Under the pieces are notes generated by a model. It saw only the letters and a list, made by a program, of their open reading frames with translations. It was not told the DNA's origin and did no database searches. Positions 1 through 39,763 of a DNA stretch of 39,763 nt are shown one piece after another. Location: positions 1-39,763 of the forward strand of contig CABWZP010000010.1 in the NCBI GenBank assembly GCA_902509965.1. Reading direction: 5' to 3'. The first letter of the stretch is position 1. Every line of letters starts with the position of its first letter. Source of the stretch: an uncultured SAR86 cluster bacterium (lineage in GTDB: Bacteria; Pseudomonadota; Gammaproteobacteria; Magnimaribacterales; D2472). A program made the translations under genes and the position numbers.

Positions 1-1
1 A

Positions 2-334
2 GAAGCTTTTGAGTCTAAACAGATTAGAGAAGATATTCCTTCATTTAGACCTGGAGATACTGTTGTTGTATCAGTTAAAGTTAAGGAAGGCACGAGAACA
101 AGACTTCAGGCATTTGAAGGTGTTGTAATGGGTGTTAAAAAAGGTGGTATCAATGCATCTTTTGTTGTCAGAAAAATTTCAAGTGGAATAGGTGTTGAGA
201 GAACATTTCAAACTCATAGTCCTATGATTGATTCAATTACCGTTAAAAGAAAAGGTGATGTAAGACAAGCTAAACTGTTCTATCTGAGAGAAAGATCAGG
301 TAGGTCTGCAAGAATCAAAGAAAGACTAGAATAA
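2..334 (+). CDS. rplS: 50S ribosomal protein L19, 5' end missing
   Basis: Large-subunit ribosomal protein at the 30S-50S interface. The frame is open from base 2 and gives 110 residues before the stop. Recognisable L19 stretches are PSFRPGDTV near the start, [20 protein letters not shown] and the C-terminal [16 protein letters not shown]. Compared with the E. coli protein (about 115 residues) only around five N-terminal residues lie outside the window. An internal ATG at 128 is not the start, because conserved L19 sequence precedes it. xerD follows 4 bp downstream, so the two are probably co-transcribed. Confidence 0.97.
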
Positions 335-338
335 TTAA

Positions 339-1241
339 ATGAAAAAATATCATGAAAAGGATTCTGATCTAGTATCCTTTCTTGATTCTATGTTTATTGA
401 AAAGGGTCTATCCAAAAACACGATCAAATCTTACAAAAGTGATATTTTAGATGCTTTTAATTGGTCAATGCTAAATCATAAAGTTACTTTAAAAAAGATT
501 AAAAAATATGAAATCGAGGGTTACATAACATATTTATTTAATAAAAATTATAAAAGTAACACTGTTAATAGAAAAATTTCCTCTTTGAAGGCATTTTTTT
601 TATTCTTATTAAAGAAGGGACAAATTTCTGAAAACCCCTTAAGTGACTTACCTTCTCCAAAACAAGAAAAAAAATTACCAGTATCAATTTCTGAAGATGA
701 TGTAGATCTCCTCTTAAATGCTCCTAAGCAAGATTCATTTATTGGATGCAGAGATAGAGCAATGCTTGAACTCTTGTATGCCACTGGTATGAGAGTTAGT
801 GAGTTAATTAATCTTAAATTTTCTGATGTTGACGTTACAAGATCAATTGTAAAGGTACTTGGAAAAGGCTCTAAAGAAAGATTAATTCCATTTGGAGAAT
901 CAGCTAATGAATTTTTAAGGATATATTTAGAAAATAGATCTAAAAGATCCTTAAGTAAATCAATTCAGTATATTTTTGTAAGCACAAAGGGTTCCAAGAT
1001 AACTCGTGAAGCTTTTTGGCATAGAATTAAGCAATACTCATCAAACATTGATATAGCTATAAGCATCTCACCTCATACACTTAGACATGCATTTGCAACC
1101 CATCTCTTAAATAGGGGGGCTGATCTTAGATCAGTTCAATTACTATTAGGGCATAGTGACTTATCAACTACTCAAATATATACTCACATTGCCAAACAAA
1201 GACTAAGTGATGCTTTAAAGAAGCATCATCCAAGAGGTTAG
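339..1241 (+). CDS. xerD: Tyrosine recombinase XerD
   Basis: Site-specific recombinase that, with XerC, resolves chromosome dimers at dif during division. It is 300 residues, normal for the family. The N-terminal SAM-like core-binding domain covers about residues 8-92 and the catalytic domain about 113-295. The catalytic set is complete: R152 (in ATGMRVSEL), K176 (GKGSKER), H246 and R249 (SPHTLRHAFATHLL), H272 (LLGHSDLSTTQIYTH) and nucleophile Y281. The C-terminal HHPRG and the following dsbC gene favour XerD over XerC. It is a housekeeping recombinase, not a phage integrase: there is no att-like repeat, tRNA target or cargo beside it. Confidence 0.95.
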   Translation: MKKYHEKDSDLVSFLDSMFIEKGLSKNTIKSYKSDILDAFNWSMLNHKVTLKKIKKYEIEGYITYLFNKNYKSNTVNRKISSLKAFFLFLLKKGQISENPLSDLPSPKQEKKLPVSISEDDVDLLLNAPKQDSFIGCRDRAMLELLYATGMRVSELINLKFSDVDVTRSIVKVLGKGSKERLIPFGESANEFLRIYLENRSKRSLSKSIQYIFVSTKGSKITREAFWHRIKQYSSNIDIAISISPHTLRHAFATHLLNRGADLRSVQLLLGHSDLSTTQIYTHIAKQRLSDALKKHHPRG

Positions 1242-1243
1242 TT

Positions 1244-1963
1244 ATGAACAAGTTTCTAAATATAATAATAATTTCTTTATTAAGCATGAATATCTATGCA
1301 TTTGATGGAAAAGATGAAATTATTACAAAGCTCACAACAGTATTGCCGGCGGGGGCTAAGATCATTGATCTCACTATGACTCCTGTTGCTGGCATTTATA
1401 AGCTTGATCTTGAAGAAATGCAGTCAGTTTATGTATCATCTGATGGAGAATTTCTAATAATTGGTGAAATTTTTCAAATTACCAATCAAGGCTTGCTAAA
1501 TGTTACTGAATTAGAAAGAAATGAAGAGAGAAAAAATATTATCTCATCATTAGATAATTCTGAATTAATTTCATTTCCAGCTGAGAATGAACTTTTTTCA
1601 GTAGTTGTTTTTACAGATATTGATTGTGGGTATTGTAGAAAGCTCCATAGTGAAATTAGTGAATATAATAATTTGGGAATCTCTGTAAATTATGCAGCAT
1701 TCCCTAGATCAGGACTTCAATCTGAATCTTATTCAAAAATTGTTGGCGCCTGGTGCTCTGAAGAACCAGCTCAAACTTTGACCGGTTTAAAACAAGGTAG
1801 AGATATGAATTTATCTTATTGTGAGAATAATCCGGTAGAGAAGCATTATGGAATTGGGAGAAAAATTGGTGTTACAGGAACACCAGCAATAATTTCTAGT
1901 TCTGGGCAATTAATACCTGGATATGTGCCTGCAAAAGACTTACTAAGTAGGCTTCAAGGTTAA
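1244..1963 (+). CDS. dsbC: Thiol:disulfide interchange protein DsbC
   Basis: Periplasmic disulfide isomerase that reshuffles wrong disulfides and is kept reduced by DsbD. The 239-residue protein opens with a signal peptide (hydrophobic core at residues 4-18, cleavage likely after IYA at 19). A dimerisation region of about 80 residues follows, then a thioredoxin-fold domain. The active site is C128-G-Y-C131, the CGYC form typical of DsbC. A second cysteine pair at C171 and C193 matches the structural disulfide of the family. The cis-proline loop TGTPA is at 211-215. It starts 2 bp after xerD; the xerD-dsbC pair is widely conserved in Gammaproteobacteria. Confidence 0.94.
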   Translation: MNKFLNIIIISLLSMNIYAFDGKDEIITKLTTVLPAGAKIIDLTMTPVAGIYKLDLEEMQSVYVSSDGEFLIIGEIFQITNQGLLNVTELERNEERKNIISSLDNSELISFPAENELFSVVVFTDIDCGYCRKLHSEISEYNNLGISVNYAAFPRSGLQSESYSKIVGAWCSEEPAQTLTGLKQGRDMNLSYCENNPVEKHYGIGRKIGVTGTPAIISSSGQLIPGYVPAKDLLSRLQG

Positions 1964-1965
1964 AT

Positions 1966-3234
1966 ATGAAAGAAATAAAAGTAGGTATATGTGGTTGGGG
2001 TAATGTCGCAACTGGTCTTTACAAAGCAGTTAATGCTAATAAAAAAATTATAGAAAGAAATACAAACTTAGATATAAAAATAAATTTTATCGGGGCAAGA
2101 AGAGATAACCCAAATTGTGATCCTCAAGGATCATTGGTTTTAAGAGACATTTTTGATGTTGTTAGCCAAGATGTTGATGTTGTTATAGAGCTTATTGGCG
2201 GAGTTGAAACTGCTAGAGAATTAATACTCTCAGCAATAAAAAACAAAAAACATGTAATTACAGCAAATAAAGCTGTAATTTTTAACCACGGTGATGAGCT
2301 CTTTAAAGCAGCAAGAGATAATAATGTGAAGATTTTATTCGAAGCTGCAGTTTGTGCAGGGACTCCAATAATTAAAGTTCTTCAAGAAGAGCTTGCAGGA
2401 AATAATATTTCTAAAATATCTGGAATGCTTAATGGAACAACAAATTTCATTTTAGCAGAAATGGAAAAAGGTGAAGATTTTGAACCTACTCTCAAGACTG
2501 CTCAAGAAAAAGGATATGCTGAGCCAGATCCATCTTTTGATATTGATGGGATAGATGCAGCCCATAAGATAGGAATATTGTCACATATTGCTCATGGCAC
2601 TCCTCTTCCTCCTAAGGATTTTTATATCGAAGGAATTACACAAATAACAGGTGATGATTTTCAACATGCTAAAGAGTTAGGTTATGTAATTAAGCATTTG
2701 GCAGTAGCAAAACAAGATTTTAATAATGTTGAGCTAAGAGCGCATCCAGCCTTTATAAAAAATACCTCAATATTATCCTCTTTGCAGGGAGTAAGAAATG
2801 GTATAGAAATTGATACTGATCTCATAGGTAAAATACATGTTACTGGTTCTGGCGCTGGACAAGAATCGACAGCTTCTGGCTTAATTTCAGACATTATTCA
2901 TCTAGCAGGGTCTAATAAAGATCATGCAGAAGAGGTTTCTAAAAGCTCTAATGAGATTGAGATAGCTGAATTTAGTCAAATATCCTTTCAACATTATTTC
3001 TATTTAGAAGTTGATGATAATCCAGGTGTCATGGCATTAATTACTTCATTAATGGCCAGTCACAATATAGGAATTGAGACAATAATCCAAAAGGATGAAT
3101 TGTCTGATAATCTAGTTCCGGTATTTTTCATAACAGATTTATGTGAGGAATTAAAAGCTCAAGAAATCTTAAATAAATTTAAAAATACAGACGTCATAAA
3201 AAAAGTTAAAAGAATTAGAGTTGAAGCAGATTAA
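1966..3234 (+). CDS. hom: Homoserine dehydrogenase
   Basis: NAD(P)-dependent reduction of aspartate semialdehyde to homoserine, the branch point to threonine and methionine. This is the monofunctional 422-residue form without an aspartokinase domain. The nucleotide-binding loop GICGWGNVA lies at residues 7-15. The family motifs ANKAV and LNGTTNFIL are present in the catalytic part. A C-terminal ACT domain (from about residue 345, YLEVDDNPGVMALI) suggests feedback control by an amino acid, usually threonine. It is 2 bp after dsbC, and its stop overlaps the thrC start by one base, so translation of hom and thrC is probably coupled. Confidence 0.95.
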   Translation: MKEIKVGICGWGNVATGLYKAVNANKKIIERNTNLDIKINFIGARRDNPNCDPQGSLVLRDIFDVVSQDVDVVIELIGGVETARELILSAIKNKKHVITANKAVIFNHGDELFKAARDNNVKILFEAAVCAGTPIIKVLQEELAGNNISKISGMLNGTTNFILAEMEKGEDFEPTLKTAQEKGYAEPDPSFDIDGIDAAHKIGILSHIAHGTPLPPKDFYIEGITQITGDDFQHAKELGYVIKHLAVAKQDFNNVELRAHPAFIKNTSILSSLQGVRNGIEIDTDLIGKIHVTGSGAGQESTASGLISDIIHLAGSNKDHAEEVSKSSNEIEIAEFSQISFQHYFYLEVDDNPGVMALITSLMASHNIGIETIIQKDELSDNLVPVFFITDLCEELKAQEILNKFKNTDVIKKVKRIRVEAD

Positions 3235-4619
3235 TGTTATTTCACAGCACAAGAGGTGGAGATAAAAATAGAACTTTTGAAGATATTCTAATGCAAGGAT
3301 TAGCTTCGGATGGTGGCTTATTTATGCCAGATTTTTGGCCTCAAGTTGATCTTGAATCATTGGCAAATAAATCATCATTTATAGATATTGCAAAAGAAAT
3401 AGTTCCTTTATTCACATCTTCTTCATTTGATGATGAAGTTGTTTTAAGTATTTTAGATAATACCTGGCACGATTTTGCTTATGAAGATATTGCACCACTT
3501 AAACATCTTGATAGTGACATGGCAGTTCTTGAACTTTTTCATGGACCAACAGCGGCTTTTAAAGATTTTGGACTTCAATTAGCTGCAGCATTTTTCAATG
3601 AAGTGCTAACTAAAAATAATAAAACAGCTGTTGTTTTAGGAGCAACTTCAGGTGATACAGGTTCAGCAGCAATAGATGCATGTAAGAAATTTAAATCAAT
3701 TAAGACTTTTATATTAATACCTGACGGTAATATGTCTGAAATACAAAGAAGACAAATGACTACAATTCATGAAGACAATGTTTTTACTTTGCGTATAAGC
3801 GGAACTTTTGATGACTGTCAGGATATTGTAAAAGAGGCTTTTCAAGACAGATCTTTTTTGAATGATGATCAGTATCTCTTAGCAGTAAATTCGATTAACT
3901 GGGTCAGAATAATTGGTCAAATTTGTTATTATTTTTATGCTTCGTGTAAATATACAAATTTTAATAAAGATATAAATTTTTCAGTACCTACTGGAAATTT
4001 TGGTAATGTATTTGCATGTTATGCAGCCCATAAAATGGGGCTACCTTTAAATAAAATAGTAGTATCGGTAAATGAAAATGATATCTTAAATAGATTTTTT
4101 ACAAACAACGATTACTCAAAGCAAAAAGTAAATGAGACTGTATCTCCAAGTATGGATATAAGTGTTGCTAGTAATTTTGAAAGGCTAATATATGACTTTT
4201 ATTGTGACAGAGATAGCGATCTTTGTAAGAATTTCTATTCAACATTTCCTGCTAAATCCATTAATTTACCTGCTAGTATGTGGGAAAAATCAGAGGACTT
4301 ATTTTTAAGCTATGCAGTAGATAATTCTAAAACTATTGAAGCCATTCAGAATGTATATAAATCTCATAATTACCTTATTGATCCCCACACAGCAGTAGCT
4401 TTAGTTTCAGTTAACAAGCTAAATATGAATAAAGAGTATCCAACTTTAATATTATCTACAGCTCATCCCGCTAAATTTCCTAATTCTATTCAAGAAGCTG
4501 GTATATCAATTAAAGAAATGCCTAAAAGATTAAGTGATGTTTATGATAAAGAAGAAATATCCTATGAATTTTTAGCAGATAAAAATGCTATTTTTAATTT
4601 TATAGCTTCTAATAATTAA
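3234..4619 (+). CDS. thrC: Threonine synthase
   Basis: PLP enzyme converting O-phosphohomoserine to threonine, the last step after Hom. It is 461 residues, the long (E. coli/yeast-like) class. The N-terminal STRGG matches the family, and the PLP lysine is K110 in the segment FHGPTAAFKDFG. The phosphate-binding loop GATSGDTGSAA follows. The start ATG shares its A with the last base of the hom TAA stop. thrB (homoserine kinase) is not in this window, so the phosphorylation step must be encoded elsewhere. Confidence 0.95.
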   Translation: MLFHSTRGGDKNRTFEDILMQGLASDGGLFMPDFWPQVDLESLANKSSFIDIAKEIVPLFTSSSFDDEVVLSILDNTWHDFAYEDIAPLKHLDSDMAVLELFHGPTAAFKDFGLQLAAAFFNEVLTKNNKTAVVLGATSGDTGSAAIDACKKFKSIKTFILIPDGNMSEIQRRQMTTIHEDNVFTLRISGTFDDCQDIVKEAFQDRSFLNDDQYLLAVNSINWVRIIGQICYYFYASCKYTNFNKDINFSVPTGNFGNVFACYAAHKMGLPLNKIVVSVNENDILNRFFTNNDYSKQKVNETVSPSMDISVASNFERLIYDFYCDRDSDLCKNFYSTFPAKSINLPASMWEKSEDLFLSYAVDNSKTIEAIQNVYKSHNYLIDPHTAVALVSVNKLNMNKEYPTLILSTAHPAKFPNSIQEAGISIKEMPKRLSDVYDKEEISYEFLADKNAIFNFIASNN

Positions 4620-4621
4620 TT

Positions 4622-5719
4622 ATGGATTCCTCAGAACTTAAAAGTATTTTATTGGATCTTCAGTCAAGAATTGTAGAAATAAGAAATGGTATTTTTGATG
4701 TCTCATCCAAAGAAAAGAGACTTAATGAAATTTCAGATCAGCTTTCAAAAGAAGAGGTTTGGAGCAATCTAGATTTATCTCAAAAACTTAGCAAGGAAAA
4801 GGTTTCAATTGAAAAATCATTAACCTTTTTTCAATCAACTGAAATGCAGGTTAGTGACAATCTATCATTGCTTGAAATGGCTTTAGAAGAATCAGATCTC
4901 GAAACAATAAAAGAAATAGCAATTGATATATCAATACTTCAAAAAAGTGTCGAAGATCTAGAGTTTAGTAGAATGTTCACAAACAAAATGGATCCAAATA
5001 ATGCTTATATTGATATTCAATCAGGCTCAGGCGGAACTGAGGCTCAGGATTGGGCCGAAATGCTACTTAGAATGTATACCAAATGGGCTGAAAGCAGAGA
5101 ATTTACTGTTCAAGTTACAGATCTTTCTCCAGGAGATGTCGCAGGAATAAAATCAGCTTCTCTTTTAGTTGAAGGTGAGTATGCTTATGGTTGGTTAAGA
5201 ACAGAAACAGGCGTTCATAGATTAGTTAGAAAATCTCCATTTGATTCTGGCAATAGAAGACATACATCATTTGCATCAGTATTCATTTCTCCAGAAATAG
5301 ATGAATCTATCGAGATTGAACTTAATAATTCAGATGTTCGAATTGATACCTATAGAGCTTCTGGAGCAGGAGGACAACACGTTAACAAAACTGACTCTGC
5401 AGTAAGATTAACTCACGAACCTACTGGCATTGTTGCTCAATGTCAAAGTGATAGATCTCAACATAAAAATAAAGAAAATGCTTTTAAACAACTAAAATCT
5501 AAGCTTTACGAGTTAGAATTACAAAAACAAAAAGATGAACAACAGGTATTAGAGGACAGCAAGTCTGATATTGGATGGGGTAATCAGATTAGGTCTTATG
5601 TATTGGACCAATCAAGGATAAAAGATCTCAGAACTAATTTAGAATCAGGCAATACAACCGCAATACTAAATGGCGATCTTGATGATTTTATGAAAACAAG
5701 CCTTAAGGAAGGGGTATAA
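4622..5719 (+). CDS. prfB: Peptide chain release factor 2, no programmed frameshift
   Basis: Class I release factor that ends translation at UGA and UAA. It has 365 residues in one uninterrupted frame. The stop-codon tripeptide S205-P206-F207 and the catalytic G250-G251-Q252 fall at the same numbers as in E. coli RF2. Residue 246 is alanine, the form found in most RF2 proteins rather than the threonine of E. coli K-12. Most prfB genes need a +1 shift at CTT-TGA-C after codon 25. Here codons 25-26 read TTT-GAT, so the in-frame stop is gone. It starts 2 bp after thrC and abuts lysS, the usual prfB partner. Confidence 0.97.
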   Translation: MDSSELKSILLDLQSRIVEIRNGIFDVSSKEKRLNEISDQLSKEEVWSNLDLSQKLSKEKVSIEKSLTFFQSTEMQVSDNLSLLEMALEESDLETIKEIAIDISILQKSVEDLEFSRMFTNKMDPNNAYIDIQSGSGGTEAQDWAEMLLRMYTKWAESREFTVQVTDLSPGDVAGIKSASLLVEGEYAYGWLRTETGVHRLVRKSPFDSGNRRHTSFASVFISPEIDESIEIELNNSDVRIDTYRASGAGGQHVNKTDSAVRLTHEPTGIVAQCQSDRSQHKNKENAFKQLKSKLYELELQKQKDEQQVLEDSKSDIGWGNQIRSYVLDQSRIKDLRTNLESGNTTAILNGDLDDFMKTSLKEGV

Positions 5720-7153
5720 ATGTCAGAAGAAAATATTGGTGGCGAAGAAGGCATCATTGAAGAAAGAAGAAAAAAACTTGAACTTCTAAGAGAGAAGAAT
5801 CAAGCCTATCTAAATGATTTCTTTAAAGATCACTATGCTGCAAATTTATCATATGAGTATGCTTCACTAAGTAAAGAAGACCTAGAAGAAAAAAATATAA
5901 CTGATATTTCTGTTGCGGGTAGAGTCGTTCTTAAAAGAGTAATGGGTAATGCAAGCTTTGCGACCATAAGAGACTCTAGTGGAGATATTCAAATATACGT
6001 TAGTAAAAATACAGTTGATCAAGATATTTATGAAGATTTTAAGACATGGGATTTAGGAGATATTATTGGAGTTGAGGGCAAGTTATTTAAAACAAGAACT
6101 GATGAATTAACAATTGAAGCCTCCAAAGTTATTTTGTTAACCAAGTCCATCAGACCAATGCCAGATAAGTTTAAAGGCTTAGCTGACATAGAAACAAGAT
6201 ATAGACAAAGATACTTAGATCTAATGAGTAATGAAGAGTCGAAAAAAGTATTTATAGATAGAACCAAGGTGGTTGAGTCCATGAGAAGCTCATTAAAAGA
6301 TAGAGACTTTATAGAAGTAGAAACTCCGATGATGCATCCTATTCCGGGTGGAGCTGTAGCTAGACCATTTATAACTAATCATAATGCTTTAGATAGAGAT
6401 TTATATTTAAGAATAGCCCCAGAGCTATATCTAAAAAGACTTTTAGTTGGTGGTTTTGAGAGAGTTTTTGAAATAAATAGAAGTTTTAGAAACGAGGGGC
6501 TTTCAACCAAACATAATCCAGAATTTACAATGCTTGAATACTATGAGGCATATACATCTTTAGATAGGACTATATCGTTTACAGAAGACATGATCAAAAA
6601 AGCGGCTGAAGAAGTTAATAAATCCTTGCAACTCCAGTGGGGTGAAGATTCTATTGATCTCTCAAGCTTTAGAAAAGCAAATCTCTCTGATCTTGTTTTA
6701 GAAGAAAATTCAGAGTTAACAGAAAAGAGCCTGCAAGAAATGGGTGGGAAAAATCTTCTAGAGCTTTTTGAAGAAACAGTAGAAGCTAAGCTTATACAGC
6801 CAACTTTTGTAATAGGATACCCCGTAGAAGTTTCACCTTTATCAAGAAGAAATAATGATAATCCTGAGATAGCAGACAGATTTGAGCTATTTATAGGTGG
6901 TAAAGAAATAGCTAATGGTTTTTGTGAGCTAAATGATCCAGATGACCAAGCTGAACGTTTTAAAGATCAAGTTAAAGCAAAGGATGCTGGTGATAAAGAA
7001 GCTATGGCTTATGATGAAGATTACGTTATAGCATTGGAGCATGGCATGCCTCCAGCTGTTGGTGTTGGTATAGGCATAGATAGATTAGTTATGCTCATAA
7101 CTAATCAAACATCTATTCGTGATGTTCTATTATTCCCTCAAATGAAGTCTTAA
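5720..7153 (+). CDS. lysS: Lysyl-tRNA synthetase, class II
   Basis: Charges tRNA-Lys with lysine in the cytoplasm. The 477-residue protein has an N-terminal OB-fold anticodon-binding domain (about residues 62-140, ISVAGRVVLKRVMGNASFA) and a class II catalytic domain. Motif 2 is around 250-270 (EINRSFRNEGLSTKHNPEFT) and motif 3 is near the C-terminus (GVGIGIDRLVML). Its ATG directly follows the prfB TAA with no gap. The next gene is convergent and only 6 bp away, leaving no room for a hairpin terminator. Confidence 0.97.
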   Translation: MSEENIGGEEGIIEERRKKLELLREKNQAYLNDFFKDHYAANLSYEYASLSKEDLEEKNITDISVAGRVVLKRVMGNASFATIRDSSGDIQIYVSKNTVDQDIYEDFKTWDLGDIIGVEGKLFKTRTDELTIEASKVILLTKSIRPMPDKFKGLADIETRYRQRYLDLMSNEESKKVFIDRTKVVESMRSSLKDRDFIEVETPMMHPIPGGAVARPFITNHNALDRDLYLRIAPELYLKRLLVGGFERVFEINRSFRNEGLSTKHNPEFTMLEYYEAYTSLDRTISFTEDMIKKAAEEVNKSLQLQWGEDSIDLSSFRKANLSDLVLEENSELTEKSLQEMGGKNLLELFEETVEAKLIQPTFVIGYPVEVSPLSRRNNDNPEIADRFELFIGGKEIANGFCELNDPDDQAERFKDQVKAKDAGDKEAMAYDEDYVIALEHGMPPAVGVGIGIDRLVMLITNQTSIRDVLLFPQMKS

Positions 7154-7159
7154 TAGCTA

Positions 7160-7618
7160 CTACCACCTAAACTTATTAAAATTCTCTGGATTAGCCCAAC
7201 CTTTAGAATTATTCCAATCTCTTTTGTTATTATAAGTCTTTAGATTATAAGCAAAGAAAATTAAATCTTTATTTTCAAATTCTTTCTGAAAACCTAACTT
7301 CAATAGATCCGAATCAGTTATAAATTTATCTTTATGAGATTTAAAAATAATAATTTTTTGACTAAGAAGGTTTTTAATTATCCCAATGTCTGAAACATTA
7401 AATTCAACATCTTCACAAACAACATAAAGATCACTCTGTATATTTAGATTATTATCAATTTGGGGAAGTATAAAAAGCTGATCTAGATTCTTTTTTTCAA
7501 GAAATTTTACTAATTCAGACGAATCAGTAGCTGAAATTAAGCTAATGGATTTACAAGTTTCATCTTCAATAACATCAGATAGAAAACTTTGTATTATTTT
7601 ATTTTGCGCACTGATCAC
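7160..7618 (-). CDS. Hypothetical protein, DUF6231-like
   Basis: A 152-residue soluble protein of unknown function, with no signal peptide or membrane segment. The N-terminal half alternates hydrophobic strands and helices like a Rossmann-type fold. The C-terminus is rich in W, N and F (DWNNSKGWANPENFNKFRW). It resembles, from memory, the C-terminal signature of the gammaproteobacterial DUF6231 family; this needs a profile search. The start is GTG and overlaps the mdh TGA stop by four bases (GTGA), so it is probably translationally coupled to mdh. Confidence is high that it is a gene, low for the family. Confidence 0.72.
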   Translation of the reverse strand: MISAQNKIIQSFLSDVIEDETCKSISLISATDSSELVKFLEKKNLDQLFILPQIDNNLNIQSDLYVVCEDVEFNVSDIGIIKNLLSQKIIIFKSHKDKFITDSDLLKLGFQKEFENKDLIFFAYNLKTYNNKRDWNNSKGWANPENFNKFRW

Positions 7619-8610
7619 AAAAGATGTTTTACAGCCTCTCTCTCAGATTCAAGCTCATCAATAGATATAGCAAATTTTGTTTTAGCAAATTCAGATAGAG
7701 TCATATCTCTTATAATTTCAACACTTCCATCTGCCATCGTCATTAAAGGATAGCCGCAAATTAAGCCTTCTGGAACCCCATAAGCACCATCACTTGCTAT
7801 AGCTGCACTAAAGCAATCCCCAGCTTCTGTAGGAGTCTCACAAGCAATTATTGTATCTAACGCAGCTTTTGCTGCAGAGGTGGCTGAGGAGGCTCCTCTT
7901 GCGTCAATAACTGCTTTACCCCTTTGCTGAACACTTGGTAAAAAATCATTTTCAACCCAATTCATATCATTAATAATTGAACCAACTGAATTATTATTTA
8001 CAAGAGCGTTTTCAACATCAGGATACATAGTAGGGCTATGATTTCCCCAAATAATCATTTTCTTAACATCAGCTATAGGGCAGCTAACTTTTTTAGAAAT
8101 TACTGATTTTGCTCGACTCGAATCTAGCATTGTCATTGCCATCCATAATTGCGTATCAACTCCAGATGAATTTTTACCTATAAGAGCATTTGTATTTGCT
8201 GGGTTACCTACAACCAATATTTTAGCATCGGCTTTTCCATATTTTCCCACGGCCTCTCCTTGGGAAACAAAAATACCTCCATTAATTTTTAGTAGATCAG
8301 ATCTTTCTTCTATTTTTTTACCTTCATAAACAATTCCTCTAGGAATACTACCTACTAATAAAAACCAGTCAGCATCTTTTGCAGCTTCAGGGAAATTATC
8401 TGTGTAGGTAACATCTCCCATATGAGGAAAGGATGAATCCTCTAACTCCATAACTACACCTTCAAGTTTGCTCACAACTTGCGGAATTTCAACTAAAACT
8501 AAATCAACAATCTTGTTACCAAATGTTTTGCCATCAAGTAGTCTGGGTATAAGTGAATATGCTATTTGACCTGCAGCACCTGTAACAACAACTTTTACTC
8601 TTGAGCTCAT
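7615..8610 (-). CDS. mdh: Malate dehydrogenase, type 2
   Basis: NAD-dependent interconversion of malate and oxaloacetate in the TCA cycle. It is 331 residues. The NAD-binding loop GAAGQIAYSL (11-20) is that of the MDH type 2 group related to cytosolic MDHs, not the E. coli type. Substrate/catalytic residues visible are R91 in GSIPRG, the D163/R166 pair in LDSSRA, and catalytic H191 in IIWGNHSP. A few extra residues lie in the active-site loop after R91 (GIVYEGKKIEE) compared with the usual form. The start has a strong ribosome binding site (AAGGA, about 8 nt upstream). It sits downstream of the alkB-like gene. Confidence 0.93.
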   Translation of the reverse strand: MSSRVKVVVTGAAGQIAYSLIPRLLDGKTFGNKIVDLVLVEIPQVVSKLEGVVMELEDSSFPHMGDVTYTDNFPEAAKDADWFLLVGSIPRGIVYEGKKIEERSDLLKINGGIFVSQGEAVGKYGKADAKILVVGNPANTNALIGKNSSGVDTQLWMAMTMLDSSRAKSVISKKVSCPIADVKKMIIWGNHSPTMYPDVENALVNNNSVGSIINDMNWVENDFLPSVQQRGKAVIDARGASSATSAAKAALDTIIACETPTEAGDCFSAAIASDGAYGVPEGLICGYPLMTMADGSVEIIRDMTLSEFAKTKFAISIDELESEREAVKHLL

Positions 8611-8635
8611 TTTTTTTCCTTAATTTGCAAATTAT

Positions 8636-9223
8636 TTATGCGGTAATTATAGTCCTAAATGTTAGATTTAAACGGGGCTTCATTAATTTTTTTGATTTTT
8701 TTATGCAATGTTTCCAGTATTTTTGTGTTTCACCATCCATAACTATTACAGAGCCATGTGATTGATCTATTGCAAATGATATATCTTGATTTTTGTGTTT
8801 AAAGTGAAGGGGTCTTTCTTGACCAAAGGATACCGAAGCGATTGCAGAATCTTTATCTAACATAGATTCATCATCAGAATGCCACCCCATACTATCCGAG
8901 CCATCTCTATAATAGTTGGCTAAAACTGAATTATATTTTTGCGATGTAATAAATTCGATACTACTTTTTATTTCTAGTAGAGTTGGATGCCAATTATTTC
9001 TTTCAAGCATTTTGCCAGAGTATTTATAATTACATCCCTCATCTGCATACCAGCATTGGAGTCTAGGTATTTTTATATTTTTTCCAAATAGTTTAATTTC
9101 TCCTTCAAGCCAATTTAATTCATTTAATGAAGATTCGAACCATCTATCAGCTTGATCTTTTGAAAAAGAATTATCAAAGTTTTTTATAGACAGGTTAGGG
9201 TGTTTAAATATATTTTTTTGCAT
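8636..9223 (-). CDS. AlkB-family 2-oxoglutarate/Fe(II) dioxygenase
   Basis: Predicted oxidative demethylase of alkylated nucleic-acid bases (1-methyladenine, 3-methylcytosine), closer in sequence feel to the ALKBH2/3-type bacterial homologues than to E. coli AlkB. With the ATG at 9223 it is 195 residues. The iron ligands are H115 and D117 (GWHSDD) and H172. The 2-oxoglutarate-binding arginines are R184 and R190 (RLNLTFR). The NYYRDG segment before the HxD motif is characteristic. The frame is open back to a TTG at 9250, but that codon has no ribosome binding site and would leave only 11 bp to the divergent gene, so the ATG is preferred. Confidence 0.88.
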   Translation of the reverse strand: MQKNIFKHPNLSIKNFDNSFSKDQADRWFESSLNELNWLEGEIKLFGKNIKIPRLQCWYADEGCNYKYSGKMLERNNWHPTLLEIKSSIEFITSQKYNSVLANYYRDGSDSMGWHSDDESMLDKDSAIASVSFGQERPLHFKHKNQDISFAIDQSHGSVIVMDGETQKYWKHCIKKSKKLMKPRLNLTFRTIITA

Positions 9224-9261
9224 TAATATGAAATGAAATAAAAGAGTCAATATTATATTTT

Positions 9262-10395
9262 ATGAAGAAAATTTTTGATATTCCATTAAACAGAAAAAAT
9301 ACGTGGAGCACTAAATGGGATCTTTACAAAAATAAAGATATTATTCCTCTTTGGGTTGCTGATATGGATTTTAAATCTCCTGATGTTGTCGAAAAAGCCT
9401 TTAAAAAAAGGATTGAGCATGGCGGATATGGATATACAGACATACCTCAAGAGCTGAATGAAGAGATTGTACATCTCTATAAAAAAAACAATTGGCTTAT
9501 TCAAGATGATTGGATTGTCTGGCTTCCTGGCCTTGAGACAGTAATTCACCAAATTTATAATCTTATTATGGATACTCAGTCGGTGATTGTTCCTCGGCCA
9601 ATATACCCTCCTTTTTTAAATGCAGCTAAGCATAGTAATAAAAAAATAATTTTTCATGATTTAGAAAGAGTAGACGGAAGACTTGTTTATAATTTTGATA
9701 AGCTTTCCCAAGAGGCTGAAGACAATTCGTGGCTTATGTTTATAAATCCGCATAATCCTGGTGGAACAATTTTTTCAAAGGATGAATTAGAAGATTTAGC
9801 TAAAATAATTTCAAAAAAAAATATGCATGTGTTGTCTGATGAAATACATTCTGATTTTATCTTAAGCTCATTAGATCAACATATTCATTTAGCAACCATA
9901 GAAGGGATGGCAGATAGAGTCATTACAATTAATTCATTATCTAAAACTTTTAATATTGCCGGTTTGAATTGTGCATTTTGTATAATACCTAACCAACTAA
10001 TGCGCAAAAAGTTTAAAAATATTTTAAAAGGACATACGCCATCACCGAGCATATTTGGTTTGATAGCAACATTGGCCTGCTTAAAGGAAGGATCAGAATG
10101 GAAAAATGATCTCTTAGAATACTTAAATATAAATAAGGAGTTCTTACTAAATGAGTTTTCTTCTAGAAAAGATATTGAAATCATAGAGCCCAAAGGAACA
10201 TATTTACTTTGGTTTAAGGTGCTGAATGCTAAAACTGAAAAGCTTCAAGAGCATTTTGAGAAATTTGGAGTTGGCTTATCAGATGGAAAAGATTTTGGTA
10301 AAGCTGGATGGATGCGATTAAATTTTGGGACTAATTTAGAGCTATTGACTCAAGCGGCACCCAGAATTCATAAAGCCTTGGACGACTTGGTCTAA
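9262..10395 (+). CDS. PatB/MalY-type PLP aminotransferase (putative cystathionine beta-lyase)
   Basis: Fold-type I PLP enzyme of 377 residues. The N-terminal FDIPLNRKNTWSTKWD and VADMDF are characteristic of the PatB/MalY branch, which acts as a C-S lyase on cystathionine or cysteine conjugates rather than as a transaminase. NPHNPGG lies at 162-168, SDEIHSD around 192-198, and the PLP lysine is K228 in SLSKTF. It may serve methionine synthesis or cysteine-conjugate breakdown; the sequence cannot decide. Its stop shares a base with the next start (TAATG). Confidence 0.88.
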   Translation: MKKIFDIPLNRKNTWSTKWDLYKNKDIIPLWVADMDFKSPDVVEKAFKKRIEHGGYGYTDIPQELNEEIVHLYKKNNWLIQDDWIVWLPGLETVIHQIYNLIMDTQSVIVPRPIYPPFLNAAKHSNKKIIFHDLERVDGRLVYNFDKLSQEAEDNSWLMFINPHNPGGTIFSKDELEDLAKIISKKNMHVLSDEIHSDFILSSLDQHIHLATIEGMADRVITINSLSKTFNIAGLNCAFCIIPNQLMRKKFKNILKGHTPSPSIFGLIATLACLKEGSEWKNDLLEYLNINKEFLLNEFSSRKDIEIIEPKGTYLLWFKVLNAKTEKLQEHFEKFGVGLSDGKDFGKAGWMRLNFGTNLELLTQAAPRIHKALDDLV

Positions 10396-11618
10396 TGAGT
10401 GGGGTAATAATTATCGGATCGGGTCATGCAGGTACCAATACAGCAATAAACCTTAGAAGATCAGGCTATGAAGATAACATCATAATTTTTTCTATTGAAA
10501 ATGAATTGCCTTATCATAGACCGCCACTTTCAAAGAAATTTTTTAAAGGGGATATTTCCTTAGAAGGTATTTTGATTAAAAATGAATCTTTTTATTCAGA
10601 TAACAATATTCAACTTAAAACAAACTCTGAGATTGTAGAAGTTAATGCAAAAGAAAAATATTTAAGAACCTGCTCAGGAGATCAGTATGAATTTTCATGT
10701 CTTGTTTTTGCAACAGGGTCATCATCAAGAGTTTTTTCAGAAAGCGTTTTTCCAGATATAGACATCTACTATCTTAGAAATATTGCTGATGTAAATAATA
10801 TAAATATCTTATTAAAGGAATCAAAAAAGCCTCTTTTAATAGGTGGAGGCTATATTGGGCTTGAGCTTGCGGCTTCAATGACTGAAATGGGAATGCCTGT
10901 ATCAATTATTGAGCAAGAAGAAAGATTATTAAAAAGAGTTACAGCACCAGTGATGTCAGAATTCTATAAAGACCTGCATGAATCAAGAGGAGTTCAAATT
11001 TTTTGTAATCAAAGTATAAAAACAATTAATAAGCTTAATAATGAATATGAAGTTTTAACAAGTGATGGCAACTTTATAAAAACTGACTTTATAATCGCTG
11101 GTATAGGCGCAATACCCAATGATGAACTAGCTCAAGAAGCTGGAATAAAATGTAAAAATGGAATTCTTGTTGATCAATATTGTAGAACTAATATTCCTTA
11201 TATATTTGCTGCTGGAGATTGTGCAAATGCTTTTAATGATCTTTACGGATTTTCTATGAGGGTTGAGAGTGTTCCAAGTGCTAATGCTCATGCGAAAGTT
11301 GTAACTTCATCAATTTTAGGAAATGAAATTACGAATAGAGAGTTACCCTGGTTCTGGTCTGATCAGTATGAGTTTAAACTGCAAATGGCAGGATTGTCTG
11401 AAGGATATGACGAAATTCATATTCATGGCAAAATTGAAGAGAACGCATTTATGGCATGTTACGGAAAAGAGGGTAGTTTAATAGCTGTAGATTCTGTTAA
11501 TATGCCTAAAAATTTTAATAATTATAAAAAAGCTTTAGCTAATAGCATGAGGCTATCCATGGATTTGATTAAGGATCCTAATTTTGATCCTTCTTCTATT
11601 TTTTCAGCTTCCTATTAA
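10395..11618 (+). CDS. FAD-dependent NAD(P)H:ferredoxin/rubredoxin reductase
   Basis: Pyridine nucleotide-disulfide oxidoreductase-fold flavoprotein of 407 residues that would pass electrons from NAD(P)H to a small iron-sulfur protein. The FAD-binding loop GSGHAGTNTA is at 8-17, followed by the class marker HRPPLSK at 41-47. The second Rossmann motif GGGYIGLELA binds the nicotinamide cofactor, and the FAD-contacting AAGDCA comes later. There is no redox-active CxxxxC, so it is a ferredoxin-reductase-like (RdxR/TodA/AIF) protein and not a disulfide reductase. No ferredoxin or oxygenase is next to it, so the partner is unknown. It overlaps the PatB-like gene by one base. Confidence 0.88.
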   Translation: MSGVIIIGSGHAGTNTAINLRRSGYEDNIIIFSIENELPYHRPPLSKKFFKGDISLEGILIKNESFYSDNNIQLKTNSEIVEVNAKEKYLRTCSGDQYEFSCLVFATGSSSRVFSESVFPDIDIYYLRNIADVNNINILLKESKKPLLIGGGYIGLELAASMTEMGMPVSIIEQEERLLKRVTAPVMSEFYKDLHESRGVQIFCNQSIKTINKLNNEYEVLTSDGNFIKTDFIIAGIGAIPNDELAQEAGIKCKNGILVDQYCRTNIPYIFAAGDCANAFNDLYGFSMRVESVPSANAHAKVVTSSILGNEITNRELPWFWSDQYEFKLQMAGLSEGYDEIHIHGKIEENAFMACYGKEGSLIAVDSVNMPKNFNNYKKALANSMRLSMDLIKDPNFDPSSIFSASY

Positions 11619-11636
11619 TTTTATTTGGAGAAAAGT

Positions 11637-12539
11637 ATGAGTATAAGATTTGATAATCAGGTTGCCATTGTCACAGGTGCAGGTGGCGGAATTGGTAAAG
11701 AGCACGCATTGGAGTTAGCAAGAAGAGGAGCAAAGGTTGTTGTAAATGATCTGGGTGGTAGCGTTGATGGCAGCGGCACAAGTGATGCAGCAGATGCAGT
11801 TGTTCAACAGATTAAAGCAGAAGGCGGAGAAGCAATGGCAAATGGAGCTAGCGTTACAGATTTGCCTGCTATTCAAAATATGGTTAAAGATGTCATGGAT
11901 AAATGGGGAAGAATTGATATCCTCATTAATAATGCTGGAATCTTAAGAGATAAAAGTTTTCACAATGTAACCCTAGAAGATTTTAATTTAGTTATGGATG
12001 TTCACTTCCAAGGAACATTAAATTGCACTCATACTATTTACCCAATAATGAGAGAGCAAGGTTATGGAAGAATTGTATTCACAAGCTCTTCTAGTGGAGT
12101 ATTTGGTAATTTTGGTCAATGTAATTATGGTGCAGCTAAAATGGCTATGGTCGGTTTAATGAATACGCTTAAAATTGAAGGTCAAAAATATAATGTATTC
12201 TCAAATTCGATTACTCCTGTTGCTTATACAAGGATGACAGAGGGCTTAATTCCAGAGGACTTTGGTAAAAACATGCAACCTGAATATGTTACTCCTGCAG
12301 TTATGTACCTTTCCAGTGATCAGGCTCCAAATGGTGCCATTATGTCAGCTGGGGCCGGCGTTTTTTCACGAATATTTATTCATGAAACTATGGGAGTTTC
12401 TCTTGGAACAGGTGAAGACATGACACCAGAAAACATTGCTGCTAACTGGGATAATATTTCTGATATGGAAGACGCAAGAGCTTTACAAAATGGCGGCGAG
12501 CAAACTATAAAAATATTTGAGTTGATTAATAAAGAATAA
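11637..12539 (+). CDS. Short-chain dehydrogenase, MFE-2 / 17beta-HSD4-like
   Basis: NAD(P)-dependent SDR of 300 residues. The cofactor loop TGAGGGIG is at 13-20, NNAG at 98-101, the catalytic serine around 150-153, and Y164/K168 in NYGAAK. The sequence GKEHALELARRGAKVVVNDLGG with a Ser/Gly-rich insert is typical of the (3R)-hydroxyacyl-CoA dehydrogenase domain of peroxisomal MFE-2 proteins, pointing to acyl-CoA or sterol-like substrates. The ATG at 11637 is chosen over an in-frame TTG at 11625 because GGAG sits at 11627-11630, well spaced. It follows the reductase by 18 bp. Confidence 0.9.
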   Translation: MSIRFDNQVAIVTGAGGGIGKEHALELARRGAKVVVNDLGGSVDGSGTSDAADAVVQQIKAEGGEAMANGASVTDLPAIQNMVKDVMDKWGRIDILINNAGILRDKSFHNVTLEDFNLVMDVHFQGTLNCTHTIYPIMREQGYGRIVFTSSSSGVFGNFGQCNYGAAKMAMVGLMNTLKIEGQKYNVFSNSITPVAYTRMTEGLIPEDFGKNMQPEYVTPAVMYLSSDQAPNGAIMSAGAGVFSRIFIHETMGVSLGTGEDMTPENIAANWDNISDMEDARALQNGGEQTIKIFELINKE

Positions 12540-12568
12540 AAATATTCCTTACTTTTAATTTACTGGCT

Positions 12569-13207
12569 TCATATCAAACCTTTGCCAACAATTGAATATA
12601 TGACAATAAAGTGAAGGATTGCTGCCAGGCAAACGAGTAAATGGAAAAATTCATGATAGCCAAAATACTTAGGGCTAAAATCTGGAAACTTCAAGCCATA
12701 ACTAATAGCACCAACTGAATAAATAGTCCCACCGGCTACCGTCAAACTAAAGTTAGTAAAACCCATAACAGTAGATAGAACTGAAAGGTATGGAATGGCT
12801 ATATAGCCCGCAATAAGATAAATTCCAGCTCGTATCAAGCGAGGGACGTCTGTAAATAAGAATGTTTGAAGTATCCCAATACCCGCTATTATCCACATGA
12901 TTGTAAGGAGCTTGAATCCAGTATTTTCAGGTAAAACTAGAAGACATATGGGGGTAAAACTGCCAGCAATCATGATAAAGATTGATGAGTGATCTAACCT
13001 TCTCATTAATTTTAAAACTTCTGGTCTCCAGTTAACTCTGTGGTAAAGAGCACTGAATCCAAACATCATAAAGATACCAATTGAATAAACAACTGTAGCT
13101 ATAAGTTCAGTAGAATTTGTACTTTTGTTTATTAGTGGGATGCATGCACCAATGGAGATGAAGAACATCCATTCGTGAAAATAGCCTCTTAAAAGAGGCT
13201 TTTTCAT
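12569..13207 (-). CDS. Hemolysin III / PAQR-family membrane protein
   Basis: Predicted seven-helix inner-membrane protein of 212 residues from the HlyIII/PAQR family. Family signatures are the N-terminal KPLLRGYFHE, SALYHRVNW, RRLDHSSIFIMIAGSFTP, and the C-terminal FGYHEFFHLLVCLAAILHF. The histidines in these segments match the putative metal site of the family. True activity is uncertain (lipid hydrolase or receptor-like roles have been proposed); the hemolysin name is historical. It starts 11 bp after the nrdB stop on the same strand, and its first codons form a strong hairpin. Confidence 0.9.
   Translation of the reverse strand: MKKPLLRGYFHEWMFFISIGACIPLINKSTNSTELIATVVYSIGIFMMFGFSALYHRVNWRPEVLKLMRRLDHSSIFIMIAGSFTPICLLVLPENTGFKLLTIMWIIAGIGILQTFLFTDVPRLIRAGIYLIAGYIAIPYLSVLSTVMGFTNFSLTVAGGTIYSVGAISYGLKFPDFSPKYFGYHEFFHLLVCLAAILHFIVIYSIVGKGLI
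13183..13204. terminator. Hairpin over the hlyIII start, possible bidirectional terminator
   Basis: A perfect 8-bp inverted repeat, AGCCTCTT-AA-AAGAGGCT (13183-13200), followed on the + strand by T's through 13204. On the - strand the same stem forms just inside the hlyIII coding sequence (residues K3-Y9) and is followed by ATTTTC. It could attenuate nrdAB read-through into hlyIII, block hlyIII initiation, or stop antisense transcription. The hairpin is seen directly; its function is inferred. Confidence 0.5.
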
Positions 13208-13218
13208 ATTAGATCTTA

Positions 13219-14487
13219 TTATTCCCAGTTAAGAGCACCGCCAACTTGATATTCAGTAACCCTAGTTTCAAAGAAATTCTTTTCTTTTCTTAAATCAATG
13301 ATCTCTGACATCCATGGGAAAGGATTTGTTACGCCTTTAAACTCTTCCTCTAAACCAATTTGAGTTAGCCGCCTGTTAGCAATAAATTTAAGATACTCTT
13401 CCATCATAGCAGCGTTCATCCCTAAAACACCTCTTGGCATGGTATCTCTTGCATACATAATTTCGAGTTCTGTACCTTCAAGAATCATTTGAGCTGCCTC
13501 AGATTTCATTTCTTCATCCCATAAATGAGGGTTCTCAATCTTAATCTGATTAATTACATCAATACCAAAGTTAACATGCATAGACTCGTCTCTTAGAATG
13601 TATTGGAATTGTTCCGATGTTCCTGTCATTTTATTTCTTCTTCCCATTGACAGGATCTGCGTGAAACCACAGTAAAAGAAAATACCTTCAAGAACACAAT
13701 AAAAAGCAATTAAGTTCTTAAGAAGCTGTTTATCTGTTTCTTCTGTACCAGTCTTAAAATCAGGATCAGAAATTTCTTGTGTATACTTTAATCCCCAAGA
13801 TGCTTTTCTTGCAACACAAGGTATTTCTCTATACATATTAAAAATTTCTCCCTCATCCATTCCAAGAGATTCTATGCAGTATTGATATGCATGAGTATGA
13901 ATAGCTTCTTCTAAGCTTTGTCTAAGAATATATTGTCTGCATTCAGGATTAGTTATTAGTCTATAGAGAGCTAAAACAAGATTATTTGCAACAAGCGAAT
14001 CTGCTGTTGAGAAGAAACCAAGATTTCTTTTAACAATTGTTCTTTCATCTTCAGTTAATCCGTCTTCAGATTTCCATAAGACAATATCATTTGTCATATT
14101 TATTTCTTGCGGCATCCAATGATTAGCGCTGCCATCAAGATATTTCTGCCAGGCCCAATCGTATTTAAAAGGCACTAATTGATTCAGATCAGCTTTACAA
14201 TTGATCATCATCTTTTGATCAACTTGAACTCTTTCACCCATCATTTCATCTAGCTCTTCTATTCCAGCTGCTTCATCAAGATTTAGCACAGCTTCTCTTG
14301 CTTTTTCAGCTCTTGAACCTTCTTCAATTATTTTATCTGAGTAGTCTTCAGGACCTTCATCTTTTGCTACCACAGGAGTAGTTTCAGCTACCTGCTGAAC
14401 TGGAGCAGAAGTTGTTGTTACTGGCTCAGTTACAACGCTTGGTGGTGTTGTATTTTCTTCTTTACTATATTCATCCCAATTTAACAT
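13219..14487 (-). CDS. nrdB: Ribonucleotide reductase class Ia, beta subunit
   Basis: Small subunit that holds the diiron centre and tyrosyl radical for dNTP synthesis. From the ATG at 14487 it is 422 residues; the frame stays open upstream, but AAGGAAAAAG sits just before this ATG and the nrdA stop is 16 bp away. An N-terminal low-complexity T/V/P-rich linker (about residues 10-45) makes it longer than the E. coli protein, as in pseudomonad NrdB. The segment EEAIHTHAY contains iron ligands and the radical tyrosine, and [10 protein letters not shown] gives the later ligands, so this is a conventional tyrosyl-radical enzyme. Confidence 0.95.
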
Positions 14488-14503
14488 ATTCTTTTTCCTT
14501 TTT

Positions 14504-17413
14504 TTATTGACATGCCTCACACTCTGGGTCATCCAAAGAGCATGCTGTTGGTACAGGAGCTGGAGCTCCAAGTTCTTGTTGTGGAGCAGATGCTCCAATT
14601 TTTTGTTGGGCCGCTTGTTCAGCTCCCGCACTCACTGCGTTTAGTTTTCCCTGTTGAACAGTTGATTTTTCAGTTGATGTTGCAGCGATAGATCTTAGGT
14701 AGTAAGTTGTTTTTAAACCCGAATACCAAGCCATTCTATATGTAATATCTAGTTTTTTACCATCTGCATTACCTATATATAAATTTAATGATTGTCCTTG
14801 ATCTATCCATTTTTGCCTTCTACTTGCTGATTCAACTATATATCTTGGCTCAACTTCAAAGGCTGTTGAGAAGAGTTTCTTTACATCATCTGGTATTCTA
14901 GAAATTTGTGACAAGCTTCCTTCATAATATTTTAGATCATTTATCATTACTTCATCCCACAAGCCTAATCCTTTTAACTTGCGAACTAGATGAGGATTAA
15001 CTATTGTAAATTCTCCTGATAAATTAGATTTAACATATAGATTTTGATAAGTTGGCTCTATGGACTGAGTTACTCCGGTAATGTTGGAAATAGTTGCTGT
15101 TGGAGCAATTGCCATTACATTTGAATTTCTCATGCCATCAGATATGACTTTTTTTCTTAATGTTTCCCAGTCCAGTGTTTCAGTTCTATCTACATTTAGA
15201 TATTCATTGCCTCTATTTTCTGCCAGTATTTCTATTGAGTCTTTTGGCAATATTCCTTTACTCCATAAAGAGCCATCAAAAGTTTCATACTTTCCTCTTT
15301 CTTTGGCAAGATCTGAAGAAGCGCTAATTGCGCAATAGCTAATTAGTTCCATGCTCTTATCAGCAAAATTAACTGCTTCATCACTACAGTAAGCTATATT
15401 TTGTTCATATAGAGCATCCTGAAATCCCATCATTCCCAAACCTATTGGTCTATGTTTTAAATTAGAATTTTTAGCTGTATCTACCGAGTAATAATTTATA
15501 TTAATAACATTATCTAGCATCCTAATAGCTGTAGATACTGTTCGTTTTATTTTTTCCTCATCTAGAGCTCCATCTTTCATATGTTTTGCTAAGTTCACTG
15601 AGCCTAGATTGCAAACCGCTATTTCTTCAGCACTTGTATTTAAAGTAATCTCTGTACAAAGGTTAGATGAATGAATTACTCCTGTATGTTGCTGCGGTGA
15701 TCTTAAATTGCATGAATCTTTAAAGGTAATCCAAGGATGACCTGTTTCAAAAAGCATCGTAAGCATTTTTCTCCACAGTTCTTTTGCAGGAATTGATTTA
15801 GCTTGATCCATTTCTCCAGCTTCAGCCTTTCTTTCATATTCTTCATATTTTTTTTCAAAGTCTTTACCAATTAAATCATGAAGTTCTGGTGTTTCACCTG
15901 GTGAGAAGAGAGTCCAATTCTTATCTTGCTCAACTCTTTTCATGAATAGATCAGGTACCCAGTTAGCTGTATTCATGTCATGAGTTCTTCTTCTTTCATC
16001 ACCAGTGTTTTTTCTTAATTCTAGGAATTCTTCAATATCTAAATGCCAGGTTTCTAGATAAGCACACATAGCACCTTTCCTCTTTCCGCCTTGATTAACT
16101 GCAACTGCTGTATCATTTGCTACTTTTAAAAATGGCACCACACCCTGACTTTTACCATTAGTTCCTTTTATGTATGAGTTCATAGCCCTTACAGAGGTCC
16201 AGTCATTACCAAGACCTCCTGCCCATTTTGATAAAAGCGCATTATCTTTCATTGCACCAAAAATTCCATCCAAGTCATCTGGGATCGTTGTTAAATAACA
16301 AGAAGACAATTGAGGCCTTTTTGTACCTGAGTTAAATAAAGTGGGTGTAGAGCTCATATAATCGAAACTTGATAATAGTTTATAGAACTCAATTGCTCTT
16401 TCTTCTCTATTTTCTTCTTCAACTGCAAGACCCATTGCAACTCTCATAAAAAATACTTGAGGTAACTCATATCTAACATCATCACAATGAATAAAATATC
16501 TGTCATATAAGGTTTGAAGACCTAAATATGTAAATTGATTATCTCTCGTATAGTCTAAAGCTGACCCTAATTTTTTTAGATCAAATGTCTTCAGTTCTGG
16601 ACTCAATATATCTAATTCAATACCTTTATCTATGTATGCCTCTAAGGCTTGAGGATAATATTTTTCCATTTCTTGATACGTGGCCTCTTCAGCAACTCCA
16701 AGGAAACCAAGAGCTTCATTCCTGATTTGATCCATAAGTATTCTTGCAGTAACAAATGAATAGTTTGGCTCTTTTTCTACTTTTGTTCTTGCTGACATAA
16801 CAAGACTTGTTCGCATATCCGATATTGAAACTCCGTCGTAAAGATTTTTTAATGCTTCTTCTAATACCTCGTTCATTGATACTTCTTCAAGTCCTTCACA
16901 TGCATCATTTATTAAGGCTGCTACTTTATCAATATCAAGAGCGACGAGTGTTCCGTCTGTTTTTGTTATATTTATTTCAGGCCTGTTTGGTATATCAATT
17001 ACTGGTGCTTCTTTTTTTCTTTCCTGTGTTCTTTCTTCTCTGTATAGGATATATGTTCTGGCAGCTTTATATTCTTCACTTCTCATTAACTGGAGTTCTA
17101 CTTGATCTTGTATCTCCTCAATGTGCAGAGTTCCACCAGATGGCATTCTTCTTTCAAAAACATCCATAACTTCATCAGTCGTTTTGTTCACTTTTTCATG
17201 TATTCTATCGCTGGCAGCAGCATTGCCAGTTTCTATAGCTAAAAATGCTTTTGTTATGGCAACCTTAATCTTATCGACTTCAAAACTTACAACTTTACCA
17301 TTTCTTTTGATTACCCTTATTTTCCCTGGGGCATTTATCGCCAATTCATTTGCTTGTTTTTGTTGAGTTGCTTGCAGGTTTGTTGTTTCTTGTGTTGTTT
17401 CGTTCAATGACAT
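14504..17413 (-). CDS. nrdA: Ribonucleotide reductase class Ia, alpha subunit
   Basis: Catalytic subunit reducing NDPs to dNDPs, 969 residues. Two ATP-cone domains are visible at about 31-130 and 146-236, an arrangement like pseudomonad NrdA; the cones sense ATP/dATP. Catalytic residues are C372 (SSCYL), N584/C586/E588 (NLCTE) and C601 (VCNLGSVN). The radical-transfer tyrosine pair lies in LKTTYYLRS. The C-terminal tail ends C965-E-A-C968-Q, the thioredoxin/glutaredoxin-reduced pair. An AGGATC-type ribosome binding site lies about 10 nt upstream. The divergent region before it carries NrdR and DnaA boxes. Confidence 0.96.
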
Positions 17414-17551
17414 CTTTTTTTTGATCCTTTGGCTTGTTATTTATTGTCTTTTTTCGTTAAACTTTAATGCGGTTATTTCATTTTTTTCTTGTTGTTACCA
17501 ATGCTTTGTTTACAATCGCATTTATATAGCCGCAGGGTTAATATTACTCAC

Positions 17552-17560
17552 TGTGGATAA
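17552..17560 (-). promoter_or_regulatory. DnaA box (perfect)
   Basis: TGTGGATAA on the + strand, i.e. the consensus TTATCCACA read on the - strand, about 140 bp upstream of nrdA. In E. coli, DnaA binds the nrdAB promoter and links dNTP supply to replication; a similar role is inferred here. Confidence 0.65.
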
Positions 17561-17575
17561 AGAAGCAAGAGGAAA

Positions 17576-17591
17576 ACACAATATATAGTAT
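17576..17591. promoter_or_regulatory. NrdR box 1
   Basis: ACACAATATATAGTAT matches the NrdR consensus acaCwAtATaTwGtgt at 15 of 16 positions. NrdR is the ATP-cone repressor of ribonucleotide reductase genes. It is paired with a second site 13 bp further from nrdA. Confidence 0.75.
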
Positions 17592-17604
17592 ATTTTTTTT
17601 AGAT

Positions 17605-17620
17605 ATACTCTATATAGTGT
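17605..17620. promoter_or_regulatory. NrdR box 2
   Basis: ATACTCTATATAGTGT matches the NrdR consensus at 14 of 16 positions. Centre-to-centre distance to box 1 is 29 bp, near the roughly three-turn (31-32 bp) spacing usual for paired NrdR boxes but slightly shorter. Confidence 0.7.
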
Positions 17621-17650
17621 ATATAGGCTGTTATTGGCTTGTTGATAATT

Positions 17651-17659
17651 TGTGGATAA
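17651..17659 (-). promoter_or_regulatory. DnaA box (perfect), glpK side
   Basis: A second perfect TGTGGATAA (TTATCCACA on the - strand), only 22 bp before the glpK start codon. The two DnaA boxes have the same orientation and flank the two NrdR boxes. It could act on nrdA, on glpK, or on both. Confidence 0.6.
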
Positions 17660-17681
17660 ATTTTTATTTTTTTAGGCATTT

Positions 17682-19181
17682 ATGAAAAAAATTCTTACTA
17701 TAGATCAAGGCACTACAAGCTCTCGTTCAATCATTTTTAATAATTCTTTTGATATTATTAATGAGTCCCAGCAAGAATATGCTCTTTCTTTTCCAAAAGA
17801 TGGTTGGGTTGAAGCTGATGCAGATGATATTTTAAATTCTGTAAAAAAAACCCTTGATTGTGTCATTGAAGCAAGTCTCTCGATATCAGATATTGTGTGT
17901 TGCGGCATTACAAACCAGCGAGAATCTACTGTTATTTGGAACAAGTCCACAGGGAAGGCAATATATCCAGTTATTATTTGGCAAGACAGAAGAACATCCG
18001 AATTTTGCAATTCATTAAAACAAGATAAAACTACTTCTGACATGGTCACTGAAAAAACTGGTCTTTTGGTGGATCCTTATTTTTCGGCAACTAAAATACG
18101 ATGGATTTTAGATAATGTTGATGGTGCAAGAGCTATGGCTAACAATAATGAATTGGCTTTTGGAACTATTGATAGCTTTTTAATTTGGAATCTTTCAAAA
18201 GAAAAAAACCATTTAACAGATATAACAAATGCATCTAGGACTCTTTTATATAATATTAGTTCTCTAGAATGGGATGAAGATCTACTGAATCTCTTTAATA
18301 TACCTAAATCAGTATTGCCAAAGGTTGTATCATCTGATGCGGAGTTTGGAAAGATAGAATTAGGTGATCATACTATTCCAATAACAGGCGTTTTAGGCGA
18401 TCAGCAAAGCGCTCTAGTGGGTCAAAGCTGCTTCGAAAGAGGGGATATGAAAAGCACTTACGGGACAGGCTGCTTCTTAATGGCTAATACAAAAAACGAA
18501 ATATTTAGGTCAAACTCAGGACTCCTTTCAACAATAGCATATAAAATTAATGGTGAGGTTGCTTATGCTGTTGAAGGTAGTATTTTTTCAGCAGGAACCA
18601 TTATTCAATGGTTAAGAGATGAGATGACTTTTTTTAAAGAGTCTTCAGAGAGCGAGAGTTATATATCAGCAGACGGCGAGACCAATAATTTACTTTTTAT
18701 TCCGGCTTTTACAGGGCTAGGTGCTCCTCAATGGAATCCAGATGTTAGAGCTGGTTTTTATGGCATAACCAGAGATACATCAAAACAGGACTTTATCACA
18801 GCAGCATTTAATTCACTTTGTTTTCAAACTAACGAAATATTAAATGCGATGAGAAACGAGGGCTTAGAAATTAAAGGTATGTCTATTGATGGGGGAATGG
18901 CGAATAATTTTACTTTTGCTCAACTTTTAGCAAACATCACTAATACAAATATTTCTATTCCCACCAATACTGAAGCTACAGCTTTGGGAGCAGCAAAGGT
19001 GGCTGCTATTGGTTCTGGGTTAGTTAAAGACATTGAATCACTTGAAAACTTTGATGGGTCAACTGATTTTTCATGTAATCAATCATCATTACATAGAAGA
19101 AATTATATAAAGTGGAGAGAGTATTTAGATATAATCCTTGTCTTAAGCTCAAATTTGAAAAATATTAACTACAAGGACTAA
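17682..19181 (+). CDS. glpK: Glycerol kinase
   Basis: ATP-dependent phosphorylation of glycerol to glycerol-3-phosphate; FGGY kinase of 499 residues, the family's usual size. The N-terminal phosphate loop DQGTTSSRSIIF, CGITNQRES, the WQDRRT segment, LGDQQSALVGQ with the catalytic aspartate, and STYGTGCFLM are all standard for GlpK. Neither glpF nor glpD is nearby. The glycerol may therefore come by diffusion or from lipid turnover, with G3P used for phospholipids or by a dehydrogenase encoded elsewhere. The region before it is shared with divergent nrdA. Confidence 0.95.
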   Translation: MKKILTIDQGTTSSRSIIFNNSFDIINESQQEYALSFPKDGWVEADADDILNSVKKTLDCVIEASLSISDIVCCGITNQRESTVIWNKSTGKAIYPVIIWQDRRTSEFCNSLKQDKTTSDMVTEKTGLLVDPYFSATKIRWILDNVDGARAMANNNELAFGTIDSFLIWNLSKEKNHLTDITNASRTLLYNISSLEWDEDLLNLFNIPKSVLPKVVSSDAEFGKIELGDHTIPITGVLGDQQSALVGQSCFERGDMKSTYGTGCFLMANTKNEIFRSNSGLLSTIAYKINGEVAYAVEGSIFSAGTIIQWLRDEMTFFKESSESESYISADGETNNLLFIPAFTGLGAPQWNPDVRAGFYGITRDTSKQDFITAAFNSLCFQTNEILNAMRNEGLEIKGMSIDGGMANNFTFAQLLANITNTNISIPTNTEATALGAAKVAAIGSGLVKDIESLENFDGSTDFSCNQSSLHRRNYIKWREYLDIILVLSSNLKNINYKD

Positions 19182-19182
19182 T

Positions 19183-20202
19183 ATGAAATACTTATCTTTA
19201 ATCTACTTACTTTTCTCTTTTTCTGTTTTTGCAGATTTTGATGATTATCCTAATATAAGTTCTTATTTAAAAGGAAGTGACATCAATAAAGATAAGGTAT
19301 TTGTTCTTTTAAATAATAAAAGATTGCTTTCAAGAGATTATCACCCCACTTCATTTATCAGAGTAAGAGATGAGTATCCGAAATATTCTAAAACTCTTGT
19401 CAAAAAGGGCATTGAGGGATACGCAGAAATTGGTTTTACAGTAAATGCTGATGGGTCAACTTCAAATCATGTAATACTTAATTCAGAACCAGGAAATTAT
19501 TTTGATAAAGACGCATTGATTGAAGCTAAAGAGCTTCGTTATAGAAAAGATACTAATTCAAACTATATTAATACCAAGGGATCTAATCACAAATATAGGT
19601 TTACTTTTAATTTACCATCAGAGTCTAGAAAGGTTCCTCGCGGGGTCTTTAATTGCATGGAATTAATTTATCAAGATAAATACACAAAAGCCAAGAACTG
19701 CTCAAAAGACAGAGTGAGTATCCATAGAGGTTACACGGTTCCATATGCAATGGCTCTTTATTTCACGAATCAAAAAGAGGAAGCTATAAATATTTTAAAT
19801 AATCTAATAAGAAATCCTGATGAGGAAAGTTTTTATGTTAAAGCATTAACCGCATCAACGTTAACGAATTTCCTATTTGCTCAAAAATCTTATCAAGAAA
19901 TAATAGACCTTGAACCTTACCTGGTTGATATTAGAAAAGTTGGTTATGAAGAATCTTTAATTAACGCTTTTTATTTTCTAGGTGTTTCGAATTTCTATGC
20001 TGATAATACTCTCGATTCTTTGTATTATCTTAAACTTACCCAGCAAGATTCGAACTGTATGGTTTCAGCTATTAATAGTAATGATGACATTAAAGCTACT
20101 AAGGCACAGAGTCTATTTAGACTTGTTCCTGATAGATATTGTTACGGAGATCTTTATAGGAGAACAGAAGAGACCCTAAAGGCAATAGATGCAGTGATCT
20201 AA
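19183..20202 (+). CDS. Secreted TonB C-terminal-domain protein with helical repeat region
   Basis: A 339-residue exported protein. A signal peptide (KYLSLIYLLFSFSVFA, residues 2-17) is followed by a TonB C-terminal-type domain at about 58-125, with GIEGYAEIGFTVNADGS and the FDKDALIEAKELRYRK ending that define this fold. From about residue 150 the sequence is helical and TPR-like (AKNCSKDR, EEAINILNNLI, YQEIIDLEPYLVDIRK). There is no long proline-rich linker, and the only hydrophobic helix is the cleavable-looking signal, so it is probably periplasmic rather than a true energy transducer. It starts 1 bp after glpK. The exact role is unknown. Confidence 0.75.
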   Translation: MKYLSLIYLLFSFSVFADFDDYPNISSYLKGSDINKDKVFVLLNNKRLLSRDYHPTSFIRVRDEYPKYSKTLVKKGIEGYAEIGFTVNADGSTSNHVILNSEPGNYFDKDALIEAKELRYRKDTNSNYINTKGSNHKYRFTFNLPSESRKVPRGVFNCMELIYQDKYTKAKNCSKDRVSIHRGYTVPYAMALYFTNQKEEAINILNNLIRNPDEESFYVKALTASTLTNFLFAQKSYQEIIDLEPYLVDIRKVGYEESLINAFYFLGVSNFYADNTLDSLYYLKLTQQDSNCMVSAINSNDDIKATKAQSLFRLVPDRYCYGDLYRRTEETLKAIDAVI

Positions 20203-20204
20203 AG

Positions 20205-20828
20205 TTAAATTTTTACAATCATTCTAGTGTCGATATCTTGCAGATGTTCAAGACTATGAGTCACAATTATTCCTGGTATATTTAATACTCTTATAGCATC
20301 TTGAATAAGATTCTGTGTTTCAACAATATTCTCTTTATCTAGTCCAGAAAAGGGCTCATCAAATATTAAGGCCTTAGGATGCATAAGTATTGCCCTGGCG
20401 ATAGCAACTCTTTGTTGCTGGCCTCCTGAAAGTTCATGTGGATACTTATCTGTATGACTTTTTAAATTTAATGCATTTAAAACATACTCATCTGTAAGTT
20501 CCATATAATTATTTTTGTATGCATATGTAGCATTCTTATGTGCTGTTAGATGAGGGAATAAAGCATAGTCTTGAAATACATAACCTATTTTTCTTTTTTC
20601 AGGAGCAATAAATTTCTCTGAGGAATTTAAAACATTAGAATTAAGTTTAATCAGTCCATCAGTCGGCTTAAGCAGCCCGGAAATTATATTTAAAAGTGTA
20701 GTTTTTCCACAACCGCTTTCACCCTGAATTACCAGTAAATGACCATTATCAATTTCAAAATTGATGTCGTGAAGTAAATTCTCTTCATTTTTTCTTTTAT
20801 AAAATAGATTTGAAATTAAAAGGCTCAT
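20205..20828 (-). CDS. ABC transporter ATP-binding protein, orphan
   Basis: A single ABC ATPase domain of 207 residues with all motifs intact: Walker A GESGCGKT (36-43), Q-loop Q86, signature LSGGQ (133-137), Walker B ending D157-E158, H-loop H191. It is most like the importer ATPases of the FbpC/PotA/ModC type (VFQDYALFPHLTAHKNATYA), but ends right after the H-loop without the C-terminal TOBE regulatory domain those usually carry. No permease or binding protein is adjacent. Its stop is 2 bp from the convergent upstream gene. The substrate cannot be named. Confidence 0.88.
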   Translation of the reverse strand: MSLLISNLFYKRKNEENLLHDINFEIDNGHLLVIQGESGCGKTTLLNIISGLLKPTDGLIKLNSNVLNSSEKFIAPEKRKIGYVFQDYALFPHLTAHKNATYAYKNNYMELTDEYVLNALNLKSHTDKYPHELSGGQQQRVAIARAILMHPKALIFDEPFSGLDKENIVETQNLIQDAIRVLNIPGIIVTHSLEHLQDIDTRMIVKI

Positions 20829-20923
20829 TTGTCAATAAAAAGTTTCTTATAGTGAGGGTATGTAATAAACTTACCGAAATTAAATATTTGGTTGATAATA
20901 CCAAAGTCTTTCCTTTACTAACA

Positions 20924-22099
20924 ATGTATAAATATAAAATTTTCAATAATATTGCAGAAGATGGTGTTACGGTTCTTAAGAGTCATAATTTTACTACCTC
21001 TGATGATAAGCCTGATGCAATTATTTTAAGAAGTAAGATTTTATCTAGAGATGATCTAAATGAATCGCTTTATTGTATTGGAAGGGCTGGAGCAGGCACC
21101 AATAACATTCCTACAGAGGAAGCCACAAAGCAAGGAGTTGTTGTATTTAATACTCCTGGTGCTAATGCCAATGCAGTAAAAGAGCTTGTAGTTTGCGGGC
21201 TCTTGCTTTCTTCAAGGGGAATTATTCAAGGAAATAATTTTTCAAAGACTTTAAGCGGATTGGATAGTAATTCTTTAAATCTTGCCATGGAAGAACAAAA
21301 AAAGATTTTTAGAGGGACTGAATTAAAAGGAAAAACACTTGGCATCATTGGACTAGGATCCATCGGCTCATTAGTAGCTCAAACTGCACAAAATATGGGC
21401 ATGAATATAATTGGATTTGATCCTCATATCTCAATTGATTCTGCCTGGAGGTTGCCCAAGGAGGTTGAAAAAGCGGAAAGCCTTGAAGATTTATTAAGTT
21501 TGTCTGATTATGTGTCGCTGCACGTTCCATTGGTAGATGCGACAAAAGATCTTTTGTCACTAGATAAATTAAAACATTGCAAAAAAGGAGCCAAAATAAT
21601 CAATCTTTCTAGAGGAGGAATTGTAAATAATAATGATATTATAAAAGCCCTTGATGAAAATATTGTTTCTAATTTCATTACAGACTTCCCAACTCCTGAA
21701 CTCATCACAAGAAGCAATACAGCTCAAGATGTAATTCTCCTTCCTCATTTAGGCGCAAGCACAAAAGAGGCTGAAATAAATTGTGCCTATATGGCATGCG
21801 ATCAAGTTTGCAACTTTTTACTGCATGGAAATATAGTTAACTCCACAAATTTTCCTCCTATAAAACTTGGAAGATCAACTCCTTTTAGGCTTGTTATCAT
21901 TAATAAAAATGAACCAGGAATGATAGGAAAAATTGCAGATGAAATAGCAGCAGCAAATATTAATATTGCTGATATGACAAATAAAAGCAGAGATGAAATA
22001 GCGATCAATCTTATCGATATCAATGATAAGCCCTCTCAGAATCTTATAACAAATCTTCAAGAAATTGATCATGTTTTGAGTGTAAGAATCTGTAATTAA
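20924..22099 (+). CDS. serA: D-3-phosphoglycerate dehydrogenase (SerA-like) with ACT domain
   Basis: Predicted first enzyme of serine synthesis (3-phosphoglycerate to phosphohydroxypyruvate), a D-2-hydroxyacid dehydrogenase of 391 residues. The NAD loop GLGSIG is at 143-148, catalytic R230 in NLSRGG, and H275 in LLPHLGAST. The C-terminal ACT domain (from about 322, LVIINKNEPGMIGKIADEI) would sense serine. The ATG at 20924 is chosen because the protein family begins there (YKYKIFNNI). An in-frame TTG at 20810 would overlap the divergent ABC gene and add non-conserved residues. Length and domain layout fit the short SerA class. Confidence 0.88.
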   Translation: MYKYKIFNNIAEDGVTVLKSHNFTTSDDKPDAIILRSKILSRDDLNESLYCIGRAGAGTNNIPTEEATKQGVVVFNTPGANANAVKELVVCGLLLSSRGIIQGNNFSKTLSGLDSNSLNLAMEEQKKIFRGTELKGKTLGIIGLGSIGSLVAQTAQNMGMNIIGFDPHISIDSAWRLPKEVEKAESLEDLLSLSDYVSLHVPLVDATKDLLSLDKLKHCKKGAKIINLSRGGIVNNNDIIKALDENIVSNFITDFPTPELITRSNTAQDVILLPHLGASTKEAEINCAYMACDQVCNFLLHGNIVNSTNFPPIKLGRSTPFRLVIINKNEPGMIGKIADEIAAANINIADMTNKSRDEIAINLIDINDKPSQNLITNLQEIDHVLSVRICN

Positions 22100-22314
22100 A
22101 TAATCAAAATTTAAAGGATAAAAACTAGTATATTTATGAGCTTAAATAGAGCCAATTTATATACTCTTATACAATAAATTAATTTTCAGTAAAATTAATT
22201 AAAATAATACTTGCCCACAACTAAAAAAAGTGATATTGGGGCATGCTTGAATTTATAAGTTATTATGGCTAATTATTAGTTATATTTACATAAATAACTG
22301 ATATGCAGTAATAA

Positions 22315-22349
22315 ATGCTAATATTGTATAAAAATTAACCAATTAGCAT
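22315..22349. repeat. Inverted repeat, 8-bp arms
   Basis: ATGCTAAT at 22315-22322 and its reverse complement ATTAGCAT at 22342-22349, with a 19-nt loop. It abuts the next hairpin, so the two could form adjacent stems in one transcript. The arms are AT-rich and might be chance. Confidence 0.4.
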
Positions 22350-22373
22350 AAAAGCCTTATTCTAGGGCTTTTA
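22349..22373. terminator. Hairpin, possible weak terminator
   Basis: TAAAAGCC at 22349-22356 pairs with GGCTTTTA at 22366-22373 around a 9-nt loop. The descending arm supplies four U's on either strand, but no long U-tract follows. It may end transcription from serA or be part of a regulatory structure before ung. Confidence 0.35.
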
Positions 22374-22390
22374 CAGTGTAGAATATAAAG

Positions 22391-22399
22391 TTATCCAAT
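22391..22399 (+). promoter_or_regulatory. DnaA-box-like site (imperfect)
   Basis: TTATCCAAT matches the DnaA consensus TTATCCACA at seven of nine positions and is in phase one helical turn (12 bp) before the perfect box at 22403. Confidence 0.45.
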
Positions 22400-22402
22400 A
22401 AG

Positions 22403-22425
22403 TTATCCACAGATTCTGTGGATAA
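22403..22425. promoter_or_regulatory. Palindromic pair of perfect DnaA boxes upstream of ung
   Basis: TTATCCACA at 22403-22411 and TGTGGATAA at 22417-22425 face each other. Together with the bases between them they form a perfect inverted repeat with 11-bp arms and a single central base (22414). The right end is 14 bp before the ung start codon. DnaA binding here is inferred from the consensus match. An effect on ung transcription, or a DnaA-titration or origin-like role, are alternatives. Confidence 0.65.
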
Positions 22426-22439
22426 AAAAAAGGTCATTT

Positions 22440-23129
22440 ATGGAATTTAAACCTCAAAAATTTCTTAACCCAAAGTGGCAACTTTTGTTACAAAAAAGTC
22501 TTATATCTGAGACAACAATTAGCCTCTTTGAAACCTTAAAATCTTACCAAGAACTAGGAAAAAAAATTTACCCAGAAATACCAGATATTTTTAACTCCTT
22601 AAATCTATGTTTACCAGATAAAATTAGTGTTGTGATTATTGGACAAGATCCTTATCACGGAAAAGGCCAGGCAAATGGATTAGCTTTTTCAGTTAATAGT
22701 GGATGTCGAATCCCGCCCTCATTAAGAAATATTTTCATAGAATTGAAGGCAGACTTAAATATTGCAATTTCCAATTGCGGCAATTTAGAGTCATGGGCAA
22801 AGGAGGGCGTTCTTCTTTTAAATACTTGTCTCACAGTTGAGGAATCAAAACCAGGCTCTCACCAAAATATAGGGTGGGAAGAATTTACAGATTATCTTAT
22901 TAAGAAAATTAGCAACAATGGTTATATTGTTTTTATATTATGGGGAGCAAAAGCACATGCCAAAGAAAGTATTATTAACAAAGATAATAATTTGATAATT
23001 AAATCAGCACATCCGTCTCCATTTTCTGCTAAAAGAGGTTTTTTTGGAACCAAGCCTTTTTCTAAGACCAATAAATTTTTAAAGAAAAATAGTAAAAAAG
23101 AAATTAATTGGAATCTTGATATCGAATAA
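22440..23129 (+). CDS. ung: Uracil-DNA glycosylase, family 1
   Basis: Removes uracil from DNA to begin base-excision repair. It is 229 residues, normal for Ung. The water-activating loop is GQDPYHGKGQANGLAFSV, with catalytic D70, and the minor-groove loop HPSPFS has H191. The Y72 that excludes thymine is present. The ATG at 22440 gives the normal N-terminus. Its last 26 bp overlap the end of convergent ygfZ. The promoter region just upstream carries the DnaA-box palindrome. Confidence 0.95.
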   Translation: MEFKPQKFLNPKWQLLLQKSLISETTISLFETLKSYQELGKKIYPEIPDIFNSLNLCLPDKISVVIIGQDPYHGKGQANGLAFSVNSGCRIPPSLRNIFIELKADLNIAISNCGNLESWAKEGVLLLNTCLTVEESKPGSHQNIGWEEFTDYLIKKISNNGYIVFILWGAKAHAKESIINKDNNLIIKSAHPSPFSAKRGFFGTKPFSKTNKFLKKNSKKEINWNLDIE

Positions 23130-23904
23130 GATTCATCGAAGCATATTTATTATTTTCCAACTCATCTCTTTTGATATGAGTATTAAATATTTTGTGATCT
23201 AGATATTCCAATGTCTCACCATGAATTTTTAATTCACTACTTACAACATTATTTTTTGGAATAACTGCAGATACGAACTCACGCCTGTTTACTCCAAGAT
23301 AGTGGACCCTTGCGACTATCTCTTGACCCCTAAAACAACCTTTATCGAAAGAAATCCTGGATTTGTCATAATTTAATTCATTTGGTCTATATTTATTAAT
23401 ATCCTCCTCAAAAAAAAGATAATTTAATAAAAGTTTATTTCCAACTTTCCATTCCAAACTACTTAACTGAGAAGTTTCTTTTTTGGTAGCCTTACTAACT
23501 TCAATGCTAAGACTATATTCACCATGTTTAAAATATGTAAAATTTTTAACATTAGAAAATTTCTCTTTAGCTATATACCCCTTAACTATGAGGTCAGTTG
23601 TCTTGATATCAACTTGGTAAAATTGAGTAAATTGATTTAACTGCTTTATAAAATTTTTAGTTATCGATTTATCAATTACTATTAAAGTTTCATTCTCTTT
23701 TTTTACAATAATAAAATCTGCCTGTATAAAACCTTTTTGATCTAGCAAGCAAGAAATTTGAGCATCATTGTTTGGTAACTCTGAAATATCTGATGTAACT
23801 TGCCCTTGTAATAGAGCATCAATTTTTTCTTGGTCACCAATTAGCTTTAACACTTCATAAGTATCTAAATACATAAAACCAGTTTTAATTAAATTCTTTA
23901 GCAT
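23104..23904 (-). CDS. ygfZ: Folate-binding Fe-S cluster repair protein YgfZ
   Basis: GcvT-fold protein that uses tetrahydrofolate to support repair or assembly of some iron-sulfur enzymes. It is 266 residues. The defining motif K188-G-C190-F-R-G-Q-E195 is intact, followed by IVARVHYLG. The N-terminal LLQGQVTSDI is also typical. The ATG at 23904 is taken rather than the TTG one codon upstream. It is divergent from sdhE with about 43 bp between starts, the same arrangement as E. coli ygfZ and sdhE. Its 3' end overlaps that of ung. Confidence 0.9.
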   Translation of the reverse strand: MLKNLIKTGFMYLDTYEVLKLIGDQEKIDALLQGQVTSDISELPNNDAQISCLLDQKGFIQADFIIVKKENETLIVIDKSITKNFIKQLNQFTQFYQVDIKTTDLIVKGYIAKEKFSNVKNFTYFKHGEYSLSIEVSKATKKETSQLSSLEWKVGNKLLLNYLFFEEDINKYRPNELNYDKSRISFDKGCFRGQEIVARVHYLGVNRREFVSAVIPKNNVVSSELKIHGETLEYLDHKIFNTHIKRDELENNKYASMNLIRYQDSN

Positions 23905-23947
23905 CAATTTTCTTGTAGAATTAACTTCTTTAACTTTATTCTAACTA

Positions 23948-24205
23948 ATGAGCGAACAAATAAACAGATTGAGATGGAAATGTAGGCGAGGTATGCGCGA
24001 ATTAGATCTCTTGCTTAAAGAGTTCTCCGAGACAGAAATGTTAGACTTGTCGGAAGAGGATAATGCTATTTTTAATAGAGTTTTAGATTACGATGATCAA
24101 ACTCTTTATGATTTTATCTTTAAAAAAATCAGTCTAGGTAATATTGAGCATGAAATATTTGTTGAAAATAAATTAAAAAAATTTACAAAATTAGAGAACT
24201 TTTAA
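23948..24205 (+). CDS. sdhE: Succinate dehydrogenase assembly factor SdhE
   Basis: Small soluble factor that promotes covalent FAD attachment to SdhA (and related flavoproteins). It is 85 residues, the usual size. The near-invariant RGMRELD is at residues 14-20, preceded by RLRWKCR, and the later FNRVLDYDDQTLYDF is typical. It faces away from ygfZ. Its last codons contain the -35 element of a predicted sigma-E-type promoter for rpoE. Confidence 0.93.
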   Translation: MSEQINRLRWKCRRGMRELDLLLKEFSETEMLDLSEEDNAIFNRVLDYDDQTLYDFIFKKISLGNIEHEIFVENKLKKFTKLENF

Positions 24206-24222
24206 GCATCATTTTGGTCATA
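24196..24222 (+). promoter_or_regulatory. Sigma-E/AlgU-type promoter for rpoE
   Basis: GAACTT at 24196-24201, a 16-nt spacer, then TCATA at 24218-24222. ECF sigma-E/AlgU promoters have GAACTT, 16-17 nt, then TCtgA or TCaaA. The expected transcript start is about 24228-24231, shortly before the AAGGAA ribosome binding site and the ATG at 24248. This would give autoregulation of rpoE, as known for rpoE and algU. Confidence 0.6.
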
Positions 24223-24247
24223 TTTGTAAGGAAATTACGTTTTTAAA

Positions 24248-24820
24248 ATGAATTATAAAAATAATAACGAAGATTTCTATTTAATAGATAAAGTTAAGGA
24301 AAGAAACCAGGATGCCTTCAAAGTGTTAATGATTAAATACCAACCAAGAGTCTACAGTGCGTTGTTGGGCTATGTTAAGTCAAAAGAAGACGCAGAAGAC
24401 CTAACACAACAAGTTTTTGTAAGGGTTTGGGATAAGATTGATTCTTTCAGAGGGGATAGTGCATTTTTTACATGGGTTTACAGAATTGCAATTAATATTG
24501 CAAAAAATCATGTAACAAGCGCTACTTTCAAAAAAGACAAGTTAAATATCTCAGATGATGTTATAAATTTTGATTATCCACACTTTAGTTCACCAGAACT
24601 AAGTATTGAAAGTTCTGAGACATCTTTAACTATAAAGAATTTTATTTCCACTTTACCAGAAATACTAAAAACACCTTTTATTCTAAGAGAATATGAGGGA
24701 AAGAGTTACGAGGAAATTGCAAATATAATTGATTGTCCCTTGGGAACAGTTAGATCAAGGATTTTCAGAGCAAGAGAAGCTACTTTAAGCTTCATAAAAG
24801 AGGAACTAACAAATGACTGA
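24248..24820 (+). CDS. rpoE: RNA polymerase sigma-E factor (RpoE/AlgU)
   Basis: ECF sigma factor for envelope stress, 190 residues. Region 2 is at about 20-90 (AEDLTQQVFVRVWDKIDSFRG, FFTWVYRIAINIAKNH) and region 4 at about 130-185 (LPEILKTPFILREYEGKSYEEIANIIDCPLGTVRSRIFRAREATL). Identity is supported by the anti-sigma gene that overlaps its 3' end by 8 bp and the MucD-type protease after that. Release from the anti-sigma on envelope damage is the expected control, plus the autoregulatory promoter. Confidence 0.95.
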   Translation: MNYKNNNEDFYLIDKVKERNQDAFKVLMIKYQPRVYSALLGYVKSKEDAEDLTQQVFVRVWDKIDSFRGDSAFFTWVYRIAINIAKNHVTSATFKKDKLNISDDVINFDYPHFSSPELSIESSETSLTIKNFISTLPEILKTPFILREYEGKSYEEIANIIDCPLGTVRSRIFRAREATLSFIKEELTND

Positions 24821-25505
24821 TATTAATGAAAAGCTGTCAGCCCTATTTGATGGAGAGCTTGCTCCATCAGAAATAGATGAAATATTGTTACATATTAATT
24901 CTGATGGGATTCAAGACAAGTTAAAAGATTATGCTCAGCTGAGTGCGCTAGTTACAAATAACGAAGAAGAAATATTTACTAATAATGTTATACCTCTTAA
25001 ATTTACTGATTTCCTAAAATACAGACCTTTTTTATCTAATGGAATGTCTGCAGCTGCAGCAGTAATTCTGACAGTCTTTTTAATAAATCCATCGGATTCA
25101 GATAGGCTTGGCTTTAATAGTGAGGTTCAGTCTCAAATACAAGCTGCTATAAATAGCGATGAAGCTAAAAATAATATTCTCAGAATTGAGGAAGGCTTAT
25201 TAGAGCATATGTTAAATGTTCTTGATCAGAGCAATGTTGAGAAAAAAAATCAATATAGCCCTAACTTAACAAATGTTGGTTTTCAGAATAGTTCAAATAG
25301 ACCAGGCCATTATACAAATGGAAGAGAAAATTTTTATATGCATATTGCTGACAAAGATTTAGGGCTTAAAAATGTACGATACTGGAAGTCAGGTAAAAAT
25401 ATGGTCTACCTATATCCTCTGCCTGGTGGTAAAGTTATTACACTTTACGGAAATCTTAGCTTAGAAGAAGCTAACAAGATCATTAGTTCAATACAAATTA
25501 GATAG
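24813..25505 (+). CDS. rseA: Anti-sigma-E factor (RseA/MucA-like), with RseB-like tail
   Basis: Single-pass inner-membrane anti-sigma factor, 230 residues. The cytoplasmic N-terminus has the RseA/MucA start (EKLSALFDGELAPSEIDEIL, residues 6-25). One membrane helix lies at about 74-92, and about 138 residues are periplasmic. The last part (NMVYLYPLPGGKVITLYGNLSLEEANKIISSIQI) resembles, from memory, the C-terminal end of RseB/MucB proteins. No separate rseB follows, so this tail may stand in for it; that is inference. Cleavage by DegS and RseP is the family mechanism. Confidence 0.82.
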   Translation: MTDINEKLSALFDGELAPSEIDEILLHINSDGIQDKLKDYAQLSALVTNNEEEIFTNNVIPLKFTDFLKYRPFLSNGMSAAAAVILTVFLINPSDSDRLGFNSEVQSQIQAAINSDEAKNNILRIEEGLLEHMLNVLDQSNVEKKNQYSPNLTNVGFQNSSNRPGHYTNGRENFYMHIADKDLGLKNVRYWKSGKNMVYLYPLPGGKVITLYGNLSLEEANKIISSIQIR

Positions 25506-25513
25506 GAAACATC

Positions 25514-26911
25514 ATGAATAAATATTTAACCATTAGTTATGCTTTTATCTTTGCTTTTATATTAAGTCTAGATATCCAAGCTGCTAATCTGCCTTCAAAC
25601 ATAGCAAGCCTTGTTGAAGATTCAGCACCTGCAGTTGTAAATATTACATCTAGAAAAGAAGTCTCTACTCAAAATTCATTTAGAGGAATGCCGCCAGAGC
25701 TAGAAAGATTCTTTGGAATTCCTAGAGGCTATGAAGAGGCACCTCAGCAAAAAAGGAAGGCGGAAGGTTATGGGTCTGGGTTTATCTTTAAAGAGAATTA
25801 TATATTAACTAATTTTCATGTAGTTGATGGAGCTTCAGAAGTTATTGTATCTTTGGTAGACAGAAGAGAATATGTCGCAGAGGTTATTGGTATTGATGCT
25901 TTATCTGATTTAGCAGTTTTAAAGATCGATGGTAAAAAATTACCTAAAGTTAAAGTTGGTGATAGCGAGTCTTTAAGAGTTGGCGATTGGGTTGTGGCAA
26001 TAGGGTCTCCATATAGTTTTGATTTTTCAGTAACTGCTGGGATAGTAAGTGCAAAAGGAAGAAGCATCCAAAACAATAATATTGGAAATTATGTTCCTTT
26101 TTTACAAACTGATGTGGCAATCAATCCTGGGAATTCAGGCGGACCTCTATTTGATTTGCAAGGAGAGGTAGTAGGCATTAACTCTCAAATATATTCAAGA
26201 AGTGGAGGTTATCAAGGGCTTGCTTTTGCTATTCCAATTAATGTTGCAATCGATGTTGCAGAGCAAATAATAGACTCTGGGGTAGTAGCTAGAGGTTATT
26301 TAGGTGTAAGAGTTGGCGAAGTTGATAATGATCTCGCTGAAGCTCTAGGTATGGATAAGCCATATGGAGCCCTAATAAACGATTTGGAGGAAGGTGAGTC
26401 TGGTGATAATGGCGGATTAATTCCAGGAGATGTAATTTTAGATTTTGATGGAAAAGAGATTAAATTTAGTGCAGATCTTCCTCATGTTGTAGGACAAATA
26501 AAACCAAATACAGAATCTATTGCAACTATATTTAGAGATGGTGAAGAGATTCAGCTAACCTTTACTCTTGGGGAATTGCCTTCAAGCGATAAACCATTTG
26601 TGCCTGCAAAGAGTAATAATAATTCTGATATGTTGGGCCTTCAAATAGAAGAAATTGATAGAGACAACCCTCAGATGGCAAACCTAGAGGATGGAGTTAT
26701 AGTGGCAAAGGTTGTTTCAGGATCGCCTGCTTCAGGAAAAATTCAGAGAGGTGATGTGATTACTCATATTCGCTATAGAAACATGAAATATAAGATTGAT
26801 AGCCTTGAATCTTTTTCAGATACTGTAGAAAAGCTTGAGTCTGGTTCAATTGTCGCTGTTTTTGGTAAAAGAAATAATGCTCGTTTTATTGTTCCTATTC
26901 GATTAAATTAA
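25514..26911 (+). CDS. mucD: Periplasmic serine protease, DegP/MucD (Do) family
   Basis: HtrA-type protease/chaperone that degrades misfolded envelope proteins. It is 465 residues. A signal peptide covers residues 1-23 (cleavage after IQA). The trypsin-like domain has H102 (TNFHVVDG), D132 (SDLAVLKID) and S208 (NPGNSGGPL). Two PDZ domains follow, at about 255-350 and 370-460. The protein is secreted rather than anchored by a single N-terminal helix, which fits MucD/DegP better than DegS. It lies 8 bp after rseA with an AGGAAAC ribosome binding site, completing an envelope-stress operon. Confidence 0.93.
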   Translation: MNKYLTISYAFIFAFILSLDIQAANLPSNIASLVEDSAPAVVNITSRKEVSTQNSFRGMPPELERFFGIPRGYEEAPQQKRKAEGYGSGFIFKENYILTNFHVVDGASEVIVSLVDRREYVAEVIGIDALSDLAVLKIDGKKLPKVKVGDSESLRVGDWVVAIGSPYSFDFSVTAGIVSAKGRSIQNNNIGNYVPFLQTDVAINPGNSGGPLFDLQGEVVGINSQIYSRSGGYQGLAFAIPINVAIDVAEQIIDSGVVARGYLGVRVGEVDNDLAEALGMDKPYGALINDLEEGESGDNGGLIPGDVILDFDGKEIKFSADLPHVVGQIKPNTESIATIFRDGEEIQLTFTLGELPSSDKPFVPAKSNNNSDMLGLQIEEIDRDNPQMANLEDGVIVAKVVSGSPASGKIQRGDVITHIRYRNMKYKIDSLESFSDTVEKLESGSIVAVFGKRNNARFIVPIRLN

Positions 26912-26977
26912 AAATTTTGATAAATAGACTATCTTAAAGCTAATAAGTTAATAGCTTTCCTTGTAAAATGTACCTGT

Positions 26978-28765
26978 ATGAAGAACATAAGAAATTTTTC
27001 TGTAATAGCCCATATTGATCATGGGAAATCTACTCTGTCTGATAGATTAATTGAATTCTGTGGGGGTCTTTCAGCAAGAGAGATGTCTGAACAGATTCTC
27101 GATTCAATGGACATTGAAAGAGAAAGAGGTATCACTATTAAAGCGCAAGCAGTGACGCTAAATTATAAAAAAGATGGAGAAGTCTTCCAATTAAATTTTA
27201 TTGATACACCTGGCCATGTAGATTTTTCATATGAAGTCTCTAGATCTTTATCTGCATGCGAGGGAGCACTTTTAGTTGTTGACGGTTCTCAAGGTGTTGA
27301 GGCTCAAACCTTAGCAAATTGTTACACAGCTGTTGATCAAGGATTAGAGGTTGTTCCAGTCATTAACAAGATTGATTTACCTCAATCAGATCCTGAAAGA
27401 GTTAAAAAAGAAATTGAGGATATGATAGGAATTAATTCTGAGAATGCGCCCCTTGTAAGTGCCAAAACAGGCCAAGGAACAGAAGAATTATTAGATATGC
27501 TTGTAAGAGATATACCACCTCCAATTGGCAGTCCTGATGAGCCATTACAGGCATTAATTATTGATTCTTGGTTTGATCCCTATCTAGGAGTTGTTTCACT
27601 TATTAGGATTATGAACGGCACTTTAAAGACGGGACAAAAATTTAAGATATTTACTTCTGGACAAAATTATTTGGCAGATGAAATAGGAATTTTTTCTCCT
27701 AAAAAAAACAAAACAAAAATACTATCAGCTGGAGAAGTTGGATATTTGGTTGCGGGAATAAAAGATATTAAAGGCGCTCCTGTCGGAGATACTGTTTTAG
27801 AGTATAACGATGACATTACAAAAGCTCTACCCGGATTTCAAAAAGTAAATCCCAAAGTATTTGCTTCATTATTTACTGTAAGTTCAGAGGACTATGAAAA
27901 ATTTAGAGATGCTTTATCTAAACTAATATTAAATGACTCTTCACTGGTTTATGAGCCTGAGGTTTCAGATGCACTTGGTTTTGGTTTTAGATGTGGCTTT
28001 CTTGGAACTCTTCATATGGAAGTTATTCGAGAGAGACTCGAACGAGAATATGATTTAGATCTTATATCTACAGCACCTTCAGTAGAATATGAAATATTAA
28101 AAACAGATGGCACTGTTTTCAAATGTGACAACCCCTCTCAAATGCCTGTTTCTAATGAGATTGATGAAATTAGAGAACCAATAGTTCTGGTAAATGTTTT
28201 AACTCCAAATGATTATGTTGGCAGCGTTATAACTCTTTGCACTGCTAAAAGAGGTATTCAAAAAGAGATGAATTATTTCGGCACTCAAGTATCTATTGTA
28301 TTTGAGATGCCTTTATCAGGAGTTATTGTTGATTTCTTTGATCAGATAAAATCTTCGACAAAAGGGTTTGCGTCTATAGAATATAGCCTTATTGGCTTCA
28401 GAGCATCTGATCTTACAAAGATAGATATTTTAATTAATGATCAAAAGGTTGATGCTCTCTCTATGATAGTACATAAATCTTTTTCTATGATGAAAGCTCG
28501 AGAGATTGCTAAAAACCTTCAAAAGTTAATTCCAAGGCAAATGTTTGATGTGCCTATTCAGGTTGCATTGGGGTCTAAAATCATTTCTCGTGAAACAGTT
28601 AAAGCCCTTAGGAAGAATGTTACTGCTAAATGTTATGGTGGCGATATTTCTAGAAAGAAAAAACTTCTAGAAAAACAAAAGAAAGGCAAAAAGAAGATGA
28701 AGCAAATAGGAAGAGTATCAATTCCTCAAGATGCTTTTCTCAACTACTTCAGTTCAGGGGGATAG
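26978..28765 (+). CDS. lepA: Elongation factor 4 (LepA)
   Basis: Ribosome-associated translational GTPase that aids stalled or mis-translocated ribosomes and subunit biogenesis. It is 595 residues. G1 is AHIDHGKST, the switch segment [13 protein letters not shown] follows, G3 is DTPGH, and G4 is NKID. The LepA-specific C-terminal domain ends with [27 protein letters not shown]. It begins 66 bp after mucD and is followed by lepB 3 bp later, the common lepA-lepB pair. Confidence 0.97.
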
Positions 28766-28768
28766 TAA

Positions 28769-29665
28769 ATGTTTTCAGATCCACTATTTTTACTAGCTTC
28801 AATTGGAATCCTTACATGTCTTGTCATTTGGGTTGTAGAAGCTATCAAAATGGATAATACATCTATTTTAGATATCCAAACACCCAGCCAATCAAAGTTG
28901 TCGAAGATTGGTTTTGTATTTGGCCTTCTCATTTTGTATAGTGTTTTTATAAATGCTGGTGATCTAAGTATTATTCTTTTGCTCGCAACAATAGTAAGTT
29001 TAGTAATATGGATTACTGGTAAGTTCATAGGTAATCCATATTTAAAATCTTCGGGAAGAAGTTGGTTTATTCCAATTTTTTTAATATTTGTTCTAAGAAC
29101 ATTTATGTATGAACCCTATCAAATACCATCTGGATCAATGATCCCAGGATTAAAAGTAGGCGATTTCATTTTAGTTAACAAACATTCATATGGTTTAAAG
29201 ATTGAGAGAACCGGCAAATCCTTTGCTATGGCAAAAGACCCAGAATTTGGAGATGTTGTGGTCTTTATACCACCCCATAAACCCATGCCATTTGTTAAAA
29301 GATTAATAGGAAAGCCTGGAGATAAGATAAGCTACATTAATAAGAAACTTTACTTAAATGATACTGCTGTTCCACAAAATTATTATAAAACTGAATCAGG
29401 TATTGATTTTTATCTTGAGAATTTTAATGGTAAAGAAATAACTGTACAACATATGAGATCAAGACCATCTAGCGCTCCATCTGAATGGATTGTTCCCGAT
29501 GGAATGTATTTCGCAGTTGGCGATAATCGTGATAATTCAAACGATAGTAGATATTGGGGTTTCATTCCAAGAGATAACTTTATGGGCACTGCTGATTATA
29601 TATGGATGAGTTGGGAGTGCTGGACATGCGTGCCTTCTTTCGAGCGTGCAGGTAGTATTGAGTGA
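28769..29665 (+). CDS. lepB: Signal peptidase I
   Basis: Inner-membrane serine-lysine protease that removes signal peptides from exported proteins. It is 298 residues with hydrophobic segments at about 7-23, 48-62, 66-83 and 99-113. The catalytic dyad is S123 (PSGSMIP) and K177 (VKRLIGKPGD). The last signature GDNRDNSNDSRYWGF is complete. Its TGA stop overlaps the GTG start of rnc by four bases. Confidence 0.96.
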   Translation: MFSDPLFLLASIGILTCLVIWVVEAIKMDNTSILDIQTPSQSKLSKIGFVFGLLILYSVFINAGDLSIILLLATIVSLVIWITGKFIGNPYLKSSGRSWFIPIFLIFVLRTFMYEPYQIPSGSMIPGLKVGDFILVNKHSYGLKIERTGKSFAMAKDPEFGDVVVFIPPHKPMPFVKRLIGKPGDKISYINKKLYLNDTAVPQNYYKTESGIDFYLENFNGKEITVQHMRSRPSSAPSEWIVPDGMYFAVGDNRDNSNDSRYWGFIPRDNFMGTADYIWMSWECWTCVPSFERAGSIE

Positions 29666-30318
29666 GACTTAAAGACTTTGAATTAGTTATCAACTATTCT
29701 TTTAAAGATCAGAGCCATTTAATGCATGCTATTCAGCACAAAAGCTTTAATAAAAATATTAATAATGAGAGATTAGAATTTTTAGGTGATTCAATCCTAA
29801 ATTCTGTTATTGCAGAATATCTTTTTATACAATTTCCTAATTATCAAGAAGGAACTCTTACAAGGGCAAGAGCAACACTTGTAAAGGGCACTAAATTAAC
29901 ATTTAAAGCTAACCAAATTGGTCTTGATAAAATTATTAAACTATCAAAAGGGATGATTAATCTATCTGATGATAGAAAATATTCAATATTAGAGGGTGCA
30001 TTTGAAGCGCTTATCGGTGCCATTTTTATAGATGGAGGTTGGAAAAATACAAAGAAGGTTATTTATAAAATATATGAAGATGATTTTAATAACTTGTCCT
30101 TAGATGATAACTATAAAGATCCTAAATCTGTTTTACAGGAAGCCATGCAAGCAGCAGGTCTAAGTCCACCAAACTACTATACAATTGAAGTAAAGGGTAA
30201 AAAATTTCAATCAACTCTTGAAGTTAAAAATATTAAATATAGCTCTACAGGAAAATCAAAAAAATCTGCCGAAACTAAATTAGCAGAAAGCATTCTGGCT
30301 AATGGAGATTTCATTTAA
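29662..30318 (+). CDS. rnc: Ribonuclease III, atypical metal site
   Basis: Double-strand-specific endoribonuclease for rRNA precursor and mRNA processing, 218 residues. The signature is NERLEFLGDS at 35-44, with catalytic E39 and D43, and E115 is in place. The position equal to E. coli D114 is glycine here (ILEGAFEALIGA; G112), with a glutamate just before it at 111. A double-stranded RNA-binding domain fills about 150-218. The start is GTG, overlapping lepB; the stop shares one base with the era start. The gene is otherwise intact and in conserved context. Confidence 0.94.
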   Translation: MRLKDFELVINYSFKDQSHLMHAIQHKSFNKNINNERLEFLGDSILNSVIAEYLFIQFPNYQEGTLTRARATLVKGTKLTFKANQIGLDKIIKLSKGMINLSDDRKYSILEGAFEALIGAIFIDGGWKNTKKVIYKIYEDDFNNLSLDDNYKDPKSVLQEAMQAAGLSPPNYYTIEVKGKKFQSTLEVKNIKYSSTGKSKKSAETKLAESILANGDFI

Positions 30319-31220
30319 TGAAAGAATCTTTTTGTGGTTATATCTCAATAGTTGGCAAACCTAATGTAGGCAAATCTACTATTCTTAATCATATTTTAGG
30401 TAAAAAAGTATCTATTACCTCTAGAAAATCGCAAACAACACGAAATAATATTCTCGGTATTAAGACTGTCAAAAATAAACAAATGATTTTTGCTGATACT
30501 CCGGGGATGCATATTAAATCGACTAAAGTAATGAATAGATTGCTTAATAAATCTGCTGCAAGTCTTATTGAAGATTCGGATCTAGTATTATTTGTTATTC
30601 AAAGAGCTACAATGCAAGAGTTAGATCATTTAGTTCTTGAAAAAATCAAAGAATCTAATTCAAAGGTAATTTGTGTTATCAATAAATCAGATCAAGTTGA
30701 TGATAAAAATAAGTTATTACCTTTAATTGATCAACTTCAAGAAGCTTATAATTTTCTAGAAATTATTCCTATATCAGCTACAAATGATGATGGGATCATC
30801 GAGTTAGAAAAATTAATATTAAGCTATTTACCAAAAAACCAGCATGTATACGGAGAAGAGGGATCAGAGATTAATCAAGACAATTTCATGGTTTCAGAGT
30901 TAGTAAGAGAAAAAATTATTAGATCATTGGGAGATGAATTGCCACATGATACTTTTGTTCAAGTTGAACAGCTAGAAGATGAAAAGGATATTGTAAGAAT
31001 ACATGCAGTGATTTATGTAGCTCGACAAACACAAAAACAAATTGTTATTGGTCAAAAAGGAGAAGTTTTAAAAAAAATTGGCACTCAGGCAAGACTTGAT
31101 TTAGAAAAATATTATGAAAAAAAAGTGTTTCTAAAAACGTGGGTCAAAGTAAAGAAAAACTGGAATACAGATTCTGATTATTTACATAGTCTAGGGGTTG
31201 GCGGAAGTTATGAGTCCTAA
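30318..31220 (+). CDS. era: GTPase Era
   Basis: Ribosome-assembly GTPase that binds the 3' end of 16S rRNA. It is 300 residues. G1 is GKPNVGKST at 13-21, DTPG at 60-63, and NKSD in the G4 position. The KH RNA-binding domain in the C-terminal third has IVIGQKGEVLKKIGTQAR. The rnc-era pair is conserved and the genes overlap by one base (TAATG). Confidence 0.97.
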   Translation: MKESFCGYISIVGKPNVGKSTILNHILGKKVSITSRKSQTTRNNILGIKTVKNKQMIFADTPGMHIKSTKVMNRLLNKSAASLIEDSDLVLFVIQRATMQELDHLVLEKIKESNSKVICVINKSDQVDDKNKLLPLIDQLQEAYNFLEIIPISATNDDGIIELEKLILSYLPKNQHVYGEEGSEINQDNFMVSELVREKIIRSLGDELPHDTFVQVEQLEDEKDIVRIHAVIYVARQTQKQIVIGQKGEVLKKIGTQARLDLEKYYEKKVFLKTWVKVKKNWNTDSDYLHSLGVGGSYES

Positions 31221-31908
31221 TGAATGGCAAGAATGCTTTTTACTGCATCAAAGGTCATATGGAGATACAAGCATCATTGCTGAAATTTTTACCAGACAAT
31301 CTGGGAAAATGTCAGTTATAGCCCGAGGGGCTAAAAAACCAAAATCAAAGTTTTTTGGATACCTTGTTCCATTTTCAAAATTACAGATAACTTATTCAGG
31401 TAGATCCGAATTAAAAACATTAACTAATATCGATAGAGATGTATCTCTTATAGATAATAATCTTTCTAAAAAAAGCTATAGTTTGCTCTACATAAATGAG
31501 TTAATGATTAAACTTCTTCCAAAAGATGCTGCGAATGAAGATTTATTTAATTTATATAGTAATTTTATTGAAGCTGCTACCAAGGAAGTAGATATGAATT
31601 TTTTACTTAGAAGTTTTGAGTTAGACCTTTTAGATATGCTTGGCTATGGAATAAATTTCCAAACTGACATAGATGCTCACGAGCCAATTGATGCTTCTTT
31701 AGATTATATTTTCATTGCGGAAAGAGGTTTTCAAATCTCTAATAAAGCTCCAGATTTTTCTGGTCAAGATATCATAGATATAAGAAACAGAAATTTAATA
31801 AATGTTTCAAGCAATAAATTAAAACAATTAACCCAAGCTACAATTATGTTTTGTCTTGAGGGCAAGGATTTAAATAGCAGACAAATTTTTAGAAGGTTGC
31901 AAAAATGA
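31210..31908 (+). CDS. recO: DNA repair protein RecO
   Basis: Recombination mediator that works with RecR and RecF to load RecA on single-stranded DNA. With the ATG at 31210 it is 232 residues. The N-terminal OB-fold is recognisable (ECFLLHQRSYGDTSIIAEIFTR, SGKMSVIARGAKKPKS). The frame is open from a TTG at 31198, but the ATG has GGAAG just upstream and gives the family's normal start. It overlaps the end of era by 11 bp and ends within the acpS start (ATGA). Confidence 0.9.
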   Translation: MSPNEWQECFLLHQRSYGDTSIIAEIFTRQSGKMSVIARGAKKPKSKFFGYLVPFSKLQITYSGRSELKTLTNIDRDVSLIDNNLSKKSYSLLYINELMIKLLPKDAANEDLFNLYSNFIEAATKEVDMNFLLRSFELDLLDMLGYGINFQTDIDAHEPIDASLDYIFIAERGFQISNKAPDFSGQDIIDIRNRNLINVSSNKLKQLTQATIMFCLEGKDLNSRQIFRRLQK

Positions 31909-32273
31909 TCTATGGTATTGGCACAGATATAGTTTTAATTAATAGGATAAAAAATACCGCAGCTTTTGCAAAAAAAATATTATCTAGCCAAGAATATATT
32001 CTATGGAAAGATTATTCACCAGCTAAACAAAAAATTTTTCTAGCAAAACAATTTGCTTGCAAAGAAGCGTTAGTAAAGGCTTTAGGCACAGGATTTCGAA
32101 ATGATGTCTTCCCAAAAGATATTGAAATACTAAGAGATGATCTTGGAAAACCTTACATTAATAGTGAAGGTAGTTTGAAAAAAATATTTAGTGATTTAGA
32201 GATAACTGCCAGCCATGTTAGTATTGCAGACGAAACTGATTACGTAGTCGCATTCGCTATTATTGAAACATGA
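31905..32273 (+). CDS. acpS: Holo-[acyl-carrier-protein] synthase
   Basis: Transfers 4'-phosphopantetheine from CoA to apo-ACP, activating fatty-acid synthesis. It is 122 residues, the standard size. Magnesium-binding D8 (GIGTDIV) and E54 (FACKEALVKALGTG) are present. Overlaps of four bases with recO before it and adk after it (both ATGA) imply tight translational coupling. In E. coli pdxJ lies between recO and acpS; it is absent here. Confidence 0.95.
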   Translation: MIYGIGTDIVLINRIKNTAAFAKKILSSQEYILWKDYSPAKQKIFLAKQFACKEALVKALGTGFRNDVFPKDIEILRDDLGKPYINSEGSLKKIFSDLEITASHVSIADETDYVVAFAIIET

Positions 32274-32914
32274 ACAAATTAATCCTATTAGGGCCTCCAG
32301 GTGCAGGCAAGGGGACTCAAGCAGACTTGATCTGTGACTATCTTAGTATCCCAAAAATTAGCACTGGAGATATGCTTAGAGAGGCTATTGCCTCTGGCTC
32401 TGAATTAGGTAAAAGAGTATCAGGAGTATTAAGCTCTGGCGCATTAGTGTCAGATGAAATCATAGGTTCAATAATCGTTGACAGAATTCAAAAAGATGAT
32501 TGCAAAAATGGTTTTTTGTTTGATGGGGTTCCAAGAACTATTGGTCAAGCAACAATGCTTGTTGATATGAATGTAGCTTTTTCTCATGTAATTGAGATTC
32601 AAGTTAATGACCAGGTTATTCTAGACAGAATGTCAGGCAGGCGTTTTCATATAGCTTCAGGCAGAAGTTATCATATTGAATTTAATCCACCAAAAAATGA
32701 AGGTATTGATGACATTACTGGAGAGGATTTGGTTCAACGAGACGATGATAAGCCTGAAACAGTTTCAAAAAGATTAGATGTTTATCATGAAGAGACAAAA
32801 CCGCTATCAGAATTTTATAATCAGAAATCTAATAGCAATGAATTAGTGTATTTTAAAGTTGATGGCGCAGGGTCTGTTGAATCTGTGTTCGAATCTATTA
32901 AAGCTAATTTATAA
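32270..32914 (+). CDS. adk: Adenylate kinase
   Basis: Interconverts ATP + AMP and 2 ADP. It is 214 residues, the long form with a full LID domain (about 122-160). The P-loop GPPGAGKGT is at 8-16. The AMP-binding signature reads DGVPRT at 85-90 where nearly all adenylate kinases have DGFPRT, a Phe-to-Val change. R89 and the LID region QRDDDKPETVSKRL are normal. The gene overlaps acpS by four bases. Confidence 0.96.
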   Translation: MNKLILLGPPGAGKGTQADLICDYLSIPKISTGDMLREAIASGSELGKRVSGVLSSGALVSDEIIGSIIVDRIQKDDCKNGFLFDGVPRTIGQATMLVDMNVAFSHVIEIQVNDQVILDRMSGRRFHIASGRSYHIEFNPPKNEGIDDITGEDLVQRDDDKPETVSKRLDVYHEETKPLSEFYNQKSNSNELVYFKVDGAGSVESVFESIKANL

Positions 32915-32919
32915 ATAAA

Positions 32920-33597
32920 ATGAAGCTTCTCGCGATAGATAGCTCCGGTGACTCTTCTTCAGTGGCTCTTATATATGAAGATGAAATTTTATCTTACTCC
33001 AAGACGCATGCTAGAAAAGAAAGACCTAATTGGAATAATCTTTTGTCATCAGTTGGAATCAATAAACAAATTCATATCTCCGAAATAGATTGTTTTGCCT
33101 TTGGAAGGGGTCCTGGTTCGTATACCGGTATAAGAAGTTTAGCAAGTTTCATGAAAGGTTTGAGTTGGACCCAAAAAAAACCACTTATTGGAATATCTAA
33201 TTTAAAATCTATAGCATATCAAGTAAATAATGAAGTAATAAATACAAAATATAATGTTATCAATGTGGCATTAAAATCTGATTTAGATGAAGTTTATTTC
33301 TGCAAATACCTCAACTCACCTCAGTTAGAAAAACAATCAGACGAACAAGTAAAATCTTATAAACAATTAGCTGACCCAATGCTTTTAAGCAATCCATTGG
33401 CTATATATGCAGGAAATGGCTGGGATGATGAAAGAATTAAATTAGACACTAATTCATTATTTAACATTCATTCTAATGCGCTATCTATTGCACATCTTGC
33501 AAATTTTAAATTCAACAACCAAGAAAAATTTTTACCTGAAGAGGCAAATCCAGTATATTTAAAAGATACTAATTACAAAAAAATTTCTGATGAATGA
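32920..33597 (+). CDS. tsaB: tRNA t6A-modification protein TsaB
   Basis: Non-catalytic partner of TsaD in the complex that makes N6-threonylcarbamoyladenosine at position 37 of ANN-decoding tRNAs. It is 225 residues with the ASKHA fold. LLAIDSSGDSSSVAL at the N-terminus and FGRGPGSYTGIRSLASFMKGLS in the middle are the family signatures. It follows adk by 5 bp, an order seen in other gammaproteobacteria, and overlaps uppP by 8 bp. Confidence 0.92.
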   Translation: MKLLAIDSSGDSSSVALIYEDEILSYSKTHARKERPNWNNLLSSVGINKQIHISEIDCFAFGRGPGSYTGIRSLASFMKGLSWTQKKPLIGISNLKSIAYQVNNEVINTKYNVINVALKSDLDEVYFCKYLNSPQLEKQSDEQVKSYKQLADPMLLSNPLAIYAGNGWDDERIKLDTNSLFNIHSNALSIAHLANFKFNNQEKFLPEEANPVYLKDTNYKKISDE

Positions 33598-34384
33598 TAT
33601 TTTTTTAAGTATTGCACTAGCATTAATACAAGGCTTAACTGAATTTTTACCAGTTTCAAGCTCTGCTCATCTATTATTTCCAAGTCTGCTATTTGGAACT
33701 AATGATCTAGGCTTAAGTTTTGATATTGCAACTCATGGAGGAACTCTTCTTGCTGTTCTTGTATATTTTAGGGTTGATTTAAAGAAAATGCTTTTATCTA
33801 TAAACCCTTTATTTAATAACTATGACACCCAAAGCAGGCAGTTATTTACACATCTTATTATTGCAACGGTTCCAATTATTATCTTCGGACTAATTGGTTC
33901 TGATTTTATTGCAAATAGAAACTTTGGAATTACATATATTGCATGGGCAAACTTAATTTTTGCTGCTATTTTATTTTTAGCATATAGATATAGTTCGCAA
34001 TCTAAAACTATTCTACAGATCAGCATTTTCGCTGTTTTTTTTATTGGACTATTTCAAGTATTTGCTTTAATCCCAGGCGCTTCAAGGTCAGGCACAGCAA
34101 TGACAGCCGCACTTCTTATTGGTCTAAATTTAAAGGAAGCCTCAAGGTTTGCTTTTTTATTAAGCATTCCAACGATACTTGGAGCACTAATATTTTTGCT
34201 CATTGATAGCTTTAATTCATTTGAAGCAATTAACATATTAAGCCTATTAATTGGATTTAGTGTTTCCGCCATTTTTGCTTTTTACACAATTAAATTTTTC
34301 TTAGCTTTCATAGATAAAATTGGAATGTATCCATTTGTTATATACAGATTATTGCTTGGATTTGGCCTCCTTCTTATTGTATGA
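33590..34384 (+). CDS. uppP: Undecaprenyl-diphosphatase (UppP/BacA)
   Basis: Integral inner-membrane phosphatase that recycles the undecaprenyl lipid carrier for peptidoglycan synthesis and gives bacitracin tolerance. It is 264 residues with about eight hydrophobic helices. The catalytic motifs are GLTEFLPVSSSAHL at 15-28 and PGASRSGTAMTAALL in the second half. It overlaps tsaB by 8 bp and rsmJ by four bases. Confidence 0.95.
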   Translation: MNDIFLSIALALIQGLTEFLPVSSSAHLLFPSLLFGTNDLGLSFDIATHGGTLLAVLVYFRVDLKKMLLSINPLFNNYDTQSRQLFTHLIIATVPIIIFGLIGSDFIANRNFGITYIAWANLIFAAILFLAYRYSSQSKTILQISIFAVFFIGLFQVFALIPGASRSGTAMTAALLIGLNLKEASRFAFLLSIPTILGALIFLLIDSFNSFEAINILSLLIGFSVSAIFAFYTIKFFLAFIDKIGMYPFVIYRLLLGFGLLLIV

Positions 34385-35115
34385 ATTGTGTTGTATGGAT
34401 AGACAGTCTTGAATTTAAAAAAGAGTTAGAGTTTATAGCAAAGGATTTAAATATAGATTTAGTCACAAAATATCCTGAGTATGGTTCTATTATCTCTTAT
34501 GATAAATCTGGCTTATATTTTGTTAATGATGTTAATAGCCCAGCTGATATTCTTCATGTTGATTTTCTGACCGGCTCGATGGGGTGGAGGCTGAAAAGAT
34601 CAGATCATGAGAGCTTGCTTAAAAAAACACTAGGCAAATCAAAAAATTGTTTAACTATTTTTGATGGAACGGCTGGCTTTCTTTCAGATGCCCTAATATT
34701 TTTATCACTTGGTCACAAGGTAATAGCCTGCGAGCAAAGTAAAATTTTATATTTTTTAGTAGAAAATGCTTGTGATAGAGCAAAAGAAGAACTTCCTTTT
34801 TTATCAAATTTAAACTTAATACATGGAAATTCATTTGAAGTATATAAAGATCAAAATAATATAGATGCAATATATTTAGACCCTCTATATCCAGAAACTA
34901 AGAAACATATCTTAAGAGCTGGAAATATACATGCTATAAAAAATATTTTAAAGATAGAAAAGATAGACGATATGGCTGATACGCTTTTTACAAAGTTTAA
35001 AAAGTTGCAATACAAAAAAATAATATTAAAAAGACCTATAAAAGGTAAGAAAATTTGTAATAATATTAATTATCAAATCAAAGGAAAGTCGACTAGGTTT
35101 GATGTATACATTTAA
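34381..35115 (+). CDS. rsmJ: 16S rRNA (guanine-1516-N2)-methyltransferase RsmJ
   Basis: SAM-dependent methyltransferase for G1516 of 16S rRNA, 244 residues. SAM motif I is DGTAGFLSDALIFLSLGHKV at about 95-114. The AIYLDPLYP segment corresponds to the catalytic DPMFP-type motif of RsmJ. VDFLTGSMGWRLKRS before motif I and the C-terminal RFDVYI also match the family. It is divergent in sequence, so confidence is slightly lower. It starts inside the uppP stop. Confidence 0.85.
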   Translation: MNCVVWIDSLEFKKELEFIAKDLNIDLVTKYPEYGSIISYDKSGLYFVNDVNSPADILHVDFLTGSMGWRLKRSDHESLLKKTLGKSKNCLTIFDGTAGFLSDALIFLSLGHKVIACEQSKILYFLVENACDRAKEELPFLSNLNLIHGNSFEVYKDQNNIDAIYLDPLYPETKKHILRAGNIHAIKNILKIEKIDDMADTLFTKFKKLQYKKIILKRPIKGKKICNNINYQIKGKSTRFDVYI

Positions 35116-35139
35116 AATATTTAATAAGGAGATGATCTT

Positions 35140-35307
35140 ATGAATCCATTTGCAATGATGAAAGATGCTAAAAATATGGAAAAAATGCTAAAACCAGCAT
35201 TAGACAAATTTATGAAAGAATCAGGCTTTATTAAGAAAGAGGAGCTAGAGCCTCTAAAAAGAAGAGTAGCTGAACTAGAAGCCGAGGTAGCTAAGCTAAA
35301 AAGCTAA
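35140..35307 (+). CDS. Small coiled-coil protein, UbiK/BMFP-like
   Basis: A 55-residue protein: MNPFAMMKDAKNMEKMLKPA then a charged helix ending in a heptad-rich coiled coil (LEPLKRRVAELEAEVAKLKS). The ribosome binding site TAAGGAG at 35124-35130 lies 9 nt before the ATG and is the strongest in the window, which supports it as real. The C-terminal half (GFIKKEELEPLKRRVAELEAEV) is laid out like the end of UbiK/YqiC proteins, where a REEF-type segment precedes a trimeric coiled coil. The family call is tentative. It overlaps the open frame of the next gene. Confidence 0.65.
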   Translation: MNPFAMMKDAKNMEKMLKPALDKFMKESGFIKKEELEPLKRRVAELEAEVAKLKS

Positions 35308-35357
35308 GTTATTTTTCTATCAAGCTAGATCCCTCAGATATTTCTCGCATTATTGAA

Positions 35358-35576
35358 ATGGCATGGGAGGACAGAACTCCATTTGATGCTATAGAGGCAA
35401 CTTATGGGTTAAATCAAAATCAAGTTGAAGACCTAATGCGGGATAATCTCAAAAAAACTAGTTATGTGGTTTGGAGAAAGAGAGCTCAGGGACGAAAAAC
35501 TAAACATGTTGGTTTGAGAGAATTTGGCAAAGTTGGAAGACATCATTCATATGATCAACACAAGCATAGAAAGTAA
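35358..35576 (+). CDS. TIGR03643 / DUF2805 family protein
   Basis: Small basic protein of unknown function, 72 residues from the first ATG. EMAWEDRTPFDAIEATYGL, a helix-turn-helix-like VEDLMRDNLK, and VVWRKRAQGRKTKH are the family hallmarks. The conserved sequence seems to begin upstream of this ATG: the frame is open from 35295 and reads LDPSDISRIIEMAWEDRT, but holds no ATG, GTG, TTG or CTG. Either an unusual start (ATC/ATT), a frameshift from the preceding gene, or a sequence error is needed for the longer form. No ribosome binding site precedes the ATG at 35358. Confidence 0.75.
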   Translation: MAWEDRTPFDAIEATYGLNQNQVEDLMRDNLKKTSYVVWRKRAQGRKTKHVGLREFGKVGRHHSYDQHKHRK

Positions 35577-35859
35577 TAGAAGAAGGGTTGAAGGTTTATA
35601 TCAATCTATATTTTCTGATATTCCTAATACAAATTTTATTTTTAAAGCCGACTATGTAGCTATAAGCCATGTTGATTTATCAAATAGTGATCCAGCTTTG
35701 GTAGAGATAATTCAAGAGGAAAAAATTTTTAAGGTTTCTTATTGGGATGGCTACTCGCTTGCAGAAATAATATATGAAGAAGATATAATAAAGGCTTTGA
35801 AGCTGTTTAAGCGTTTTGCAAGAAAACTCTCAAAGAATTTAAAAAAAAGCTGGGATTAG
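35551..35859 (+). CDS. Hypothetical protein
   Basis: I do not recognise this 102-residue protein. It has no signal peptide or membrane helix. It is acidic in the middle (DLSNSDPALVEIIQEEK) with a basic helical tail (LKLFKRFARKLSKNLKKSWD). The ATG at 35551 is preferred to an in-frame TTG at 35524; GGAAGA lies about 10 nt upstream. It overlaps the preceding gene by 26 bp and ends 4 bp before the lipoprotein gene, so it is probably in the same operon. Codon and base composition match the neighbours. Confidence 0.6.
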   Translation: MINTSIESNRRRVEGLYQSIFSDIPNTNFIFKADYVAISHVDLSNSDPALVEIIQEEKIFKVSYWDGYSLAEIIYEEDIIKALKLFKRFARKLSKNLKKSWD

Positions 35860-35863
35860 ATTA

Positions 35864-37675
35864 ATGCATAAAAAAAATAAATTGATATTTATTATTATTC
35901 TAGGATTTCTTTTTTCTTGTGGAGGAGGCGGATCTTCAAAAAACACCAACGAAGTTATAGTTCCACTTAATATAAATACCTCACAACTTCAATCAGAGAT
36001 TTTCTCATTTGATCCAATTGAATTAACGATTTCATCCTCAAATTATCCAAATTGCTCTTTTAATCTAGTGAGTGATGAAATCTTTTGGAAAGAAAGTGAC
36101 GAGAATACATTTAGATTTAATGCCCCAATAACTTTTAGAGATCTACAAACTTATACATTATCAATTAACTCTATTAGTGGTACGAACTGTCCAGCGGGTC
36201 AAAAAAATATTGAGCTATCTGTAAAAAAACTATCAACAAAATTTGATGCCAATCCAACTAATAGTAGTAATTTAGCCACTGATTATTATCATATTGCAGA
36301 TATAGGTTTTGGCGGTATTGAGATTACCGACAGATATTCAGCAACTATCTGTTATCCAACTCCGGATGACTGTATTACTTACGATCAGGAATTATTTGGA
36401 CAGGATGCTCACAACATGGCAACTGGTGATTTTAATGGAGATGGCTTTGAGGATTTGGTTGTTATATGGGCAATATTTCCACATACTATTGAAGAAGATC
36501 AAAAGATTGATGCACCAATTCATATCTATCTTAATGATGGAAATGGACATCTTTATGAAGATATGTCTATTTATGCAACTGGTACATTCCCCACTCATCC
36601 ATTTGCATACAGAACTGTGATTAAAGATTTTAATTCTGATGGTATTGATGATATTTTTGCTGGCTCTATGGGTAAACAGGTTAGATCGGAGGATTATTCA
36701 GAAAATTATATTAAACCCTATCCTCATTTATTGTTATTGAGTAATAGCGAAGGACGTTTTGAGGACAAAAGTATAAATATTGAAGATCAAAATAATGGTG
36801 AAGGTCAGAAATGTGGTTTTGCGCATGAAGCAAGCGGAGGAGACTTTGATGCCGATGGAGATTTTGATATTTTTGCCTGCAATATACTTTTAGTAAATGA
36901 TGGTCTTGGACAATTTTCAATTCATGAATATATTAATGTCGAATGGCAGCAATCATATATGAATCCTATGAGCAGCCTAGTTACAGATCTTAATAATGAT
37001 AATTTTGATGATCTATTATTCTGGAACTTTGATAATCGATTTTTATTTGAATCTCAGCCTGAAGAGGGAACAATCCTTCTGAGTAATGGGACAGATGAAA
37101 TATCTTCATGGCTCAAGCTTGATTTACCTAAAGGCCCTCATGAAATAAATCATAATAAATATAATCATGCTGCTGCTGGAGATGTTAATGGTGACGGCTT
37201 TCAGGATGTTGTAGTTGCAATCACTAGGGATGAGCCTTATTACGAAGGAGCTTATATTCAGATTCTTATAAATGATCAAACAGGATTTTTGGTTGATGAA
37301 ACTTCTTCAAGATTTATTGATCAAGTAAGAGCTGACAATCATCATGGAGAGGGAAATATTTACTTAAGAGATATTGATAATGATGGAGATTTAGATATCT
37401 TTCACTCAACAAGAGATTATTCAAATTCTATTTCTGGAGCGCATATTGCAATTAATGATGGGCAAGGTAACTTTATTTCAAATGAATCAATTTTGCCTTC
37501 TCGTCCAATCTCAAATACTGGATGGAGTACTACCAGCGGGCTCATGAAAGGAGTCCCCATAAATTTAGATAAAAAAGGATGTTTAGACTTAATTTCTACA
37601 AGCGACTCATGGAGCAATAATAATTCTACTAATAACTATTTATTTAGTATCCTAAATATTAACTGTTCCTTTTAA
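35864..37675 (+). CDS. FG-GAP/VCBS repeat lipoprotein
   Basis: A 603-residue predicted lipoprotein. The signal peptide ends in lipobox LFSC with lipidated C19, followed by GGGGSS, with no aspartate at +2, suggesting the outer membrane. At least six Asp-rich repeats of the form D-x-[ND]-x-D-G-x-x-D begin near residues 184, 252, 323, 372, 437 and 500 (for example DFNGDGFEDL, DVNGDGFQDV, DIDNDGDLDI). They resemble integrin-alpha-type calcium-binding beta-propeller blades. Surface adhesion or carbohydrate/protein binding is plausible but not shown. It follows the hypothetical gene by 4 bp. Confidence 0.85.
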   Translation: MHKKNKLIFIIILGFLFSCGGGGSSKNTNEVIVPLNINTSQLQSEIFSFDPIELTISSSNYPNCSFNLVSDEIFWKESDENTFRFNAPITFRDLQTYTLSINSISGTNCPAGQKNIELSVKKLSTKFDANPTNSSNLATDYYHIADIGFGGIEITDRYSATICYPTPDDCITYDQELFGQDAHNMATGDFNGDGFEDLVVIWAIFPHTIEEDQKIDAPIHIYLNDGNGHLYEDMSIYATGTFPTHPFAYRTVIKDFNSDGIDDIFAGSMGKQVRSEDYSENYIKPYPHLLLLSNSEGRFEDKSINIEDQNNGEGQKCGFAHEASGGDFDADGDFDIFACNILLVNDGLGQFSIHEYINVEWQQSYMNPMSSLVTDLNNDNFDDLLFWNFDNRFLFESQPEEGTILLSNGTDEISSWLKLDLPKGPHEINHNKYNHAAAGDVNGDGFQDVVVAITRDEPYYEGAYIQILINDQTGFLVDETSSRFIDQVRADNHHGEGNIYLRDIDNDGDLDIFHSTRDYSNSISGAHIAINDGQGNFISNESILPSRPISNTGWSTTSGLMKGVPINLDKKGCLDLISTSDSWSNNNSTNNYLFSILNINCSF

Positions 37676-37680
37676 ATAGT

Positions 37681-37765
37681 TGGTGCCCCATATCTGAGTC
37701 GAACAGATACTCCCGAAGGAACGCGATTTTGAATCGCGCGCGTCTACCAATTCCGCCAATGGGGC
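37681..37765 (-). tRNA. tRNA-Leu (anticodon CAA)
   Basis: 85 nt including an encoded CCA. The acceptor stem GCCCCAT pairs with ATGGGGC. The D-arm contains AATTGGTAGACGC. The anticodon stem CGCGA/TCGCG encloses loop TTCAAAA, giving anticodon CAA (reads UUG). A long class II variable arm (TTCCTTCGGGAGT) and T-arm ATCTG-TTCGACT-CAGAT complete it. It is antiparallel to its neighbours on both sides. Confidence 0.96.
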
Positions 37766-37774
37766 AAGTTCGGC

Positions 37775-37802
37775 ATTGTAGCTAAGTATTATCTACTTTA
37801 AA
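37775..37802 (-). promoter_or_regulatory. Possible promoter of tRNA-Leu
   Basis: On the - strand, TTTAAA (37802-37797), a 16-nt spacer, then TACAAT (37780-37775), followed by GCCG before the tRNA. The GC-rich discriminator fits a stable-RNA, stringently controlled promoter. The -35 match is weak. It lies within the 48 bp separating the tRNA from queA. Confidence 0.4.
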
Positions 37803-37813
37803 ATCACCTGTTC

Positions 37814-39763
<1,950 letters not shown>

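Follow-up and report, generated by a model that had tools for sequence, protein, structure and literature searches.

The window analyzed here is the whole of a 39,763-nucleotide contig (G000:C10) from the 1.08-Mb draft genome of an uncultured SAR86 cluster bacterium, and the part of it that concerns us is the 340 bp intergenic gap between the end of a dehydrogenase gene (22099) and the start of ung, the uracil-DNA glycosylase gene (22440-23129, plus strand; NCBIfam TIGR00628 and other models above their cut-offs, Pfam PF03167). The initial annotation of this DNA had rightly described the gap as A+T-rich (78% A+T over 22100-22390), whereas its being “the longest in the window” is doubtful, as positions 35116-35523 are likewise without a listed ORF of at least 80 aa.

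Anatomy of the pre-ung element

Directly before ung lie two perfect DnaA boxes facing each other, both reading TTATCCACA: box I (22417-22425, minus strand), which is the one nearest to ung, and box II (22403-22411, plus strand), 14 bp start-to-start from it. Both are invariant across the aligned SAR86 set, and the inverted-repeat arms that they form (TTATCCACAGA and TCTGTGGATAA) are 11 bp long, 1 nt apart and 100% complementary, exactly as first noticed. The weaker third box reported ahead of them is also present (box III, TTATCCAAT, 22391-22399, plus strand), in the orientation of box II and 12 bp start-to-start before it; its TTATCCA portion is strongly conserved in SAR86, with TTTTCCC found in the family designated f4. 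Beyond box III, the IHF and Fis consensus sequences taken from the work on E. coli DARS2 (PMC4245941) locate a Fis-binding consensus (GnnYAnnnnnTRnnC; GTATAAAAATTAACC, 22326-22340, unstranded) 50 bp past the box and an IHF-binding-like site (TAAATAACTGATA, 22291-22303, plus strand; one mismatch to TAAnnnnTTGATW) 87 bp past it. The element, a non-coding, single-copy and presumed control site of about 135 bp (22291-22425), comprises, in this order, the IHF site, the Fis site and boxes III, II and I.

The three-box pattern matches once in the window and not at all in 100 dinucleotide shuffles of it. Perfect TTATCCACA boxes, when counted throughout the genome, number 10, six of which fall on this 39.8-kb contig (binomial P about 5e-7): two at the palindrome, two before nrdA and two within genes. 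A scan of the pre-ung gap against Rfam gave two sub-threshold matches only, and hence no small RNA or riboswitch, and a scan of the same gap for intrinsic terminators gave none.

Conservation in the SAR86 order

Conservation of the palindrome upstream of ung in relatives, proposed at first as a check, is borne out across the whole order: it was found in 161 of 203 genomes (35 of 40 among those with a completeness of 90% or more), in exactly one copy in nearly all of the positive ones, and through four families, with the reversed pattern giving no match among the same 203 genomes. Some of the palindrome-negative genomes hold a diverged copy (e.g., G052 and G037). The core stands immediately upstream of ung in every SAR86 locus with a readable ung, at a distance from the start of the gene that varies between nearly 0 and some 78 bp while the core geometry stays constant.

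Among named records, the relatives carrying the pattern are SAR86 cluster bacteria, and 112 of the 118 named loci have box I pointing to ung. The six exceptions are one locus in Hydromonas, one in a contig filed as Hydrogenothermaceae and four in which the retrieved sequence ends at the core (three of them SAR86 by title and one from a MAG titled Dehalococcoidia). Each of the non-SAR86 titles merits a remark of its own: Hydromonas duriensis, a betaproteobacterium, carries a DARS-type core that is intergenic and away from ung (L373:4354); the “Hydrogenothermaceae” contig has a dense array of TTATCCACA in both directions (L320:6000-6181), possibly an origin; and the “Dehalococcoidia” contig (PACM01000006.1, L349:181) has a SAR86-type core and is possibly a mis-binned SAR86 contig.

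Core geometry in E. coli and across the Gammaproteobacteria

The core of a DnaA-reactivating sequence (DARS) has been defined as three boxes, with box I opposed and with equal spacing at DARS1 and DARS2 (PMC5742627), of which the head-to-head pair is essential and box III stimulatory (PMC10380432). Written on its minus strand, the core in the window reads TTATCCACA-N5-TGTGGATAA-N3-ATTGGATAA, next to TTATCCACT-N5-TGTGGATAA-N3-TGTGTATTA for E. coli DARS1 and TTATTCACC-N5-TGTGGATAG-N3-TGTGAAGAA for DARS2, so that box orientation and the start-to-start spacings of 14 and 12 bp are identical in all three. The same three-box geometry occurs in 160 of 232 sampled Gammaproteobacteria, falls to 1 of 232 when a single base is added to the first spacer, and has no reversed counterpart in a search of those 232 genomes; judging by 160 versus 1, the geometry is under selection across the class.

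Outside SAR86, 14 of 50 core loci lie directly upstream of priA, all with box I towards the gene (L154, L155, L165, L167, L168, L172, L175, L177, L178, L234, L237, L238, L239 and L246), and ung is the neighbor in none of the 50. As the E. coli DARS sites neighbor uvrB and mutH (PMC11317965), several DARS cores precede genes for DNA repair or replication restart, namely uvrB, mutH, priA and ung.

Fis and IHF sites flanking the core

Fis and IHF sites occupy fixed places, both on the box-III side. A perfect Fis consensus recurs at the same position in all 24 loci of SAR86 family f1 and all 35 of family f3, and an IHF site with at most one mismatch in 21 of the 24 and in all 35; among the named SAR86 loci, such an IHF site lies 80-100 bp from box III in 107 of 112 (the SAR86 site being placed 84-87 bp past the box) and a perfect Fis site 46-54 bp from it in 96 of 112, although loci within one order are not independent of each other. 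At random positions in the window, the respective chance levels are about 1% (IHF, at most one mismatch) and about 0.2% (perfect Fis). The 49 cores from other Gammaproteobacteria, which span many families, have an IHF site at 82-90 bp in 29 cases, a Fis site with no more than one mismatch at 48-53 bp in 37 and both in 25, whereas the mirrored control on the box-I side of the very same cores yields 0, 5 and 0.

With the same consensus sequences, E. coli DARS2 shows IHF sites at 59 and 75 bp and a Fis site at 111 bp from box III, which agrees with the published FBS2-3 and IBS1-2, the latter two separated by 3 bp (PMC4245941). The SAR86 order of core, Fis and IHF (50 and 87 bp) is therefore unlike the core, IHF and Fis order of E. 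coli. Of the features that mark the DARS2 subtype, the pre-ung element has both its IHF and its Fis site beyond box III, but neither the IHF site next to the core nor mutH as a neighbor, and because of these distances we do not file it as a DARS2 ortholog.

A SAR86 family apparently without IHF, and the proteins expected to act in trans

In the window genome, IHF alpha and IHF beta are divergent and score under the curated cut-offs, and Fis barely exceeds its own. The eight f4 genomes (G039, G042, G045, G048, G051, G054, G057 and G060), in turn, have one HU-family gene or none, versus two or three in the other SAR86 families, and the only such gene of G042 scores best to HU; f4 thus appears to have lost IHF while retaining at most one HU-family gene. 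In six of seven f4 loci the IHF site, with 3-4 mismatches, is eroded to what random positions give, whereas the Fis site is intact in six of the seven and has one mismatch in the last. That genomes without IHF genes lost the IHF site in six of seven loci and kept the Fis site ties the site to the protein, the exception being G045, an IHF-less genome still bearing an IHF-like site.

The DnaA residues reported as important for DARS are R227 of AID-1, D269 of sensor 1 and L290 of AID-2 (PMC4245941, PMC5742627); the DnaA of the window genome retains R227, D269, R281, R285 and L290, together with the DNA-contact residues that were checked. Two other positions of the same protein (L033:3090-4385) differ from E. 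coli: R245, of the B-motif and involved in single-strand binding, is replaced by Q, and H136, involved in DnaB loading, by Y. Hda was found by family search in G042, and that of the window genome probably falls in an assembly gap; the second DnaA-domain match in the window genome was considered for Hda and rejected on sequence, being read as ZapE/AFG1-like.

Position relative to the replication origin

The possibility of an “origin-like” element, raised at the outset, was confronted with GC skew in four complete relatives from three families (sampled as twenty 20-kb stretches from each genome, of which one in G042 consisted entirely of N), to which two-arm models were fitted and compared in units of n ln SSE ratio. 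An origin placed at the palindrome fits 19-51 units worse than the best one, about equal to a model with no skew at all, whereas an origin placed at dnaA is 0.3-12.7 units off the best; in G038, the best-fit origin lies 150-210 kb before dnaA. Between dnaA and the palindrome lies 26-39% of the chromosome in these relatives, i.e., the site is mid-replichore and away from the skew minimum in all four.

The usual oriC neighbors are, as had been noted, missing around the element: it adjoins none of dnaA, dnaN, mnmG and rpmH, and dnaA-dnaN-recF with rnpA sit on another contig of the window genome. No cluster of at least three consensus boxes (TTWTNCACA) within 300 bp is present at the site. The dnaA intergenic region of the window genome (L033:2913-3090) contains a single perfect DnaA box, at L033:3005.

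Assignment of the element and weighing of the alternatives

The pre-ung element has the three-box core, with box I inverted relative to the other two, at the spacing of DARS1 and DARS2, and is intergenic, off oriC and conserved in chromosomal position, which makes its assignment to the DARS class a strong one; very probably, then, it is a DARS that would turn ADP-DnaA back into ATP-DnaA. This is a class that the initial annotation had left unnamed, and one which the fixed geometry and the Fis and IHF sites fit. Speaking against the assignment are the core-Fis-IHF order unlike that of DARS2, a neighbor that is ung and not uvrB or mutH, the one mismatch in the IHF site of the window and the IHF-like site kept by G045.

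Side by side with DARS2, the SAR86 element shares the identical 14/12 three-box core and its orientation, IHF and Fis on the box-III side and an intergenic location between origin and terminus (PMC4245941, PMC5742627), whereas in DARS2 the IHF sites are nearer to the core and Fis is farther, the reverse of SAR86, and the element precedes mutH with box III facing the gene, unlike the SAR86 one, where box I faces ung. DARS1, upstream of uvrB, has identical core spacing and near-identical boxes, but is not described with IHF or Fis sites, both of which are present and conserved in SAR86. The likeness to E. coli oriC extends to the presence of DnaA boxes and IHF and Fis sites, and that to datA to being non-coding and combining DnaA boxes with an IHF site; oriC, however, differs from the SAR86 site in that the latter is off the skew minimum, has a head-to-head core and is devoid of a cluster of at least three consensus boxes, whereas datA needs its boxes 2, 3 and 7 plus IHF, promotes ATP hydrolysis (PMC5742627) and has Fis outside the described minimal site.

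Both of the regulatory readings proposed at first, a DnaA-controlled ung promoter and a DnaA titration site, may stand as side roles, but neither accounts for the fixed 14/12 head-to-head geometry or for the fixed Fis and IHF sites. That cell-cycle repression or activation of ung by DnaA alone explains the conservation is unlikely, even though the core is directly before ung in all the SAR86 loci tested, E. coli DnaA regulates repair and nucleotide genes, including uvrB at DARS1 (PMC11317965), and these boxes could also serve such control: the same composite with the same spacings precedes unrelated genes elsewhere, often priA and never ung in 50 loci, the distance to the ung start varies within SAR86 around a constant core, and a consensus promoter scan of the region stays at chance level. 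Since the boxes adjoin ung, DnaA bound to them may nevertheless modulate its transcription as a secondary role. We regard as very unlikely a titration or datA-like inactivation site, which the high-affinity boxes and the IHF site would suit, as they do at datA (PMC5742627), because titration predicts no exact spacing, whereas the 14/12 rule is exact, and because a Fis site and a head-to-head pair are described as features of DARS (PMC10380432), datA being set apart by description.

Slightly fainter again are the chances of a relocated, oriC-like chromosomal origin. Several DnaA boxes, an A+T-rich flank, Fis and IHF sites and a single copy per genome would all be expected of it, and the one perfect box in the dnaA intergenic region of the window genome also speaks in its favor, but the skew fits in the four genomes lead us to reject an origin at the palindrome, and the box geometry is of the DARS type and unlike that of oriC (PMC10380432). 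As for a chance palindrome or a functionless remnant, only the A+T-rich setting favors it, and, with no match in the 100 shuffles, conservation through four families refutes it to the point where its probability is next to negligible.

Proposed mechanism and implications

Under the preferred reading, that of a DARS, we infer protein binding, ADP release and a cell-cycle role at the element by analogy with E. coli. Two ADP-DnaA molecules would bind boxes I and II head-to-head, with a third DnaA on box III steadying the complex and Fis and IHF bending the flank; ADP would then be released, and the departing apo-DnaA would bind ATP, so that the recharged ATP-DnaA could set off a further replication round at the true origin, located elsewhere.

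On balance, we lean towards a wider picture in which the commonest gammaproteobacterial DARS consists of the core, Fis at about 51 bp and IHF at about 85 bp, with E. coli DARS2 as a rearranged special case, a single ung-side site in SAR86 and one SAR86 family that has Fis without IHF, making IHF control droppable. To our knowledge, what is understood of DARS comes essentially from E. coli and its close relatives. The literature covered contains no DARS in SAR86 or at ung and no Fis-first order, the original 2009 DARS paper and most subscription papers lying outside this coverage and possibly already reporting part of the class-wide pattern. If true, a base-pair-exact composite in SAR86 and in distant Gammaproteobacteria would make DnaA reactivation general to the class, tiny genomes of slow-growing ocean bacteria included; the composite would also supply a sequence rule for locating DARS sites, and the IHF-less SAR86 family would be a natural test case for the role of IHF at DARS. 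Recurrent placement before uvrB, mutH, priA and ung, furthermore, suggests a testable connection of initiator recharging with repair/restart genes, whose regulation may be involved.

Finally, another set of DnaA boxes is present in the window, upstream of nrdA, where two perfect boxes and one with a single mismatch (17552-17560, 17640-17648 and 17651-17659) form a double box with a 2-bp gap, which we take to resemble the E. coli nrdA site. Most of 12 SAR86 relatives have perfect DnaA boxes ahead of nrdA, which, like ung, is a gene with DnaA boxes; the two genes (17413-22440 in the window) remain no more than about 2-6 kb apart in each of the 12 SAR86 genomes compared.
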